Positions 1 to 64,000 of a stretch of DNA of 64,000 nt are shown here, piece by piece. Below the pieces are notes generated by a model. That model worked only from the letters and a program-made list of their open reading frames with translations, had not been told where the DNA came from and made no database searches. Location of the stretch: NCBI RefSeq assembly GCF_010681825.2, contig NZ_CP066776.1, positions 2,542,001 through 2,606,000 on the forward strand, given 5' to 3'. Numbering within the stretch: position 1 is the first letter of the stretch; the number at the start of each line of letters is the position of its first letter. The DNA comes from Sulfuriroseicoccus oceanibius (GTDB lineage: Bacteria; Verrucomicrobiota; Verrucomicrobiia; Verrucomicrobiales; SLCJ01). A program made the translations under genes and the position numbers.

Positions 1-1573
1 TCTTCCAGATGTCGAACAACTCGTCGATCACCAGGATGCCCATGCGGTCACAAAGTTCGAGGAACTCAGGAGCCGGTGGGTTGTGCGCGGTGCGGATCGA
101 ATTGCAGCCCATCTCTTGCAGGATCTCAATCTGACGCTCCATGCCGCGGGTGTGAACAGCCGCCCCAAGAGGCCCGAGATCGTGGTGCAGGCAGACGCCC
201 TTGAGCACGACCTTACGGCCATTGAGCAGGAAGCCCTTCTCGTTGTGCCACTCGATCTCACGGATACCAAACGTGGTGTCCTTGACGTCAATCACCTCGT
301 CCCCTTTGAGCAACGTGGTGCGCAAGGTGTAGAGGTTCGGCGACTCGATATCCCAGCGCTTCGGCTGCTTCACGGTCAGCGAGGTTGGAACCATCGCGGT
401 CTTGCCGGCTGGCACGTCGAGGCTGCTGACTTCGGTCGCTACGACTTGCTCACCGTCGAGCACTTCCGATCGCACTTCAAATGTACCAGAGGCCTCGGTC
501 GTGTTGTCGATGGTCGTTTCCACCGCCACAGTCGCTGCTTCATCGGTGATCTCAGGCGTCGTGACATACGTCCCCCAGTGCGCAATGTGCACCTCAGGGG
601 AAACGGTCAGCCAAACGTGGCGATAAATACCTGCGCCAGGATACCAGCGGGTGGATGCCGGCAGGTTCTGCAAGCGCACCGCCACAGTGTTCTTCTCACC
701 AACCTTCAAATGCGGCGTCGCGTCGATGCGGAACGAATTGTAGCCGTACGCCCACTCACCAGCGAACTCGCCATTGATGTAGACCTTCGGCTGCGCCATC
801 GCACCGTCAAAATCGAGGTAAACCTTCTTGCCCGCCATCGATGCAGGCACATCGAAGGTCTTGCGGTACCAACCGATACCTTCCCATGGCAGCTTGCCGG
901 TCTCGTTCTCAATGTCCATGTGGAATGGACCCTCAATCGCCCAATCGTGCGGCAGATTCAGCTCGCGCCACGACGAGTCATCGAACGCCACAGCGTCCGG
1001 CGCCAACTGCACATCGTCACCAGTAGCCGGCTCAGGCTTCACCACATTGCCGTCTTTGCCCAACACTTCGAGTTCACGGATACTCGCCCAGGCGGCCTGC
1101 TTGCCGTCGGCCACCACGCGTACATATCGAGCTGGAGTCGAGAAGCGCACGGTCTGCTCGGCGCCTTTGGCTTCCGCCTTGGGTACCACTTCCACCCATG
1201 TCTTTCCATCACGGGAAAGGTCGACTTTAAACGGATTGCCACTGTCTTTCTCCCACACAATGCGAACACCGGTCATCTCAACCTGACGCCCCATATCCAA
1301 CTGCAGCCACTGGTTGGCCAGTCCACTCGCAGCACACCAGCGTGTGTTAGTGTCGCCATCAATTGCGTGATCCACCGGGTTGTGGTTCTCGGCACTCGAT
1401 GCGGTAACCATCCCGGTCACAACACCTGGCTCGGGCACCCGCGTGCCATCCGCCATTTTGCCAAAACGGGCAAACTTCCAATCCAAGTCAAACGAGCTGC
1501 GCTCGGTTGGCTCAGCCGACGCGGCGGCACATAGCAATGCCCCGCTGGTTATCGTCATCAATAATTTGTTCAT
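1..1573 (-). CDS. GH2 beta-galactosidase with discoidin domain, N-terminal part (C-terminus beyond window)
   Basis: The minus frame stays open from an ATG at 1573 to the window edge, about 524 codons with no stop, so the gene is cut. The first 20 residues (MNKLLMTITSGALLCAAASA) look like a signal peptide. Residues 28-36 (FDLDWKFAR) and 197-212 (FDDSSWRELNLPHDWA) are the start of a GH2 sugar-binding jelly roll. Between them, at about 50-175, lies an F5/8 type C (discoidin) domain with HAIDGDTNTRWCA and ARYVRVVADG. Further on come the GH2 Ig-like domain and the start of the TIM barrel (GVCLHHDLGPLG, SIRTAHNPP, ILVIDELFDIW). The catalytic glutamates lie outside the window. It is probably an exported enzyme that splits beta-galactosides from polysaccharide; substrate unknown. 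The family is well supported, the exact specificity is not. Confidence 0.88.
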   Translation of the reverse strand, partial: MNKLLMTITSGALLCAAASAEPTERSSFDLDWKFARFGKMADGTRVPEPGVVTGMVTASSAENHNPVDHAIDGDTNTRWCAASGLANQWLQLDMGRQVEMTGVRIVWEKDSGNPFKVDLSRDGKTWVEVVPKAEAKGAEQTVRFSTPARYVRVVADGKQAAWASIRELEVLGKDGNVVKPEPATGDDVQLAPDAVAFDDSSWRELNLPHDWAIEGPFHMDIENETGKLPWEGIGWYRKTFDVPASMAGKKVYLDFDGAMAQPKVYINGEFAGEWAYGYNSFRIDATPHLKVGEKNTVAVRLQNLPASTRWYPGAGIYRHVWLTVSPEVHIAHWGTYVTTPEITDEAATVAVETTIDNTTEASGTFEVRSEVLDGEQVVATEVSSLDVPAGKTAMVPTSLTVKQPKRWDIESPNLYTLRTTLLKGDEVIDVKDTTFGIREIEWHNEKGFLLNGRKVVLKGVCLHHDLGPLGAAVHTRGMERQIEILQEMGCNSIRTAHNPPAPEFLELCDRMGILVIDELFDIWK

Positions 1574-1717
1574 GATATCCGTGAGTTCCCGTTTCTCCTA
1601 TCATCGCGGGCCCGCCCTCTAACGTCGAAAGCCAGCCCTCTATTACAGGAATATTTCAGAAAAAACGCTACAGAGCTGCCTCACTTTCGTCACGACTGAA
1701 GTCACCACGAGCGAGAC

Positions 1718-1760
1718 AAAAAAATCCCCGTGGAGCCCGGCCGAAACCAACTCCACGGGG
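1718..1760 (-). terminator. Rho-independent terminator of the M42 peptidase gene
   Basis: A perfect 10-base-pair stem (CCCCGTGGAG at 1726-1735 with CTCCACGGGG at 1751-1760) is followed on the minus strand by a run of seven T. It lies about 20 bases past the stop codon of the peptidase gene. Confidence 0.85.
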
Positions 1761-1781
1761 ACATCAAATGCATCCTACATT

Positions 1782-2888
1782 CTAGATCGCCCAGTCGCCC
1801 TGGTCGAAGTTGGCAACCACCAACTTGAGCAAGTCGATCGACGCGCGCAGATCTTCCTTGTGCGACATCTCGGTCGACAAGTGAATGTTACGCGTTGGAA
1901 TCGAGATCGCGCCGACGATCGCACCACCTGGTGTGTTGCGCTGCATGCCCGCGGTATCCGTTCCACCTGCGGTCAGCACTTCCGGCTGCCACTTGATCTT
2001 GGCGGCATCGGCTTGTGCCTTCATGTAGCGGATCATGCGCGGATCGCAGATCACCGATGAGTCCATGATCTTGATCGCGGTGCCATCGCCCAGCGAGGTG
2101 ACCTTCGTATCAGGACTCGATCCCGGACCATCGAAAGCAATCGTCGTGTCGAGACCAATGCCGAACTTCGGCTGAATCTCGAGCGAAGATGCCAACACAC
2201 CACGAAGTCCCACTTCCTCCTGCACGGTGAACACCGCGTAGAAATCGTTGGAAAGCTCGATCTTCTCCTCGGCGATCTCACGCAAGGTCTCAAGCAACAC
2301 GAAAACACTCGCGCGGTTGTCCAGCGACTTGCAGTTGACGCAGTCGCCTACTTCAACCAGTGGGCTCCATCGGGTGATCGGATCGCCGATCTCCACCAGC
2401 TCGTTCACCTGCTCACCCGGCAATCCGAGATCGATGAAGAAGTCGGTGATGTCGAGCGCCTTGCCGCGCTCGTCCGGCTTCATGATGTGGATTGGCTTGC
2501 CACCCATGGTTCCCATGAGGTCGCCGCCCTTGGCGTGAACGATCACGCGCTGCGCGGTCAGTGCCTTTGGATCGAAACCTCCGAGTGGAGCAAAGCGGAT
2601 GAAGCCACGCTCATCGATGCTCTTCACGATGAAGCCAATCTCATCCATGTGAGCAGCAGCCATCGACGGCTCATCGGAATTCTTGCCTTTCACGTGGCAG
2701 ATCACGTTGCCGATGTTATCGACACGCACCGAGTCACACCAATCGGTGACCGATCCGAGGATCAGGTCGCGGATCGGCTTCTCGTAGCCAGGAGCTCCCG
2801 GTGTGGTCGCAACCGCAGCAAGACGCTCCAAATTGATTTCCTGCGACTTCTCCGCAGCCTTCTTCGAACTTTTCTTAGCCTTAGCCAT
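1782..2888 (-). CDS. M42 family metallopeptidase (aminopeptidase)
   Basis: 368 residues, the usual size for M42 (FrvX/glutamyl aminopeptidase type) di-metal aminopeptidases, which form cytoplasmic tetrahedral dodecamers that trim peptides. The metal and catalytic motifs are all visible: AAHMDEIGF (His80, Asp82), LDNRAS (bridging Asp190), QEEVGLRG (Glu224, Glu225), GLDTTIAFD (Asp247) and RNIHLSTEM (His336). The start is at MAKAKKSSKKAAEK, a short lysine- and alanine-rich tail before the family homology begins near residue 18; this tail may be a nucleic-acid-binding or disordered extension. A clear terminator follows the stop. It lies 45 bases downstream of kbl on the same strand, so the two may be co-transcribed. 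The specific peptide substrate cannot be told from sequence. Confidence 0.92.
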   Translation of the reverse strand: MAKAKKSSKKAAEKSQEINLERLAAVATTPGAPGYEKPIRDLILGSVTDWCDSVRVDNIGNVICHVKGKNSDEPSMAAAHMDEIGFIVKSIDERGFIRFAPLGGFDPKALTAQRVIVHAKGGDLMGTMGGKPIHIMKPDERGKALDITDFFIDLGLPGEQVNELVEIGDPITRWSPLVEVGDCVNCKSLDNRASVFVLLETLREIAEEKIELSNDFYAVFTVQEEVGLRGVLASSLEIQPKFGIGLDTTIAFDGPGSSPDTKVTSLGDGTAIKIMDSSVICDPRMIRYMKAQADAAKIKWQPEVLTAGGTDTAGMQRNTPGGAIVGAISIPTRNIHLSTEMSHKEDLRASIDLLKLVVANFDQGDWAI

Positions 2889-2933
2889 GTTCTGAAAATT
2901 TAATGATGAATCGTTTCTTATCCCGGAATCCCC

Positions 2934-4133
2934 TTAGCTGATCACGCCAAGGTCCTTACCGGTCTTGATGAACGCATCAACAGCTTTCTCCAACTGCTCG
3001 CGGGTGTGAGCTGCGGAAATCTGCGTACGAATGCGCGCAGTGCCCTGCGGCACCACTGGATAGAAGAAGCCAATCGCGTACACGCCGTAGTCGAGCAGAC
3101 GGTCAGCGAACTTCTGCGACAAGGCAGCATCACCCAACATCACAGGAGTGATCGGGTGGTCTTTGCCGCTGATCTCGAAGCCGGCTTTCTCCATCTCGCC
3201 GCGGAAGTACTTCGTGTTCTCTTCCAATCGGTCACGCAATTCGGTCGACTCCTCGAGCATCTCGAACACGCGAAGTGCCGCAGCCGCAATCGGAGGTGCC
3301 ACACTGTTGGAGAAGAGGTACGGACGGCTGCGCTGACGCAACAGATCGATGATTTCCTTCTTACCGGAGGTGTAACCACCCGATGCACCGCCGAGCGCCT
3401 TGCCGAGTGTGCTGGTGGTGATGTCGATGTCCCCCATGATTCCGCAGTGCTCATGAGTACCGCGGCCGGTCTTGCCGAGGAAGCCGGTGGAGTGGCAGTC
3501 GTCGAAATGAACGATCGCGTTGTACTTGCGAGCGAGCTCATGCACTTTGTCGAGCGACGCGATGATGCCGTCCATCGAGAACACACCGTCGGTCGTGATC
3601 AACTTGTTACGCGCTCCATTGGCATCGGCTTCCTGAAGCTTCGCCTCGAGGTCCGCCATGTCGTTGTTGGCGTAACGGTAGCGCTGGGCTTTGCAAAGAC
3701 GCACACCGTCGATGATCGACGCGTGGTTCAAGCTGTCGGAGATGATCGCATCTTCCTTGGTGAGCAAAACTTCGAACAGTCCGCCATTCGCATCGAAGCA
3801 GCTTGGATAAAGGATGGTGTCCTCGGTGCCAAGGAAGCTGGAAATCTTCTCTTCCAACTGGCGGTGGAGGGTCTGGGTCCCGCAAATGAAGCGGACCGAC
3901 GCCATGCCGAAGCCCCAGCGGTCGAGCGCATCGTGCGCCGCTTTGATCACCTCAGGGTGGTCCGCCAAGCCGAGGTAGTTGTTGGCGCACATGTTGATCA
4001 CCTCGCGCCCGTCCTTAAGCGTCACGGTCGCATCTTGGGTGGAGTCAATGTAGCGCTCGCGCTTGTACAATCCGGCCTCGTCGATTTCACTCAACGTGGA
4101 CGCCAACTGGGACTTGAAGTCATCGGTAATCAT
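2934..4133 (-). CDS. kbl: Glycine C-acetyltransferase (2-amino-3-ketobutyrate CoA ligase)
   Basis: 399 residues, full length for a PLP-dependent alpha-oxoamine synthase. The start [26 protein letters not shown] and [14 protein letters not shown] are characteristic of Kbl, which splits 2-amino-3-oxobutyrate with CoA into glycine and acetyl-CoA during threonine breakdown. The PLP lysine is Lys245 in [18 protein letters not shown]; Asp211 and His214 in FDDCHSTG contact the cofactor. Related family members (BioF, serine palmitoyltransferase) have different substrate loops, and the high similarity to Kbl over the whole length favours this call. The usual partner threonine dehydrogenase (tdh) is not in this window. 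It is followed by the M42 peptidase gene. Confidence 0.93.
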
Positions 4134-4189
4134 AGAATTTCAAGGAAAGATCTCTGTGTTGCAATCGGACAAAGGAATCACAGCGTCCA

Positions 4190-4237
4190 ATGAACAAAAG
4201 AACACTGCAACCGATTTTCCACCGATTGCAGTGTTCT
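4190..4237 (-). terminator. Likely terminator of the suf operon
   Basis: An inverted repeat (AGAACACTGCAA at 4199-4210, complementary arm ending at 4237) lies about 80 bases after the sufD stop. On the minus strand the stem is followed by a T-rich stretch (TTTTGTTC), as expected of an intrinsic terminator. Confidence 0.6.
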
Positions 4238-4315
4238 AGGAGTGAATTTAACGAATCCGCCGATGAGCGGACCCGGGTGTATGACACTTTCGCCGGAATT
4301 ACCGGCAAAGCTGAC

Positions 4316-5641
4316 TTACACCCCGATGGTGCGTAGCTTGGCTTCGATGCGATCGGCCAGCAACGCTTCGATTGCTTCATCGCCGATCTTCTCGATCACC
4401 TCCTGGGTGTAACCCGCGATCACCATGAATCGCGCCACATGCTCGTCGATACCACGAGCCAGGAAGTAGAACAACTCATCGCGGTCGATCTGTGCGCTGG
4501 TCGATCCATGACTGCACTTCACCTGATCCGCGTTAATCTCCAAACCTGGCATCGAGTTGGCCTCGGCTTCATCCGAGTTCAACAAGTTGCGGCAGGTCTG
4601 GTAGGCGTCGGTGTAATGCGCCCCTTCGTCCACCATGATCAATCCCGAGAACACGGTGCGGCTCTTGCCGAACAACGCATTCTTGAACAACAAATCACTC
4701 ACGGTGTGCGGCGACTTATGGTGCTGGAAGGTACGCTGATCGTACTCCTGGCCACTGTCAGGCAGCGAGACCGACAGCATGTAGCTGTTGGCACCCTCAC
4801 CCTGCACGTAGCTCATGTTCTCCGTGCGCACCCACTTACCGCCGGTGTTGAGCACAAAGCTGGTGGTGGTGGCGTTCTTGCCGGCCACTGAGTTGTTGAC
4901 GAGGATGGCACGGCTCGCTGCGTTCAGCTCCTGCACGGCGTAGTAGCCGATGCGGGCGCCGTCACCTGCGACCAGGTCGTTGGCTCCAACAACCCAGTTG
5001 GCGGACGCATCGTCAGCCGAACGGAATTGGTCGATCACCTTCACCGAGGCGTTGTCCTCAGCCACGATCAAGGTGTGTGGGAAAACCATCACATCCGCCC
5101 CGCTCACCCAGTGGGTGATCTCAATTGGCTTGGATACTTCCACACCCTTCGGTACGAAAACCACCACACCCGAGCTCGCTGCCGCCTCGTGCAACGCCAT
5201 GTACTTGGCACTGCCCAACTTGGCCTCACGCGCCATGAAGTGCTTCTCCACCACGTCACCCAACTCAACCAAGGCCTGGTCGAGCGGCAACACTTTCACC
5301 CCCGCAGCCTCAAGCGACGCGTCGAGCACGTCGTGGGTCACGCAGGCTTCGTTGACGAACACAAATCGTGCCGCCACGTCTTCGAGCATCGCCGACTGCG
5401 CACTCAATGCCTGCGCATCCGCCGCAGCCACTTCGCCCGCATAGCTCACCCCCTTGAGCTTGAGCTGACGCAGACTACTGAAGCGCCACAACTGATCGGT
5501 GCGCCCCGGCGTCTCGGTGTCCTGGAATTTCTGCCACGCCGACTGACGACGCGCATTCAACCACTCAGGCGCGCCCACCGCACTCACTGCAGCAGGTGCC
5601 ACCGATTCAACGGCTGGCTGGTCAATGGAAACTTCTACCAT
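4316..5641 (-). CDS. sufD: Fe-S cluster assembly protein SufD
   Basis: 441 residues with the SufB/SufD beta-helix core. The C-terminal part has the conserved stretch INADQVKCSHGSTSAQID, including the cysteine and histidine (CSHG) that in SufD act with SufB in building the nascent cluster. SufD is a scaffold partner in the cytoplasmic SufBC2D complex. It is last in the order sufC-sufB-sufD, 51 bases after sufB. The N-terminal 60 residues are variable, as usual for the family. The start chosen (MVEVSIDQPAVESVAP) sits close behind sufB and there is no better internal start. No sufS or sufE lies in the window, so the sulfur donor must be encoded elsewhere. Confidence 0.93.
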   Translation of the reverse strand: MVEVSIDQPAVESVAPAAVSAVGAPEWLNARRQSAWQKFQDTETPGRTDQLWRFSSLRQLKLKGVSYAGEVAAADAQALSAQSAMLEDVAARFVFVNEACVTHDVLDASLEAAGVKVLPLDQALVELGDVVEKHFMAREAKLGSAKYMALHEAAASSGVVVFVPKGVEVSKPIEITHWVSGADVMVFPHTLIVAEDNASVKVIDQFRSADDASANWVVGANDLVAGDGARIGYYAVQELNAASRAILVNNSVAGKNATTTSFVLNTGGKWVRTENMSYVQGEGANSYMLSVSLPDSGQEYDQRTFQHHKSPHTVSDLLFKNALFGKSRTVFSGLIMVDEGAHYTDAYQTCRNLLNSDEAEANSMPGLEINADQVKCSHGSTSAQIDRDELFYFLARGIDEHVARFMVIAGYTQEVIEKIGDEAIEALLADRIEAKLRTIGV

Positions 5642-5692
5642 ATCTATAATCTTTAAATTTCGTGGATGTTCGCTATCCGTCGAATCAGGCGC

Positions 5693-7114
5693 TTAGCCCA
5701 CCGACCCTTCCATCTCCAGCTCGATCAATCGCTTGAGCTCGACGCTGTATTCCATCGGGAACTCGCGCACCAAGTCGTTGACGAAACCATTCACCGCGAG
5801 ACTCATCGCCTCACCTTCACTCAGACCACGCTGCTGCATGTAGAAGAGCATGTCCTCGCTCACCTGGCTCACACTCGCCTCGTGCTGAGTCGCGTGCTGG
5901 TTACCATTGACGGTGATTGCCGGGTAGGTATCGGTCTTACTGTTCGTATTGATCAGCAAAGCATCACACTCGGTGTTGTTCTTACACCCTTTGAGATGCT
6001 TCGGAATGCTTACCTGGCCACGGTAGGTCGAGCGGCCGGTGCCCACACTAATCGACTTGGAAACCACGTTCGAGGAGGTCTCGTCAGCCTCGTGGATCAT
6101 CTTGGCTCCGGTGTCCTGATGCTGACCGTCGTTGGCCAAAGCAATGCTGATCACCTCACCACGGGCTTTACGCCCCTTCATCACCACACCTGGGTACTTC
6201 ATGGTCAAACGTGAGCCGATGTTGCAGTCGATCCAGCGGATCTCCGCGTTCTCGTGCGCCAGTCCACGCTTGGTCACCAGGTTGAAGACGTTGTTGCTCC
6301 AGTTCTGAACGGTAATGTACTGGATCTTCGCACCAGGCATCGCCACGAGCTCCACCACCGCGCTGTGCAGGGTCGAGGTCTCGAACTTCGGCGCGGTACA
6401 TCCTTCCATGTACACCACCTCGGATCCTTCGTCAGCAATGATGAGCGTGCGCTCGAACTGACCAAAGTTCTCGGAGTTAATGCGGAAGTATGCCTGCAGC
6501 GGGTGGCTGACTTTCACACCCGGAGGGACGTAGATGAAGCTACCACCGGAGAACACCGCACTGTTCAAGGCGGAGAACTTGTTGTCGGTGGTTGGAATCA
6601 CTTTACCGAACCACTTCTTGAAGATCTCAGGGTGCTTCTTGAGTCCTTCGGTGCTGTTGACGAAAATCACGCCCTGCTCTTCGAGGACTTCCTTCACGTT
6701 CGAGTAAGCAGCCTCGGAGTCGTACTGGGCTTCCACACCGGCAAGGAACTTACGCTCCTGCTCAGGGATGCCGAGACGCTCGAAGGTCTCCTTGATCTCA
6801 TCAGGCACTTCGTCCCAGCTACGCGTTGGACGGTCACCGCTGCTGAGGTAGTAACGAATGTTCTCGAACACGATGTTGTCCAGATCTTCGCTCGCCCAGT
6901 GCGTTGGCATAGGCTTGCTCTCGAAGACCTTCAACGCGCGCTTGCGGAACTCACGGACCCAGTCCGGATCATCCTTCACGTCGCAGATGTAGTCGATGGT
7001 CTTTTCCGTCAGACCATAACCAGCATCGTATTTGTGCTTCTCTGGGAATTTGAAGTTTCCGACATCGTCCTTCTCCGCGGCGATCTGGGAAACGGTTTGT
7101 ACTTCGGTGCTCAT
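5693..7114 (-). CDS. sufB: Fe-S cluster assembly scaffold SufB
   Basis: 473 residues, typical for SufB. Recognisable stretches include [20 protein letters not shown] at the start of the homology, [20 protein letters not shown] with conserved cysteines, and the C-terminal [20 protein letters not shown]. SufB is the scaffold on which Fe-S clusters are built in the cytoplasm with SufC and SufD. It follows sufC after 65 bases and is followed by sufD, the common bacterial order C-B-D. Everything expected is present and no frame breaks are seen. Confidence 0.96.
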
Positions 7115-7179
7115 AGCTTGCGCTCCTTTCCAAGTTGATTTCTCTAGCGGTGCCCCGCACGGGACCCGCGTCTTTCGGA

Positions 7180-7941
7180 TTAAACCGACGCTGGCGCTGC
7201 CGCATCGATCACCCAGTCGTAACCTTGCTCCTCAAGCTTGAGGGCGAGATCCTTGTCACCGGATGTGATGATCTGGCCGTCGCTCATCACGTGCACCTTG
7301 TCTGGCACGATGTAGTTGAGCAGGCGCTGGTAGTGGGTGATCAAAAGGAATCCGCGGTCCGGTGAACGCATCGCGTTCACACCCTTGGCGACAATCTTGA
7401 GCGCGTCGATGTCCAGACCCGAGTCGGTCTCGTCGAGCACTGCGTACTCAGGACGCAACATCATCATCTGCAGGATCTCGTTGCGCTTCTTCTCACCACC
7501 GGAGAAACCTTCGTTCACAGCACGGGAGGTGAACTTACGGTCCATCTCCAACTCGTCCATTGCTGCGTAGAGCTCTTTGTAGAATGCCACAGCGTCAAGC
7601 TCTTCGCCCTTCGGCTTACGTGCCTGCAGTGCAGCGCGCAGGAAGTTGGCATTGCTCACACCTGGAACTTCGTGCGGGTACTGGAAAGCAAGGAAGAAAC
7701 CAGCGCGGGAACGCTCGTCGATCTCCATGTCCAAAAGCGATTCGCCGTTCATCAGCACTTCACCTTCGGTCACCTCGTAGTCTTCGTGACCAGCCAGGAT
7801 CTTCGAAAGCGTACTTTTACCGGAGCCGTTAGGTCCCATGATGGCGTGAACTTCACCCTGAGGAATCTCAAGGTTCACTCCTTTGAGGATCGGCGTACCG
7901 TCAACGTTTGCGTGCAGGTTCTTAATGATTAGTGAGCTCAT
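7180..7941 (-). CDS. sufC: Fe-S cluster assembly ATPase SufC
   Basis: 253 residues, full length for the ABC-type ATPase of the Suf system. Visible motifs: Walker [10 protein letters not shown] (36-44), the Q-loop FQYPHEVPG, the ABC signature [11 protein letters not shown] (146-156), Walker [12 protein letters not shown] (167-177) and the H-switch LITHYQ. It drives conformational change in SufB-SufD during cluster assembly. It is the first suf structural gene, about 70 bases downstream of the fur-like regulator gene, so iron- or oxidant-linked control is plausible. Confidence 0.97.
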
Positions 7942-8009
7942 AGTGGTTCTTACTAAATTGGGTTCAATAAAGGATTCGGGGGAAATTCGAATGCGGCTTC
8001 CAAGCCAGC

Positions 8010-8456
8010 CTAGCCAAGCGGCATCCCTTTGAAGGTGATGTCCGCGGCAGTCATCTCAATGCCATCCGGCAAGTCGAACACATCGCTCAGCGATGCGCCC
8101 TCTTTCAACGGCACGTCAATCACCTCGCCAGTGTCTTCACGAAGCAAGTGCGCATGCGGGCGCAGGTTCGGACAGTAACGGGACGGGCTGCGGTCAATGT
8201 TGACCTGCTTCACCAGCCCCGACTGCGTCATCGCCTCCAGCGAGTTGTAAACTGTCGCCAGTGAGATGCCTGGAATGTGCTCTTGCGCTTTGATGAACAA
8301 CTCGTTTGCCGTCGGGTGGTTGCGCTCACCCATCAGCAGATCGTAAATCTCACGCCGCTGCGCGGTCCACCGAAACGCCTTGCCATCGACACGACGAAGG
8401 CCCGGCGCCTTGGTGTCGCCGGACTTGCCTGGTTGCGTTGTCGAATTCTTGTCCAC
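8010..8456 (-). CDS. Fur family transcriptional regulator lacking the CXXC zinc pair
   Basis: About 148 residues with the Fur winged helix ([52 protein letters not shown]). In the dimerisation half, the place where Fur/PerR/Zur carry HxHxxCxxCG reads [15 protein letters not shown], so the usual structural-zinc CXXC is replaced by REDT. The GTG at 8456 (VDKNSTT) has GAGG upstream and is preferred; a TTG at 8489 would add 11 residues with no visible ribosome site. It is directly upstream of sufC and likely regulates the suf genes in response to iron, peroxide or cluster status. Which metal it senses cannot be told; it could be an Irr- or PerR-like variant. Confidence 0.88.
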
Positions 8457-8489
8457 GCGGCAACCTAGCCTCAAAAAAGGCTTAAACAA

Positions 8490-8510
8490 GAATTATTCTA
8501 ATTTAAATTC
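8490..8510. promoter_or_regulatory. AT-rich imperfect palindrome upstream of the fur-like gene
   Basis: This 21-base AT-rich stretch begins GAATT and ends AATTC with a partly symmetric centre. It sits 34 bases upstream of the preferred GTG start of the fur-like gene, where a self-regulatory operator or promoter would be. It is not a good match to the textbook Fur box, so this is only a candidate site. Confidence 0.3.
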
Positions 8511-8522
8511 AAAGGCAGAAAC

Positions 8523-9371
8523 TCAGCCTTTGCGGTACCGTTCCGGCGTCGCATCCGTCGCCACCCCGTGCACCGAAACCCCGTGCCGCTCACACCCGTC
8601 ACGCACCGCGTCCCAATCCAAAATCAACGTGCGCCCCGCCTCGAGCACCAGTGCTTTCACCCCGGCCTCACCAGCCACACGCACCGTGTCCGGCCCAATG
8701 ACCGGTACATCAAATCGAAAATCCTGGTTCGGCTTCGACACCTTGGCCAACAACGCCTGCCCCTTGCCCAGTCCACCACCCCTACGAATGCACTCGTTGG
8801 TTCCCTCGAACGCCTCCACCGCCAGCACCGTGCCGTGACGAACAATCACCGTCTGACCGATGTCCAACTTGCTGGTCTGTTTTGCAATCTCAATCGCATA
8901 GGCGGCATCGCCTAACTGCCTCTCACTCAAAGCAGGCCCGAATACCGCCCCCTCTTTCACCAGCGCATCCTCCATAAACGTGGTGGCATCCAACAACTCG
9001 ATTCCATCTTTGGCCAACTCATCACCAATCGCGCCGAAGATCGATTCCGCATTCCGCTGCTTGAGCTTACCCAACATCATCAGCGTGCGCATGTCAGGCC
9101 GCAGATCAAACAAGTTACCAGGAGTAATCTGGCCGGCCATCACCGCATGCCTCACCCCCTGCTTCTTGAAGAACTTGATCATCTTACCTAACTGCCCCAC
9201 CCGCACCCACTCGTGCGCATCCGCCCGCCCCACCAATGCCTCCGAGGTCTCTCCATGGAAGGCCGCAATTGCTACCGATTTCACATTCGCTGCTCGAGCC
9301 CCCCGCAACAACAACTCAGGGTAGATTCCCTTCCCCGCTATCAAGCCGATTTTCTCAAATTTTACAATCAT
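8523..9371 (-). CDS. lpxI: UDP-2,3-diacylglucosamine diphosphatase LpxI
   Basis: 282 residues matching the LpxI family (formerly DUF1009). The N-terminus GLIAGKGIYPELLLRGARAANV and the later block ITPGNLFDLRPDMRTLMML are characteristic, as is the C-terminal stretch VLEAGRTLILDWDAVRDGCERHGVSVHGV. LpxI hydrolyses UDP-2,3-diacylglucosamine to lipid X in lipid A synthesis and replaces LpxH in many non-gammaproteobacterial lineages. Its presence implies an LPS-bearing outer membrane. It ends 67 bases before the fur-like gene and is probably its own transcript start for this strand, since the next upstream gene is divergent. Confidence 0.92.
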   Translation of the reverse strand: MIVKFEKIGLIAGKGIYPELLLRGARAANVKSVAIAAFHGETSEALVGRADAHEWVRVGQLGKMIKFFKKQGVRHAVMAGQITPGNLFDLRPDMRTLMMLGKLKQRNAESIFGAIGDELAKDGIELLDATTFMEDALVKEGAVFGPALSERQLGDAAYAIEIAKQTSKLDIGQTVIVRHGTVLAVEAFEGTNECIRRGGGLGKGQALLAKVSKPNQDFRFDVPVIGPDTVRVAGEAGVKALVLEAGRTLILDWDAVRDGCERHGVSVHGVATDATPERYRKG

Positions 9372-9501
9372 AACAATCTGATGAACAATTATCTAACTTT
9401 TTCAACCCAGCTTGCTAGTTGCCGGCGTATCCTAGATAGCCCGCTCCCATTGGTAACGTGGCTGACAAACAACCCACCTTGCAACCCCACAACCCTAAAT
9501 C

Positions 9502-10113
9502 ATGAAATCGAAACGCAACATTACGCGATTCGCTTACGAATCAACCGGCTTCAAGGGCTGGCGTGTTTCCATCACCCGCCATGGAGAGATTTTCACCGAG
9601 TACTTCTCTGATAAAAAGTTCGGAGGTCCTCGCAAAAGTCTCGCAGTAGCGGAGGAATGTCTGGAGTGGCTTCAACAGCGACTCGACAACGCAGACGTCA
9701 CCACCAAGATCAAGAAAGCACCAGCGGGCCGCGTCATCGGTGTGACCCAAATCACCACCCCGCCTACCCGCAGCGGTAAAACCACCAACGTGTGGGTCGC
9801 CAGCTGGTCGGAAAATGGCAAGCGCATGGTGGTGAAGTTCCCCGAGAGCAAGCACGGCAAACGCGCCGCTCGTCAAAAAGCCATCGACGCCCGCAAGGAT
9901 GCCGATGAGCGCCTCGGCCTGAACAAAGAAGTCACCATCAAAAAGGCAGACGTCGCGGCCATCAAAGAGGAATTCGCCTCCAAAGCCGCGCCACCTCCGA
10001 GCAAAAAGAAAGCTGCGAAGAAAAAGACCGCAGCAAAAAAGGCCACCAAGAAAAAGACCGCCGCAAAGAAGGTAGCTAAAAAGAAGAGCGCCAAGAAAAA
10101 GACGGCCAAATAG
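9502..10113 (+). CDS. Basic protein: two AP2-like repeats plus histone H1-like lysine/alanine tail
   Basis: 203 residues, strongly basic. Residues about 8-60 (GWRVSITRHGEIFTEYFSD...SLAVAEECLEWL) and about 88-137 (VWVASWSENGKRMVVKFPES...ARQKAIDARKDAD) look like two copies of an AP2/ERF-like fold: three short strands with W, G and F at fixed spacing, then a helix rich in A and K. After a helical linker the last ~40 residues are repeated KKAAKK, KKTAAKK and KKVAKK units, as in bacterial histone H1-like proteins. I infer a DNA-binding nucleoid-associated protein or regulator; no function is proven. The gene stands alone between lpxI (divergent) and nagZ and ends with a strong terminator. Confidence 0.8.
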   Translation: MKSKRNITRFAYESTGFKGWRVSITRHGEIFTEYFSDKKFGGPRKSLAVAEECLEWLQQRLDNADVTTKIKKAPAGRVIGVTQITTPPTRSGKTTNVWVASWSENGKRMVVKFPESKHGKRAARQKAIDARKDADERLGLNKEVTIKKADVAAIKEEFASKAAPPPSKKKAAKKKTAAKKATKKKTAAKKVAKKKSAKKKTAK

Positions 10114-10151
10114 CGGATAACACCGCAGTCAAGGTTGCCACACTGCTTACC

Positions 10152-10188
10152 ACCGCCGGACTTCCCCAGGGAGACCGGCGGTTTTTTT
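10152..10188 (+). terminator. Rho-independent terminator after the AP2/H1-like gene
   Basis: Stem ACCGCCGG (10152-10159) with CCGGCGGT (10175-10182) followed directly by seven T; it lies about 40 bases after the stop codon. Confidence 0.9.
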
Positions 10189-10189
10189 G

Positions 10190-10310
10190 TAGCTCCGCAG
10201 ATGAACAGGGATTAGCGGCATTGATCCACAAGCGTTTCGGACCGCCGGATTTTACCCGGCCACCACGCCCAAAGGAGCGCAGCGACCACTTCCCCAATAA
10301 AACCTAACCA
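10190..10310 (+). repeat. Intergenic modular repeat, single copy
   Basis: Contains a degenerate copy of the phrase 'CCGCAGAT...ACAAGCGTTTCGGACC', the hairpin GCCGGATTTTACCCGGC and the tail 'GGAGCGCAGCGACCACTTCC'. The same modules recur in at least nine other intergenic regions of this window. No gene is seen in the 296-base interval before nagZ. Confidence 0.75.
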
Positions 10311-10409
10311 CTCCCCCCCCGAATTCAAATTTCCGATTTGATTTTCGTAGCTATCCCCACCATCGACCGATAGAACTTCTTCCGACAATCCCCTTCCCAG
10401 CTTACCGCC

Positions 10410-11534
10410 ATGAATCCAGCTCATCTCGGACAATTCCTCATCCTCGGCATCCCCGGCACCACGATCGACGCTCCACTTCGAGAGTGGCTCAAATCCATCA
10501 ACCCTGGCGGCTACATTCTCTTCGGCCGCAACATCGAATCACCGCGCCAGGTCCACGAGCTCATCACAGACCTGCGCTCGATCAACCCCGTCGAAGAACC
10601 CATTATAGGAATCGACGAGGAGGGGGGCCGGGTCTCCCGTCTGCGCCCGATCCTCGATCATCCACTGCCCTCGCCCGGCGAGATCGCAGCCAACCACACT
10701 TTCAGGAATCAAAGCTTCGCCAATCTGGGGTTGATCACCGCGGAGGTTTTGAAATTCTTTGGCTTTACGATGAACTTCGCGCCGGTGCTGGACCGATCGC
10801 TAGGCAGTGACACCCAGGACGGAGTTCTTCGCCAGCGCTGCTTTGGCACCACCTCGATGGACATCATCTCGCGTGCCGGATTGTTCCTCAACAAACTCGA
10901 ACGCGCGGGAATCCACGGATGTGGCAAACATTTCCCGACATACACCGGTGCCGGCGTGGACCCTCACCACCAACTGCCCACAATCAACGGTGACGTCAAT
11001 GCACTACTCGCAGGCGAGATGGCCCCCTTTGCCGCCATGCTCCCCGACCTCCGCGCAGTGATGACCGCCCACGCTTGGTTCAAGGACCTCGACCCTCAAA
11101 GCCCCGGCCTGCCGGCCTCACTCTCCCAAAACGTCATCACCCAACTTTTGCGCAATCAGCTCAGCTATGACGGTCTGGTGATGACAGATGATCTCGACAT
11201 GGCCGGAGCCCAGGCCAACTGCTCGGTCCCAGAAGCCGCCGCCCAAGCGCTCGCCGCCGGCACCGACATGCTACTCGTCTGCCACAAGCTCGAAAACGTT
11301 CCTGCCATCATCGACGCCATCGGCAAACTCCCCCACCACGTGTTACAAGACGCCGCCAGCCGCATCGAACAACACAGACGCCAAATTAAACCGGTCATCG
11401 CTGCCTTCAACGAAACCGAACTCGCCCGCTTGAACAAACAAATCCTCAAGTTCCGCATTCAGGTATTCGGCTCTGAAGAGCGCGCTCTCGACTACAACTA
11501 CGACGCACCGGCCAACAACGTGGAGTCATACTAG
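10410..11534 (+). CDS. nagZ: Glycoside hydrolase family 3 (beta-N-acetylhexosaminidase NagZ-like)
   Basis: 374 residues with a single GH3 N-terminal TIM barrel and no C-terminal GH3 domain, the layout of NagZ. Motifs: PIIGIDEEGGRVSRL at the start of the barrel, NFAPVLD, the substrate and His/Asp loop KHFPTYTGAGVDPHHQLPTI (NagZ usually has KHFPGHG..DSH), and MTDDLDM with the nucleophile aspartate. NagZ removes N-acetylglucosamine from cell-wall muropeptides in the cytoplasm during peptidoglycan recycling. No signal peptide is visible, which fits. The loop differs slightly from the textbook version, so another beta-hexosaminidase specificity is possible. Confidence 0.88.
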   Translation: MNPAHLGQFLILGIPGTTIDAPLREWLKSINPGGYILFGRNIESPRQVHELITDLRSINPVEEPIIGIDEEGGRVSRLRPILDHPLPSPGEIAANHTFRNQSFANLGLITAEVLKFFGFTMNFAPVLDRSLGSDTQDGVLRQRCFGTTSMDIISRAGLFLNKLERAGIHGCGKHFPTYTGAGVDPHHQLPTINGDVNALLAGEMAPFAAMLPDLRAVMTAHAWFKDLDPQSPGLPASLSQNVITQLLRNQLSYDGLVMTDDLDMAGAQANCSVPEAAAQALAAGTDMLLVCHKLENVPAIIDAIGKLPHHVLQDAASRIEQHRRQIKPVIAAFNETELARLNKQILKFRIQVFGSEERALDYNYDAPANNVESY

Positions 11535-11559
11535 CGTCACTCCGGCACCCGGAGCCTGA

Positions 11560-11823
11560 GTGAAAAGCGTACCGCCGTGTATGAGCCTCTCACAACTCAG
11601 CCCGCTTCTCGGCTGGTGCGCCATCATCAACCTCGGGCTCCTGCTCTGGTGGTGGATCGCCTTTCTCATCGCAAAGGACACCATCTACAAGATCCACACC
11701 CGCTGGTTCGCTTTGACCCGCCCTCAATTCGAAGCCATCCACTACTGCGGAATGGGCCTGCTCAAACTGGCCAACCTCTGCCTCTTCATCACTCCGTGGA
11801 TCGCGCTACAGATTATCCGCTAG
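11560..11823 (+). CDS. Small membrane protein (DUF6868-like)
   Basis: 87 residues, or 80 if translation begins at the ATG at 11581 (MSLSQLSPLLGWCAIINLG). Two hydrophobic segments (about residues 17-36 and 64-85) flank a conserved-looking middle DTIYKIHTRWFALTRPQFEAIHYCGM. The pattern W-C-x-I-x-N...H-x-R-W-F...F-x-x-x-H-Y-x-G-M resembles the small bacterial DUF6868 family, from memory. The GTG at 11560 is preceded by GGAG at proper spacing, the ATG is not. It lies 25 bases after nagZ. Function unknown; inner membrane location is likely. Confidence 0.75.
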   Translation: MKSVPPCMSLSQLSPLLGWCAIINLGLLLWWWIAFLIAKDTIYKIHTRWFALTRPQFEAIHYCGMGLLKLANLCLFITPWIALQIIR

Positions 11824-11927
11824 TTTTTTCCATCGGATAACCATTCGTCGCTTGGCAAACCCGTGCCACGTCATCAATGATGACGCCGTACACCTGTGGT
11901 TCACCCAACCTCACCCCATCACACACC

Positions 11928-12629
11928 ATGCGACCGGAAATCACCGCCCTGCTCATCATCCAAGACCGCGACACCAAGATCGCCACCCTCAGCAAAGAGA
12001 TCGAAAGCACACCGCGGATGATCGATGCCGCCAAACGGAGACTGGCCAGCGACCAGGCCAAAGTCGATGCAGCCAAGGCGCAGATGATGGATCTTGAAAA
12101 ACAAATCAAGTCCCTCGAGATCGACACAGAAACCCGGCGCAACACCATCGAACGCCTGAAGACCCAGCAGTTCGAAACTCGCAAGAACGAAGAATTCCGC
12201 GCCCTCGGGAATGAGGTCATCCGTTACGAAAACGAGATCAGCGAACTCGAGGACCAAGAGCTCGAGCTCATGGAACAGGTTGAACAAGCCCACGCCGCGC
12301 TCGACCAAGCCCGCGAACGTCTGGCCCAAGTAGAATCCTCGGTCGAAAAGGAAATCGCCGAACTCGAACAACGCAGCGCCAACCGCACTACGCAGCTCGA
12401 AGAAGTCCAGTCCGACCGCGCCACCAAGGCCGCCGCCGTTCCAGAAGACTGGCTCGACCTCTACAACAAGATCCTCGACCGCACACCTCCGGCCATCGCC
12501 CCCATCACCCACGGCACCTGCGGCGGCTGCCACATGAAGCTGATCGGAGGCGACCTCTCGGCGGCCCGCTCCAATGAAGGTATTCCACAGTGCTCATCCT
12601 GCGGACGCATCATCTATCTTCAAGACTAG
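11928..12629 (+). CDS. Coiled-coil protein with C4 zinc ribbon (CT398-like)
   Basis: 233 residues from ATG 11928 (MRPEITALLIIQDRD); an in-frame ATG at 11877 would add 17 residues unlike the family. Residues about 10-170 form a long antiparallel coiled coil rich in E, Q, K and A. The C-terminus has a zinc ribbon, CGGCHMKL and CSSCGR, two CxxC pairs. This is the layout of the bacterial family typified by Chlamydia CT398 and Helicobacter HP0958/FlgZ-like proteins, which bind RpoN or RNA in some species. The exact role here is unknown. It precedes the AI-2E permease gene with about 250 bases between. Confidence 0.85.
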   Translation: MRPEITALLIIQDRDTKIATLSKEIESTPRMIDAAKRRLASDQAKVDAAKAQMMDLEKQIKSLEIDTETRRNTIERLKTQQFETRKNEEFRALGNEVIRYENEISELEDQELELMEQVEQAHAALDQARERLAQVESSVEKEIAELEQRSANRTTQLEEVQSDRATKAAAVPEDWLDLYNKILDRTPPAIAPITHGTCGGCHMKLIGGDLSAARSNEGIPQCSSCGRIIYLQD

Positions 12630-12876
12630 CGTTACGAGAACGCTGCTATTTTGTAATTCCAATTGAACAGTCGAATTGGCGGAATGGCGGAGAGCCCTTT
12701 CCTGTGAAGCTAAGCACGAGCCGCGATGCCTGCGTGCTACCTGAGCCGTGCCGAACGCAGCATCACCCCAAAAGATACCGACCACTCTGTTCACCCCATA
12801 CCCCCCACAATCCCGATTGGTTACGCCAGCGTAACCTTTGATCTGGTTTAATCCCCTCGCTGCCCGTGCAGCATCG
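12630..12876. other. Intergenic stretch before the AI-2E permease gene
   Basis: No gene, RNA or clear terminator is recognised in this 250-base interval. It lacks the characteristic repeat modules seen elsewhere. It presumably carries the promoter of the downstream permease gene. Confidence 0.4.
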
Positions 12877-14118
12877 ATGATCCGCTCCATGTCCGCGCCC
12901 AAGTTTCCCACTCCGTTTCAGAAGAAGACCCTGTGGAATGCCGTCACCGGCATCTCGCTACTGATCCTGGCCGCACTCATCGTCGGCGCACTCTGGCTCG
13001 GCATCAACATCATCGGCCTGCTTCAACCGGTGCTGATCCCCGTTGCGATCGCCGGAGTCATCGCCTACTTGCTCGACCCAGTGGTCCAATGGCTTGTTAA
13101 AAAACGAAAGTGGTCGCGCGTTAAGTCTGTCTCAATCGTATTCGCCGCCGGATTACTCATCCTAGGCGGACTCATCGCTTCCGTAGTCCCTGCCACAATC
13201 CGCCAAGGCAACGACCTTTGGGAGCAACGGCAAGCCTTGGTCAACCGAGTGAAGGGAACGGTTCAGGAATATGTCGAGGACCACCCCGACTCAGAACTCC
13301 TTGAGTGGTTCCAGCCACGCAAGGACGCACAGTCAGGAGCCCCGCTCCCGAGCGAGGCCGAGCAATGGTTCCGCAATAACATGTCAAAGATTTCATCCGG
13401 CGCCTGGAACATCCTTAGCTCCGGCTTCCGCGGCGCGTCCGCATTCTTCGGCATCGCGCTCGGCATCTGCCTGGTCCCGATCTACCTCTGGTTCTTCCTC
13501 ATCGAAGCCGACCCCATCAGCAAGCAATGGCACGACTACATCCCTCTAAGAGCGTCCAAGGCAAAGGATGAGATCGTCGGCACCCTGCAAGAGATCAACG
13601 GCTACCTGATCTCGTTTTTCCGCGGCCAGATGCTGGTCTCAATGATCGACGGTGCACTCGTCGGCATCGCCCTCACCATCATCGGGCTCCCATACGGACT
13701 CATCATCGGATTCTTCGTCGGCGTGCTCGGATTAATCCCCTACCTCGGCAACCTGCTGTGCCTGGTCCCCGCCATGATTATCGCCGCAGTTCATTTCTCC
13801 AACCCGGCCAATCAATGGGAAGCTTGGCCCGGAGACACCATCTGGATGTACCCGCTCATCGTCGCTGCACTTTTCTTTATCGTCCAACAGATCAACGGCT
13901 TCGTTACCGCGCCAAAGATCGTCGGAGACTCAGTCGGCCTCCACCCGATGACCGTCATCTTCTCCGTCTTCTTCTGGTCATTCCTCATCGGTGGTGTGCT
14001 GGGCGCCATTCTCGCCGTCCCTCTCACCGCCTCACTCAAGGTGCTCTTCCGCCGCTACATCTGGGAAGCTCGCCTCAACAAAGAGAAGGAGACCGAGGCC
14101 ACACCAGCCGAAGCCTGA
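12877..14118 (+). CDS. AI-2E family transporter (PF01594-type permease)
   Basis: About 413 residues from the ATG at 12877 (MIRSMSAPKF); an ATG at 12838 would add 13 residues and is less likely. Eight or so membrane segments are visible: two near the N-terminus (ISLLILAALIVGALWLGI, LIPVAIAGVIAYLLDPVVQWL), a soluble middle, and a block of six near the C-terminus. The stretches IYLWFFLIEAD, GLPYGLIIGFFVGVLGLIPYLGN and PKIVGDSVGLHPMTVIFSVF are family hallmarks. Members include TqsA and YdiK and sodium/proton antiporter-like proteins; the substrate is not predictable. The C-terminus is a short charged tail. Confidence 0.9.
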   Translation: MIRSMSAPKFPTPFQKKTLWNAVTGISLLILAALIVGALWLGINIIGLLQPVLIPVAIAGVIAYLLDPVVQWLVKKRKWSRVKSVSIVFAAGLLILGGLIASVVPATIRQGNDLWEQRQALVNRVKGTVQEYVEDHPDSELLEWFQPRKDAQSGAPLPSEAEQWFRNNMSKISSGAWNILSSGFRGASAFFGIALGICLVPIYLWFFLIEADPISKQWHDYIPLRASKAKDEIVGTLQEINGYLISFFRGQMLVSMIDGALVGIALTIIGLPYGLIIGFFVGVLGLIPYLGNLLCLVPAMIIAAVHFSNPANQWEAWPGDTIWMYPLIVAALFFIVQQINGFVTAPKIVGDSVGLHPMTVIFSVFFWSFLIGGVLGAILAVPLTASLKVLFRRYIWEARLNKEKETEATPAEA

Positions 14119-14855
14119 ACACGCGCAAGACTCGGACCGGCACCCTGCGGCATTGAGGGAATCCGCAGATGACGCCGATTATGATGATTTTCGCGCAAGC
14201 ACCCTGGGAGCGGCGGATCTTACCCGGCCACCGCCACCGGAGCAAAGCGAGCACTTCCAAGGATTCTCACGCAGAGCCGCAAAGACGCAGAGGTGTCTTC
14301 TTCGGAGCAATGCTCGACGACCTCACCGCCGGTTGTGTCTTTTAGGTGACCCGCAGATTGTTATGATTTTGCGCAAGCGTGTTCGAGCCGTTGACCACAC
14401 TGTCGTCGATCACGCGACCTCTTCTTAGAACCATCACGCAGAGACGCCTGGGCGTATGCGGAGCTAGGCGCGAGGTCTGCACCGCTCGTGCTGGCTTGTG
14501 CTATTCTTCCCCACAGATGAGCAGGATTGGTGGGATTCTTACCCAAGCGTGGAGTGACGGTGTCCCCACCGTCGTCACCCCTCCAGCGCGCAGCGCGCAG
14601 ACCTCATTTCAAATTTCCAATTTCAGCTTCCCCATTTCGAGGAACTTCTCACGCAAAGCCCCGAGGATCCCAAACCTACTCCTCCCGAGCGCAGCGCGCT
14701 GACTTCCTTTGCGCCTTAGCGATAGCGTGGTCTCTGCGTGAGCCCCTAATCCCGTAAATCATGTCCATCCTGTCTAAAATGCCTCAGCCCTCCCGCGTGC
14801 TGAATGAATCTCAGCTTTCCCACGCCCTCTCGTCCCTCGATCACCTCCCAAACCA
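14119..14855 (+). repeat. Intergenic mosaic of modular repeats
   Basis: About 740 bases without a gene. Modules visible in order: 'CCGCAGATGACGCCGATT' with 'CGCGCAAGC' (14167), the GCCACC/AGCGAGCACTTCC tail (14230), 'TTCTCACGCAGAGCCGCAAA' (14265), a second 'CCGCAGATTGTTATGATTTT' (14351), 'CAAGCGTGGAGTGACGGTGT' with hairpin GACGGTG-TCCC-CACCGTC (14542-14570), the 'TTTCAAATTTCCAATTTCAG' phrase (14608), 'AGCGCAGCGCGCTGAC' (14688) and 'CATCCTGTCTAAAATGCC' (14765). The same words recur throughout the window. Confidence 0.85.
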
Positions 14856-14883
14856 CAAAAAAGCCACCTCGTCGAGGTGGCTT
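14856..14883 (-). terminator. Terminator downstream of tRNA-Arg
   Basis: AAGCCACCTC (14861-14870) pairs with GAGGTGGCTT (14874-14883) and is followed on the minus strand by six T, just past the 3' end of the tRNA. The other side also has a short T run, so it may act in both directions. Confidence 0.85.
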
Positions 14884-14893
14884 GATTTTTAAG

Positions 14894-14970
<77 letters not shown>

Positions 14971-15058
14971 ATCCTTTTTCTTTTGAGCTCCTCATTCAAG
15001 AAACCCACACCACAACGAACACATCTAACAGAATCTGATCGATGCCCTCTGCAAAGAA

Positions 15059-15135
<77 letters not shown>

Positions 15136-15161
15136 TTCGTTGCGGTGGTGATATCTACTCT

Positions 15162-16154
15162 CTATTGGGATCCTTGCAACAGAAAGTTTTGCAAAAATCG
15201 CACCACGACCGCCCCCGAAACCTCCAAACTCTCACTCGAGATCGTGCTAAGCACATCACCCTCAGTGTGCCACGGCTCGAAGTCAAAATCGATGAAGTTC
15301 ACAACCGGAATCCCCAATAAATGGAACGGAACATGATCGTCAGTCACCCCACTCCGGGAACGGCCGACAAATTTCCCCGCGCCCACTTCGTTGGCGGACT
15401 TTAGTGCCAAATCGATCAAGCGCTCGTTGCAGTTTGCCGGTATCTCAATGTTCAAATTCCGATCGCCGATCATGTCCACAATGACGACGGCCTGCGGCCA
15501 CTGAGTTCGCGGCTTCATCCGCAGCTGACGTGCGTAATAATGGCTCCCATATAGCCCGTCATACGCATTCTGTCGGTCGAACCCCGCAGTGGTCGGGTAA
15601 ATAATATCCTCACCAATCGCCTCCTCGCCATCAAAGAACACCAGCTCCACCTCCCTTGCGAGCTGCGGGTACTTCGCCGCCAACACCGACGCCATCTCCA
15701 TTAGCAGACCGCAACCGGAGCCCCCATCATTGGCCCCTACAAATTCAAACTCATCATAAAGCTTGGTGTCGTAGTGGCAGCCCAGCAAAACCTTAGCCGG
15801 ACGCCCCCACACCGCATCCTCCCGCTCGCTCCCCAGGAAGCGAAACCGCAGGTTCTCCATCTTCATCCGACCAATAGGAGTCCTCGCAGTGAAGCTCTGG
15901 CGCACACCAGACCACCCAGCCGTTTCAAAATGGCGCTCAATGATCTGACGCGATCGCTCCAACTCAGCGGAAGCCGGTGGACGAGGTCCCAGCTCCACTA
16001 CCTCGGTTGCGTGCGCAAGAGCCCTCTCCCCGGAGAAGCCCGTATCTCTCAATTGCTCGTCATCACAACCCACCAGGCAGCCGCCCAACAACGCGCACAG
16101 AAACGCTCTCCATCGTCCAGGATTTAGCAAAGTCATCACCCGAAGCCATCGCAT
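15162..16154 (-). CDS. M28 family zinc peptidase, lipoprotein (glutaminyl cyclase-like)
   Basis: About 330 residues. The N-terminus MRWLRVMTLLNPGRWRAFLC followed by a hydrophobic run and LVGC is a lipoprotein signal, predicting a lipid-anchored periplasmic or outer-membrane protein. Zinc-site motifs of M28 are clear: GCHYDTK, GANDGGSG (metal-bridging Asp), FFDGEEA (Glu pair), VDMIGDRNL and a late VNFIDFDFEPWHTEGD with His. The arrangement, with DGEEA and the W-H near the end, resembles glutaminyl-peptide cyclotransferase relatives, so it may cyclise N-terminal glutamine or act as an aminopeptidase. The ATG at 16154 is preferred over an upstream TTG at 16169. It lies between the tRNA-Arg and tRNA-Asp pairs on the same strand. 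Confidence 0.88.
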   Translation of the reverse strand: MRWLRVMTLLNPGRWRAFLCALLGGCLVGCDDEQLRDTGFSGERALAHATEVVELGPRPPASAELERSRQIIERHFETAGWSGVRQSFTARTPIGRMKMENLRFRFLGSEREDAVWGRPAKVLLGCHYDTKLYDEFEFVGANDGGSGCGLLMEMASVLAAKYPQLAREVELVFFDGEEAIGEDIIYPTTAGFDRQNAYDGLYGSHYYARQLRMKPRTQWPQAVVIVDMIGDRNLNIEIPANCNERLIDLALKSANEVGAGKFVGRSRSGVTDDHVPFHLLGIPVVNFIDFDFEPWHTEGDVLSTISSESLEVSGAVVVRFLQNFLLQGSQ

Positions 16155-16212
16155 CCCAGCCCGCCGCAATCAAGACGGATTTCCTACATGCTGCAGCCAT
16201 ACCTCCGGACAT

Positions 16213-16250
16213 AAAAAAAACCGCACCGGGTAAACCGGTGCGGAAAAAAA
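16213..16250 (-). terminator. Terminator after tRNA-Asp (copy nearest the M28 gene)
   Basis: CCGCACCGG (16221-16229) pairs perfectly with CCGGTGCGG (16235-16243), and on the minus strand is followed by eight T. It abuts the CCA end of the tRNA. Confidence 0.92.
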
Positions 16251-16327
<77 letters not shown>

Positions 16328-16467
16328 AAAAACTGAAGCTATCCAACCTCTCGGTTGGCGTGCGGATACTTAGTACATCCCAACAGTCCGCGCAACTAAT
16401 ATTTCACACATAAATCGATAAAAGTTACCGCTACGAAAAACCACTCTTCCACCAGGTAGACAGGACA

Positions 16468-16505
16468 TAAAAAATCCCGCACCAGACGAACTGATGCGGG
16501 AAAAA
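16468..16505 (-). terminator. Terminator after the second tRNA-Asp
   Basis: TCCCGCACCAG pairs with CTGATGCGGGA (one G-U pair), flanked by A runs that read as T on the minus strand. It abuts the CCA end of the tRNA at 16506. Confidence 0.88.
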
Positions 16506-16582
<77 letters not shown>

Positions 16583-16679
16583 AAAAATTGAAGCCTTCCA
16601 ACCTCTCGGCTGGCGTGGCGGAAAGTAGATCACACGGACATTCCCCGCAACTCATTTTTGATCGAAAAAGCCTCTAACC

Positions 16680-17123
16680 CTAGACTTCCGAGCCCCCCAA
16701 TCGTTCCAACTCCTTGAGGAACAATTGACGATCACTAGAACATATTTCCGACGATTTTACCGCAAAATCCCCACCGATCTCGACATACGCATTCGTCATC
16801 GTGCCAGCACAAACGACTCGACCTGCTGCTGACATCAGCTCTGCTCGATATCGCACCGATTTCCGCCCCAATTCCTCAAGCCAGATCGCAACCTCTCCTT
16901 CATCCCCAAAGCGCATTGGCGAACGGAATTGAAAATTCACATCCACCCGAGGCCACCCCGAACGCACGCCCGCTTCATCAGTAAAGACTCCGATGCCAAG
17001 CGACTTCAAATAAGCATGCTCGGCCGCCTCGATAAATGTCAACAGCCGTGAAAAATGCGCCACCCCCGCGGCATCTGTATCCGCAAACTCCACCCGCACG
17101 GGATATCGAAAAGCTCTCTCCAT
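16680..17123 (-). CDS. Acyl-CoA thioesterase, hotdog fold (YbgC/4HBT-like)
   Basis: 147 residues, the normal length for the family. The catalytic block FADTDAAGVAHFSRLL (Asp near residue 17) matches the YbgC/4-hydroxybenzoyl-CoA thioesterase active site, and FQFRSPMRFGDEGEV follows as the second conserved block. These enzymes hydrolyse acyl-CoA or acyl-ACP thioesters in the cytoplasm; the YbgC members work with the Tol-Pal system, but no tol genes are nearby. It lies 53 bases downstream of cinA on the same strand and may be in an operon rsfS-cinA-thioesterase. Confidence 0.88.
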   Translation of the reverse strand: MERAFRYPVRVEFADTDAAGVAHFSRLLTFIEAAEHAYLKSLGIGVFTDEAGVRSGWPRVDVNFQFRSPMRFGDEGEVAIWLEELGRKSVRYRAELMSAAGRVVCAGTMTNAYVEIGGDFAVKSSEICSSDRQLFLKELERLGGSEV

Positions 17124-17175
17124 ACCAACAAACTAACCAAAGTCCGGAATCACCGCGACCAATATTCTCAGAGCC

Positions 17176-18453
17176 TCAACCACACCGGCCAACTGCCCCG
17201 CGCACCATATCCAATGCCTTCACCACAACCCGCTGCTTGAATGTCGCTCGGGCGCCAAGAAACAAGCATCGCTCAACATCCACATTGCCGCCCCGGGTCC
17301 CAACGCCGATGAATACGGTCCCCACCGGCTTGTCATCACTGCCGCCAGTTGGTCCGGCGATTCCAGTACAGGCCACCACCACATCACTACCGCTGGCCTC
17401 AAGCGCTCCTAACACCATCTCGCGGCAAGTCTCATCAGACACTGCGCCATGCTCGTCGAGCGTTTGCTTTGAAACCCCAAGGAAACGCATCTTCGCCTCA
17501 TTAGAGTACGTGACCAAGCCACTGTCCACCACCGCGGACGCACCGCTCACATCTGTCAAAGCCGATGCGATGGCGCCACCGGTACAGGATTCAGCCGTAG
17601 TCAGCATCCAGCCCCGATCTGCCAATAGACGGATCACGGTAGGCACCAAGCCCCCCGCCGCCACCAACCGGTCAGCAAAGACACGGGTCACCACCTCGCG
17701 CCCCCGATCGACAATCTCCCGCTTTCCGATCAACCGCACGTCAACTTCACCAATTCTCGCGCAGTAGCCATGCCGCAGTCCGTCGATAGCTTCTAACGGG
17801 CCGTCCACTGCGGCAGCGACATCCGCCTCCCCCACCCCAATCAAATGCAACACGTCAGTCACCTCAGCGTCTCCCCTCCCGAAGGCACTCCTCAAACGCG
17901 GAATCACGAGCTCATTCACCATCGGATGCAACTCGCGCGGTGGCCCCGGAAGCACCGCCAGAAAACGACAACGCACCCCATCCCGAGGTAGACCATCAAA
18001 CCACAACCCCGGAGCGGTGCCATTTGGATTCTCCAACACCTCCGCTCCCTGTGGCACCATAGCCTGGCGCGATTGCTCAGCGCGCACGGAAACTCCCCGA
18101 CGCTCCAGATAGCTGCGGATAACTGAATCCACCGCAGGATCCAGCTCCAACCCCACACCCAGCGCACTCGCAACACACTCGCGGGTAATGTCATCACTGG
18201 TAGGCCCCAACCCACCGGTAACGATCACCACATCCGCCTGCGTGATGGCGCGCCCCACCTCATCGGCGATCACCTCACTATCTGGAATCGTCACCTGATG
18301 AGTCATCTCGACCCCGACATCCCACAACGCCTGCGCTAAAAAGGCGGGGTGCGTGTTCAAGGTGTGCCCTTGCAACAACTCCCCGCCTGTCGTGATCACA
18401 TGGGCAACGATCCCCTCGTCTCCATGATGATCTTTAGCTTCTAAATCACTCAT
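17176..18453 (-). CDS. cinA: CinA family protein (competence/damage-inducible; NMN amidase)
   Basis: 425 residues from ATG 18453 (MSDLEAKDHHG); a longer reading would overlap the end of rsfS. The N-terminal molybdopterin-binding-like domain (VITTGGELLQGHTLNTHPAFLA, VIVTGGLGPTSDDITRE, VLPGPPRELHPM) and the C-terminal CinA amidase domain (TTAESCTGGAIASALTDVSGAS, GLVTYSNEAKMRFLGV, CTGIAGPTGGSDDKPVGTV) are both intact. CinA deamidates nicotinamide mononucleotide in NAD recycling and the N-terminal domain has ADP-ribose pyrophosphatase activity in studied members. It follows rsfS by 31 bases and precedes the thioesterase gene. Confidence 0.94.
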   Translation of the reverse strand: MSDLEAKDHHGDEGIVAHVITTGGELLQGHTLNTHPAFLAQALWDVGVEMTHQVTIPDSEVIADEVGRAITQADVVIVTGGLGPTSDDITRECVASALGVGLELDPAVDSVIRSYLERRGVSVRAEQSRQAMVPQGAEVLENPNGTAPGLWFDGLPRDGVRCRFLAVLPGPPRELHPMVNELVIPRLRSAFGRGDAEVTDVLHLIGVGEADVAAAVDGPLEAIDGLRHGYCARIGEVDVRLIGKREIVDRGREVVTRVFADRLVAAGGLVPTVIRLLADRGWMLTTAESCTGGAIASALTDVSGASAVVDSGLVTYSNEAKMRFLGVSKQTLDEHGAVSDETCREMVLGALEASGSDVVVACTGIAGPTGGSDDKPVGTVFIGVGTRGGNVDVERCLFLGARATFKQRVVVKALDMVRGAVGRCG

Positions 18454-18484
18454 AAGACGGTTCCGCTGCACCAGCGCCGAGATC

Positions 18485-18880
18485 TCAATTGGTTTTCCAT
18501 TCGACCTGTGGAGCATCGGCCCACAAGTCCTCAAGCGCGTAGTACTCGCGCTTCTCCGGATGGAAAATGTGAACGATCACATCGACAAAGTCGACCAGCA
18601 CCCACTGGCTGTCTGGCATTCCGTCCTTGTGGTACGCTTCCACCCCATGCTCGTCTTTGAGCCGCTCGAGCACCTCACGACGCAACGCCTTGAGATGCGG
18701 CGTCGAATTACCGCTGCACACTACAAAGTAGTCCGCAATGTTGGACAACCCTTCTAGGTTCAACACTACAATGTCCTCGCCCCGCTGGTCTTCAAGTACC
18801 TGGGCTACGGCAATCGCAAGCGCCTTTCCGTCGAGTTCAGTTCCGGATGGCATCGGTTCGTTTGAGCTGGAATCGGTCAA
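18485..18880 (-). CDS. rsfS: Ribosome silencing factor RsfS
   Basis: 131 residues of the RsfS/Iojap family. Core motifs: DIVVLNLEGLSNIADYFVVCSGNSTPHLKAL, PDSQWVLVDFVDVIVHIFHPEKREYYALEDLWADAP. The protein binds L14 of the 50S subunit and blocks subunit joining in starvation. The first ~15 residues are a variable Ser/Asn/Glu-rich tail. It is first in a likely operon with cinA and the thioesterase. Confidence 0.95.
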   Translation of the reverse strand: MTDSSSNEPMPSGTELDGKALAIAVAQVLEDQRGEDIVVLNLEGLSNIADYFVVCSGNSTPHLKALRREVLERLKDEHGVEAYHKDGMPDSQWVLVDFVDVIVHIFHPEKREYYALEDLWADAPQVEWKTN

Positions 18881-19448
18881 AGTAAAAAAAGTTCAGTATG
18901 AATTCCGGCCAACCTGCAGCAAAAGCCGCGAAACGTCAACGGCAACTACACGCGCCACCAATGAGTTTGTGAATTTGCATCCACCCTATCCCCGCGAACC
19001 TTCACGGGTGACTCATGCGGAGCGATGCGCAAGAGCATCATCGCTCGTCGTGGCTTTGAGTGATCCGCAGATTTTGCTGATTGTTATGATTTTCACTCCC
19101 CCCCCCCTTTCGGACCGCCGGATTGCCCCCACCACCAACACAAGAGCGTAGCGACCACTTCTCAGAATTCTCACGCAAAGGTCCTAGAAGCCTCCCATTC
19201 AAAGCAAAACCTTGCTTAGAGGAATTCGACGTAAAAACAACAAACCACAGAAGCTGGTTCTACCCCCTCCAAATGACTTCCTGTTCTCCGTACCCTTCGC
19301 GGTTCTAAGGCTCCGCGAGGATCATCTGTGGTTCATACACTTAAATCACTTAAATCACTTAAATCACTTAAATCACTTAAATCACTTAAATCACGTAAAT
19401 CGTGTAAATCCTGTCTAAAAAACGCCCCACCTCCAGCGGCCCAGCAGC
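18881..19448 (+). repeat. Intergenic mosaic of modular repeats
   Basis: No gene is seen. It holds 'CCGCAGATTTTGCTGATTGT' and 'TTCGGACCGCCGGATTGCCC' (around 19064-19130), 'GAGCGTAGCGACCACTT' (19145), 'TTCTCACGCAAAGGTCC' (19170), 'CTCCGCGAGGATCATCTGTGG' and a 9-base tandem array listed separately, ending in 'AATCCTGTCTAAAAAACG'. The first ~80 bases contain the promoter side of rsfS. Confidence 0.8.
19341..19412 (+). repeat. Tandem 9-base repeat (TTAAATCAC)
   Basis: Six perfect copies of TTAAATCAC followed by two degenerate copies (GTAAATCGT, GTAAATCCT) that run straight into GTCTAAAA. The unit looks like an expanded part of the common module 'AATCACGTGAATCCTGTC'. There are no spacers, so it is not a CRISPR array. 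Confidence 0.95.
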
Positions 19449-20363
19449 CTAGATCGCGAGATCTAGCTCGGACTCTGGCAACAGCTTGATAAAACGTGAG
19501 TAAGTACGGCTGCGCTTCTGCAGGAACTCCTCAGGCTCAGTGCCCTCATAGGTCCCATCACGCACACGCTCGATCGCACCTTCGTCCAAAACCGTCAAAT
19601 TCACCTCAACACCATAAAGCAAGGCACCAACACCATTTGCACTCAGGTTCACACCGTTCGCCACGACGCCTTCAGAGGTCACCGAAACCTCGGTACCTGG
19701 CGCCACCTTTACCAACTTACCCGTCGCGTCCCGCAACATTGGCACGACCTGAAAGTCGACCACATTCGTCGCCAACAAGTACGCAGAGTCCCGTGAGAAC
19801 GCCTCGCCTGCACCGCTCTTCCAGTACGCGGTCAAGTCAGGCTTCCCGAGAACCTCATCAAAGGTCACCTTGGCGGCGTTATCAATGTTAGCGTAGTCCA
19901 CAGGAAACGCACGATAAAGCGAGTAAAGCGGGAAATCACCGTTCTCCTCAACCGGATCCTGTTCGACCAAGCGGTAACTCATGGTCACCACATCACCAGG
20001 CGCATCCGAGCTACGGTCGGTTGGCGAGGTGAAAAACATCAACCAAGTCGGATCTTCACCCGATGCGACCACTCCATTGGCCAGACCACTCTTATCGGGC
20101 AAAACCCGAAACCACTCGGCATTCTCCAATCGGCTCACAAAGTAAGCAGAATCCAAATCCGTCGCGATGCGCTCGAACGCTCCCCGTGCCGTCGCATTAG
20201 AGAACAACTTGTTGCGCGACTTCCTCCAAGTGTCTGCCACCGTTGCGGTCAACGACAACATCACCAGAAGAATCACCGAGGTGATCGTCATCGAAATCAA
20301 CAACTCAATCAAACTAAAGCCACGGCGGCCTGCAGTTGGGTTCTGGGAGCTTGGAGCAATCAT
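19449..20363 (-). CDS. Prepilin-like protein, Verru_Chthon cassette C-like
   Basis: 304 residues. After a short leader the prepilin cleavage and helix motif GRRGFSLIELLISMTITSVILL is clear (residues 13-34), with the conserved Glu at +5. The rest is soluble, with AYFVSRLENAEWFRVLP and a C-terminal domain. Size, position and the neighbouring two prepilin-like genes fit protein C of the four-gene 'Verru_Chthon' cassette known in Verrucomicrobia; this assignment is from memory. It likely forms part of a type II secretion-like or pseudopilin fibre. It is third in the order D, B, C, all on one strand, with 82 bases after B. Confidence 0.8.
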   Translation of the reverse strand: MIAPSSQNPTAGRRGFSLIELLISMTITSVILLVMLSLTATVADTWRKSRNKLFSNATARGAFERIATDLDSAYFVSRLENAEWFRVLPDKSGLANGVVASGEDPTWLMFFTSPTDRSSDAPGDVVTMSYRLVEQDPVEENGDFPLYSLYRAFPVDYANIDNAAKVTFDEVLGKPDLTAYWKSGAGEAFSRDSAYLLATNVVDFQVVPMLRDATGKLVKVAPGTEVSVTSEGVVANGVNLSANGVGALLYGVEVNLTVLDEGAIERVRDGTYEGTEPEEFLQKRSRTYSRFIKLLPESELDLAI

Positions 20364-20445
20364 GGAAATGAAATTAGGAAAGGGGTATTAACAAAGTCAG
20401 CTCGCTGCGGTCATTCGCCATTGCGCAAGCTGTGCGGAATTGGGC

Positions 20446-21177
20446 CTATCGACGGAAGCCTGTGTTCAACCGGATGATCGGCGAAACTTCGTCCGCTGCG
20501 ATTCCTTCGAGCAGCTCGGTCGGGCGGTTACCACCGAGCACCTGGTCGAGCGACTCCACCTCATAGTAGGAAATGCTCGCAGGCAGTGTCGCCTTGATGA
20601 AGTCGTCCGAGTCAGCAGCATTATCGAAAGACGCCTGTGCATCTTCAGGCACGGTTTCCAACAGGTCCCTCAACAATTCAATCTTAGCCAAATAGATCCT
20701 TCCCTCGGCCGCATCGAAGTAATCATCCGCATCCCCATTGTCTACCGCCGCCTGAGTGAACACACCAATCGCAGGCATGTAGTCCACACCAACGCGCTGG
20801 TCAGTCAAAATCCCCGCAGTATCAGGCCGAGCCCGCTTGTCCGATGGATTCAATTCCACCTCACCGTTGTTGATCGGGGCACGATAAAAGAACGCGTAGA
20901 CGAGCCCGTCGCCCTTGAGGACCTTGAATGCCTTATCGAAGCCAGACTTGTACTCAGCCAGCTCGTTCGGACGAACCACGGTCATCTCAGCCTCAATCCC
21001 GCGTTGCAAGCGGTTCAGCTCATCCACAGCCACGATATCCTCAACATTTTTGGCTGCGGGTCCGAGTAGACCCACCACCGCCAACACCACGACCGCCACA
21101 ATTGCCAAAGCAATCGCGACCTCAACCAAACTAAATCCCCCGTTTCTCTTCATCCGCTGCATGCTGATCTTCATCAC
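20446..21177 (-). CDS. Prepilin-like protein, Verru_Chthon cassette B-like
   Basis: 243 residues with the N-terminal signal KRNGGFSLVEVAIALAIVAVVVL (Gly before Phe, Glu at +5), a type IV prepilin-like helix. The remaining soluble part begins with PAAKNVEDIVAVDELNRLQRG. Between genes D and C in a row of three prepilin-like genes, as in the Verru_Chthon cassette, where B sits with C and D. A dedicated prepilin peptidase is not in this window. Role inferred: minor pseudopilin of a secretion or surface appendage system. Confidence 0.8.
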   Translation of the reverse strand: MMKISMQRMKRNGGFSLVEVAIALAIVAVVVLAVVGLLGPAAKNVEDIVAVDELNRLQRGIEAEMTVVRPNELAEYKSGFDKAFKVLKGDGLVYAFFYRAPINNGEVELNPSDKRARPDTAGILTDQRVGVDYMPAIGVFTQAAVDNGDADDYFDAAEGRIYLAKIELLRDLLETVPEDAQASFDNAADSDDFIKATLPASISYYEVESLDQVLGGNRPTELLEGIAADEVSPIIRLNTGFRR

Positions 21178-21222
21178 TTGTTTGCTTCTGATTTGCTCAA
21201 AATTACTAATGCGACCTAGGTC

Positions 21223-21990
21223 CTAGTTCTTACCACCGGTCAATTCGGCCTGCTCGTAAGCCAGCTCCAGGCGCACGGGTTGGCCATTGGAACGCACGAC
21301 CATCACGCCCTCCGCATATTTTACATTCGGCGTGGGAACAAAAAGCCCATTCCCTTGCCCACGGGCCAGATTGACAACCAAAATCGGATTTTCATTCAGC
21401 GGAGTCTCACTCACCACGCGACCATTGCCGTCAAACGCCAGCGAGATCCACGCACCGATATCGGAATACTCCTCCAATGCTTTACCAAAATACGGCGATT
21501 GCGCCGACACCCCACCTCCGGTCTTATTCCAGCTCGTCGCCACGCGGTCGTAAACCTTGGACGAGGAACCTTCTGTGAAAGCTGACGGCTTCAAGTAAGC
21601 CACACCACCAGGAAACGTGCTTGGCTCACCAAGCGGCTCCCACACCCACTGGTCCTTATTCGTTGGATCAGGCTTGGCCACCACGACCATCGCCATCCGC
21701 AGGTAGCGCTCCTCATCTGATTCCAGGTTCGCAATCAACAAGCGCGCCTCGGTGCCCCGGCCAACAGCAGCAGCGCGAGCCTGGCTCACCAATCCTCTCA
21801 CTTGGTCACCAGAAACACGCACAGAACTCGATTCCGTACCGCTCTTCATCACACCCGCTCCCACTGCAAGCAAAATGGCGATGATCGAAATCACCACCAA
21901 CATCTCAATCAACGTGAATCCAGCAGAACCACGCGCCGCGGCACGACGAGAAGTTCGAACACATTCAGGGGAAGCTGCAATCATCATCAA
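21223..21990 (-). CDS. Prepilin-like protein, Verru_Chthon cassette D-like
   Basis: 255 residues with a 22-residue leader (many Ala and Arg) and the prepilin motif GSAGFTLIEMLVVISIIAILLAVGAGVM. The body includes SVRVSGDQVRGLVSQARAAAVGRGTEARLLI, typical of GspH/FimT-type minor pseudopilins. It is first of the three genes and lies downstream of a terminator-like hairpin at 22025-22049. The order D-B-C without the large protein A gene is noteworthy. Confidence 0.8.
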   Translation of the reverse strand: MMMIAASPECVRTSRRAAARGSAGFTLIEMLVVISIIAILLAVGAGVMKSGTESSSVRVSGDQVRGLVSQARAAAVGRGTEARLLIANLESDEERYLRMAMVVVAKPDPTNKDQWVWEPLGEPSTFPGGVAYLKPSAFTEGSSSKVYDRVATSWNKTGGGVSAQSPYFGKALEEYSDIGAWISLAFDGNGRVVSETPLNENPILVVNLARGQGNGLFVPTPNVKYAEGVMVVRSNGQPVRLELAYEQAELTGGKN

Positions 21991-22025
21991 AAAATCTGGG
22001 TTTGAACCGGGAGAACGCCTAAATC

Positions 22026-22150
22026 AAAAAACGCCGCGATCTGCGGCGTACTTCGCCGTCACTCTTGCGCGACGGCATGCATCACAGCCGATCATCGGCA
22101 CCTTGCCAAGCGGAAACATGGACGATTTTGCGCATTCATGGAAGCAAATA
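22026..22150 (-). ncRNA. Candidate structured leader RNA or small RNA ending in a terminator
   Basis: On the minus strand, three consecutive hairpins occur: GCCGA-TGA-TCGGC (22087-22099), GCCGTC...GACGGC (22055-22076) and ACGCCGC-AGATC-GCGGCGT (22031-22049), the last followed by six T, as in an intrinsic terminator. A -10-like TACAAT (22152-22157) with TTGTGC 17 bases further upstream could start a ~120-base RNA. It ends ~35 bases before the cassette D gene start, so it could be an attenuator-type leader or an independent small RNA. No known riboswitch was recognised. Structure seen by eye only. Confidence 0.45.
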
Positions 22151-22741
22151 CATTGTATGGACAAGACCACCCAAGCACAACCATCCATTCAAGCCCCAGA
22201 TTCCGCATAATCAAAGGCGCGACGCCCGCACCACTCGTTACGTGACATCCATCCGTGATCGCCATGTTTCGGAGATCGCTGTGCCATTTACGCGAGCACG
22301 TCAGGACCGCCGGATTTCACCCGGCATCCCGCAGTCGCGGAACTACGCTGGAAGCGTAGCCTGCGGAGCGCAGCAACTTCTTTCAAGGATTCTCACGCAA
22401 AGCCCCAAAGATCGCAGAGCTTCTTCATGCGATGTCACCCCCGAGTTCCTTACATTCCGTAGTGGCTTTTTCTGATCCGCAGATGACGCCGACTCCGCAG
22501 ATTTTGAATCACGTGAATCCAGGAGATCCCGTCTAAAAAGAACCTCCTACCACCCGCGCGCAGCGCGCTGACTTTCTTTGCGTCTTTGGGTCTCTGCGTG
22601 AGCCCCAATCCCGCCTAGAAAAGCTTTCGTGATCTTCGTGGATCTACACTTCTGCCCCCCACTGTGCTCTCGCAGCCCTCTGTGGTTCAGACCCCCAAAT
22701 CCCGTGAATCACGCCCCCGCCGCTCAAAGCGCCATCCTCGA
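22151..22741 (+). repeat. Intergenic mosaic of modular repeats
   Basis: From about 22290 it holds 'CAGGACCGCCGGATTTCACC' with the CCGG hairpin, 'GCGGAGCGCAGCAACTTC', 'TTCTCACGCAAAGCCCCAAA' (22391), 'CATGCGATGTCACCCCCGAG' (22425), 'CCGCAGATGACGCCGACTCC' (22478), 'AATCACGTGAATCCAGGAGA' (22504) and 'GCGCGCAGCGCGCTGAC' with 'TCTCTGCGTGAGCCCC' (22555-22610), then 'CTCTGTGGTTCAGACCCC' (22679). No coding region is supported here. Confidence 0.8.
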
Positions 22742-24271
22742 TCACTGACCACGACCAAACAGCATCATGTACAACGTCTTGATCACAATGGTCATGTCCA
22801 GCACAGGTGAATAGCGCCGGACATAATAGAGATCGTAATAAAGCTTCTCCACCGTGTCCTCGTCACTTGCACCATAAGAATAATTCACCTGGGCCCATCC
22901 GGTGATACCTGGCTTCACGATGTGGCGGAAATGATAGTACGGGAAGCGTTGCTCATACCCCTTCACCAGTTCCACCCACTCAGGCCTTGGGCCAATCAAA
23001 CTCAGATCCCCCTTGAGAACGTTCCAAAGCTGAGGCAATTCATCGAGACGAGATTTGCGCAGGAAGCCGCCCACCGCAGTGATGCGCGAATCCCCCTTCG
23101 CCGTATACTTCGCCCCTTTCTCTGAGCCCACCTTCATCGAGCGAAACTTATACAACTCGAAAGGTTGCTCCTGCTTTCCGACCCGCGTCTGCTTGAAGAT
23201 AATCGGCCCCGGGCTGGTCAACTTCACCGCAATGGCAGTCACCAACATGATCGGCGAGGCCATCACCAACCCAAACAGCGACAGCGCGATGTCACTCAAA
23301 CGCTTCACTCGGTCGTAAGTGATACTCCGACTCAAGCGGAATCCCTCGGACAATGCCCACTGCATCGACAACTCACTCGGTGGAATCATCATCAGCTTCT
23401 GAGACAAAAAGGTATCGTAAGTGAACACGCGAGCACCATTGAAATGGGCCGACACCAAAGATCTTGAGAAATCCGCCGGATATTCATCAATAGGCGAAGC
23501 CAGCACAAAGGCCTCTACGTACTTCCCGCGGATCGATGAATTGAACTTCACCAAGTCCAAGCCAGCCACCTCAGGCGAATGGGGGTCACCTTCGATCAGC
23601 CGCCGTCCCACGCGCTCATCCCCACTGTCGACCACGAACACTTCATGACCGGTCTCGTGTTGGCGCATTCTGCGGTACAGATCCTCCGCCTGCGCCCCGG
23701 AGCCAATAATGCAGTACGCATTGCCACGCTGTAGCGCCAACTTCAGCTTTGACAACACTGCGCGATACAAGATCGAGGAGGCAGGGAACGCTACCAGCGT
23801 CATCATAATCGTCGCACGCGATGTGTGCACATGCCCACCATAGCCGACAAAAGCAAACACTACAGCCATCACCGCGATGAACGCCCCAATCGAAACGATC
23901 AAGTGCTCACTAACAAACCTCAGGGAGGCCTTGTTCACCTGATAGTTGTACCCCCCCACCAAATAAACAGACACCACGCTCACCGCAGCAATCACGCCAA
24001 GCACGCGCCGGCTAAACAGTCCCAAAACCTCGACCGAAGCAGCCTGCCGCAACTCCATTGCGACCAAAAACAACACAAACAGAGCCACGAGGTCGATCGC
24101 CAACATCACGATTGGATACAACCGCATCGCCCACGCCCGCTTCCAATGCAGCGCTCGTTGAATCCGGCCATCACCGAATATCGTCCCAACCGTTCCTCTC
24201 AGCCCCGATTCGCCGGGATTCGACTGGTGCATGGCGCTCTGATTGTTCTGGGTGTTTTCAGCAGTGCTCAT
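22742..24271 (-). CDS. Undecaprenyl-phosphate sugar phosphotransferase (initiating glycosyltransferase, WcaJ/EpsB-like)
   Basis: 509 residues. The N-terminal half has about five membrane helices and a CoA-binding-3-like domain (YCIIGSGAQAEDLYRRMRQH, VFVVDSGDERVG). The C-terminal 200 residues are a bacterial sugar transferase: KRLSDIALSLFGLVMASPIML, GPIIFKQTRVGKQ, FELYKFRSM, SRLDELPQLWNVLKGDLSLIGPRPEW, PGITGWAQVNY. It transfers a sugar phosphate onto undecaprenyl phosphate, the first step of exopolysaccharide repeat assembly at the inner membrane. The family is often linked to exosortase loci, and an exosortase gene lies 3 kb upstream. First sugar unknown. Confidence 0.93.
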   Translation of the reverse strand: MSTAENTQNNQSAMHQSNPGESGLRGTVGTIFGDGRIQRALHWKRAWAMRLYPIVMLAIDLVALFVLFLVAMELRQAASVEVLGLFSRRVLGVIAAVSVVSVYLVGGYNYQVNKASLRFVSEHLIVSIGAFIAVMAVVFAFVGYGGHVHTSRATIMMTLVAFPASSILYRAVLSKLKLALQRGNAYCIIGSGAQAEDLYRRMRQHETGHEVFVVDSGDERVGRRLIEGDPHSPEVAGLDLVKFNSSIRGKYVEAFVLASPIDEYPADFSRSLVSAHFNGARVFTYDTFLSQKLMMIPPSELSMQWALSEGFRLSRSITYDRVKRLSDIALSLFGLVMASPIMLVTAIAVKLTSPGPIIFKQTRVGKQEQPFELYKFRSMKVGSEKGAKYTAKGDSRITAVGGFLRKSRLDELPQLWNVLKGDLSLIGPRPEWVELVKGYEQRFPYYHFRHIVKPGITGWAQVNYSYGASDEDTVEKLYYDLYYVRRYSPVLDMTIVIKTLYMMLFGRGQ

Positions 24272-24435
24272 ATTTTTTTAGGTTCCATTCGGTGTCCGCA
24301 GCATGGAGCCGCGGACAGCTACCATCGATTGTCTCCACCCGCTAGTGAAAACGCTGTTTGGTATGATACAGGTGAAATTTTCGTTACTTAGTCCGGTTCA
24401 GTTTGACTTTACCCTCCCTGCTGCCGGGCCTTTAG

Positions 24436-26130
24436 CTACTGACCGCCCTGCTGGATCTCACGAGCCAGGTCGCGTTTGCCATCGTTCCAATAAGCGAGCG
24501 CCAGCAACTGCCGCGCCGTTGCGCGCTGTTCCTCATCCCCGCGCTCCAACATTGGCTCCAAACGCTCGGCGGTCGCAGTCCACGCCCCCTGTTCCAACAT
24601 GACCCGACAACGGGTCAGCTCAACATCCACAGGATCCACACCCTCTACCGAAGCCACCGCCTCGACCAAGCGCATCGCAAGATCCCCTACACTTCGAGCC
24701 GCCCCCATCATTACCTGGCCCTCAATGCCCCCCCCCTCGGATACCGCCGACTGCACAACCGCCACATTAAGCAAGCAATCTACCGCCCCTTCGTCATGGT
24801 CCTTCGCACGTTTGAAATGAAAACGAGCTCGCTCCAGCTCCTTCTCTTTAAATGCATCCAGACCAAGCAGAACGTGTGCAACCATTACTCCTCGCCCACT
24901 GACGAGAGCTTCCCGCACGTCAACCAAAGACACAGACCCCACAGGATTCAACACCGACGCACGGTAAACTGCATTCGCCACCAAGTCGGGCGACAGCCCC
25001 AGATCAAGCGCCAACTGCAGATAACCAACACCCATCTGGTTTCCGTCCCAACTCTGAGTCCGCAACAACATCCGCGCCGCATCCAGATAACTCCGACCGG
25101 CAAAAATCTTCACCGCTGCACTGCCGGGATTCCGCAACAAAGCAGCATCGAGAACCTGCTCGACCTCTTGCACCATCTTGAGCTTGGCGTCGAGTTCTGG
25201 AGCACCATCGCCCAGCAGCATCAGCGCCCCGACCCGCAACACGTCGGCCTCAAGAGGATTATCACTCAACGCCCCATTGTCGAGTAGCTCGATTGTCTTG
25301 CGAGCCTCCAGCGCTGCCATCGTCGGATACTCCAACACCAAGCGCGCGCGCCCCTTGAGAAGCGTGGCTCGTGGATGCGGCTCGTGCATTCCATCCACCA
25401 GTTCAAGCAAATCCCAAAAGCGTAAGTCCTTCGCATAGAGTTCCGCCAAGCTCAACCGCAGCCGGTCCGACTCCTCGGCCAATTCCTCCTTCTCAGCCAG
25501 AGCCAATGCCTGATTCATGTACTCAATCCCCTCTCGCACGGTCGACGCACGGTTCCCCTCCGCCAACATCTGCTGTGCCAACCATGCGTACGCACGATAG
25601 TACGGGAGCTCAAGAGTCAGACGCTGAATCAGCTCATCCCGTCGCGCCATATCGCCGCCCCGATCCGCTACCATCATTGCCTGATACAACAACTCTTTGT
25701 CGGAGCGGTATGGCTCTACTGAGGTCAGCTTGCTGAACAACATCCCAGCCGACTCCCAATCCTCTTGCATCATCGCGTCAAATGCTTGCCCGCGATACTT
25801 CAGATAGCGCTCCTCATCACTCAAGTTGCCGGACATGAACCACAGCGACGCCAACCCACCGATCATCGCCAATCCGATGGAGCCAACCAACATCTTCTTC
25901 CAGTCACGAGACTCCCACCAACTTCTGGCAAAACCTCGCACAAAGTTCACCGGCAATGCCAGCACGACCTTCGCACGCTCAACGACCCGTTTGAGCCCGG
26001 TCGGCACGCTATCGACCACTTTCCACACCAACCACAAAGGAAAACGCACCACCGTACTGACCGCCAGGTGCACGCGTTTACGACGTCGCTTGTACTCTTG
26101 ATGAAGGGGATTCGAGTAAGGGTTTCTCAT
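24436..26130 (-). CDS. Membrane-anchored TPR protein of the exosortase/polysaccharide locus
   Basis: 564 residues. A basic N-terminus (EYKRRRKRVHLAVSTV) precedes a single membrane helix near residues 79-98 (MLVGSIGLAMIGGLASLWFM); the long C-terminal part is helical with TPR-like repeats (YLKYRGQAFDAMMQEDWESAGMLFSKL, AVKIFAGRSYLDAARMLL, ARFHFKRAKDHDEGAVDCLLN). It probably holds a complex at the membrane. It lies between the sugar transferase and exosortase genes, mirrored by another TPR protein on the other side of the exosortase. No specific function is recognised. Confidence 0.75.
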   Translation of the reverse strand: MRNPYSNPLHQEYKRRRKRVHLAVSTVVRFPLWLVWKVVDSVPTGLKRVVERAKVVLALPVNFVRGFARSWWESRDWKKMLVGSIGLAMIGGLASLWFMSGNLSDEERYLKYRGQAFDAMMQEDWESAGMLFSKLTSVEPYRSDKELLYQAMMVADRGGDMARRDELIQRLTLELPYYRAYAWLAQQMLAEGNRASTVREGIEYMNQALALAEKEELAEESDRLRLSLAELYAKDLRFWDLLELVDGMHEPHPRATLLKGRARLVLEYPTMAALEARKTIELLDNGALSDNPLEADVLRVGALMLLGDGAPELDAKLKMVQEVEQVLDAALLRNPGSAAVKIFAGRSYLDAARMLLRTQSWDGNQMGVGYLQLALDLGLSPDLVANAVYRASVLNPVGSVSLVDVREALVSGRGVMVAHVLLGLDAFKEKELERARFHFKRAKDHDEGAVDCLLNVAVVQSAVSEGGGIEGQVMMGAARSVGDLAMRLVEAVASVEGVDPVDVELTRCRVMLEQGAWTATAERLEPMLERGDEEQRATARQLLALAYWNDGKRDLAREIQQGGQ

Positions 26131-26400
26131 TGATCAGTTAAGGAAATTGGGAACAAGAAGTGGGAAATCCGTTTGGCAGGGCCGTGGCTTGAATTCGTAA
26201 ACTGTCTTGCGCGCACTAGTCGAACTCAGCTCGACTCGTTGCGTACAACTGAGCCAAGCCGACTGTTCAAAGGAGCTGTGCGCGCATGGTGCTGACGTTT
26301 TTCGCCAGAATTTACAAGAGCAACATTGTTTTAATTCTGAGAATACTTGGGGCGCGTTAGCATCTCCTTTCTCACACCACAATGAAAATGAGCGACCTAC
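26131..26400. other. Upstream region of the TPR gene
   Basis: No convincing gene. Two GCGCGCA motifs (near 26210 and 26281) and an AT-rich stretch near 26310-26340 may belong to the promoter or leader of the TPR gene. Confidence 0.3.
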
Positions 26401-27101
26401 GCTCGAGAAAATGAGAAATTGGAAATCTGAGATTTGACTCTTCCCCCCACACACAAAGACTTCTCATTCGATGTCACGAGTGAGCTCACCACCTCCCGTG
26501 CCGGCTTTAGGAGATCCGCAGTTTTCGTGGCTTGTGACGCTTTGACGCAAGCGTGAAGTGACGGTGTCTCTGCCGCAATCAGATCTTACCCGGAGACATA
26601 GAGGGGCTTTGATAGCCACGAAAAAGCACAATAAGCCACAACAGGGGCCCTTTGCTCTTTGATTCCTCTGTGCCCCCCCCCCTCAAATCATGCTCATCAT
26701 GTAGATCCCGTCCAAAATGCCACTTACCTCTCGCGCGTAGCGCGCTGACTTCCTTTGGGGCTTTGGGTCTCCGCGTGAGCCCTTAGTCCTATCTAAAACG
26801 GCGGGAATCGCAGGTTTCGCTGATGACTCAGATTTTTAGTCGCGTCAACCCTGCAAATCCTATCCAAAAAAACTTCCGCCCTCACGCATGCCGCGCGCTG
26901 AGCCAAGGATCCTCAAGCAAAAACGTAGAGATTAGGACTTGAGGGCCACGACGAGGGCCAAAACGCCACAAGAAAGGCTCTGTGCTCGTTGTGTCCTCTG
27001 TGGTTCAAAAACTCAAATCATGTCTCTCATGTAAATCCTGTCTAGAGCCCCATCTCCCCCCCCGCCAGCTGACTAATTTCAAATGTCAGCTTTCCCATTT
27101 C
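26401..27101 (+). repeat. Intergenic mosaic of modular repeats
   Basis: It includes 'TTGGAAATCTGAGATTTGAC' (26416, reverse of the CAATTTC phrase), 'GATCCGCAGTTTTCGTGGC' (26513), 'GCAAGCGTGAAGTGACGGTG', 'GCACAATAAGCCACAACAGG', a C run at 26676, 'CATGTAGATCCCGTCCAAAA' (26698), 'GCGCGTAGCGCGCTGAC' (26734), 'TCTCCGCGTGAGCCC', a second 'GCAAATCCTATCCAAAAAAA' (26853), and 'CATGTAAATCCTGTCTAGAG' (27026). No gene seen. Confidence 0.82.
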
Positions 27102-28820
27102 TCAACTTCCCCTTCTTGCCTGCAGCCTGGCCCTCACCTGCATACGGAACTGATCGTACATCGCTTGAATCTCCAATTCCTCCTCTGGGCTCAACTGATC
27201 GCGCGAGCGCACCATCATCTGCGTTTGATAGAACGTACGTTCATCCTTACTCAACTCTGGACCAAAGGGCATCACCATCCTCCGAGGCTCAAGACGATAG
27301 ATCACAGCCATCAGGTTAGTGGCATCCGGGCGAGGCTCCACAGGGATTCCGCTCTGGTCACAGTGACTACACAGAATATAGGCATTCTCCCCGCTTGGCA
27401 CCACCATCCGGCTTTGCGATGCCTTCCAATCACCAGTCGAAGACAACTCACTGATCACTTTGTTCTCAGTCAGCAACCACCCAATGTTCCCGTAACAACG
27501 GTTCACATCGTGCCAGTTACTGAACGCATAGTCTACCGCCATCACGATGGTTCGGCGGTTGTACTTCAATGTCCAAACATCAGACCAACGTCCCCACACG
27601 CTTCCCATCGGGCGCTCGTTGCGCTTGTACGCCAGCACTTCCCACCCTGGGCGCTCAAACGACACCACCTCCTGCGGGAAGCGCATCAACTCCTCCTCAC
27701 TCGCCATGCGGGTGTGCGCACCGACCTTCCGTGCATAGAACGCCACGACCATCTGCAAAGCCACGAGCCCGACCAGAACAAACGCAAAGCCCACTCGGAA
27801 GATCATCGACCTACGGGCACGACGCGCGCGCCCCACCTCACTGTCGTCACGAGTCTTGAAGAACCAGTGACCAGGTATTGAGAAACTAGTCAACCAGTTC
27901 CAAAACACTGGCAGAGGGTTGGTGACATGCCTACGGCGCCACATACGCACTGTCGGCACGTTCGGCACTTTTTGGGTTAATACCGAGAACAGAGCATCGG
28001 TGCTGTAGACCCCCAACGCACACACCACAAAAATCAACACAGCTGTGATTGAACCCGCTATTCCCTCTGTCAAATTAGCCTCAAAGCGCATGTATGCAAC
28101 GGTCGTTACCACAACACTCAGCACATTAAGAACGCCCCCCCACAGCAAGCCGCTCAGCATCACAAGCAAAGTATGAAATGCTTTGCGCTGACGCCAGACA
28201 CACACCATCGCCGACGCAGTCACCATCGCCATCAGCGCATACTGACCATTACAAATACCATCGAGCGGCAATTCAGCGCCCGGCAGTTCGAGCACACTCT
28301 CTTTCACCACGTGGAAATATCCGAGGAAGTCGAGAATGCGGCTCGCCACCTGGGTACTGGCGTGGTGCTGGAAGTTAACAATCAACAGATCGACTTGAGG
28401 CGGAAGACGTAACAGCAACAGCAACAACATCCACAGCCCAAGAAAACCAGGCACCTGGCGCTTCGCCGAAAGACTCAACGCCCCCGCCCCCAAGACAAAG
28501 ATCCACCCCACGTGCGCAAACCAGAGAATCTTGTAAACCTCCGCCACAGCCACCAACAAACATGCCAGTCCAAAAGTAAAACCAATCAACCACGGCCGCG
28601 CCACACAATCAGACGCCTCAGCCCTCCGCCACCGCACCACAAACATTAAAACCACCGCCCCCAACACAAACGGCGCGAACGTCCAAATATAGGAAAACGT
28701 CGCCTTCAACCCCAAAAAGTGACGCCACACAATCGGCACAAATGCCAACAAGACCAGCGCAGGGAACCAAGCGGTTGAAAAAATGCGGCGAAGCCGGTCA
28801 GAAATAGGAACTTCAGACAT
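27102..28820 (-). CDS. Exosortase fused to EpsI-like domain, with atypical active-site residues
   Basis: About 572 residues from ATG 28820 (MSEVPISDRLRR); an ATG at 28862 would add 14 residues. About eight membrane helices form an exosortase-type core, then one further helix near 340, then a soluble C-terminal EpsI-like (DUF3485) domain with NWHDVNRCYGNIGW. The exosortase cysteine is seen in GICNGQYAL (Cys190). At the second site the family's N-x-x-R reads NVLS (Ser235) and the later His is not evident (LTEGIAGS). Exosortases sort PEP-CTERM-like proteins in EPS-producing Gram-negatives; no such C-terminal signal is seen in the window. It could be a divergent subfamily (XrtU-like, from memory) or a polysaccharide-linked non-sortase. 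Confidence 0.8.
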   Translation of the reverse strand: MSEVPISDRLRRIFSTAWFPALVLLAFVPIVWRHFLGLKATFSYIWTFAPFVLGAVVLMFVVRWRRAEASDCVARPWLIGFTFGLACLLVAVAEVYKILWFAHVGWIFVLGAGALSLSAKRQVPGFLGLWMLLLLLLRLPPQVDLLIVNFQHHASTQVASRILDFLGYFHVVKESVLELPGAELPLDGICNGQYALMAMVTASAMVCVWRQRKAFHTLLVMLSGLLWGGVLNVLSVVVTTVAYMRFEANLTEGIAGSITAVLIFVVCALGVYSTDALFSVLTQKVPNVPTVRMWRRRHVTNPLPVFWNWLTSFSIPGHWFFKTRDDSEVGRARRARRSMIFRVGFAFVLVGLVALQMVVAFYARKVGAHTRMASEEELMRFPQEVVSFERPGWEVLAYKRNERPMGSVWGRWSDVWTLKYNRRTIVMAVDYAFSNWHDVNRCYGNIGWLLTENKVISELSSTGDWKASQSRMVVPSGENAYILCSHCDQSGIPVEPRPDATNLMAVIYRLEPRRMVMPFGPELSKDERTFYQTQMMVRSRDQLSPEEELEIQAMYDQFRMQVRARLQARRGS

Positions 28821-28894
28821 ATGAAATTTGAAATATTTAATCGGCGTGGCTGGACAAGGCATCTCATTACCGCACCTCTAAGCAAGCACTTTCC

Positions 28895-29254
28895 TTATAC
28901 TTGCGTATTCTTAATCATCGTACTCATAATCGCGATGAGCTCATCGCCCTCGCCCTCTAGGTCACGTGCGGCAGCTACATCACCACCACACTCCTCTCTC
29001 AACAACTCGAGCCACAAGAGGGATTCATCTGCCTCCTGTAACGCCCCACCCAGCTTTGCAACGAACTCAGCATTGGATCTCGCGCGATTTGCTTCCCGCA
29101 CATGCGCTGCAACCGAGGTTCCCGCTCGAAGCAACTGCTTGCTGCATACTCGAACTTCTTCGCGCCCCTTCGAGAGCGCCACATAATAACGCATCTCCCG
29201 TTTGGCGAACCATTTGGTTCGAGCCAAAAAATCATCGGACAGCCGAGCACTCAT
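28895..29254 (-). CDS. Four-helix bundle protein (23S rRNA intervening-sequence type)
   Basis: 119 residues from ATG 29254 (MSARLSDDFLART). Motifs SKQLLRAGTSVAAHVREANRARSNAEFVAKLGGALQEADESLLWLELL are those of the four-helix bundle family originally found in 23S rRNA intervening sequences and related to Avd. A longer reading from GTG 29311 would translate an intergenic repeat phrase (repeated GGAAATG) and is not preferred. It sits between the exosortase gene and the second TPR gene. Function of these proteins outside rRNA is unknown; they often appear as hitchhikers. Confidence 0.85.
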   Translation of the reverse strand: MSARLSDDFLARTKWFAKREMRYYVALSKGREEVRVCSKQLLRAGTSVAAHVREANRARSNAEFVAKLGGALQEADESLLWLELLREECGGDVAAARDLEGEGDELIAIMSTMIKNTQV

Positions 29255-29307
29255 GCACTTCCCTTGCCCCCCCATCTCAGATTTCCCATTTCCCATTTCC
29301 CATTTCC

Positions 29308-30831
29308 TCACTCCGCCATTGCGCTGTGGCGTTTGGAGAGCGCCTCATCTCCAACCTTGGCATAAGCAGCCGCCAGCATTGAATGCAGCTCCTTCGGAAC
29401 CACGCTACGGTCTAGCGCCTTTTCCAAGTCGCCAATCACGACATCCCACTTCTCAAGTTCAAAGGCAAGACGCCCGCGCAAGTCATAAGCCTCACCCAAA
29501 AGCACCTCGGGATCCTTCGCCAAGCGTACCGATTGATCAGCCAGCTCATAGGCCATCTCCGACTCGCCACGCGCCCTAGCATTCCGAGCCAATGACAAAA
29601 GCATCACGGCATTGTGAGGATCCGCATCCGCGGCTTCCTCAAAAAACTTCATCGCATCCTCTAGCTCACCACGATCCTGCGCCCACTCCCCTAAAAAGCG
29701 CTGCACAGATGCAAAAACAGCATCCGACACTCCCTCAGCTTCCACGCTTTCAGCAAATGCCTCGGTGACCGCTGGACGTACTTCTGGATTCTCAGTCGCA
29801 AACTGGCCCATCACCTCAACCAAAGTCCCCTCGGTTGGCAAATAGCGAAGCGCCGCACAAAGGTGTCGCGCCGCCGCCTTCACATCCGGCTCTAAATCAT
29901 CGCCCACGCCCATCGCATCCAACGCTTTGGAGTACTCAAGAGCCATCATCATGCCGTCCCAAGCTTGATGAACGCCGGGATATCGACGCGTGTCATAGAA
30001 GTCCGTACGCATCTTCTGCAAAATCACTGCGCAGTTATCATACTTGCGCAGCATCAGTGCGGTTGCAGCATAGTCCAAACGTACATCCAGATCTCCCGGC
30101 TTCTGTAGTGTTTCGTTGCCTTGGATCGCAAACGAATGCCACCACTCCTGATACACCGGACCGTCTTCTGGCAGCATCCGGGCCACATGCACCAACGGAA
30201 TCATCACTCCGGCCTGAGGCGACTGCGGACGAGTCGCCGCCTCCATCAGTACCAACGCTGCCTCCCCCGTGCGCCCACGCGCCAGAGCGATCTCTGCCAT
30301 CCACAAGGCACCGGTCGCCTGCTTGGGCTCCAACGTATCAGCAGCACGAAAATGATCACGTGCTCGCTGAACCAACTCAGGTGCCATCGCCGCCAAATCA
30401 TTACTGCGGAATGTCGACAGTATTGGCGATTGCCTCACCAGCATCGAGCGGTCGGTCACCACCGCCGGGCGAACTAAGTCCAAACCCAACCACAAATGAG
30501 CCGGCACATGTCCCACCGGCTCCACTCCTTCTGCCCGCGGCGGTGCGATCTCACGCAAGATCAAGCGAGCTTCGTCCAACTTCTTCTCATCTACCAATGC
30601 CAGAGCCTCAACATACCGAGCCTCAACTGGCACATCCCCGATCTGAGTCCGAGGACCGCGCTTCTGATCCGCGATCGACTCCGCAAACGCATCGTAGTCC
30701 TTCTCCTTCTCACCGACATTTTGGGCTACGGTCACCATGCCATAGATCAATCCACCCACCACTGCCACGCCCACGCCCCAGCGCAGACCGGTCATCAGCT
30801 GTCGCTTCTTCTTATGTGATAACTTCGCCAT
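29308..30831 (-). CDS. Membrane-anchored TPR protein
   Basis: 507 residues. Basic N-terminus MAKLSHKKKRQLMTGLRW, one membrane helix (VGVAVVGGLIYGMVTVAQNV, about 19-38), then a soluble helical repeat domain: ALALVDEKKLDEARLILREI, ARDHFRAADTLEPKQATGAL, DAMKFFEEAADADPHNAVMLLSLARNARARG and WDVVIGDLEKALDRSVVPKELHSMLAAAYAKVG. TPR domains bind partners, so it may scaffold the EPS or exosortase machinery. It is upstream of the four-helix gene and the exosortase gene in the same direction. The resemblance in layout to the protein at 24436-26130 suggests that the two act in the same complex. Confidence 0.78.
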   Translation of the reverse strand: MAKLSHKKKRQLMTGLRWGVGVAVVGGLIYGMVTVAQNVGEKEKDYDAFAESIADQKRGPRTQIGDVPVEARYVEALALVDEKKLDEARLILREIAPPRAEGVEPVGHVPAHLWLGLDLVRPAVVTDRSMLVRQSPILSTFRSNDLAAMAPELVQRARDHFRAADTLEPKQATGALWMAEIALARGRTGEAALVLMEAATRPQSPQAGVMIPLVHVARMLPEDGPVYQEWWHSFAIQGNETLQKPGDLDVRLDYAATALMLRKYDNCAVILQKMRTDFYDTRRYPGVHQAWDGMMMALEYSKALDAMGVGDDLEPDVKAAARHLCAALRYLPTEGTLVEVMGQFATENPEVRPAVTEAFAESVEAEGVSDAVFASVQRFLGEWAQDRGELEDAMKFFEEAADADPHNAVMLLSLARNARARGESEMAYELADQSVRLAKDPEVLLGEAYDLRGRLAFELEKWDVVIGDLEKALDRSVVPKELHSMLAAAYAKVGDEALSKRHSAMAE

Positions 30832-32000
30832 GAATAATCAAAAATTGTCTCCGCAAGCCGGAGCGTGCGGAGAATTAGTGTGTTCCTCTCAAATTGACAA
30901 GCCTAAATCGGAGATCAGTGATTCAAGAGCCAAGACAGACGACGAGGGCGCTCTTGACTCACCACCTCCCCTAGTGGCTTCGAGTTATCCGCAGATTGCG
31001 CCGATTGTGATAATTTCTACGGAAGCACATTCGGACCGCCGGATTTCACCTGGCCACTGCCCCCCGGAGCGCAGCGACCACTCTCATTGGGTTCTCACGC
31101 AGAGTCGCAAAGACCCAGAGGCTTATCATGCGATGTCACCCGCGAGCACCTTACATGCCGTAGTCGCTTTCTTCTATCCGCAGATCTCGCAGATTGTGAT
31201 GATTGAACACAAGTGTGGAGTGACGGTGTCCTCACCGTCGCCGGTCCTCCCGCGCGCAGCGCCTAACTTCCTTTGGCGTCTTGGGGGCTTTGCGTGAGCC
31301 CACTCCCTCTTCCCTCCGTGCGCATCGCGCTGACGTCATTGCAGCTTTCCTAGCTCTTGAGCATGTGCTGCTGCGCCGGATCTCTAATGCAACCTCAAGA
31401 GTGAGGCTGCTCTACCCTCAATCGTTTTCGTAGCCTTTTGTGCTCATTGAGGACATCACCTCCGCGTCTCAGTATGAACCATCAATCACGTGAATCATGT
31501 CAATCCTGTCTAAAAACAGCGCGATCCGCAGATTTCGCAGATTGTTATAATTTCTACGCAAGCGTGGAGTGACGGTGTCCCCACAGTCGACAATCACACC
31601 GGAACGCAGCGAGCTCTAATTGGGGTTCTCACGCAAAGCCCCAAAGAGCCCAAAGCCCCCCTTCTCCAAACACCTTCGTGACCTCAGTGCCTTTTCGTGG
31701 TTCCAATCCCATGAATCATATCAACACTGTCTAAAAAACCTCTTCCCCCCCCGCGCGTAGCGCGCTGACTTCCTTTGCGTCTCAGCGTCTCTGCGTGAGC
31801 CCCTAATCCCGCAAATCCTGTCTAAGATAGAGTCATCCGCAGATTGCGCCGATTGTTATGATTTCTACGCAAGCGTGTTTGGACCAGCTCCCTGCAAAAC
31901 CTCTGCGTCTCTGCGTGAGCCTCCCTCCTCCTCCCGCGCGCAGCGCGCTGACCTCATTTCCAATTTCAGCTTTCAAATTTCCTCCCTCCTCTTCCCGTCC
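30832..32000 (+). repeat. Longest intergenic mosaic of modular repeats
   Basis: Nearly 1.2 kb with no gene. It has four 'CCGCAGATT' units (30991, 31180, 31527, 31840) followed by 'ACGCAAGCGTG'-like words, the CGGACCGCCGG hairpin (31026), hairpins GACGGTG/CACCGTC (31223, 31571), 'TTCTCACGCA(G/A)AG' (31094, 31629), three 'GCGCGCAGCGC' palindromes (31252, 31756, 31940), four 'CCTGTCTAA' ends and a hairpin AACCTCA-AGAG-TGAGGCT (31391-31408). The first 60 bases are the upstream region of the TPR gene. Confidence 0.88.
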
Positions 32001-33083
32001 TCACCGGCAATACGGCTCAATAGCAATCATCGCGTCACCAGTATCGGTCACCGCAGCATCCCTCGCAGCGCGCGACGTAAAGAGATAGAGCGCATAGCCC
32101 CCATGCCCACCGCCACAATACTTGCTCGCGATTGCCCCATCAACTTCGCCTAGCTCCTCCATGCCCTCGCCCAGTTGCACCGCATAGGACAAACTGACAG
32201 CTTCCGCCAACTGCTCAATCGACTCATCAAGCACCGCCTGACGCGCTACCGCTGCCGCACGTTCGATTGCCGCGTAATCGCGCTCCTGATCCGCAACCCC
32301 TGGTGTATCATGCTCGTGCCCAGTCCACAGCAAGGCCATCCGGCCCTTGAGCATTTCCCCATTGCGCTTGAAATCCAACACCGGGCGCTGACCGCTGCGC
32401 CACACACACACACCGGTTTCACGGATCACCGCCGGGTCCTGCCACCCCACACCAAGCGCGAGCTCGCCAGTGACACCATCTTCGCCGTTCAACAACGCCC
32501 AGGCACCACTGCCACCAAGACCAGAGCGCTTGCGATAACCCCAATCACGCAAACTCACCATCGGCGAAATCGCACAGTTGACCACATAGGCACCCTCCCT
32601 GGCATAGCGCGGCACATCCAACCATCCGCCCGCGAAGTCCACCCGCAGCGGCGACTCCGTCGGCGCTTTCACCCACTTCACAATCCCGGAGGTCGAAACC
32701 GGCGCAAACCGCGGCGGAGTCTTCGGCAGCACGTGATAAGTAGCCCCAACCTCCGCGCACAACGCACGCTTCACATCCTCATACTGATCGTCCTCGGTGA
32801 CCACCAGCATGTCGGGCTTGGCCTCCAAGAACCACGACTTGAAGTCCAACCCCAGATCGTGATCCGACCCGACGATCACTTCATCAATCATCCGCAGGCC
32901 CTCTAGCACCACCTTCTTGTGCTCGTCAGGGATCGACGACCGACGCTGCTTGTGGTGCCACAACACCTCCTCAGAGGCAAAGCTCACCGTCAGATGATCC
33001 CCCAGTGCCCGGGCCTCTTCAAAAAACTGAAGATGCCCAGCGTGCAAGATGTCATAGCAGCCTGATACGAAAATGCGCTTCAT
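32001..33083 (-). CDS. Nucleotidyltransferase-GHMP kinase fusion for sugar activation
   Basis: 360 residues. Residues 1-135 are a cytidylyltransferase-like domain: MKRIFVSGCYDILHAGHLQFFEEAR with HAGH, and MLVVTEDD. Residues 138-360 resemble a compact GHMP kinase: APTESPLRVDFAGGWLDVP, a glycine-rich GLGGSGAWALL, and KYCGGGHGGYALYLF. The kinase part is shorter than stand-alone HddA/fucokinase-type enzymes, mostly between motifs 1 and 2. The pair could phosphorylate a sugar at C1 and attach a nucleotide, making an activated sugar (heptose-, fucose- or ribitol-like). The real sugar is unknown. It lies at the downstream end of the glycosyltransferase block. Confidence 0.82.
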   Translation of the reverse strand: MKRIFVSGCYDILHAGHLQFFEEARALGDHLTVSFASEEVLWHHKQRRSSIPDEHKKVVLEGLRMIDEVIVGSDHDLGLDFKSWFLEAKPDMLVVTEDDQYEDVKRALCAEVGATYHVLPKTPPRFAPVSTSGIVKWVKAPTESPLRVDFAGGWLDVPRYAREGAYVVNCAISPMVSLRDWGYRKRSGLGGSGAWALLNGEDGVTGELALGVGWQDPAVIRETGVCVWRSGQRPVLDFKRNGEMLKGRMALLWTGHEHDTPGVADQERDYAAIERAAAVARQAVLDESIEQLAEAVSLSYAVQLGEGMEELGEVDGAIASKYCGGGHGGYALYLFTSRAARDAAVTDTGDAMIAIEPYCR

Positions 33084-33148
33084 CGGTAAGGTACGGCAGT
33101 TAGGAAGTCTTGCAGTCCAGAATTCTCGAGTCGCGATCGACTAGAGCG

Positions 33149-33477
33149 TCACATCGTTTTGAGGTATTTGATGAGCCCTGCGGTGGTGTTCTTTACTTCG
33201 CCACACATCGCATAACAGCGGTCGAACACCTCGCGATCAACATACCCCAGATCCAGCGCCGCGTAGAGGTGACTCTGCACCTCACCAGCCGAGCGATAGC
33301 TGTATCGAAGAAAGCGAGCGAACTCGACATCGCTCCCCGAATCGAAGCCCTCCACAATGTTAGGCATTGTCGAGCCAGCCGCCCTGCGAATCTGATCAGC
33401 CAACGCCCAGTCCCTCGAAAACGGAGCCTCAGCGTTCTTGCTTTCTGCCAAGCAATGCAATCTTTGAACTTTTTCAT
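33149..33477 (-). pseudogene. Four-helix bundle (IVS type) gene, frameshifted
   Basis: The normal start MKKFKDCIAWQKAR is read from ATG 33477, but the rest of the family sequence (PFSRDWALADQIRRAAGSTMPNIVEGF, FARFLRYSYRSAGEVQSHLYAALDLGYVDREVFDRC) is in another frame, which itself opens at ATG 33460. Roughly ten codons usually between these parts are missing, so an out-of-frame deletion near 33430-33440 is inferred. It may still be made from the internal ATG as a 103-residue protein. It stands between two sugar-related genes. Confidence 0.7.
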
Positions 33478-33524
33478 AGTTCTAGAGGGCCGCAGTCGAG
33501 CTGTCTTGAATAGCGGGAGTCCCG

Positions 33525-33580
33525 ACTTCAAGACTTCAAGACTTCAAGACTTCAAGACTTCAAGACTTCAAGACTTCAAG
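33525..33580. repeat. Tandem 8-base repeat (ACTTCAAG x7) overlapping a gene end
   Basis: Seven perfect head-to-tail copies of ACTTCAAG. The stop codon and last two codons (33568-33576) of the neighbouring glycosyltransferase fall inside it, so the last residues VLKS are encoded by the repeat. There are no spacers. Copy number changes could alter the length of the 3' region but not the main protein. Confidence 0.97.
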
Positions 33581-34815
33581 ACCTCCAAATAATCCCGTGC
33601 CAGCTGGTCCCGATCGAAGTTCTTGAGCACATACTCACGCCCAGCTTCGCCCATTGCAGCCCGCCGCTCCGGATCGCGTTTCAATTCAAGAATCCGTTCC
33701 ACCATCTGCACCTCGTCCTCAGGTTCCATCGAAACCCCACCTCCACTCGCCTCAACCAGATTTCTGGCTTCGCCATCCACTCCAATCAGAATCGGACGAC
33801 GCATTCCCAATGCTTCGAAAATCTTCGAAGGCATGACCGTTTCAAACAGCGGCGTCTTCCTCAAGTGCACGAAACATACATCGGTAGCGGCCAGTAACTG
33901 CGGCATCTCCTCTTTTGGTCGACGCCCCGTGAAAACCACGTTATCCAGCCCTTGCTCAGCTGCGGCCTGCTGCAAATCCTCACGCACCGCACCGTCGCCG
34001 ACAGCCAGTAACACCACATCATCTTCCCCCATCTCCTTGAGACGCTTGGCCGCCCGCAGATACACATCCAACCCGCTCGCCATTCCGATCGTCCCGATAT
34101 AAGCGCAGACAAACTTATCCTTAAGCCCCCACTCCTTGCGCACCGGTGCGGGGTCAGGCGTCGATGCCTCGAGCAGATCGCGGTCCACTCCGTTCATCAC
34201 GATCGACATCTTTTCCTCAGGCACCCCGCGTTCCAATAGGCGCAGCTTATAGCCATTGCCCACCGTCACCACATGGTTGGCCGCCGCATACATCCGAAGC
34301 TCCATCCACTCGAGCAGCTTCATCACCAACGGGTTCCCCAGTGCCCCCACCGCACCGATCGACTCCGGCCAAATATCACGGATCTCCAGAATGAACTTCG
34401 GCTTGCGAGTCCACGGACGACTCAGTCGGAACCACCACTTGCTCAGCACCCCGGCCCATCCACAGAAAAACTGCGGAGAAGTCGCAATCAACACATCAGG
34501 CCTCCCCATGGTCAGCACCTTCAATGTCGCTGTCACCATGTACGAGACATAGTTGGCGATGCGTCGCCCGGTTCCTTTGTTGGGAGCCAACAGTGACCAC
34601 ACACGGACCACCTTCACCCCATCAACGACCGAGGTCTGCGGCAGCAATCGGTTGGCGTAGCCCGGGTACACCACCCCATCCGGCACATTTGGAGCACAAG
34701 TAATCACAGTCACCTCATGGCCTGCCTCCACCCACCGACGGGCAAGTGCACCCACACGTGTCGCCGGTGCATTTCCTTCCGGCGGATAATAATGACACAA
34801 AAACAAAACCTTCAC
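33568..34815 (-). CDS. Glycosyltransferase family 4 (WbuB-like)
   Basis: 415 residues from GTG 34815 (VKVLFLCHYYPPEGNAPATRVGALA), which has GGGGGA at good spacing; a longer reading would overlap the heparinase gene. GT4 features: the GxG-like N-terminus with YYPPEGNAPATR, VTVITCAPNVPDG, the middle FVCAYIGTIGMASGLDVYLRA, LLAVGDGAVREDL, and the donor-binding ATDVCFVHLRKTPLFETVMPSKIFEALGMRRPILIGV. Likely adds one sugar to the undecaprenyl-linked repeat. The stop lies inside the 8-base tandem repeat. It follows the heparinase-like gene with one base between. Confidence 0.92.
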   Translation of the reverse strand: MKVLFLCHYYPPEGNAPATRVGALARRWVEAGHEVTVITCAPNVPDGVVYPGYANRLLPQTSVVDGVKVVRVWSLLAPNKGTGRRIANYVSYMVTATLKVLTMGRPDVLIATSPQFFCGWAGVLSKWWFRLSRPWTRKPKFILEIRDIWPESIGAVGALGNPLVMKLLEWMELRMYAAANHVVTVGNGYKLRLLERGVPEEKMSIVMNGVDRDLLEASTPDPAPVRKEWGLKDKFVCAYIGTIGMASGLDVYLRAAKRLKEMGEDDVVLLAVGDGAVREDLQQAAAEQGLDNVVFTGRRPKEEMPQLLAATDVCFVHLRKTPLFETVMPSKIFEALGMRRPILIGVDGEARNLVEASGGGVSMEPEDEVQMVERILELKRDPERRAAMGEAGREYVLKNFDRDQLARDYLEVLKS

Positions 34816-34816
34816 C

Positions 34817-36628
34817 TTAGTTCCCCCTGATCTTTCTGATTTCAAATCGACAATATGCCTCCGGTCCATCTGCGGGCAGTCGCACGACCAGTACCGATCG
34901 CTCTAACCCTGCGCCGAATGAGGGATGTGCCAAACAGTTCTCCACCTGGACATCCACATCGGCATTCCAAGAAAGCGCGTAGCTTCGTCCGTTGCTGCGA
35001 ATAACCGCAGCCCCATCAGCTACCTCCAATGACACGCCTGGAGCAAAACAAAGTCGGCTCACTAACCGAGCAGGTGAGACAAGACGCACGCGATCCTCGA
35101 TCACCAGTCCATCATTCTCCCACTCAATCCGGCGACGGTGAACCGCCTTGCAGGGTAAATGCACATATCCCCCGTGCTCCGCATCCAACACCATCGAATT
35201 CGCTCCCGGTATCCACTCGTTCACCCTCGGCTCTACCCGACGCCCGACACGAAACGCCCCCCAAACCTCACATGAGTTCTCACCTGCGACCTCGACCGTG
35301 CTATGCGCTGCAGTCGATCGATCAAACCGACGCATCTCACCAGCATCATAAGTTCCAACCCCCGTGTCCGTGATTATCCGCTGACCATCCAGACTCAGCT
35401 CGAAAGAAAGATAATCCGCATGGGCATGCCCCGGCTGGTAATCCGGACCGATCGCTCCTGCGTCTACCGCAAGATAATCCCCATCTACATTGCGGAAACC
35501 ATAGTACCCCGCATCTGGAAGTGCCCATGCCCCGATCTCCGGCGCATCCGACCAGCCATCGTTGTAAACCCCGCGCACCGCATCGTTGAATTGTGCAATC
35601 CCTCCATCAGGATGACGCATCATCCCCAGCGCCCCCCGCATCCGAGCTGCTAAATCACCTAAATCTGAACTACCTAAACTTAAACTTCTCTCTTCAACTG
35701 GCGACATCGTCGCCCCCAGCATCTCCACCAGCCACAACATCCGCAGATGGTACATCGCCGACCGTTCGTAATGCAGCCCGTCCGGCAGGATCTGCTCGGC
35801 CAATTCCCGCTCAAGCAACGGCATCACCCGCTTCAATGTGGCTCTCGCTTGCGTTCCCTCAAGCACAGAACCGACACATGCCAGAGCAGCCAGATTCTCC
35901 AACAAATGGTTCGCCTGGATATGTGTCTCCAGGTTCAGCTCCAACCACCGCACCTGCTTGGCAATCGATGCCATCACCGCATCGTGAAACTCACCATCCG
36001 CCACAAATTGCTCTCTATACCGAACACCGAATAGCAACGCCCAGTTCATCAACCGCAGCGACGTTGGATAAGGCTCCCACCCACAAGCCCCCTTCACCGG
36101 CGGATGCCTCTCGATCCAATCAAACACATACATCCGCACCACATCCCAGCAATCAATCTCAGCTTTCCGCTTTCCGCTTTCCGCTTTTTTCTGCCTTCCG
36201 CTCTCATCTTTCCCCCGCGCAGCCAGATCAATTTCAGCTTTCTGCTTTCCACTTTCAGCTTTCAAAAGACTCCACAGCCAATCGAAATACTGCAAGTTAT
36301 ACTGCCACAGACGCGGCAATCCCTCAGCAGTCCAGTCCACCGCACCGGTGAACGTGTGCCTTCGCCCGATGAACACAAACGTTCCACCGCCAAGATCGGC
36401 AGCCGACTGCGGAGGCACCGGATCACACAGATCCAACTCACCCAAACCCGCCCTCACCTGCCATCCCGTGCCATCCACCGACGCCAGGATCCTCTCAGGA
36501 TCGCGCAATCGGTTCTGCACCCGTACCCGCACCTGCCCCACAATCTGAGACAAGCGCAAATGCCGCAGGGTCCGCCCATAAAGAGTAGCCCTGCGGGCAG
36601 TTGAAGTGATTAGTTTAAGTTTAGACAT
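34817..36628 (-). CDS. Heparinase II/III-like protein with in-frame repeat insertions
   Basis: 603 residues. The N-terminal alpha-toroid (LWQYNLQYFDWLW, HLLENLAALACVGS, HYERSAMYHLRMLWLVEMLGA) and C-terminal beta-sheet domain (PGHAHADYLSFELSLDGQRIITDTGVGTYD, RFDRSTAAHSTVEV) are those of heparinase II/III-type enzymes often encoded in EPS loci. They cleave or modify uronic-acid polysaccharides. Residues ~122-156 (KAESGKQKAEIDLAARGKD and so on, 36160-36262) and ~313-326 (SLSLGSSDLGDL, 35645-35700) are encoded by the same words as the intergenic repeats, and the first codons too. No signal peptide is visible. Activity cannot be told; it is intact in frame. Confidence 0.85.
   Translation of the reverse strand: MSKLKLITSTARRATLYGRTLRHLRLSQIVGQVRVRVQNRLRDPERILASVDGTGWQVRAGLGELDLCDPVPPQSAADLGGGTFVFIGRRHTFTGAVDWTAEGLPRLWQYNLQYFDWLWSLLKAESGKQKAEIDLAARGKDESGRQKKAESGKRKAEIDCWDVVRMYVFDWIERHPPVKGACGWEPYPTSLRLMNWALLFGVRYREQFVADGEFHDAVMASIAKQVRWLELNLETHIQANHLLENLAALACVGSVLEGTQARATLKRVMPLLERELAEQILPDGLHYERSAMYHLRMLWLVEMLGATMSPVEERSLSLGSSDLGDLAARMRGALGMMRHPDGGIAQFNDAVRGVYNDGWSDAPEIGAWALPDAGYYGFRNVDGDYLAVDAGAIGPDYQPGHAHADYLSFELSLDGQRIITDTGVGTYDAGEMRRFDRSTAAHSTVEVAGENSCEVWGAFRVGRRVEPRVNEWIPGANSMVLDAEHGGYVHLPCKAVHRRRIEWENDGLVIEDRVRLVSPARLVSRLCFAPGVSLEVADGAAVIRSNGRSYALSWNADVDVQVENCLAHPSFGAGLERSVLVVRLPADGPEAYCRFEIRKIRGN
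35645..35700 (-). repeat. In-frame repeat-like segment inside the heparinase gene
   Basis: Contains TAAATCACCTAAATC and CTAAACTTAAACTT on the plus strand, the same words as the intergenic TTAAATCAC arrays and ACTTAAACTT strings. It reads as SLSLGSSDLGDLA in the protein without breaking the frame. Confidence 0.65.
36160..36262 (-). repeat. In-frame repeat-like segment inside the heparinase gene (KAESGK region)
   Basis: The plus strand repeats the phrase TCAGCTTTCCGCTTTCCGC and later TCAGCTTTCTGCTTTCC, the same 'AATTTCAGCTTTC' wording seen in intergenic mosaics (14608, 31950, 38724, 61440). It reads as a Lys/Glu-rich ESGKQKAEID/ESGKRKAEID direct duplication. Confidence 0.8.
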
Positions 36629-36648
36629 ACCGCCCTCCGCTCCATTCT

Positions 36649-37008
36649 TCAGTGATCACGCGTCAGCGACTGCATCAATGCATGGAGCATCCGCGCAATC
36701 TGCCGCCCTTCCTCAAGCCAATCCCCGGCAACTTCTTGGTCAAAATAGCCAAGCTCCTGCCCGATCATGATCTGAGTTCGCAGCTCACCCAGCGAGCCCT
36801 TGGCGATCCCTATAAACTGAACGAACTCCTTTGGCCCGTTGCGTTCCGCCCCTTCGGCTAGATTAGAAGGAACGGACACCGCACTCCGAGTGATCTGATC
36901 GCGGAATCCCCAGTCCTTGCAGTGGGCAGCTGCTTTACAAACATCAACAGCCAACGCCATTGAACGCTGCCAAACCTCAAGCCCCTCAAACGACTCCGAA
37001 CTCCGCAT
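36649..37008 (-). CDS. Four-helix bundle protein (IVS type), intact
   Basis: 119 residues from ATG 37008 (MRSSESFEGLEVWQRSM). Motifs: WGFRDQITRSAVSVPSNLAEGAERNGPKEFVQFIGIAKGSLGELRTQIMIGQELGYFD. This is the canonical 'IAKGSLGELRTQ' four-helix bundle family. It lies between wecC and the heparinase gene, 20 bases before the latter's start, with repeats (TTAAACTTAAACT) next to it. Similar to the broken copy at 40017-40379. Function unknown. Confidence 0.92.
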   Translation of the reverse strand: MRSSESFEGLEVWQRSMALAVDVCKAAAHCKDWGFRDQITRSAVSVPSNLAEGAERNGPKEFVQFIGIAKGSLGELRTQIMIGQELGYFDQEVAGDWLEEGRQIARMLHALMQSLTRDH

Positions 37009-37048
37009 TACCAACCAACTCTTAAACTTAAACTACCCCACTTAAACA

Positions 37049-37073
37049 GGAAGCAACGCTCCGCGTTACTTCC
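37049..37073 (-). terminator. Hairpin at the end of wecC
   Basis: GGAAGCAACG (37049-37058) pairs with CGTTACTTCC (37064-37073) with one G-U pair. It covers the wecC stop codon and is followed by TGTTTAAG, a weak T stretch. Possibly a partial terminator. Confidence 0.35.
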
Positions 37074-38310
37074 AAAACCCCCTCGTATCGATGATCATCC
37101 GCTCGGCAAGCACTGGCTTCGAAAGCGAGGCGAACGACTTGTGGTCAACCAGCAGTACCACGATATCCGCGGCCTTGATCGCGTCTTCCGCATCCATCAA
37201 CTCACACTTTCCTTCGAGTGCCTTTGGCAGCTCGGTGATATGCGGTTCGGCCACCAACACTCGGGCTCCCTCGATACCAGCCACCTGCTTGGTGATGTCC
37301 AAAGCAGGGCTTTCACGCAAGTCGTCGACATTCGCCTTGAACGCCAGCCCTAGGCAGGCGATGACCGGGTCTTTCAACCGATCCGCCTTGCGCTGAATCT
37401 GTGCCAACACATACTCAGGCTTGCTCTCATTGACTTCGCGCGCGGTCCGGATCAACCGTGCCCGCTCAGGCGCAGCATCCACGATGAACCACGGATCCAC
37501 TGCAATACAGTGACCGCCCACGCCTGGCCCGGGGTTGAGGATGTTCACCCGTGGGTGACGATTGGAAAGCTTGATCACCTCCCATACATCCATATCCAGC
37601 TCGTCGCAGACCATTGAAAGCTCGTTGGCGAATGCAATGTTCACATCGCGGAATGAGTTCTCGGTCAGCTTCGACATCTCGGCCGAACGTGCATCCGTAA
37701 GGAAGATCTCCGCCGTGCAGAAGCACTCGTAGAGTTCTTTTGCCTTTTGCGCCGCCTCTGGCGTCAAGCCACCGGAAATCCGGTCGTTGGTCACCAGTTC
37801 CTTCAGCATCTGACCCGGCAAAATGCGCTCAGGACAGTGCACAAAATGGTAGTCCTTCTCGTTGGCTTCGGTGTTGCCCTGCTTGACCAACTCATCGATC
37901 AACCAGTCGCGCACCTTCTCAGTCGTTCCCACCGGACTGGTCGACTCCAAAATCACCAAATCACCAGGCTTCACCACAGGAGCAATGCTGCGCGTCGCTG
38001 CCTCAACATACTTCAAGTCCGGCACACGACTCCCGTCCTCGCGCTCGTCAAACGGAGTCGGCACCGCAATGATAAACACATCGGCCACCGCAGGTGCCAC
38101 CGCAGCGGTCAGGTTCCCACTCTGCACCGCTGCCCGAACCAACAAATCAAGGTCCGGTTCTTCAATGTGAATACGGCCATCGTTGATGGTGTCCACCACA
38201 CTCTGCACAACATCCACCCCGAGAACCTTCTTCCCCTTGGTCGAAAAAATAGACGCCGTAGGCAATCCAATATACCCAAGGCCCAACACACAAATATCGT
38301 AATTATTCAT
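37066..38310 (-). CDS. wecC: UDP-N-acetyl-D-mannosamine dehydrogenase
   Basis: 414 residues from ATG 38310 (MNNYDICVLGLGYIGLPTASIF); a TTG at 38322 is less likely. It has the Rossmann GLGYIGLP, the UDP-sugar dehydrogenase block AVPTPF, LESTSPVGTTEKVRD, ERILPGQML with ENSFRDVNIAFANELS, and GPGVGGHCIAVDPWF with the conserved catalytic-lid cysteine. It oxidises UDP-ManNAc to UDP-ManNAcA in the cytoplasm with NAD, using product of WecB. A GDP-mannose or UDP-glucose 6-dehydrogenase role is less likely given the sequence and the adjacent wecB. Confidence 0.93.
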   Translation of the reverse strand: MNNYDICVLGLGYIGLPTASIFSTKGKKVLGVDVVQSVVDTINDGRIHIEEPDLDLLVRAAVQSGNLTAAVAPAVADVFIIAVPTPFDEREDGSRVPDLKYVEAATRSIAPVVKPGDLVILESTSPVGTTEKVRDWLIDELVKQGNTEANEKDYHFVHCPERILPGQMLKELVTNDRISGGLTPEAAQKAKELYECFCTAEIFLTDARSAEMSKLTENSFRDVNIAFANELSMVCDELDMDVWEVIKLSNRHPRVNILNPGPGVGGHCIAVDPWFIVDAAPERARLIRTAREVNESKPEYVLAQIQRKADRLKDPVIACLGLAFKANVDDLRESPALDITKQVAGIEGARVLVAEPHITELPKALEGKCELMDAEDAIKAADIVVLLVDHKSFASLSKPVLAERMIIDTRGFWK

Positions 38311-38741
38311 AGATTTTAACAAATTAGAGAACTGAAAGCGGAAAGGTGAAATCGATTTCCTCTCGCACGCTAGAACTGAAGTCTGGAAGTCCGGCTGTGC
38401 TTTCGTCTGGAAGCTTCCGCGCTCCGCGCGCTAACCTCATTTCAACTTTCCCTAGCAAAGCGACCACTTTCACGGATTCTCACGCGAAGGCCCAAAGACC
38501 CAAAGTTTCTTCATGCGATACCGCTCACAAGAACATCAACAACCTTAGTGGGTTCTGTGGGATCCGCAGATTTCGCAGATTGTTGTGATTTTTACGCAAG
38601 CGCTTCTCGCACCGCCGGATTCTACCCGGCCATCACTCCCTGAGCGTAGCGACCACTCCTCTTAAACTGAAACTCTCAACTTAAACTTGCCGCGTCAGCG
38701 CCCCCGCTCGCAGTGCGCACTATCATTTCTACTTTCCAATT
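38311..38741 (+). repeat. Intergenic mosaic of modular repeats between wecC and wecB
   Basis: Modules include 'GAACTGAAGTCTGGAAGTC', 'CCGCGCGCTAACCTC' (38410), 'TTCTCACGCGAAGGCCCAAA' (38475), 'CATGCGATACCGCTC', 'GATCCGCAGATTTCGCAGA' (38559), 'TTTTTACGCAAGCGC', 'ACCGCCGGATTCTACCCGG' (38612) and 'ACTTAAACTTGCC' (38678), then 'CAATTTCAGCTTTCAACTTT' (38733). The TTTCAGCTTTC phrase runs up to the end of the wecB gene. No gene seen. Confidence 0.85.
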
Positions 38742-39935
38742 TCAGCTTTCAACTTTTCCCAGCGAAGCTTCCAGCGTAGCGACAATCTTCCTCGCCGCCG
38801 TGCCATCCCCATACGGGTTCTTCAACGCACTGCGTCGTGCATACTCGTCCGCATCGTCGAGCAACACAGCCGCCTCGGACAAAATCTTGTCCGGATCGGT
38901 GCCGACCAATCGACAAGTGCCAGCCTCCACTCCTTCCGGGCGTTCGGTCGTCTCGCGCATCACCAAAACCGGCTTGCCCAAGGAGGGAGCTTCTTCCTGT
39001 ACCCCACCGGAGTCCGACAAAATAAACTTCGCCTGGTTCATCAACCACACAAAGTCCTCGTACCCCGCAGGCGAGCAAAGCTCTACCGCCGGGTTGTCTC
39101 CAAGAATCCGGTTTACCGGCTCCTGTACTTTCGGGTTCAAGTGCACAGGGTAAAGCACCCCCACACCCGGATGGCGCTTGGTCAGATCGTTGATGGCCTC
39201 GCACATCCGCTCAAACCCACCACCAAACGACTCGCGACGATGTCCAGTCACAAGGACGAAGTCGGAGACTTCGTCAGTTGAAATGGCTGATTTTAAGTTG
39301 AAGTATTTTTGTGCAAAGTCGTTGGAGATTCCGAGGCGCTTGGCCACGTCTGCAGCGTCTACTCCCGCACTTTCCTGCTTGTCGCGGATCCACAGAAGCG
39401 AATCGACCACTGTGTTGCCGGTCACGTAGCAATCGCACTCGGCAATGGCCTCGCGCACCAGGTTGTCTTTCGAGCCATCGGTCGGGCAGAAGTGCCACTT
39501 CGCAAGAGGCGAGGTCAGACGACGGTTCATCTCCTCAGGGAATGGTGAGCGCATGTTGCCCGTGCGCAACCCCGCTTCAATGTGCCCCACCGGCACATCC
39601 GCAAAGAACGCTGCCATTGCCGCCGCCAACACCGTACTGGTGTCTCCCTGGACCAGGATCGCATCCGGCTTTTGTTCATCGATGAACTTGGTCACCGCCT
39701 CGATCGCCCGGGCGGTCAACCCCGGCAAGGTCTGCCCCGGCTGCATCAATCCCAAATCAAAATCCGGCTTGAGGTCAAACGCCGCCAATGCCTGGTCCAA
39801 CATCTCCCGATGCTGCCCCGTCGACAACAGAACCGGCTCGAGTTCCTTGGACTCGCGTAACGCGAACACCACCGGCGCCATCTTGATCACCTCAGGCCGC
39901 GTACCTACTACTACTGCTACTTTTCTTCGATTCAT
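38742..39935 (-). CDS. wecB: UDP-N-acetylglucosamine 2-epimerase (non-hydrolysing)
   Basis: 397 residues. Motifs: VVVGTRPEVIKMAPV, LVQGDTSTVLAAAMAAF, VPVGHIEAGLRTGNMRSPFPEEMNR, VTGHRRESFGGG, YPVHLNPKVQEPVN, LSDSGGVQEEAPSLGKPVLVMRETTERPEGVEAGTCRLVG. The enzyme interconverts UDP-GlcNAc and UDP-ManNAc in the cytoplasm. It works with wecC, 430 bases downstream. A possible insert at FNLKSAISTDEVSD (near 39245-39300) resembles repeat words (ACTTCAACTTAAAATC) and includes a small palindrome GACGAAGTC/GACTTCGTC. Confidence 0.94.
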   Translation of the reverse strand: MNRRKVAVVVGTRPEVIKMAPVVFALRESKELEPVLLSTGQHREMLDQALAAFDLKPDFDLGLMQPGQTLPGLTARAIEAVTKFIDEQKPDAILVQGDTSTVLAAAMAAFFADVPVGHIEAGLRTGNMRSPFPEEMNRRLTSPLAKWHFCPTDGSKDNLVREAIAECDCYVTGNTVVDSLLWIRDKQESAGVDAADVAKRLGISNDFAQKYFNLKSAISTDEVSDFVLVTGHRRESFGGGFERMCEAINDLTKRHPGVGVLYPVHLNPKVQEPVNRILGDNPAVELCSPAGYEDFVWLMNQAKFILSDSGGVQEEAPSLGKPVLVMRETTERPEGVEAGTCRLVGTDPDKILSEAAVLLDDADEYARRSALKNPYGDGTAARKIVATLEASLGKVES

Positions 39936-40016
39936 TGCATGAACTCCCGTGGGAGCTGTTTAAGTTGTTGTCGCTGTACGACAGTTTAGGTTTAAAAGGG
40001 GCGACGTTGTCGCAGT

Positions 40017-40379
40017 TTAAGTTGAAGTGCCGCGGAGTGACTTGATGAGTCCGTGCAGCATTTTCGGAAGCTCCCTCGTTTCGGCAATCCAGTGATGGGC
40101 CACGTTCTCTTCAAAATAATGAAGTTCTAGGCCGATCGTGATTTGAGTCCGCAACTCAGCAAGCGACCCTTTGGCTAAACCCAAAAAGTGGATAAACTCC
40201 TTGGGGCCATTTCTCTCCGCTCCTTCCGCAATGTTGGACGGCACAGATACCGAGCTTCGCATGATTTGATCACGAAAGCCCCAGTCCTTACATGCAGAAC
40301 TAGCGCGGCAAACGGCAACAGCAATCGCCTTGGATCGCTGCTAAACGACCAAACCTTCAAAATCAGTGCTAGAACTCAT
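40017..40379 (-). pseudogene. Four-helix bundle (IVS type) gene with premature stop
   Basis: Reading from ATG 40379: MSSSTDFEGLVV, then TAG at 40341-40343 (codon 13) where the family has Trp (EVWQRS in the intact copy at 36649), then QRSKAIAVAVCRASSACKDWGFRDQIMRSSVSVPSNIAEGAERNGPKEFIHFLGLAKGSLAELRTQITIGLELHYFEENVA to the end in the same frame. An internal ATG at codon 40 (40262) could make an 81-residue fragment. The sequence is otherwise intact, so the nonsense change looks recent. Confidence 0.85.
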
Positions 40380-40418
40380 GACTTAAACTAGGAGCGAAGC
40401 GCCCCTTGAACTTCAACT

Positions 40419-42665
40419 TTATAGCACAACCGTGCTTTTAGTCTGCAACGCCTCATGCACAGCGAAGCTCACTTCCGTCGTGTTCACCAGCGACTCCCAT
40501 GAGATCGGGGATTCCTTGCCTTCTTTGATCGCTTCAACAAATGCATCCAGCTCCTGAGCAAAGCCCTTGGCTTGCTTGCCAGTCAGCTTCTCTTTGCCGA
40601 GCTTGCCTGAACAGGTCGTGGTGCAGAAGTCCTCCATCACCGCCACCGACTCATTGGCAAAGATCTCACACCGCTCTTTCGCAATGTCAGTCGAGCCCAG
40701 AGCCACATACAAAATGTTCGCTACCGATCCATCGGCATACTTCAGGTTGATCGAAACATTGTCTTCTGCCACCAACCCAGCATTGTCGGTCGTGACACAC
40801 TGTGCCTGCACCTCCACCACGTTTTGGCCGATCACATGCGACGCGAAGTCGATGAAGTGACAGCCCTCGCCAATGATGCGCCCTCCGCCCACCGCAGGGT
40901 CTTGGATCCACACATCCGGTGGAATGATCCCGGCATTCACCCTGTAGCTCATGAAAACGGGCGTCTTACGCTTAGAGAAATAATCCTTCAACAACGTGGC
41001 ATGCGGCGAAAAGCGTCGGTTAAATCCAACCATCAGGACGGGCGTGCAGCCCGTGTTTAAGTCGGATGCTGCCGCAGTCCCCTTCAGCGAAGCCGCCGAT
41101 TCACTTAAACTTAAACCATCAACTTGAACTTTGAGCCGCTCCATCTGCTCTCGAGTAATCGCCAACGGCTTCTCAACAAACACATGCTTCCCTGCAGCCA
41201 GGGCCTCGCCGACAAATTTGGCGTGCGAGTTATGCTGGGTCGTCACGAACACTGTGTTGATCGAAGCGTCACTGAGCATCGATTCGTAATCGGTCGACGC
41301 GATCTCAAACCCTTCTTTCTTCGCCGTTTCACCGGCATTCATCCCGGTAGCGGTGCAAAGTGTTTTGAGGTTCACATCGATGCGCTTCTTAAGCTCAGGT
41401 AAAAGCACTGCTTTGGTGAAGTTCCCCGCACCGATAAACCCAATATTCACCTCGCCACTCTTGAGCCCCCCGGTATTCTTCGCTCCGTCACCACTTCCAC
41501 TCTTGCCAACAGCAACCCGTCTCCCCTCTGCAAGCGCACCGGCCGGCTTCTCGTCGTAGTTCAGCACGATCCCAAGATATGGCTCTTCGGTCTTGCCCAA
41601 CAGAAGGTCATACGCATCCAATGCATCGGCGATCCCAAAGCGATGGGTCACCAACTTGGATGGTGTGACCGCACCCGCGGCAACCAGATCCAGAAATGCA
41701 GCAATGTTGCGCTGCTCGGTCCACCGCACATATCCATATGGATAGTCATTCCCTCCTTCCTCGTAGCTGGAGTCGTAACGCCCCGGCCCGTAAGAGAGGC
41801 TCAACTTGAAGTCGAGTTCCTTCTTGTAGTAGTCGTCCCGCGGTAGGTCCATCCCAACCAATCCAGTCACCACGACTTTCCCTTTCATCCGGGCAATCTC
41901 TCCGGCAACGGTCACGGGTTCGTTGCTCTTGGTCGCGGCAGTGATTAACACGGCATCCACACCCACTCCTTGCGAAAACTGATCGCACGCCGCCACAAGG
42001 TCGGCGGAAACCGCCGCATCCGCTCCAAGGTTGAGCGCGTCCTGGCAACGCTGCGGGTTCGGGTCAAACCCAATCACCCGGCAGCCCGATGCCCTGAGCA
42101 TCTGCACCGCCAACAAGCCCAACAGCCCCAAGCCCATCACACACACCTGCTCACCCAAACGCACGTCACACTGACGCACGCCCTGCATGGCAATGCTGCC
42201 GACCGTGGCACAACTCGCATCCTCAAAGCTCACCCCCTCTGGGATCTTCACCATCAGGTTTTTTGGCACGTAGTTGTAATCCGCGTGGTTGGCAAAGCCC
42301 GCACCGCCACAGGCAACCCGGTCACCTACCGCAAACCCACGCATGGAATGACCAAGCTCCTCGATCACCCCGGCACACGAGTAGCCTAGCGGAATCGGCT
42401 GGTCGAGCTTGGCCTTCACCTTCTCCAAAGTCTCGAAAACCCCTTCGGTCTTCATCTTGCGGATCACTTTGTTGACCTGATCAGGCATCGCCAACGCCTT
42501 GCCCACCATGTTCTTCTTGGCAAAGTCCACCAGCATCCGCTCGGTGCCCGCCGAAACAAACGAAGCCCGCGTCTGCACGACAGCACCACCTGATTTACAC
42601 GCAGGTACAGGCACGTCGGCAAGCCACAGCTCGCCACTTTTGAATGATTGGATAATTTGCTGCAT
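40419..42665 (-). CDS. Two-domain oxidoreductase: zinc-type alcohol dehydrogenase fused to Gfo/Idh/MocA
   Basis: 748 residues. Part 1 (1-~375) is an MDR zinc-alcohol dehydrogenase-like domain: VIEELGHSMRGFAVGDRVACGGAGFANHADY, LGEQVCVMGLGLLGLLAVQM. Part 2 (from ~400) is Gfo/Idh/MocA: GEVNIGFIGAGNFTKAVLLPELKK, AGKHVFVEKPLAITREQM, VGFNRRFSPHATLLKDYF, WIQDPAVGGGRIIGEGCHFIDFASHVIG. This fusion is common in bacterial polysaccharide loci, probably oxidising/reducing a nucleotide sugar. A repeat-like stretch (ACTTAAACTTAAACC, 41101-41131) appears in frame near residues 512-521, just before GFNRRF. No signal peptide. Confidence 0.9.
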   Translation of the reverse strand: MQQIIQSFKSGELWLADVPVPACKSGGAVVQTRASFVSAGTERMLVDFAKKNMVGKALAMPDQVNKVIRKMKTEGVFETLEKVKAKLDQPIPLGYSCAGVIEELGHSMRGFAVGDRVACGGAGFANHADYNYVPKNLMVKIPEGVSFEDASCATVGSIAMQGVRQCDVRLGEQVCVMGLGLLGLLAVQMLRASGCRVIGFDPNPQRCQDALNLGADAAVSADLVAACDQFSQGVGVDAVLITAATKSNEPVTVAGEIARMKGKVVVTGLVGMDLPRDDYYKKELDFKLSLSYGPGRYDSSYEEGGNDYPYGYVRWTEQRNIAAFLDLVAAGAVTPSKLVTHRFGIADALDAYDLLLGKTEEPYLGIVLNYDEKPAGALAEGRRVAVGKSGSGDGAKNTGGLKSGEVNIGFIGAGNFTKAVLLPELKKRIDVNLKTLCTATGMNAGETAKKEGFEIASTDYESMLSDASINTVFVTTQHNSHAKFVGEALAAGKHVFVEKPLAITREQMERLKVQVDGLSLSESAASLKGTAAASDLNTGCTPVLMVGFNRRFSPHATLLKDYFSKRKTPVFMSYRVNAGIIPPDVWIQDPAVGGGRIIGEGCHFIDFASHVIGQNVVEVQAQCVTTDNAGLVAEDNVSINLKYADGSVANILYVALGSTDIAKERCEIFANESVAVMEDFCTTTCSGKLGKEKLTGKQAKGFAQELDAFVEAIKEGKESPISWESLVNTTEVSFAVHEALQTKSTVVL
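41040..41131 (-). repeat. In-frame repeat-like segment inside the two-domain oxidoreductase
   Basis: The plus strand includes TTCACTTAAACTTAAACC and AACTTGAACTTTGAG, the same strings as next to nearby genes (37022, 38660, 40381). In the protein it gives VQVDGLSLSESAASLK, which lies where most relatives go directly from a helix to the VGFNRRF motif. Confidence 0.65.
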
Positions 42666-42731
42666 TGATATACTTCTATCTACTAATATTTACCGCTTCT
42701 AAATCGAATAGACGCCGCTGGGGCCGCTACG

Positions 42732-43700
42732 TCATACGCCACACAATCGATAGACCGAGACAATGTCGTCGTAACCGGTCGGCCCGTTGCTACGAGCACC
42801 CTCGTCCGGAGTATATTGCTCGAGCACATTGGCTAACTCTTCGAATTCAAGCTTCCGATATGTAATAACACCATCTGGCCGACTCACACAACCACTCGCA
42901 ACGACGCCCTTTCCCAGATAAAGAGCCTCGCGCACCGAAAGAGAATCACCATCAGTTGTCGTAGCCCGGATCAAACAATCACTAATCTTCAGCACTTCGA
43001 AGAAAGAATGCGGGACCGGAAGCAACAACACATTCTCAGGAACCTCAATCTGTTCATCAATCAAATACCTCTCATATGCGGATGATGGATCTGAAATGAT
43101 CAGTTGCGCGCCTGGCAAGGACCGGAACAACCGAATCAATTCTAAGATTCCATAGGTCTCATCTCCATTTGAGTCAAAAACGAAGTCATAAGCGTTGGTG
43201 CAGAACACCACTTCATCGCCGGTTCTCTCGTCAAGAAACTTACCAAGGGCCAAAGAAACTGCATCTGGCAATTTCTCACCACCCACGGGCGGTAGAAATG
43301 CCGACACCAACTGCACGTTTAGGTTCCAGCGTCCAACCATCGAAAAGCTGGCATCGTTAAGAACAAGCGGAATCGAGCACATCGACAACGTGACGCGGTC
43401 TAGAAAGTTCCGAAACGCTCCCCACCTCCCGACATTACCGTGATAGGTCAATATCGACGTCCTGCCAAGTAATTTGCACAGTACCGTCATAAAAAACAGC
43501 AAGTAGCTATTGCTCAAATTGAGATGTACAACCGATGCGGATAGAACTGCCCGTGCGAATGACACGGGAGAAAATGACGACAGATCGTAGAATGAGTGCG
43601 CGGTCTCATCGCGCACCAATGAATCCAACAAACGCTGCACGTGGATAGTAACGCCGCCTACAGGTGGAGGAACTTTACCGACTATCAACAAACTCCCCAT
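42732..43700 (-). CDS. Glycosyltransferase, GT4-like
   Basis: About 322 residues from ATG 43700 (MGSLLIVGKVPPPVGGVTIHVQRLL), which has AGGA just upstream; a longer reading overlaps the polymerase gene. GT-B features: PPPVGGVTIH near the start, VHLNLSNSYLLFFMTVLCKLLGR, LTYHGNVGRW, and the donor domain end ISDCLIRATTTDGDSLSVREALYLGKGVVASGCV, an E-x7-E-like block. It probably adds a sugar to the EPS repeat. Donor and linkage unknown. It follows the Wzy-like gene with 5 bases between. Confidence 0.82.
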   Translation of the reverse strand: MGSLLIVGKVPPPVGGVTIHVQRLLDSLVRDETAHSFYDLSSFSPVSFARAVLSASVVHLNLSNSYLLFFMTVLCKLLGRTSILTYHGNVGRWGAFRNFLDRVTLSMCSIPLVLNDASFSMVGRWNLNVQLVSAFLPPVGGEKLPDAVSLALGKFLDERTGDEVVFCTNAYDFVFDSNGDETYGILELIRLFRSLPGAQLIISDPSSAYERYLIDEQIEVPENVLLLPVPHSFFEVLKISDCLIRATTTDGDSLSVREALYLGKGVVASGCVSRPDGVITYRKLEFEELANVLEQYTPDEGARSNGPTGYDDIVSVYRLCGV

Positions 43701-43705
43701 TTTTC

Positions 43706-45082
43706 CTATTTTCCAATCAACAAGATCCAGTACACGAAATGCAGTACCACGAGACACCCCACACTGCCCCACGCTACTCTCTTTGCGGAAGGGCCTATCA
43801 CCCGATAACATGCCACAGAAACGAGGTAAATCGGCAGATACATCGCCATCATCCTTCGGGTGTCGGCATTGGAAACCATGAGATAAAGCAGCAGCAAACT
43901 CATCCCAAACAGAATAAGAACCGACAGTGGGAACTTTTTAAACACACGCCCCCGTGTCGCAACTACGAACAATATCCCGCCCCACACGCATACCCAGAAT
44001 ATACCAGCGATCGCATGAGGGAAAGCTAGGGCACTCTTTGACTCATCGGAAACGGGAACAAAATCCGCCCACAACGGGAATGGCTGCATTTGGTTGAACC
44101 CAATAATCGCTAGATGTCTCGCGCCCCAAGGGAGAGAGTAGAGCTTTTTGCCAAACGAAGAACTGCTGGCCCCATCGACTGAGTAGTGCTCGTAGCGCGT
44201 CAGGGTCCTTTCGGCACTGGAGGAAACAGAACGATACCCGCCGAGAACAAGAACTGCACCAACCATCACGACGCCAGCGAAAACCGCAAAAGCGGTATTC
44301 ACCTTATGTTGAAACTTCAAAAATAGAAAAACGGGGTATAACGCAGCCAAAAACAACCCGCTCTCAAAACGTAGTCCCATACACGCCCAGGCAAGTAGCG
44401 GAATCAGCCAAACCCCGTAGCTAACCCGCTTGTGAGCCAACACCATATACGTGCAAAAGTAATAAAGAAACGCGACATGAACGTCCCGAAGAAACACCAA
44501 AGAAAAGAACATGAAATGCCCTAGAAACGCGTAAACACACGCATACCTAAAGGATTCCTTCTGTTTGAAGAACACGCGAATCGAGCCGTAGACAAACACT
44601 TGACACATCGCAGCGAACCACGCAACATGCAACTTTTGATGCATCAAAGTAGCCCCATCGATCAGGTTTGCCATTCGTTGAATGCATCCGGTAAAATAAG
44701 AGAACAAAGGCAACTCGGAATACTCGAATTCCTCATAAGCCTCGTGCCTCATATCAACGAAACCGAACTCCGCCAACTTTGACGCACGGTCAAAGAAGCC
44801 CTTTTGATCAGGGTATCGAAAATAGTCCACATATGGATCAGAAATCTTAACAAGATCAATCATAAAGGAGTACGACAAGTACACTCCAAAGCATAAGAAG
44901 AACAACTTGAGGTAACCAGGGTCTCCACTATTCCCAAAAACTAACGCACACAGCCCCACTCCAAGCAACACCCAAGCGAGAGCCATCAGCAAAAACGACC
45001 CACCTGAGGTCAGGCTAACCAACAACGAAATCGCCAGAACGAGCGTTGCGTACGGACTATCTTGAAAAAATCCTTTCATCAT
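43706..45082 (-). CDS. Polytopic membrane protein, probable Wzy-type polysaccharide polymerase
   Basis: About 458 residues from ATG 45082 (MMKGFFQDSPYATLVLAISLLVSL). About ten hydrophobic segments are seen, with a large loop VKISDPYVDYFRYPDQKGFFDRASKLAEFGFVDMRHE and another GGYRSVSSSAERTLTRYEHYSV. Wzy proteins are defined by topology and context more than by motifs, and this gene sits among glycosyltransferases next to a flippase, with no other polymerase in the window. It would join repeat units in the periplasm. It could instead be an EpsG-like or other membrane glycosyltransferase. It abuts the upstream GT4 gene (16 bases). Confidence 0.65.
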   Translation of the reverse strand: MMKGFFQDSPYATLVLAISLLVSLTSGGSFLLMALAWVLLGVGLCALVFGNSGDPGYLKLFFLCFGVYLSYSFMIDLVKISDPYVDYFRYPDQKGFFDRASKLAEFGFVDMRHEAYEEFEYSELPLFSYFTGCIQRMANLIDGATLMHQKLHVAWFAAMCQVFVYGSIRVFFKQKESFRYACVYAFLGHFMFFSLVFLRDVHVAFLYYFCTYMVLAHKRVSYGVWLIPLLAWACMGLRFESGLFLAALYPVFLFLKFQHKVNTAFAVFAGVVMVGAVLVLGGYRSVSSSAERTLTRYEHYSVDGASSSSFGKKLYSLPWGARHLAIIGFNQMQPFPLWADFVPVSDESKSALAFPHAIAGIFWVCVWGGILFVVATRGRVFKKFPLSVLILFGMSLLLLYLMVSNADTRRMMAMYLPIYLVSVACYRVIGPSAKRVAWGSVGCLVVLHFVYWILLIGK

Positions 45083-45098
45083 AAATACTGCGACTCTC

Positions 45099-46238
45099 TC
45101 AGTCTTTGCCACGCATCAAACGTTTCATAAACCGAGCATTCAACAGGTTGTCACGTACCGAGAATCTCCCTAAATGTGCTCTAAAGGGCGCACTCCATGG
45201 TTGGATCTGACGCCAACTCCGATTTCTCAAAACACTCAAACAATCGGAATCACACGCAACCAAGTACCCCGACACGCCATGTTCAATCGCTTCGACCACG
45301 CCCCCATTCGGAGGGCCTATCGTGGGCAGCCCACATGCGTTCGCTTCAAAATAAACATTCCCGAGTGACTCTTGGAATTCAGTCAGCAACCAGAACACAT
45401 CCGCCCCTGACAACAAGCTTGCGAGATCCTCTTGGGGATAACTTCCAACGAAATGCACTTTACTGGTGATCCCCAGCGCCTGTACGCCCTCTTTCAGGGT
45501 CTTCAAGTAAGCACCATCACCAACGACGACCCAGTGATAACTCTCCCCCATCTCACACAGTTCGCCGAACAAACGTAGCATTCTACCGTACCCCTTGCGC
45601 TCAACAATCCGGCTAACCGAGATCAACACATCAGCCTCATTCGGAATTCCCAGCCGGGACCTAAGCGAACTTTCCGTTGGGCAAAACATATTGGAGTCGA
45701 AGCCACTGTACACCACCGAAATCTTCGACTCGAGAGAAGCACAGCAGTCAAAATCTAAAATCTCCGACCTCATATAATGACTTACCGCAACCACCTCCTG
45801 ACATCGGTTCATCAACTGCACAAATCTCTTTCGGTACCCCCCGATCCGCAACTTGAGAGAAGGGTTGCCTAATATATCTGGCCCTTCTTGACCGTGCAAG
45901 TAAACCACACACTTAGCGAGTTGCGTTGAGTTCAAACAATAAGCACCAAAACGCTTGGCAACTCCATCATTCAAAACCACAAGATCATACTGATCCCACC
46001 ACTTGCGTATTGCCGCCCACAATTGATACGGCCGCAGTAATTTCGTGGTCTTAACCCCAATCACGCTGGCCTTCAACGAAGAGTCACCCTCCAAAAACTG
46101 GGCGTTTCGAGCTTCGGTCAACACCGTCACATCGAACCCGAATTCCGAGATCGTCTGCGCAGTACGGTAGCCGACAATACCAGCGCCTCCCACTTGAGGA
46201 GGCATCTCAACAGAGACCATCAATACCCTCTTTTTCAT
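45099..46238 (-). CDS. Glycosyltransferase family 4
   Basis: 379 residues, typical GT4. MKKRVLMVSVEMPPQVGGAGIVGYRTAQTISEFG at the N-terminus, CVVYLHGQEGPDILG, VVAVSHYMRSEIL, DVLISVSRIVERKGYGRMLRLF, HWVVVGDGAYLKTLKEGVQALGITSKVHFVGSYPQEDLASLLSGADVFWLLTEFQESLGNVYFEANACGLPTIG (the E-x7-E site is ESLGNVYFE). Likely one step of repeat-unit synthesis at the cytoplasmic membrane face. It is 24 bases downstream of the GT2 gene. Confidence 0.93.
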   Translation of the reverse strand: MKKRVLMVSVEMPPQVGGAGIVGYRTAQTISEFGFDVTVLTEARNAQFLEGDSSLKASVIGVKTTKLLRPYQLWAAIRKWWDQYDLVVLNDGVAKRFGAYCLNSTQLAKCVVYLHGQEGPDILGNPSLKLRIGGYRKRFVQLMNRCQEVVAVSHYMRSEILDFDCCASLESKISVVYSGFDSNMFCPTESSLRSRLGIPNEADVLISVSRIVERKGYGRMLRLFGELCEMGESYHWVVVGDGAYLKTLKEGVQALGITSKVHFVGSYPQEDLASLLSGADVFWLLTEFQESLGNVYFEANACGLPTIGPPNGGVVEAIEHGVSGYLVACDSDCLSVLRNRSWRQIQPWSAPFRAHLGRFSVRDNLLNARFMKRLMRGKD

Positions 46239-46262
46239 CTACTTACTTAACCATCTCCGCTA

Positions 46263-47210
46263 CTACCGCAATCCACCAACTAATCGACGCAATTTCTCTG
46301 CACGGCGCTCCCCGAGAAATCGCCTTATGATTCGTGTAGCGAAGCGACCACGCATGTTAAAGTCGGGAGCCAGAGCATCTCTGGCATCGAAACAACCTTG
46401 AGCAATATCAGGAAACTCAATACAAGCCTGCCGACCAATCCAATCGTACCGATGCGCAAAACCGTCACGATAGACATCTATCCGCCCCCTCTCTTTTAAC
46501 TCTGCGACGGTGCGATCCGTCACCCTTAACCGGCTTTCAATTTTATTCATCCCGTACCCCTTGCTCACGCGAGGTGCCCGATCGTGCTCACGATATACAA
46601 AGCACGTATCACCGCACCACACGTAGCGGTTATCGACCAAAGCGCAGCGGAAAACCAAATCGCCGTCCTGATCTGCACTAAGCGACTCATCCCAACCTCC
46701 GACCTGTTCAACAAGTGACCGTTTGAATGTGAGCGCTCCGCAACTCGCAGTACCATTGGTAAGATGAAGTTGAAGCAAGTCACATCGAACGCTCCCCTGA
46801 TTACTTGGTTCTGTAAGTCTCCGCCGCCCACCACGATCAAAGAGATAGCGATAGGGTGAAACAGCAATCGAACAATTGGAAGAACGTAACGCCATAACCT
46901 CACAACGTAGCTGATTCTCACCTAAGAGGTCGTCGGAATCTAGAAACTTCACATACTCGCCAGTCGCCAATCCAAGGCCACGATTACGGGCAATTTGGGC
47001 ACCTTGATTGGCCTGTAACAATACCCGGATCCGACAATCTCTCTCTTCAAGCTCGCGAAGCAAACTCCTGGTTTCCTCGTCGGACCCATCATCAACCAAA
47101 ATCCACTCCCACTGAACTCCGCGTTGTGCCAGCACACTGTCTGCAGTCTCCAAAATCAGGCTGCGAACATTGTAGACGGGGGATATCACAGAAACATCAA
47201 TTACATTCAC
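46263..47210 (-). CDS. Glycosyltransferase family 2
   Basis: 315 residues with a GT-A fold: DVSVISPVYNVRSLILETADSVLAQRGVQWEWILVDDGSDEET (UDP-binding), YVKFLDSDDLLGENQL (DxD metal motif) and SLSADQDGDLVFR. The C-terminal part is variable and may pick the acceptor. A GT2 in an EPS operon; exact sugar not predictable. It is separated from the pyruvyl transferase gene by a 96-base AT-rich gap. Confidence 0.93.
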   Translation of the reverse strand: MNVIDVSVISPVYNVRSLILETADSVLAQRGVQWEWILVDDGSDEETRSLLRELEERDCRIRVLLQANQGAQIARNRGLGLATGEYVKFLDSDDLLGENQLRCEVMALRSSNCSIAVSPYRYLFDRGGRRRLTEPSNQGSVRCDLLQLHLTNGTASCGALTFKRSLVEQVGGWDESLSADQDGDLVFRCALVDNRYVWCGDTCFVYREHDRAPRVSKGYGMNKIESRLRVTDRTVAELKERGRIDVYRDGFAHRYDWIGRQACIEFPDIAQGCFDARDALAPDFNMRGRFATRIIRRFLGERRAEKLRRLVGGLR

Positions 47211-47306
47211 TAAACTATTAACTTAAAGTACTGCCAGAGTCTCCCTCAAAACAAAACAACGCGAGCCTCTAAGAACAACAAAAAACAACACCAACAAGGA
47301 CGCATG

Positions 47307-48434
47307 TCACAATAATGAGAAGACGTCGTTCCACATTTCGCGGCTCTTCGCCTTCATCTCCTCGGAAATCACCTCGATACGTCGTTTGACCGCTTTATCC
47401 TCACACCTGTCTATCATCGCTAAGTCCACTTCGGAAGACCCAAGCGTCTCCAAATTTTCAGCAAGGCCATACTCATCGAGAAGTGTTTCATATTTATGGT
47501 TCCATGACGTCGCGATAACAGGAACACCCTGAGACAGGGCGCTAACACAACCATGAAACCTAGAAGACATAATATATTTTGCCCGCCCGATCACCGTCTT
47601 AATCATAATAGGGTCCCACGAAGAGAACACATCAAGACCTCCGTACCTCCGGGAAAGGTTCGCACATATCTCCTCATCTTTCGCGCCTTCATGATTCAAC
47701 AACACCACAGTCTCCCCGCGACCAACGCAAACCTCAATGAAGTTGCACAGATAGTCATAGTAAACAGAAGAAACAGATTCACTGGTCTTATCTAGCATCC
47801 TAGTATTAGGAATAACAAGAACCACGCCTTCATACTTCGCAGAGCAATCATCCCCTACGTAAGGAGCCAACAAATTGGTAAAATCAGGAGCAACGCGCAA
47901 TTTGGACGCGTCAGTCAAAACTGATTTCAGATAGTCGGCAGAAATCGAGTCTCTTGCAAAACACACGTCTACACAATCCAATATACGGCAAGTCGCCTTA
48001 GCAACCTCTGGATCCCGAAAAGGACCAAAAGCCTGTGGCAGCATAACAATCTTCTTCCCTCTCTTTCGAGCTGCCTCATAACGCCTAGCCACCTTCTTCG
48101 CTCCAACACTCCCCCATTTATCGGAGTAGCGAAGACCAGAAGCGTCAAGAATAATATCGACGTCACGGCTTTTAGTCACACCGAAAGTATCGACTAGCTT
48201 CTGAGGCACCAAATCGACCATCCAATCAAGATCGACGCCCTTGAACGTAAAATGCCCTAATTGCGAAATATCTTTGCAACCCAGAACCTTATAACTATAT
48301 CTAATCGATTGCCGTGGAGCACAACAGACATTCACTTTATCACCATAATGCGATCGCAACTCTTGAACTACCGCATACAACATCAACTCAGCCCCCTTAT
48401 TCGGAAAACCTATCCCTTCAACTTGAATATTCAT
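47307..48434 (-). CDS. Polysaccharide pyruvyl transferase family protein
   Basis: 375 residues. N-terminal MNIQVEGIGFPNKGAELMLYAVVQEL (NKGAE), KIVMLPQAFGPF (QxxGPF), FARDSISADYL, and C-terminal RAKYIMSSRFHGCVSALSQGVPVIATSWNHKYETLLDEYGL (SSRFHG...W-x-H-K) are the signature blocks of the family (CsaB/WcaK/EpsO). It would attach pyruvate from phosphoenolpyruvate as a ketal to a sugar. Its start is one base from the nitroreductase stop, so they are translationally close. This pairing recurs in surface-polysaccharide loci. Confidence 0.92.
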   Translation of the reverse strand: MNIQVEGIGFPNKGAELMLYAVVQELRSHYGDKVNVCCAPRQSIRYSYKVLGCKDISQLGHFTFKGVDLDWMVDLVPQKLVDTFGVTKSRDVDIILDASGLRYSDKWGSVGAKKVARRYEAARKRGKKIVMLPQAFGPFRDPEVAKATCRILDCVDVCFARDSISADYLKSVLTDASKLRVAPDFTNLLAPYVGDDCSAKYEGVVLVIPNTRMLDKTSESVSSVYYDYLCNFIEVCVGRGETVVLLNHEGAKDEEICANLSRRYGGLDVFSSWDPIMIKTVIGRAKYIMSSRFHGCVSALSQGVPVIATSWNHKYETLLDEYGLAENLETLGSSEVDLAMIDRCEDKAVKRRIEVISEEMKAKSREMWNDVFSLL

Positions 48435-48435
48435 T

Positions 48436-49455
48436 TTATAGAAATTTTCGAATTTGATCTAAAGATTTCTTATGTGAGTGTGGAATCATTCCTGACTGTT
48501 TCGCATAGCCCACAGATATTAACATCACTGGACGCTCGCATGCATCAAGCCCAAGTTGTTTCGCCATCTCGTCCTCAAGCGTCTCTATGTCAGGCCAGTT
48601 GATCGGGCAACTACTCAACCCTAAGGTTTCTAATGCCAGCATAAAAGTCATCGCTGCGAGGGATGCGTCTATATATATTAAGTGACGATCTCTAGCGAAA
48701 GCAAAAGCCTCTAGCTTACCAACTAAAACCACTATCATTGGAAACTGATGGGCAAACCCTTTTGTTCCCATTGGAATATCGGACACTCGATTGACAACCG
48801 CCGGGGTATCTATAACTACAAATTCGAATGGTTGGCGATTACAAGCGCTCGGACTCTGGGCTGCGGCAGAAATAGCTTGATCTACCAGACTCCGTGGCAC
48901 CGGAGTATCTTCATACCAACGTACCGAACGTCGTTGCCTGGTCAATTTGTAAAAGTCATCGAAACCAACCGGCGCTATTTCGTATTCCGATCTAGCAACC
49001 GGACTTGACTTCTGCGGTTCACTTCTTCTGCCGATACCTTCGGCCAGCAAACTGAAACGGCGTTCACACTTTTCTATCACGGGATCACTCCCTGTCACAG
49101 AGAAGTATTCAGTCAGAACGTCACAAAACCACGCAAGTTCATCGTGGTCTACAGGTTCACAATGACCCGAGACCACAGCTTCGAATGAATCAATCGTCTC
49201 TTGTATATAGCCCAACGCAAAAACATTTTTCATAGGATCCATAATCAATCCTTTTTCCAAACGATGAATATTGCGTCTAACCCTGAATCTATGTCCCTCC
49301 AAATTCAGCACACCAATACCATACCTCTCAATGCCACGATACACCGACAATATCTCTCTCCGAAACGCCTTGGCAATAAACACACCGTGGAATAACTTAA
49401 GAAAGTCGAACCGAGCCATTAACCAAAAGTAGATCCCTTTAATACACCTCTTCAT
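48436..49455 (-). CDS. Nitroreductase family protein with N-terminal extension, in EPS locus
   Basis: 339 residues. Residues ~165-339 are a flavin nitroreductase domain: LTRQRRSVRWYEDTPVPRSLVDQAISAAAQSPSACNRQPFEFVVID and ETLGLSSCPINW. The first ~150 residues (RRNIHRLEKGLIMDPMKNVFALGYI...) form an unrecognised helical domain typical, from memory, of nitroreductases found in polysaccharide loci. It would use FMN and NAD(P)H; substrate unknown. It lies between the flippase and the pyruvyl transferase with only 3 and 1 bases between genes, so it is an integral part of the operon. Confidence 0.86.
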   Translation of the reverse strand: MKRCIKGIYFWLMARFDFLKLFHGVFIAKAFRREILSVYRGIERYGIGVLNLEGHRFRVRRNIHRLEKGLIMDPMKNVFALGYIQETIDSFEAVVSGHCEPVDHDELAWFCDVLTEYFSVTGSDPVIEKCERRFSLLAEGIGRRSEPQKSSPVARSEYEIAPVGFDDFYKLTRQRRSVRWYEDTPVPRSLVDQAISAAAQSPSACNRQPFEFVVIDTPAVVNRVSDIPMGTKGFAHQFPMIVVLVGKLEAFAFARDRHLIYIDASLAAMTFMLALETLGLSSCPINWPDIETLEDEMAKQLGLDACERPVMLISVGYAKQSGMIPHSHKKSLDQIRKFL

Positions 49456-49458
49456 AAA

Positions 49459-50953
49459 TCAATTCCTAATTCTGTACCAAACGTCACCAAGAGGCTTTAC
49501 AAGCCCCTCCCCTCTAAACGAGCAAACATCAACAAAAAGAAGCGAAATGACGTAGACCACCGTATACAAACATACCCTAAAAATTAACAACTCACCACCA
49601 ATAACACTCTTGAACAGCAGGACCAGAAAAGCGGCACACAACACGGAGAACAAGGCCCTGAAAACCACTCGAAACACATCCGAACAACGAATCAAAGTTC
49701 CACGGAAAGTGTACGAATAATATGGCCAACGCAACAGAACAAACGCCACACTGATTCCATACGCAACGCCGACAGCCCCCCATCGCGAACCGATCCACAT
49801 AGCCAAAACATTCAAAGGGGCGGCAAAGAGAGTCCACTTGAGCTGCCTATCGGTAGTGCCAAGCGACAGGTACACCCAACCTGTCGTGACATTGAGAGCA
49901 CTTACAAAAGCCGCTGGCATCAACGCCTTGTATATAGCAATCGAACCAATCCACTGGTTGCCCAGAATCAACAGAATCACCTCCTCATTCAAGGCCATCA
50001 ACCACCCTACGATAGGGAACCCTAGTGCCAAAACAACTGTCACACTCTTTAGATAGACTATCTTATATGCCTGCGGATCGTCTTGAAGACGACTCAAAGC
50101 GGGCAACATTATTTTCGTCATTGGCGAGTTTATCTGACTCAACGGCAGCATCAGCAGACTGTATGCCTTGGAATAGTATCCCAGTGCCGCCCCGCCGAAC
50201 CGCCAACCAACCAACACATTGTCAGCGTTCCTTGAGAAATAGTTCAATACATTAAAGCCCGCGAGGTTCAGCCCATAGCGGATATAAGGACGGACACTCA
50301 CCTTACTGCTAAGCTTGCTAGGAATCCAACGACTGCAAAAAACGAGTCCGATGCATTCGATGAACACTGTTGCTAAAACCTGCCACACCAATGCCCAATA
50401 CGACCACCCTAACACCGCCAGACAGATCGCGACCAAGATCCCGAAAAAAGCTGAAATCAGATCGATCACAGCCAATTGAGTAAAGTTCATGTTTCGAGTC
50501 ATCAGTGCGCGATGCTGCGCGATGCCCCCCTGCAATGCTAAAGCCGCAGCCAAAAAACAGCGTAATATCAAAAATTTCTGGCCGATCGTAGAGATTCGAA
50601 ATCAGAGGTGCTGAGGCGCAGACAATGAGCGCAATAATTACACTGACTCCCAGATTAACCCAGAACAGATTGCTCACTTCTTGCCTGGTAACCTGCGCTC
50701 TCTGAATCGTCGCCTGTGTCAGGCCGAAGTCTTTGAACATGTTGGCGAAATTCAAAAGAACAGCCACCATTCCAATCAGCCCAAAATCGTCAGGGGTCAG
50801 AACTCTCGCTAGTGCAGCCGTGGAACCAATCGTCAGAACAAAGCGCGCTCCCTGCCCCCCCATAATGACAACACCTCCTCTCACGGTCTTCCGGCCGAGC
50901 GATCCAACCTGGTGAGAGTCAGCAAATAGTTTGTCGCTATACCTCAGCTTCAT
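49459..50953 (-). pseudogene. Wzx-type oligosaccharide flippase, frameshifted at a homopolymer as read
   Basis: From ATG 50953 the N-terminal part (MKLRYSDKLFADSHQVGSLGRKTVRGGVVIMGGQGARFV, FGLIGMVAVLLNFANMFKDFGLTQATIQRA, YDRPEIFDITL) is WzxC/polysaccharide-transport-type. After that the homologous sequence (LAAALALQGGIAQHRALMTRNMNF and so on) continues in another frame to 49459. Removing one A from the A6 run at 50552-50557 restores ...DITLFLAAALALQGGIAQHRALM. It thus has either a real single-base insertion, a phase-variable site, or a sequencing error. The intact protein would flip lipid-linked repeats across the inner membrane. It is the first gene after the ops site. Confidence 0.85.
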
Positions 50954-51348
50954 CGATTAGTAGGTGGTACTGAAAACAACTTGCCTTGCGAACCCCTTTC
51001 CTCATGTGGCGGCATGCATCACCCGTTTCCCAACAAGGGGCGACCTTCGCCCCTCCCCCCCCCGCTTCAACGATAAGCTTTGCGAGGGCACGCTACCGCC
51101 ATTGGTTGGATCACGGCAGCTTCGTAAACTGCAGCCAACCCTCCAAATAGCTAATAAGCGGGTTCTGAGCCGAACAAGCTCTATGTGGGGTGCGACCGGT
51201 CCCTCCGGTCGCATAAAGAAATCAAATCAGTTTCGCGAACCTTGGGGAGTCGTGCATTCCCCCACCGTGGAGTTTGGTCGACTCCTTCCACTAGAAACTG
51301 ATATGCGAAATGTGTGGATCCATCGATATATCCAGGAACATGAGTCGA
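50954..51348 (-). promoter_or_regulatory. Leader region upstream of the flippase, with ops element and hairpins
   Basis: About 395 bases between the BY-kinase stop and the flippase start with no supported gene. On the minus strand it shows GGTTGG...CCAACC arms just before an ops-like site (51088-51100), then a C10/G10 run and the hairpin GGGGCGA-AGG-TCGCCCC (51038-51054). The arrangement fits a long leader of an RfaH-controlled operon. The promoter itself was not pinned down. Confidence 0.5.
51088..51100 (-). promoter_or_regulatory. ops element (RfaH/NusG-paralog recruitment site)
   Basis: On the minus strand the sequence GGCGGTAGCGTGC matches the enterobacterial ops core (GGCGGTAGCGTGC) without a mismatch. 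It lies about 135 bases upstream of the flippase start, on the coding strand of the polysaccharide operon, as ops does in E. coli surface-polysaccharide operons. No rfaH-like gene is seen in this window. A chance match of 13 bases in the right place and strand is unlikely but possible. Confidence 0.75.
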
Positions 51349-53418
51349 CTAGTCATTATCTCCGTAATACCCTTCATGTCCGTACTCGCCATATCCGTGG
51401 TAGCCGTAGTAGCCAGAACCTCCAGTGTGTTTGACGCGCAATGCGTTCACCACAACTCCAGCGAGGGATATCTTCGCATCCTGCAATAGGTCCCGTGCAC
51501 GCAACACGGCGCCGACCGGCGTCTTCAATGCGCGCACCACCAAGATGGATTTCTGTGCGTGCTGGGCAATCAGTCGGGTATCACTCACCGGAAGCACCGG
51601 TGGGGTATCGACAATCACCCGGTCGAAGTGCTCGGCTGCATGGTCGAACAAACTCTGGATGTCTTCTGGAAGCAGCAACTCACTCGGGCTTGGTGCCTTC
51701 TTTCCGGAAACCATTACATACAGGTTCTCGGTGCCGGTGGCATGCACCGCCTGGGAAAACTCGGCTTGTCCGGTCAGAAGCTCCACCGTGCCCGGCTTCC
51801 CTTTCAGATCCGGGAACTCGGCGTGGACCCGCGGCTTGCGCAAGTCGAAGTCGACCAGCAACACCCGCTCACCAGCCAACGCGAATCCCGCAGCGAGCTC
51901 TGTCGCGGTAGTCGTCTTCCCCTCACCAGGCAACGCACTGGTCAGGCAGATTACCTGGTTGCGCTCCTTACGCCCAAGCAGACGAATGGACGCCCGCAGG
52001 TTGCGGATCGATTCGGCGTGAACGGTTTTCGGTTCGATCGCAATCACCGACTCAAACTTCTGTCCACTGCGACGGAAATCAGATCCCAGCGGGATCGCAG
52101 CCAAACACGCCATCCCGGTCGCCTCTTCTGCCGTGCGCACGTTGTAGATCTTGTAGTCCAGCAGCGAAAGCAGGAAAACCAGTCCCACGCCCACACCACT
52201 GCCAAGCACAGTACCGGCCGCGAGCGTGATCAGGTGCTTGTATTTCGATGGCGGCGGAATCGAAGCCTCTTCAAACACAGTGACTTCGGCGTTGGATGTT
52301 TCGTCCGCCACGTCGATCTCGGTCAGACGGTTTGTCACCGTTTCATAAAGACGGCGCTGATTAAGAATCCGCGATTCCAAGATCGATGCACGGGCCGACA
52401 GCGAGCTTTGAACCAGCGAAAGCCACCGATCCTTTGCCGCAGCGCGGGCCGACGGGGTTTGGGCGGTGCGAACCTCAATATCCAATTCGCGCATCTCATC
52501 GCGCTTCAAGCCCCAGAAATCGCGCTCCTCAGTGGTGCGGGATGCCGTATCGATCTCGCGGCGGAAGCGATTGTACAAATCTTCATAGACCGCCTCAGCC
52601 TCGATCCGCCGCGGGTGCTTGGGCAGGTAGCGCTGGCGCAACGCGGAAAGTTCGGTGCGGAATTGGTTCAACTCCTGGTTCAACGCCAAAGCGGCGCGGT
52701 AGACGTGGAACGAACGCTCGGCCGACTCAAGCTCCAGTGCGACGTCATCGGCCTCTGCCTTCAAAATACGAAACGCATCCGAACTGCCACCCGCACGGCG
52801 CGCCTGCTCTCCCTCGATGTAGACCATCATCACCGCATTGGCGATGGTCTTGGCGGTCTCCGGATCAGGGTGAGTCATCTCGATGTTGATGAGCGTCGTC
52901 CCGCGCTGATTAGAAACCGAGATTCCGCTGTAGAGCAACTCAAGGAAATCAGTCTCCGACGTCTCGGCGGCGCTTTGGAACTCACGCGAAGATTCATCAC
53001 GCCAATACTTTGGCTTCAACGACAGTGGTGGTGGAATCACCTTCTCCAACGCCTGGACTTCGGGTCGCTGGATGACTTTTACAAACTGCCCTTGCCCGGT
53101 GATCTTGCTGGCAATGGTACCAATAATCTCATCGCGGAAGATCATCGAATCGCGCTCGGCGTCCCCCTGACCGACCAACTGAAGCTCTTTGGTGGTCACC
53201 TCGACCACAGCCCGCGCCTTGGTGGTTGGTTCTTTGATCGAAAGGTAGTACAGCGCGGCGACGTAGCCGAGCGCGGCGAAAATGACAATCATCCACCATT
53301 TCTCCAACGCCACCTGGATCAGCCCTGCTGCTGAACGGTTGCTGACAGGCACGTTTGAACCTGCATCAGAGCCCTCGGCGACTGCATCGTCGGAGAATGG
53401 ATCAATCTCTTTCTTCAT
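51349..53418 (-). CDS. Polysaccharide co-polymerase/tyrosine autokinase (Wzz-BY-kinase), copy 1
   Basis: 689 residues from ATG 53418 (MKKEIDPFSDDAV), matching the start of the paralog at 59000-61063. N-terminal Wzz domain with two membrane helices (WWMIVIFAALGYVAALYYL; HLITLAAGTVLGSGVGVGLVFLLSLLDYK) and coiled coil between. C-terminal BY-kinase: SALPGEGKTTTATELA (Walker A), VLLVDFDLRKPRVH (A'), RVIVDTPPVLPVSD (Walker B). The tail GYYGYHGYGEYGHEGYY is the tyrosine cluster that is autophosphorylated. It would control chain length and export. It is upstream of the ops-containing leader. Confidence 0.95.
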   Translation of the reverse strand: MKKEIDPFSDDAVAEGSDAGSNVPVSNRSAAGLIQVALEKWWMIVIFAALGYVAALYYLSIKEPTTKARAVVEVTTKELQLVGQGDAERDSMIFRDEIIGTIASKITGQGQFVKVIQRPEVQALEKVIPPPLSLKPKYWRDESSREFQSAAETSETDFLELLYSGISVSNQRGTTLINIEMTHPDPETAKTIANAVMMVYIEGEQARRAGGSSDAFRILKAEADDVALELESAERSFHVYRAALALNQELNQFRTELSALRQRYLPKHPRRIEAEAVYEDLYNRFRREIDTASRTTEERDFWGLKRDEMRELDIEVRTAQTPSARAAAKDRWLSLVQSSLSARASILESRILNQRRLYETVTNRLTEIDVADETSNAEVTVFEEASIPPPSKYKHLITLAAGTVLGSGVGVGLVFLLSLLDYKIYNVRTAEEATGMACLAAIPLGSDFRRSGQKFESVIAIEPKTVHAESIRNLRASIRLLGRKERNQVICLTSALPGEGKTTTATELAAGFALAGERVLLVDFDLRKPRVHAEFPDLKGKPGTVELLTGQAEFSQAVHATGTENLYVMVSGKKAPSPSELLLPEDIQSLFDHAAEHFDRVIVDTPPVLPVSDTRLIAQHAQKSILVVRALKTPVGAVLRARDLLQDAKISLAGVVVNALRVKHTGGSGYYGYHGYGEYGHEGYYGDND

Positions 53419-53749
53419 CAAAAATTGGAATCGGGGGAAAATGGGAGGACTGAGTCGGAACTTGCCCGAACTCAACCAATCATACCGGCTGTAGATACTC
53501 GGGATCCTAGCCAGCGCAAGTTTTTGATGAACAACTTTTGAAATCTGGCGACGCACAGCACGTCCCCCCGACACCGTGGATCCCACAGCTCCGGTGATCT
53601 CGCATCCGTAACCGCCACAGAAAAACGGCACGAAATTGTCACAAAAACTTCACCCGCGGCTGCGGGCGGAGGAAGGCCTATCGATTTCCCGCGCTGATGA
53701 AAAGGATTTTCTGCGGGTAATTTTCAAATGATTACCACCGCCGCCTCGG
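53419..53749. other. Upstream region of BY-kinase copy 1
   Basis: About 330 bases without a supported gene; no repeat modules until about 53830. It presumably holds the promoter and the 5' leader of the kinase gene. Confidence 0.4.
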
Positions 53750-55101
53750 CCATCCGCACGGATAACAGATCCCGCGCAACACAGGCACTTCTCCCAGAAA
53801 ACTCTGGGAGAGCGAGATACGGATATCGGAAAGCAGTCAGCGCACTGCGCGCGGGAGGTGGAGTTTTAATCTCACGCAGAGACGCAAAGACGCAAAGGAA
53901 GTCAACGCGCTGCGCGCGGGAAGCAGTGGGAGGTTTTAGACATGATTGACGGGATTTAGAATCTGTGTCATCTGAGGATCACCCAAAAGCAACGAAAACG
54001 GGCAAGGATGGAGCAACCTCACTCTTGAGGTTGACCAGCCAATCCGGCGCAGCCGCACATGCTCAAGAAGCTGGAAAGCTGAAATGTAAAATTGGAAATC
54101 AGCCAGTGCGCTGCGCGCGGGAGGCGGAGGAAGGTTTTAGACAGGATTTACAGGGTGGACATGATTTAAAATCTGCGGAGTCTGCGGATAGCCCATCGCC
54201 ACAACGAGCGGTGACATCCCCACGCCTGGCTCCGCGCACGACACCTTGGCGTCTCCGCGCCTCTGCGTGAGAACCGACGACAGCGGGAACACCGTCACTC
54301 CACCCTTGCGCATAATCATCGTAATTCGAGTCATCCGCGGATCCCTCTATTCTTCAGACAAGATGGACATGATTCAACATCCGCGGAATCGGCGCAATCT
54401 GCGGATCCCCAAAAAGCCACTATGCTTGGTGATGTTCTCGCGAGCGGTATCGCATGAAGAAACTTTGGGAGCTTTGGGGCTCTGCGTGAGGTTCCTCAGA
54501 GGTGTTCGCGGAGGCTGCGATGGACTTGGCGACCTGGCACAATCCGGCGGTCTCATTCCTAGACAGGATTAGCAAGACGGACATGATTTGAGTAACTGAA
54601 CCACAGCAGACTCAGAGAACACAGGGACATCTTTGTGACTTCTTGTACCTTTTCGTGGCTATCAAATCCCCTTGGCATCTCCGCACCTCTGCGTGAGAAC
54701 GTAAAAATAGTGGTCGCTGCGCTTCTGGGCCAGTGGCCGGGTACAATCCGGCGATCCTAGCACGCTTCCGTTAAATCACCCCAGTCCGCCCAATCTGAGG
54801 TTCCCTCAAAGCCTCTACGGCTGGCAATGTTCTCAAGCGTGGCTCCGCACATGAGAGCTCTGCGTCTTTGCGTCTCTGCGTGAGGATCCATTCGCAGTGG
54901 TCGCTAAGCTCCAGGATTGGCGGCCGGGTACAATCCGGCGCACCGGGCACGCTTTCGTAAAAGCACAACAATCTGCTCAATCTGCGGATAACCCAAAGCC
55001 ACTGTGGTTGGTGATGCTCTCTCGCTCGGCACCGCACATGACACCTCTGCGTCTTAGCGATCGCGTGGTCTCTATGTGAGAACCCGCGAAATCTGCGGAC
55101 C
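53750..55101 (-). repeat. Intergenic mosaic of modular repeats, reversed orientation
   Basis: About 1.3 kb in which the modules read on the minus strand, unlike the other regions. On the plus strand: 'GCGCTGCGCGCGGGA' (53908, 54110; also 53840), 'TTTAGACATGATTGACGGGA' (53934), 'TTTAGACAGGATTTACAGGG' (54134), 'TCTGCGTGAGAAC' (54262, 54689), 'GGCCGGGTACAATCCGGCG' (54732, 54923), 'GACAAGATGGACATGATTC' (54357), and hairpin AACCTCA-CTCT-TGAGGTT (54015-54032). No coding gene is supported. Confidence 0.85.
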
Positions 55102-55140
55102 AAAAAGCCTCCAGCCCCGCACACGCGAGAACTGGAGGCT
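55102..55140 (-). terminator. Terminator of the Wza-like gene
   Basis: AGCCTCCAG (55106-55114) pairs with CTGGAGGCT (55132-55140), and the minus strand then has TTTTT. It lies about 50 bases after the stop. Confidence 0.85.
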
Positions 55141-55189
55141 AAAGAACCAATGACCACTATCTGTGATCATTCGCGATCATCTGCGGCCA

Positions 55190-56029
55190 TTAAAAGATAC
55201 TCTCATTGACGATCACGATGTCGCCAGCCTTGAGCATGAACAACTTAGCATCGCCACTGCGGATCTTCTTCACGTTCACCTCATAGGTCTTAAAACGGTC
55301 GCCTTCACGACGCTTCACTGTGACCACCTTCTCATTGGCAATCTCCGTGAAGCCCCCCGCTTGAGCGATTGCGGTCAGGATGTCCATTCCACCTTCCTTA
55401 GGAAACTCGACAGCCCGCGGACTACGCACCTTGCCAGAGACAGTCACAGCCAGTGCACTGAAGTCACTGCGAGGAACCGTTACGGTGTCGCCATGCTTCA
55501 GCGCAACGCTACCGGACGTCTTCAGATTGTAGGTCTTCACCGCCCCATCACGACTGCGCACGACAATCTTTGTGATATCACCGCTCTCAGCTTCACCACC
55601 GCCCTGGGCGATGGCATCTGCCAAGGTCATCACACCCTCTTCAGGATATGGCACAGTGCCCGGTCGACGCACATCACCGCCTACCGTGAGCCACTTCTTG
55701 GCATAACCCACGACTGAGATGTTCACCTTGGCGCTCGCGAGGTAGTCCTTCTCATAAAGCGCCTTCACCTCTTGCTCAACCTGCCCGGTCGTCTTGCCCA
55801 GCACTTTAACTGTCCCAATCAACGGCAACGAAACCTCACCGGACTTCCCAATCATGGCTTCCGTGGTCAAATCCTCTTCCTGGAAGACGGTCATCCGCAA
55901 CACATCATTCTGCTGCAAAAAATACTCCTCCGCTGCCGCCACCGACGACAACCCACCAACACACATCGCCAGTGCACCCAGGCACCAGCGGACAAACCGA
56001 TTTCTCATAAACTGCGATATTAATCTCAT
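55190..56029 (-). CDS. Wza-like polysaccharide export protein (SLBB domains)
   Basis: 279 residues from ATG 56029 (MRLISQFMRNRFVRWCLG), preceded by GAGGAG; ATG 56008 (MRNRFVRWCLGALAMCVGGLSS) is an alternative. A signal peptide ends near AAA-EEYF. Then a poly_export domain (FLQQNDVLRMTVFQEEDLTTEAMIGKSGEVSLPLIGTVKVLGKT) and two SLBB-like domains (VGGDVRRPGTVPYPEEGVMTLADAIAQGGG; VSGKVRSPRAVEFPKEGGMDILTAIAQAGG). It has no C-terminal outer-membrane helix like E. coli Wza. Located in the periplasm or outer membrane as part of the export channel. It stands alone with its own terminator. Confidence 0.9.
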   Translation of the reverse strand: MRLISQFMRNRFVRWCLGALAMCVGGLSSVAAAEEYFLQQNDVLRMTVFQEEDLTTEAMIGKSGEVSLPLIGTVKVLGKTTGQVEQEVKALYEKDYLASAKVNISVVGYAKKWLTVGGDVRRPGTVPYPEEGVMTLADAIAQGGGEAESGDITKIVVRSRDGAVKTYNLKTSGSVALKHGDTVTVPRSDFSALAVTVSGKVRSPRAVEFPKEGGMDILTAIAQAGGFTEIANEKVVTVKRREGDRFKTYEVNVKKIRSGDAKLFMLKAGDIVIVNESIF

Positions 56030-56085
56030 CTCTCCTCGGAAGCAACTAGCCGCTTCCATCCCACACTCATGACACCTGAGCGCAA

Positions 56086-56117
56086 AACGGCATCAGGGAG
56101 AATCTCTCCCTGATGCC
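56086..56117 (-). terminator. Terminator of the secreted-protein gene
   Basis: Perfect 13-base stem: GGCATCAGGGAGA (56089-56101) with TCTCCCTGATGCC (56105-56117), followed on the minus strand by GTTTTG. It comes 25 bases after the stop of the upstream gene. Confidence 0.8.
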
Positions 56118-56141
56118 AAATTATTCACAACTTGAACCGAG

Positions 56142-56741
56142 TTAGTTCATGTCGGTAGCCGGCTTTGGAGTCGGCTTTGGCTTCGATGGCGTGGTCGGCT
56201 TCTCCGGGGTCTCTGGAGTTTCAGTGGCCTCCGGCTCACCCTGACCTGCGTTCACCGGGTTAACGATGCCATTCTCCGCGTCATCCAACAATTGACCAAG
56301 AGTAGGCACATTGCCACGCTCCCACTCCTCAGGAGCAAGCCCATCCTTGAAGATGGAGAAAGCGGTGCTCTTTTGGTTCACTGCGGCCGGGGTCAACTCG
56401 GCAAGCTCGGCTGCCTCGATCACGCGGTAGGTCTGCACGATCGGCTTGGCACCGAACTGCTTGACGGTCACGGTGATCACTGTGCCCAGTGGGAAGCTCA
56501 CGTTAGTTGCGGTCATTGGCACCATCGCCACGGATCCCGCACCGACAGTGACGGATTCACCCTGCTCGTTCGTGTAGGTCAAGGCTTCACCACCCTTTGG
56601 CACCGACACTTTTACAGTGACCTTAGCTGCCTGCTGTGCCTGCACCACTGCTTCTGGTGGAGCGGCCTCAGCGGAAACAGGAGCCGCGAATCCAGCCAAG
56701 CCAACGGCTACTGCTGCGAGACAAATGGGAGTCGATTTCAT
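56142..56741 (-). CDS. Secreted protein of unknown function, proline/threonine-rich C-terminus
   Basis: 199 residues with a signal peptide (MKSTPICLAAVAVGLAGFAAPVSA). The middle (KVTVKVSVPKGGEALTYTNEQGESVTV...TVKQFGAKPIVQTYRVIEAAEL) is beta-rich; the last ~40 residues are low-complexity (EATETPETPEKPTTPSKPKPTPK). No known domain was recognised. It lies between the beta-barrel protein gene and the Wza-like gene, on the same strand, and is likely periplasmic. A role in EPS secretion is inferred from location only. It has no PEP-CTERM-like signal. Confidence 0.78.
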   Translation of the reverse strand: MKSTPICLAAVAVGLAGFAAPVSAEAAPPEAVVQAQQAAKVTVKVSVPKGGEALTYTNEQGESVTVGAGSVAMVPMTATNVSFPLGTVITVTVKQFGAKPIVQTYRVIEAAELAELTPAAVNQKSTAFSIFKDGLAPEEWERGNVPTLGQLLDDAENGIVNPVNAGQGEPEATETPETPEKPTTPSKPKPTPKPATDMN

Positions 56742-56791
56742 GATCTTTTGATATTCAATTGTTTGTAGTGATCGTTCAGTGCTCTGGGGTC

Positions 56792-58021
56792 TTACCAGAA
56801 CTTATAAGTCGCATCAAGCGCAAGCTGGAGGTTCTCGAACTCATTGGCAGCATCGGTCGAATCATTCAAGCGATACAGCACGCGACCACCGAGGTCGAGC
56901 TTGTCGGTTGGCGACCAGACAGCACCGACATTGAACTTCCAATAATCGTTGTCACGGCTGAGCGTCGATCCTTCCACAGTGCGGAAGTACTCGTTGTGCT
57001 CGTAGGTGAGCCCACCGTTGAAAGAGAGGGTTGGTGAGTAGGTGTAGGTGGTGCCAAGCACCACACCAGTCGCCTCGTAACCAGCGCCAGCAATGTTCAT
57101 CGATGGATTGTCCTTGCGGTAGATCGATGCAAGCACCTTGGTCTTACCGGTGAGACGGTGATCGAGTCCGAAGTTCCACACCACGGTCGACTTGTCGTCG
57201 GCGGCATTGGCACCGCTGAACGAGCGGGTCTCATAACCAACGGTACCAGTGAAACGGGTCTTCCCGGTGAACTGATAATCCACCTTACCACCCGCGCTCC
57301 AGAACTCGTGAGTTGGCTGATCGTTGGAAACTTCTGTCTGACCGAAGCCAACATAAGGCCCCACGGAGATCTTGCCGGTCGCACGGTAGAGAGCCGCGCC
57401 ACTCACATCCCAGGTATCGTAGTCGAAGAGCGCATCATCGTCGTAATTCGATGCGTTGAAGCCAGCACCCGCGTCCAAGCGAGTCTTACCGGAAAGGATG
57501 TGCGAGACATCCAAACCTGCATCGAAGATCGAGCGGTCTACGAGATCGTTGATGAAACGCGATGCGTCCGAACGCTCACGATAGTCCGCATTGGCGCGGA
57601 ACGTGGTCTTCGGCATCTGGTGGAACAACGCAACGCTTCCGTTGTTGTTGAAGTAATCGAGACCCGAGTTATCGGCGTAAAACGCAGCCACCGGCGCGTA
57701 CTCAGCGGTGAACGAGCTCTTGGCCACGCGGCCACGGGCGCTGTCGAATCCGACCACAGGAATCAGCGAGAAAATCGTATCGCTCTCCTCATTGTCTGGA
57801 GTGAGGAAGATGTTGTCATCGTACTTCACCTCACCGCGGAGGTTAACGTAGAAACTGTCCAGCAAACCATTGGATCCAGCGGACTCAACAAGAGCAGCAG
57901 CTTCTTTAGCGCTAACCGGCTCGGGTGCTGCAGTGTCAGCAGAGACACCAGCAAATCCGGAGATGGCGGACAAGCCCAGCGTAGCGGGCACAGCAAGCTT
58001 CATAGAGCGTTTCATATTCAT
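56792..58021 (-). CDS. Outer-membrane beta-barrel protein (BBP2-like porin)
   Basis: 409 residues. Signal peptide MNMKRSMKLAVPATLGLSAISGFAGVSA, then amphipathic beta-strand repeats (YVNLRGEVKYDDNIFLTPDNEESDTIFSLIPVVGFDSA; FRANADYRERSDASRF; GLTYEHNEYFR; LGGRVLYRLNDST) ending in the barrel-type terminal aromatic 'YKFW'. The D-D-N-I-F motif is typical of the beta-barrel porin-2 family found next to EPS export genes. It probably forms an outer-membrane channel for the polysaccharide. It is followed 51 bases on by the small secreted protein gene. Confidence 0.88.
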   Translation of the reverse strand: MNMKRSMKLAVPATLGLSAISGFAGVSADTAAPEPVSAKEAAALVESAGSNGLLDSFYVNLRGEVKYDDNIFLTPDNEESDTIFSLIPVVGFDSARGRVAKSSFTAEYAPVAAFYADNSGLDYFNNNGSVALFHQMPKTTFRANADYRERSDASRFINDLVDRSIFDAGLDVSHILSGKTRLDAGAGFNASNYDDDALFDYDTWDVSGAALYRATGKISVGPYVGFGQTEVSNDQPTHEFWSAGGKVDYQFTGKTRFTGTVGYETRSFSGANAADDKSTVVWNFGLDHRLTGKTKVLASIYRKDNPSMNIAGAGYEATGVVLGTTYTYSPTLSFNGGLTYEHNEYFRTVEGSTLSRDNDYWKFNVGAVWSPTDKLDLGGRVLYRLNDSTDAANEFENLQLALDATYKFW

Positions 58022-58948
58022 AGTTGGGGCTAGGTTGTCTCACAGCCCAAATCAGCGATCAAGCGTTTAATCTCAAGTTTTTGTAGTTTTTTTATTTCGT
58101 TACCCAAATCCCCACCCGGAGCCCCGATTCAGGTAGCATTAAAGATCTAGGTTCCCCCTACCGGCCCACCGGATCGAAGCGACCATCGCGCAATCGCGGG
58201 ACTAAGCTTAAAGCGTAGCCATCCAAGCGCAGCCCCAACGCATCATACGATGCCACGAGTGAACTCATCACCTCCCGTGTAGGCTTTGAGAGATCCGCAG
58301 ATTTCGCTGATTGTGATGATTTTTACGCAAGCGTGTTCGGACCGCCGGGTTGCACCCGGCCACCGATGCCGGAGCGTAGCGACCAACACCAATGATTCTC
58401 ACGCAGAGGCGAAAAGACGCAAAGGTTGAGATCTTGTAGCCACGAAAAAGCACGAGAATCCACAAAGAAGCTCTGTGCTCTCTGAGCCCACTGTGGTTCA
58501 AACACCCTAATCACGTGAATCTTGTAAATCCTGTCAAGAAAGCGGGAGATCCGCAGATTTAGAATCCCGTCAATCATGTCCATCCTGTCTAGGAAGAAGG
58601 GAACCACAGATGACTCCAATTGTGATGATTTTCACGCAGGCATGGAGTGACGGTGTCCCCACCCTTCGGCGATCGACTGGAACGCAGCGACCAGCTCCAA
58701 TGATTCTCACGCAAAGGAGCGAAGGTTGGGATCTTATAGCCACGAAAAAGCACAAGAATCCACAAACTCAGGCTCTGTGTTCTCTGAGCCCACTGTGATT
58801 CAACAAATCAAATCATACCCCTCATGGAGATCCTGTATAAAAACCCACACCCCCGTGCGCAGCGCGCTGAGTTCCTTTGCGTCTTTGGGTCTCTGCGTGA
58901 GCCCCCCCACCTCCCGCGCGAAGCGCCCCCCCCCCCCCGTTTCACTCC
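58022..58948 (+). repeat. Intergenic mosaic of modular repeats
   Basis: From about 58180: 'GATCCGCAGATTTCGCTGAT' (58292), 'TTTTTACGCAAGCGTGTTCG', 'GACCGCCGGGTTGCACCCGG' (58341), 'GGAGCGTAGCGACCAACACC', 'TTCTCACGCAGAGGCGAAAA' (58396), 'GTGAATCTTGTAAATCCTGT' (58517), 'CATCCTGTCTAGGAAG', 'GCAGGCATGGAGTGACGGTG' with hairpin (58637), 'TTCTCACGCAAAGGAGC' (58703), 'CACGAAAAAGCACAAGAATC' (58742, also 58441), 'GCGCAGCGCGCTGAG' (58856) and a C13 run at 58926-58938. The first 160 bases are the promoter side of the barrel gene. No gene seen. Confidence 0.85.
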
Positions 58949-58980
58949 AAAAAAAAGCAGGGCGCGATGACGCGCCCTGC
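58949..58980 (-). terminator. Terminator of BY-kinase copy 2
   Basis: GCAGGGCGCG (58957-58966) pairs with CGCGCCCTGC (58971-58980) over a 4-base loop and is followed on the minus strand by eight T. It lies just past the kinase stop. Confidence 0.95.
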
Positions 58981-58999
58981 TATAATTGGATCGATCAAA

Positions 59000-61063
59000 T
59001 TAATCTTCCTGCCCGTAGTACGAGTCGTGCCCGTATTCACCGTAATCGCGGTAGCCAAAGTACCCCGATCCACTGTGACGAGCCTTCAGCGCATTCACCA
59101 CGACTCCCGCGAGATCAAGCTTAGCCCCGAGGAGAAGATCCTTCGCTCGAAGCACGGCCCCTACCGGAGTTTTCAAGGCACGCACTACGAGGATCACCTT
59201 GTGGGCATGCTGCGCAACCAGACGCGTGTCACTCACAGGAAGCACCGGCGGCGAGTCAATGATCACGCGATCGAATTCCTTCGACGCCTCATCCACCAGC
59301 TCCATGATTTCATCAGGCTGCAGCAGCCCCAGTGGGTTTGGCGGCTTCTTACCTGAAGGCACCACAAAGAGGCCCTCGACACGAGTTGGCGCAACCACGT
59401 CGTCAAACTGAGCATGACCAATCAACACATCCACGGTACCCGGCTGCCCCTTGAGCTTTGGATACAACTCGTGCACACGCGGCTTACGCAGATCGAAGTC
59501 GATCAACACAGTCCTTTCTCCCTCAAGAGCAAACAACTCGGCCAACTCCGCAGCCGTGGTCGTCTTCCCTTCCCCCGGCATCGCACTGGTAACCACCAGC
59601 ACCTTGTTATTCTCCTTGCGACCAAGCAGCGTGATTGACGCCCGAAGGTTGCGGATAGATTCCGCATGCACCGTATTTGGATCGGAGGACGAAATCGACC
59701 GCCACTCACCGTCCTCTGAGTCGACTGCCGAGCTGAGTGGAATCGCCGCCAAACAAGGCAATCCGGTCGCCTCCTCGGCAGAACGCACGTCGTAGATCTT
59801 GTAATCCATCAACGACAGCAAGAACACCAAACCGACACCGACACCGCCGCCGAGCACCGAGCCTGCAGCCAACGTGATGAGGTGCTTGTACTTTGAGGGA
59901 GGAGGAATCGTAGCTGCCTCGTTCACTCGAACCTTGGAGTTCACCCCTTCATCATCCGCGACATCAATCTCCGCCAGTCGACGGGTAAAGGTTTCATAAC
60001 GACCGCGCAGTGAGCCGATTCGCGACTCCAACACACTAGCTCGCGACGACAACTTGTTCTGCACAAAGGACAACCAGCGGTCTGTCGCGTCACGGCGATC
60101 CGCCTCACTCTCAGCACTGGCAATCTGTTTATCCAACCGATCTACATCAGCCATCAAAGGCTTCCAATAATCAACCTCATCCCCCGTGCGGGCAGCCGTT
60201 TCAATTTCCAGACGGAATCGACGATAAAGATCCTGGTAAATCGCCTCGGCCTCAATCAGGCGCGGGTGTTTGCTCTTGTAGCGCTGGCGAAACGCAGACA
60301 ACTCGCTACGGAACGTATTGAGCTCCTGATTCAACTCCAGAGCCGCGCGATACGTTTGGAATGACCTTTCAGCAGCCTCCATCTCGGCGGCAATTTCATC
60401 CGCTTCAATGCTCACCACCTTGAAGGCATCACTTGTACCGCCGCTGATCCGAGCTTCCTCCTCCTCGACGTAAGTCATCATCACTGCATTGGCGAGTGTC
60501 TTGGCAGTCTCTGCATCAGGATGGGTGACCTTGATCGCAATCAACGTGGTCCCACGCACGTTCTCCACACTAACCCGCTGATGCAACAGACGCAGGAATT
60601 CAGCAGGATCCGCATCGCCCGCCGAGATAAACTCACGCTGCGACTCGTCACGCCAGTACTTTGGTTTCCACGAAAACTGAGGTGGAATCACTTTCTCAAG
60701 CACCTGCACCTCCGGACGCTGCATCACCTTTTGCAGCTGCTCAAGACCGACAAGCTCGGCAGCAATCGTCCCAAGCATCTGGTCACGGAAAACCATTGAG
60801 TCCTGCTCAACCTCATTACCCACCAACAACTGCTGCTTGGTCGTCACCTTCAGCGACGCCATTGCCATGGTCTCCGGCTCCTTTACCGACAGATAATACA
60901 GCGCCCCGACATAGCCGAGCACCATGAAAATCAAAATCAGCCACCAACGCTCGAGCGCCACGCGTAGCAATCCAGCCGCCGATCGATTACTGACCCTGGC
61001 CCCCTCGTCATGTGCGTCACCCTCTGCCAACGTATCGTCGAACGGATCAATCTCTTTCTTCAT
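59000..61063 (-). CDS. Polysaccharide co-polymerase/tyrosine autokinase (Wzz-BY-kinase), copy 2
   Basis: 687 residues, colinear with the copy at 51349. It starts MKKEIDPFDDTLAEGDAHDE; membrane helices RWWLILIFMVLGYVGALYYL and HLITLAAGSVLGGGVGVGLVFLLSLMDYK; BY-kinase motifs SAMPGEGKTTTAAELAELFALEGERTVLIDFDLRKPRVHELYP and RVIIDSPPVLPVSD; C-terminal YFGYRDYGEYGHDSYYGQED tyrosine tail. Polymer chain-length control and export by phosphorylation cycling. The two copies may act on different polymers or may be partly redundant. It stands next to the beta-barrel and Wza-like genes. Confidence 0.95.
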   Translation of the reverse strand: MKKEIDPFDDTLAEGDAHDEGARVSNRSAAGLLRVALERWWLILIFMVLGYVGALYYLSVKEPETMAMASLKVTTKQQLLVGNEVEQDSMVFRDQMLGTIAAELVGLEQLQKVMQRPEVQVLEKVIPPQFSWKPKYWRDESQREFISAGDADPAEFLRLLHQRVSVENVRGTTLIAIKVTHPDAETAKTLANAVMMTYVEEEEARISGGTSDAFKVVSIEADEIAAEMEAAERSFQTYRAALELNQELNTFRSELSAFRQRYKSKHPRLIEAEAIYQDLYRRFRLEIETAARTGDEVDYWKPLMADVDRLDKQIASAESEADRRDATDRWLSFVQNKLSSRASVLESRIGSLRGRYETFTRRLAEIDVADDEGVNSKVRVNEAATIPPPSKYKHLITLAAGSVLGGGVGVGLVFLLSLMDYKIYDVRSAEEATGLPCLAAIPLSSAVDSEDGEWRSISSSDPNTVHAESIRNLRASITLLGRKENNKVLVVTSAMPGEGKTTTAAELAELFALEGERTVLIDFDLRKPRVHELYPKLKGQPGTVDVLIGHAQFDDVVAPTRVEGLFVVPSGKKPPNPLGLLQPDEIMELVDEASKEFDRVIIDSPPVLPVSDTRLVAQHAHKVILVVRALKTPVGAVLRAKDLLLGAKLDLAGVVVNALKARHSGSGYFGYRDYGEYGHDSYYGQED

Positions 61064-61969
61064 ATCTTAGACAAATCTAACTGAAATCACCGCCCGTTTT
61101 GAACGGCGAACACAGGGAAGCCAAGGTGCTACGGAAATCCCCCCACCAAAGCAACCCCAAATCGTCGTCAAACAACGAAAATTTAAAATCCTCCGATTTA
61201 TATGAAAATGCGCACCACTTCGTGTGTGCTGCAGCGCCCGCCATCACACATGCTCACGCAGAGGCGCAAAGACGCTGAGACCCACCATGGGGAGCCATGC
61301 GCGAGTACGTCACCGCACGTCGTGGCTTTGCGGGATCCGCAGATTGCGCTGATTGTTACGATTTTTGCGCAAGCGTGGAGTGACGGTGTACCCACCGTCG
61401 GCGGTCCCCCGCGCGCAGCGCGCTGACTTCGTTTCAAATTTCCAATTTCAGCTTTCCCATTTCGAAAAGTTCTCACGCAAAACCCCAAAGCACCCGAAGG
61501 TTTCCTATGCGGAGCGGAATATTGTCATCGGTGAGCATCCTCACGCAGAGACGCAAAAGCAGGACCTGATACCCAAACAACTTCGTGCTCTCCGCGCCCT
61601 TCGTGGTTTCACCGCGTCTAACGGCTCCTCTGTGTACTCTGCGATCTCTGTGGTTCAAACACTCAAACCATCTAAATCACGGACCAAGAAAGAGTGATCT
61701 GCCATAAGTGCGATTGAGCCGACGCCGCCACTCAACCTCAAGAGTGAGGTTGCTCCATCTCCGGCCGTTTTCGTGGCTTTTTGTGATCTGTGTGGCCATC
61801 ACTCCCGGCTACGCCTGCAATCGAAAGCAGTGATGCTCACTGCACTCCCAAATGGGCTGCGCCGCAGACGCATGAGCGAAATCCTGTCCAAAAACAATTC
61901 CTCCCTCGCGCGCAGCGCGCTGACTTCCTTTGCGTCTCTGCGTGAGTCCTAAATCCCCTCCCAATTTCA
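61064..61969 (+). repeat. Intergenic mosaic of modular repeats
   Basis: From 61250: 'CATGCTCACGCAGAGGCGCA' (61248), 'GATCCGCAGATTGCGCTGAT' (61334), 'GCAAGCGTGGAGTGACGGTG' with hairpin GACGGTGTACCCACCGTC (61381), 'GCGCGCAGCGCGCTGACTTC' (61411, 61908), 'TTTCAAATTTCCAATTTCAG' (61433), 'GTTCTCACGCAAAACCCCAA' (61469), 'CTCTGTGTACTCTGCGATCT', AACCTCA-AGAG-TGAGGTT hairpin (61734-61751) and 'TCCTGTCCAAAAACAA' (61870). The 5' part (61064-61200) is the upstream region of BY-kinase copy 2. No gene seen. Confidence 0.85.
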
Positions 61970-63601
61970 TCACAGATTCTCAATAATCTGCTCCGCGGCA
62001 CTAATCGAGATCCCGCGAATCTCCGCCAACTGCTCAGGACTCGCCTTACGGATCGCTGCGACCGAGCCAAACTTCTTCAACAAGGCCTCCTTGCGACGCG
62101 GACTCATCCCCGGCACCTCGTCGAGCACCGACTCGCGCATCCGCTTCTTGAGCAGCAACTGGTGATAGCCATTGGCAAAGCGGTGCGCCTCGTCGCGCAA
62201 ACGCTGCAACAACTTCAACGCCCCTCGATCGTGAGGGATCAAAATCGGCAAATCACGCCCGGGAACAAACACTTCCTCCCGCTGCTTCGCCAATCCGATC
62301 AAGGGCACGTCATGCAGCCCGAGCTTCTGCAACTCAGCCATCGCCATGGCCAACTGCCCTTTTCCCCCATCGACCACGATCAGATCCGGCAAGCCCGCCA
62401 CCTTGGATGCCGACTCTTTTTTCCGAGGACGACCATCCTCGCGGTCAAGCACACGCTTTTCGATCCTCCGCGCACGCTCCAACACATCCTCATTCGAGTC
62501 CTCGGCATCATCCTCCGCTGCCAATTCGCGCAAAATCCGGGCATACCTCCGCCCGACCACCTCGGCCATACTCGCGAAATCATTCTGACCTTCCACGGTT
62601 TTGATCCGATAACGACGATACGCCTGATTGTCCGGCAAGCCGCCAGAGAACCGCACCATCGACGCCACAGAATAAGTCGCCGAAATATTCGAAATATCAA
62701 AGCACTCCATCACCATCGGCGGCTCCGCCATTCCCAACTCCATCTGCAGCTCCCGCACATCATCCAGCGCCGACTTCTTCGCCTCGTCACTGGTCACGCC
62801 GCGCCCACTGCGGGCAAATTTGCGCGTCGGCTCGAGAATCTTCTCCATCGACACCATCACATCGCGCAACTTGGCGGCCTTCTCGAAGTCCATCGCCTCG
62901 GCCGCCTCGGTCATCTCCGCCTTGATCTCCTTCAAGATCGTCCGGTTGCGCCCCTCAAGCACCTTCATCGCGGCCTCAGCGCGTTCACGATACTCCTCCG
63001 GCGTCACCCGCCCAATACATGGCGCCGAGCAGTTCCGGATCACATCCGCGTGACAATGCCGGTATTCCGCCTCACCTGGGTTCATTGGCCGACAGGTCTT
63101 CAGACCGAAGCGTCGGTTGAGCCAAGTCACCACTTCCCGCAACGCCGCATTGTGCACGTACGGACCAAAGTAGCGCGCTCCGTCTTCCTTGCGCATCCGG
63201 GTCATCCGGAACATGGGAAACTTCGCCGTCGGGTCGATCCGTACCATCGGAAAACGCTTGTCATCACGAAAACTCACGTTGTAGCGCGGTCGCACTTCCT
63301 TGATCAGCTTGGCCTCCAAAAGCAGAGCCTCCGACTCGTTGCGCACGGTGTGGAATTCAAAATCCCAGATGCTATTGATCAGCGCCCGCGTTTTCAGGTC
63401 GGCCTTCCGTTGCCGCGACGGCAGAAAGTAGCTGGTAAGGCGTTTGCGCAAATCCTTGGCCTTGCCCACATAGATCACCTGCCCAAGCCGATCCTTCATC
63501 TGGTAGATCCCAGGCTGATGCGGCACATCGCGCAAGATCACCCGGAAATCGGGCTTCTCACGTCGCGGTGTGGCAGGTTGGTCTGGGGAACGCTCACTCA
63601 T
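61970..63601 (-). CDS. uvrC: Excinuclease ABC subunit C
   Basis: 543 residues from ATG 63601 (MSERSPDQPATPRREKPDFRVIL); longer in-frame starts exist but the GIY-YIG homology begins just after. Domains: GIY-YIG nuclease (VPHQPGIYQMKDRLGQVIYVGKAKDLRKRLTSYF), zinc-free cysteine region (HCHADVIRNCSAPCIG), UVR motif (IKAEMTEAAEAMDFEKAAKLRDV), RNase H-like endonuclease (PMVMECFDISNISATYSVASMVRFSGGLPDNQAYRRY, LIVVDGGKGQL), and C-terminal HhH2 (SVLDEVPGMSPRRKEALLKKFGSVAAIRKAS). It makes the two cuts in nucleotide excision repair. An acidic insertion (AAEDDAEDSNEDVLE) sits between the nuclease lobes. Confidence 0.97.
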   Translation of the reverse strand: MSERSPDQPATPRREKPDFRVILRDVPHQPGIYQMKDRLGQVIYVGKAKDLRKRLTSYFLPSRQRKADLKTRALINSIWDFEFHTVRNESEALLLEAKLIKEVRPRYNVSFRDDKRFPMVRIDPTAKFPMFRMTRMRKEDGARYFGPYVHNAALREVVTWLNRRFGLKTCRPMNPGEAEYRHCHADVIRNCSAPCIGRVTPEEYRERAEAAMKVLEGRNRTILKEIKAEMTEAAEAMDFEKAAKLRDVMVSMEKILEPTRKFARSGRGVTSDEAKKSALDDVRELQMELGMAEPPMVMECFDISNISATYSVASMVRFSGGLPDNQAYRRYRIKTVEGQNDFASMAEVVGRRYARILRELAAEDDAEDSNEDVLERARRIEKRVLDREDGRPRKKESASKVAGLPDLIVVDGGKGQLAMAMAELQKLGLHDVPLIGLAKQREEVFVPGRDLPILIPHDRGALKLLQRLRDEAHRFANGYHQLLLKKRMRESVLDEVPGMSPRRKEALLKKFGSVAAIRKASPEQLAEIRGISISAAEQIIENL

Positions 63602-63782
63602 GAAGGATGATGGGTTGTAATCCTGGCGTGTAGGCGCATCATACACCATCAGATCAAGCGCGCGCCCGGAATCCATCTGTGGGCGGAACCAAGCACAGGT
63701 TCAACCCACAGATTCATGACAGATTCGCAGCCGCTGAAACGATTACCATGCCCCGCAAGTCCAGCGAGTCCATTTTCCCACC

Positions 63783-64000
63783 ATGCATACTCACATGACC
63801 TCCCCCGCCCGAGCCATCCGCCTCGTTCTCGTGGCTCTCGTCGCATGCTTTGCCATGCCGCAGCCTGCCAGCGCCCAGCAAGCGAACGAACCCACAACCA
63901 GTGAGCGCATCGAACTCGCCACGGACCAGGCCAAGCAGAAAGACAAGGCCGCAGCAGAGGCCACCGTGGTATCATTGCGCGATATTTTGAAGAAAGGCGG
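63783..64000 (+). CDS. Secreted or membrane protein, N-terminal fragment (runs off the window)
   Basis: Open from ATG 63783 (MHTHMTSPARAIRLVLVALVA) to the window edge, 72 codons. There is a signal peptide with hydrophobic core IRLVLVALVACFAMPQPASA followed by QQANEPTTSERIELATDQAKQKDKAAAEATVVSLRDILKKG, a charged, helical, probably coiled-coil region. It may be a periplasmic domain in front of a channel or other protein; family unknown. It is divergent from uvrC, with ~180 bases between. Confidence 0.65.
   Translation, partial: MHTHMTSPARAIRLVLVALVACFAMPQPASAQQANEPTTSERIELATDQAKQKDKAAAEATVVSLRDILKKG

Follow-up and report, generated by a model that had tools for sequence, protein, structure and literature searches.

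Rickettsia palindromic elements (RPEs) are repeat DNA that lies in frame in unrelated metabolic genes and gives a recurring peptide, as summarized in PMC10969869, citing Ogata 2000 and 2002. The TAACTGA heptamers of Beggiatoaceae, cyanobacteria and Bacteroidetes are intergenic 7-nt direct repeats, often found just upstream of start codons and sometimes in ORFs (PMC4679880). Tandem repeats within the ORFs of Borg elements encode Lys/Glu-rich, probably disordered stretches (PMC9879509), and in the S23 intervening sequences of 23S rRNA the S23 gene is bounded by inverted repeats (PMC4990558).

We analysed a 64,000-nt stretch of the Sulfuriroseicoccus oceanibius chromosome (the window), in which a heparinase II/III-like gene contains two arrays of 7-nt words. 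Like the RPEs, this is an in-frame insertion in a protein gene, with a gap in the homologs and a peptide that recurs across metabolic genes; unlike the RPEs, which are palindromic families of about 150 bp, it consists of 7-nt word arrays with no palindrome or fixed sequence. It shares with the TAACTGA-type repeats the 7-nt direct unit and the dispersed, mainly intergenic copies, but the TAACTGA forward repeats bear stops and their in-ORF cases are mostly at protein ends, whereas the words described here are degenerate, stop-free, located inside conserved domains and variable by genome. The words here are GAAAGNN/GAAANNN and not TAACTGA itself. In contrast to the Borg in-ORF units, all of whose lengths are divisible by three, the unit here measures 7 nt; the array is also short and has relatives between genes. 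The insert also differs from an S23 element in having neither an S23 gene nor inverted arms. In the open literature we found no paper connecting S23 intervening-sequence proteins to tandem repeats and, for heptamers in coding sequence, only the works cited above, which is not proof of novelty.

The insert and its host gene

The host protein has the Pfam domains PF07940 (E=1.8e-50) and PF16889. A preliminary description had reported an intergenic-type phrase in frame in this gene; the phrase is present and slightly larger than described, spanning 36152–36265 (residues 122–159). The features of the gene are as follows.

34817..36628, minus strand: gene that carries the insert and encodes the 603-aa heparinase II/III-like protein; an open, full-length ORF with residues conserved in homologs
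36152..36265, minus strand: in-frame insert, residues 122–159, LKAESGKQKAEIDLAARGKDESGRQKKAESGKRKAEID; seen as a homolog gap and by lag-7 periodicity
36214..36265, minus strand: first part of the insert, GAAAGCT GAAAGTG GAAAGCA GAAAGCT GAAATTG plus a GC block; matches model positions 13–68 of the phrase-family profile
36152..36187, minus strand: second array of the insert, GAAAGCG GAAAGCG GAAAGCT GAGATTG; direct repeat of 36227–36262
35657..35692, minus strand: tentative candidate for a second small in-frame phrase, AGTTTAAGTTTAGG..., SLSLGS; six residues more than the homolog L060 (gap)

The closest homolog found, L060 from an Akkermansiaceae MAG, aligns along the whole length of the protein and shows 50% identity across 548 aligned codons (best tblastn segment, 46%). 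The differences per codon position between the two genes are 0.42/0.33/0.63, which is the pattern of a gene under constraint. The insert is absent from all ten close homologs (L060, L005, L006 and L151–L157), in agreement with the gap that had been predicted over residues ~122–156. L060 has one clean 32-residue gap at the site, with the junction FDWLWSLL-PTAAPD-WETARDL against FDWLWSLL-KAESGK...EIDC-WDVVRMY in the host, and the net gain over this nearest homolog is about 32 residues. The other nine, from other genomes, are likewise without the insert residues; the same residues with synonymous changes in homologs from unrelated genera, which the preliminary description had named as the refuting outcome, were found in none of the ten.

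The insert comprises two arrays of GAAAGNN words with a short GC-rich stretch between them, and includes a 36-nt direct repeat (36152–36187 and 36227–36262) that is 89% identical at 75-nt spacing. Its self-match is 0.56 at lag 7, compared with 0.24–0.35 at lags 3–6 and 8–13, and the 7-nt period is significant against codon shuffling (p = 5e-5, the lowest value that the test can give). The top-scoring 57-nt windows for this period in the gene are all inside the insert. Strong 7-nt period runs occur at seven places in the window as a whole, and both of the runs located within Pfam-supported genes belong to the insert. The GC content of the stretch is 0.48 against 0.56 for the whole gene, whose purine excess peaks here. 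The encoded peptide is hydrophilic and flanked by predicted helices in a low-confidence two-sequence structure model (mean pLDDT 47.6), as might be expected if protein-level selection had made a Lys/Glu-rich linker and the DNA repeat were incidental; however, the period is 7 nt rather than 3 or only 21.

The preliminary description had likened the insert to an RPE. The outcome is indeed the same, an in-frame repeat with a similar peptide in unrelated metabolic genes, but the structure is not: no inverted repeat of at least 12 nt was found in the 601 bp examined, the fold is unremarkable (z-score -0.56) and there is no fixed sequence of ~150 bp. A true element of the Rickettsia palindromic type is thus refuted on structure and hardly conceivable.

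Dispersed phrases and neighbouring S23 genes

Counting of phrase copies relied on pattern searches and on sampled stretches of the genome. The exact sequence CTTTCNNCTTTCNNCTTTC occurs once in the 3.5-Mb genome, in the insert itself; degenerate relatives GAAAGNNGAAAGNNGAAATNG (at most two mismatches) number 41 against 9 for the reversed pattern, and nearly all of them lie between genes. They are concentrated at 2.556–2.623 Mb, around the insert, and at 1.86–1.94 Mb, and 400 kb sampled from places all around the chromosome contained essentially no copies outside such a cluster. The core of the family is GAAAGCTGAAATTGGAAATTTGAAATGAAGTCAGCGCGCTGCGCGCGG; only this degenerate core of ~55 nt matches, and the words vary among copies.

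An nhmmer profile was trained on 23 dispersed, almost wholly intergenic copies with the insert left out. It recovered the insert at E=1.9e-5 (23.8 bits, a moderate match) over the array plus the GC block, and a profile built solely from the 1.86–1.94 Mb copies, 0.7 Mb away, matched it at E=0.0022. The second array (36186–36159) gave a weak match of E=0.065 that is not significant alone. The earlier statement that the insert is in the style of intergenic phrases therefore held as to relatedness and understated it, since a profile that had never seen the insert recognises it. The copies in the window that bear on the comparison are

38704..38764, minus strand: nearest full intergenic phrase copy, profile E=2.9e-11; a training copy
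38334..38354, plus strand: intergenic phrase GAAAGCGGAAAGGTGAAATCG, close to the second array of the insert; 2.1 kb off, opposite orientation
31934..31989, minus strand: intergenic phrase copy, from the profile search
14586..14645, minus strand: phrase copy, intergenic or within a spurious short ORF, from the profile search
61409..61472, minus strand: the same, from the profile search
54061..54120, plus strand: the same, from the profile search

Intergenic DNA at 38300–38780 of the window and at 1150–1680 of L003 is a mosaic of recurring phrases of the CGCAAAGACGCAGAG type, GATCCGCAGATTGCGCAGATTG and GACACCGTCACTCCACGC, together with heptamers.

Local replication slippage could have grown a native loop into heptamers with no import. 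Short tandem units are prone to slippage, which is able to make heptamers unaided, and the insert has its internal duplication at 75-nt spacing. Against this, the match to the dispersed family continues past the array into the GC block, and a heptamer seed, sought in the homolog loops at the insert site, was found in none.

The gene adjoining the heparinase-like gene upstream belongs to the S23 family:

36649..37014, minus strand: PF05635 (S23, 23S-rRNA-intervening-sequence-type) gene, with inverted TAGTTTAAGTTTA arms at 36611–36623 and 37023–37035

In G022 (L006) the neighbours of this gene adjoin each other without an S23 gene. Further S23 genes in the window are at 33149–33460, 40020–40340 and 28898–29344, and others were noted at loci L020–L026 and L061–L089. 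Free-standing PF05635 genes are flanked by inverted arrays of 7–8 nt words that are alike within a locus and unlike between loci; 27 of 32 S23 loci reached an inverted-array score of 12.5 or more, a level attained by 4 of 254 ordinary genes and by 0 of 32 flanks taken 1 kb farther away. Those near the insert resemble the S23 sequences of 23S rRNA in architecture but are outside rRNA, and their arms are short word arrays. The candidate phrase at 35657–35692 has a word in common with the arms of the adjoining S23 gene and a lag-7 self-match of just 0.34.

The insert might be the relic of an S23 element, its inverted heptamer arms left after loss of the gene, and besides the S23 gene next door this would suit the inverted word arrays that bound six of seven S23 genes of the genome (judged by eye) and most in the relatives, as well as an insert with inverted arrays in a relative (see below). 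Both arrays of the heparinase insert, however, have the same orientation, no S23 remnant or reading frame lies between them, and most phrase copies are away from S23 genes, so that we regard such a relic as very unlikely. The link between S23 genes and coding inserts is suggestive only.

In-frame arrays in enzymes of related genomes

Related genomes were searched for GAAAG heptamer arrays and the reading frames were then inspected; several arrays in long ORFs that proved to lie just 5' of a start codon, or whose ORF was spurious, were excluded from the count. A KAESGKRKAE-type peptide encoded by the same words was found in frame in aconitase, HisC, RibD, a DegT aminotransferase and a glycosyltransferase. 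In-frame invasion, which had been thought rare in free-living bacteria, is instead recurrent in several conserved enzymes of these relatives. In G023, of the same order and another family, a GT4 glycosyltransferase (L163, 302–1936, minus strand) has two in-frame phrase inserts, the first of 52 residues (RKAESGKRKGENEKLKAESEKRK...FQLSTFSSQLLP) and built of inverted GAAAG/CTTTC arrays, the second of ~57 residues; neither is present in full in three homologs that are 44–78% identical over the aligned segments. The G101 aconitase has SSKAESGKRKAEI at the position of a short turn in IRP1, and HisC, RibD and the DegT aminotransferase of relatives show similar insertions when compared with solved structures. 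Some net gains are small (RibD +4, aconitase +8) and fall in loops that are variable anyway, which counts against import at these sites. Arrays in PbpC (L195) and a DUF1549 protein (L183) occupy linkers between domains and carry less weight as evidence. A phrase match in the DAGK gene of G060 and G073 (L167, L168), where the gap is not clear, was set aside as probably due to chance.

Two genes, one for a ThuA protein (L035, ~1500–1560, minus strand, LLAFCFQLSAFA) and one in L187 (~1470–1560, plus strand, ALSTFAFLLSTFA), have an apparent signal-peptide hydrophobic core made from a CTTTCNN heptamer array, so that the opposite strand of a GAAAG-type array appears to be coding. In L099 (13325–14871), a 402-aa gene resembling an IS256-type transposase by eye lies within a (GGGAAGTC)n array of ~26 copies.

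The aconitase loop was studied in 29 genes, from G101 and relatives (L210–L239). About 15 of the 29 genomes have an in-frame heptamer array at one homologous loop, the words being GAAAGCG, CAGAAGT, TCAACCA, TCAACTC or TTTGAAA; four have a short plain loop, and in one (L211) the loop holds a palindromic element, GGCGCAACTTTCCAAGTTGCGCC. The loops match themselves at 0.49 for lag 7 and 0.42 for lag 14, with ~0.25 at other lags, and lag 7 is significant (p<0.01) in 14 of 22 loops. When the word classes were placed on the tree of the remaining aconitase protein, 15 changes were required and there was no clustering, and sister aconitases with end branches of 0.035 bear different words; word turnover in this loop is therefore faster than the splitting of species. 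This turnover may proceed by fresh insertion, replacement or slippage. The idea of a genome "dialect", in which the loop word is among the commonest words of its own genome, was rejected at this sample size, the own genome ranking first in one of ten cases.

These loops bear on both explanations raised above. Their length is often constant at 19 residues while the words differ, a point in favour of slippage; the recurrence of the same word and peptide in unrelated enzymes of different genomes speaks against it, and we consider slippage alone unlikely. For selection on the protein, the loops of other aconitases have a loose residue pattern in common, but the words switch between sister species without phylogenetic signal and are plentiful between genes, which makes this origin highly improbable.

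Origin and tolerance of the inserts

Since 7 is not divisible by 3, successive copies of a 7-nt word are read in shifting phase, and the cycle of three frames is completed in 21 nt; a pure array therefore either has stop codons in every frame of the strand or has no stop at all. Such arrays are tolerated because their words are frame-blind in this sense, given a net length that is a multiple of three; a further condition is a loop able to accommodate them. According to the word table, both strands are open for GAAAGCG and GAAAGCA but only one for CAGAAGT and TCAACNN, and in the aconitase loops the latter two are found in their open orientation. The stop-free GAAAGCG and GAAAGCA words give a hydrophilic Lys/Glu/Ser/Gly loop (KAESGKR) in any phase.

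That a profile of dispersed copies matches the insert while the homologs lack its residues leads us to conclude, with a probability of roughly four in five, that an intergenic heptamer-array phrase was inserted in frame into the heparinase-like gene and kept as a tolerated loop. At the level of sequence comparison, the support for import consists of the intergenic relatives, the absence from homologs, the open frame and the recurrence elsewhere. A phrase from the intergenic family of this part of the chromosome would have been copied or inserted, with another phrase as the donor in an illegitimate recombination or template-switching event, probably at a turn between two helices of the N-terminal domain. 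Its retention would be due to a net length divisible by three and to words that contain no stop codon in the frame used; slippage may later have altered the number of units and the words, and the peptide presumably forms a flexible loop that is tolerated and performs no function itself. A broader proposal is that an active process writes or swaps arrays of 7–8 nt words, is tied to the mobility of the four-helix S23 genes bordered by like inverted arrays, and repeatedly rewrites, in frame, the loops of aconitase and other housekeeping enzymes, with word turnover outpacing speciation; this is speculative and unlikely.

In-frame phrase insertion turns non-coding repeats into protein, a route that is taken recurrently and has been little described. 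Free-living bacteria have taken non-coding repeat DNA into conserved and probably important enzymes on many independent occasions, and frame-blind seven-base words provide a simple rule for the tolerance of such inserts. With sister species bearing different words at a homologous site, the aconitase loop makes the origin and spread of the repeats directly testable. In-frame insertion of phrases also gives rise to new loops in proteins and, in two cases, to apparent signal peptides.
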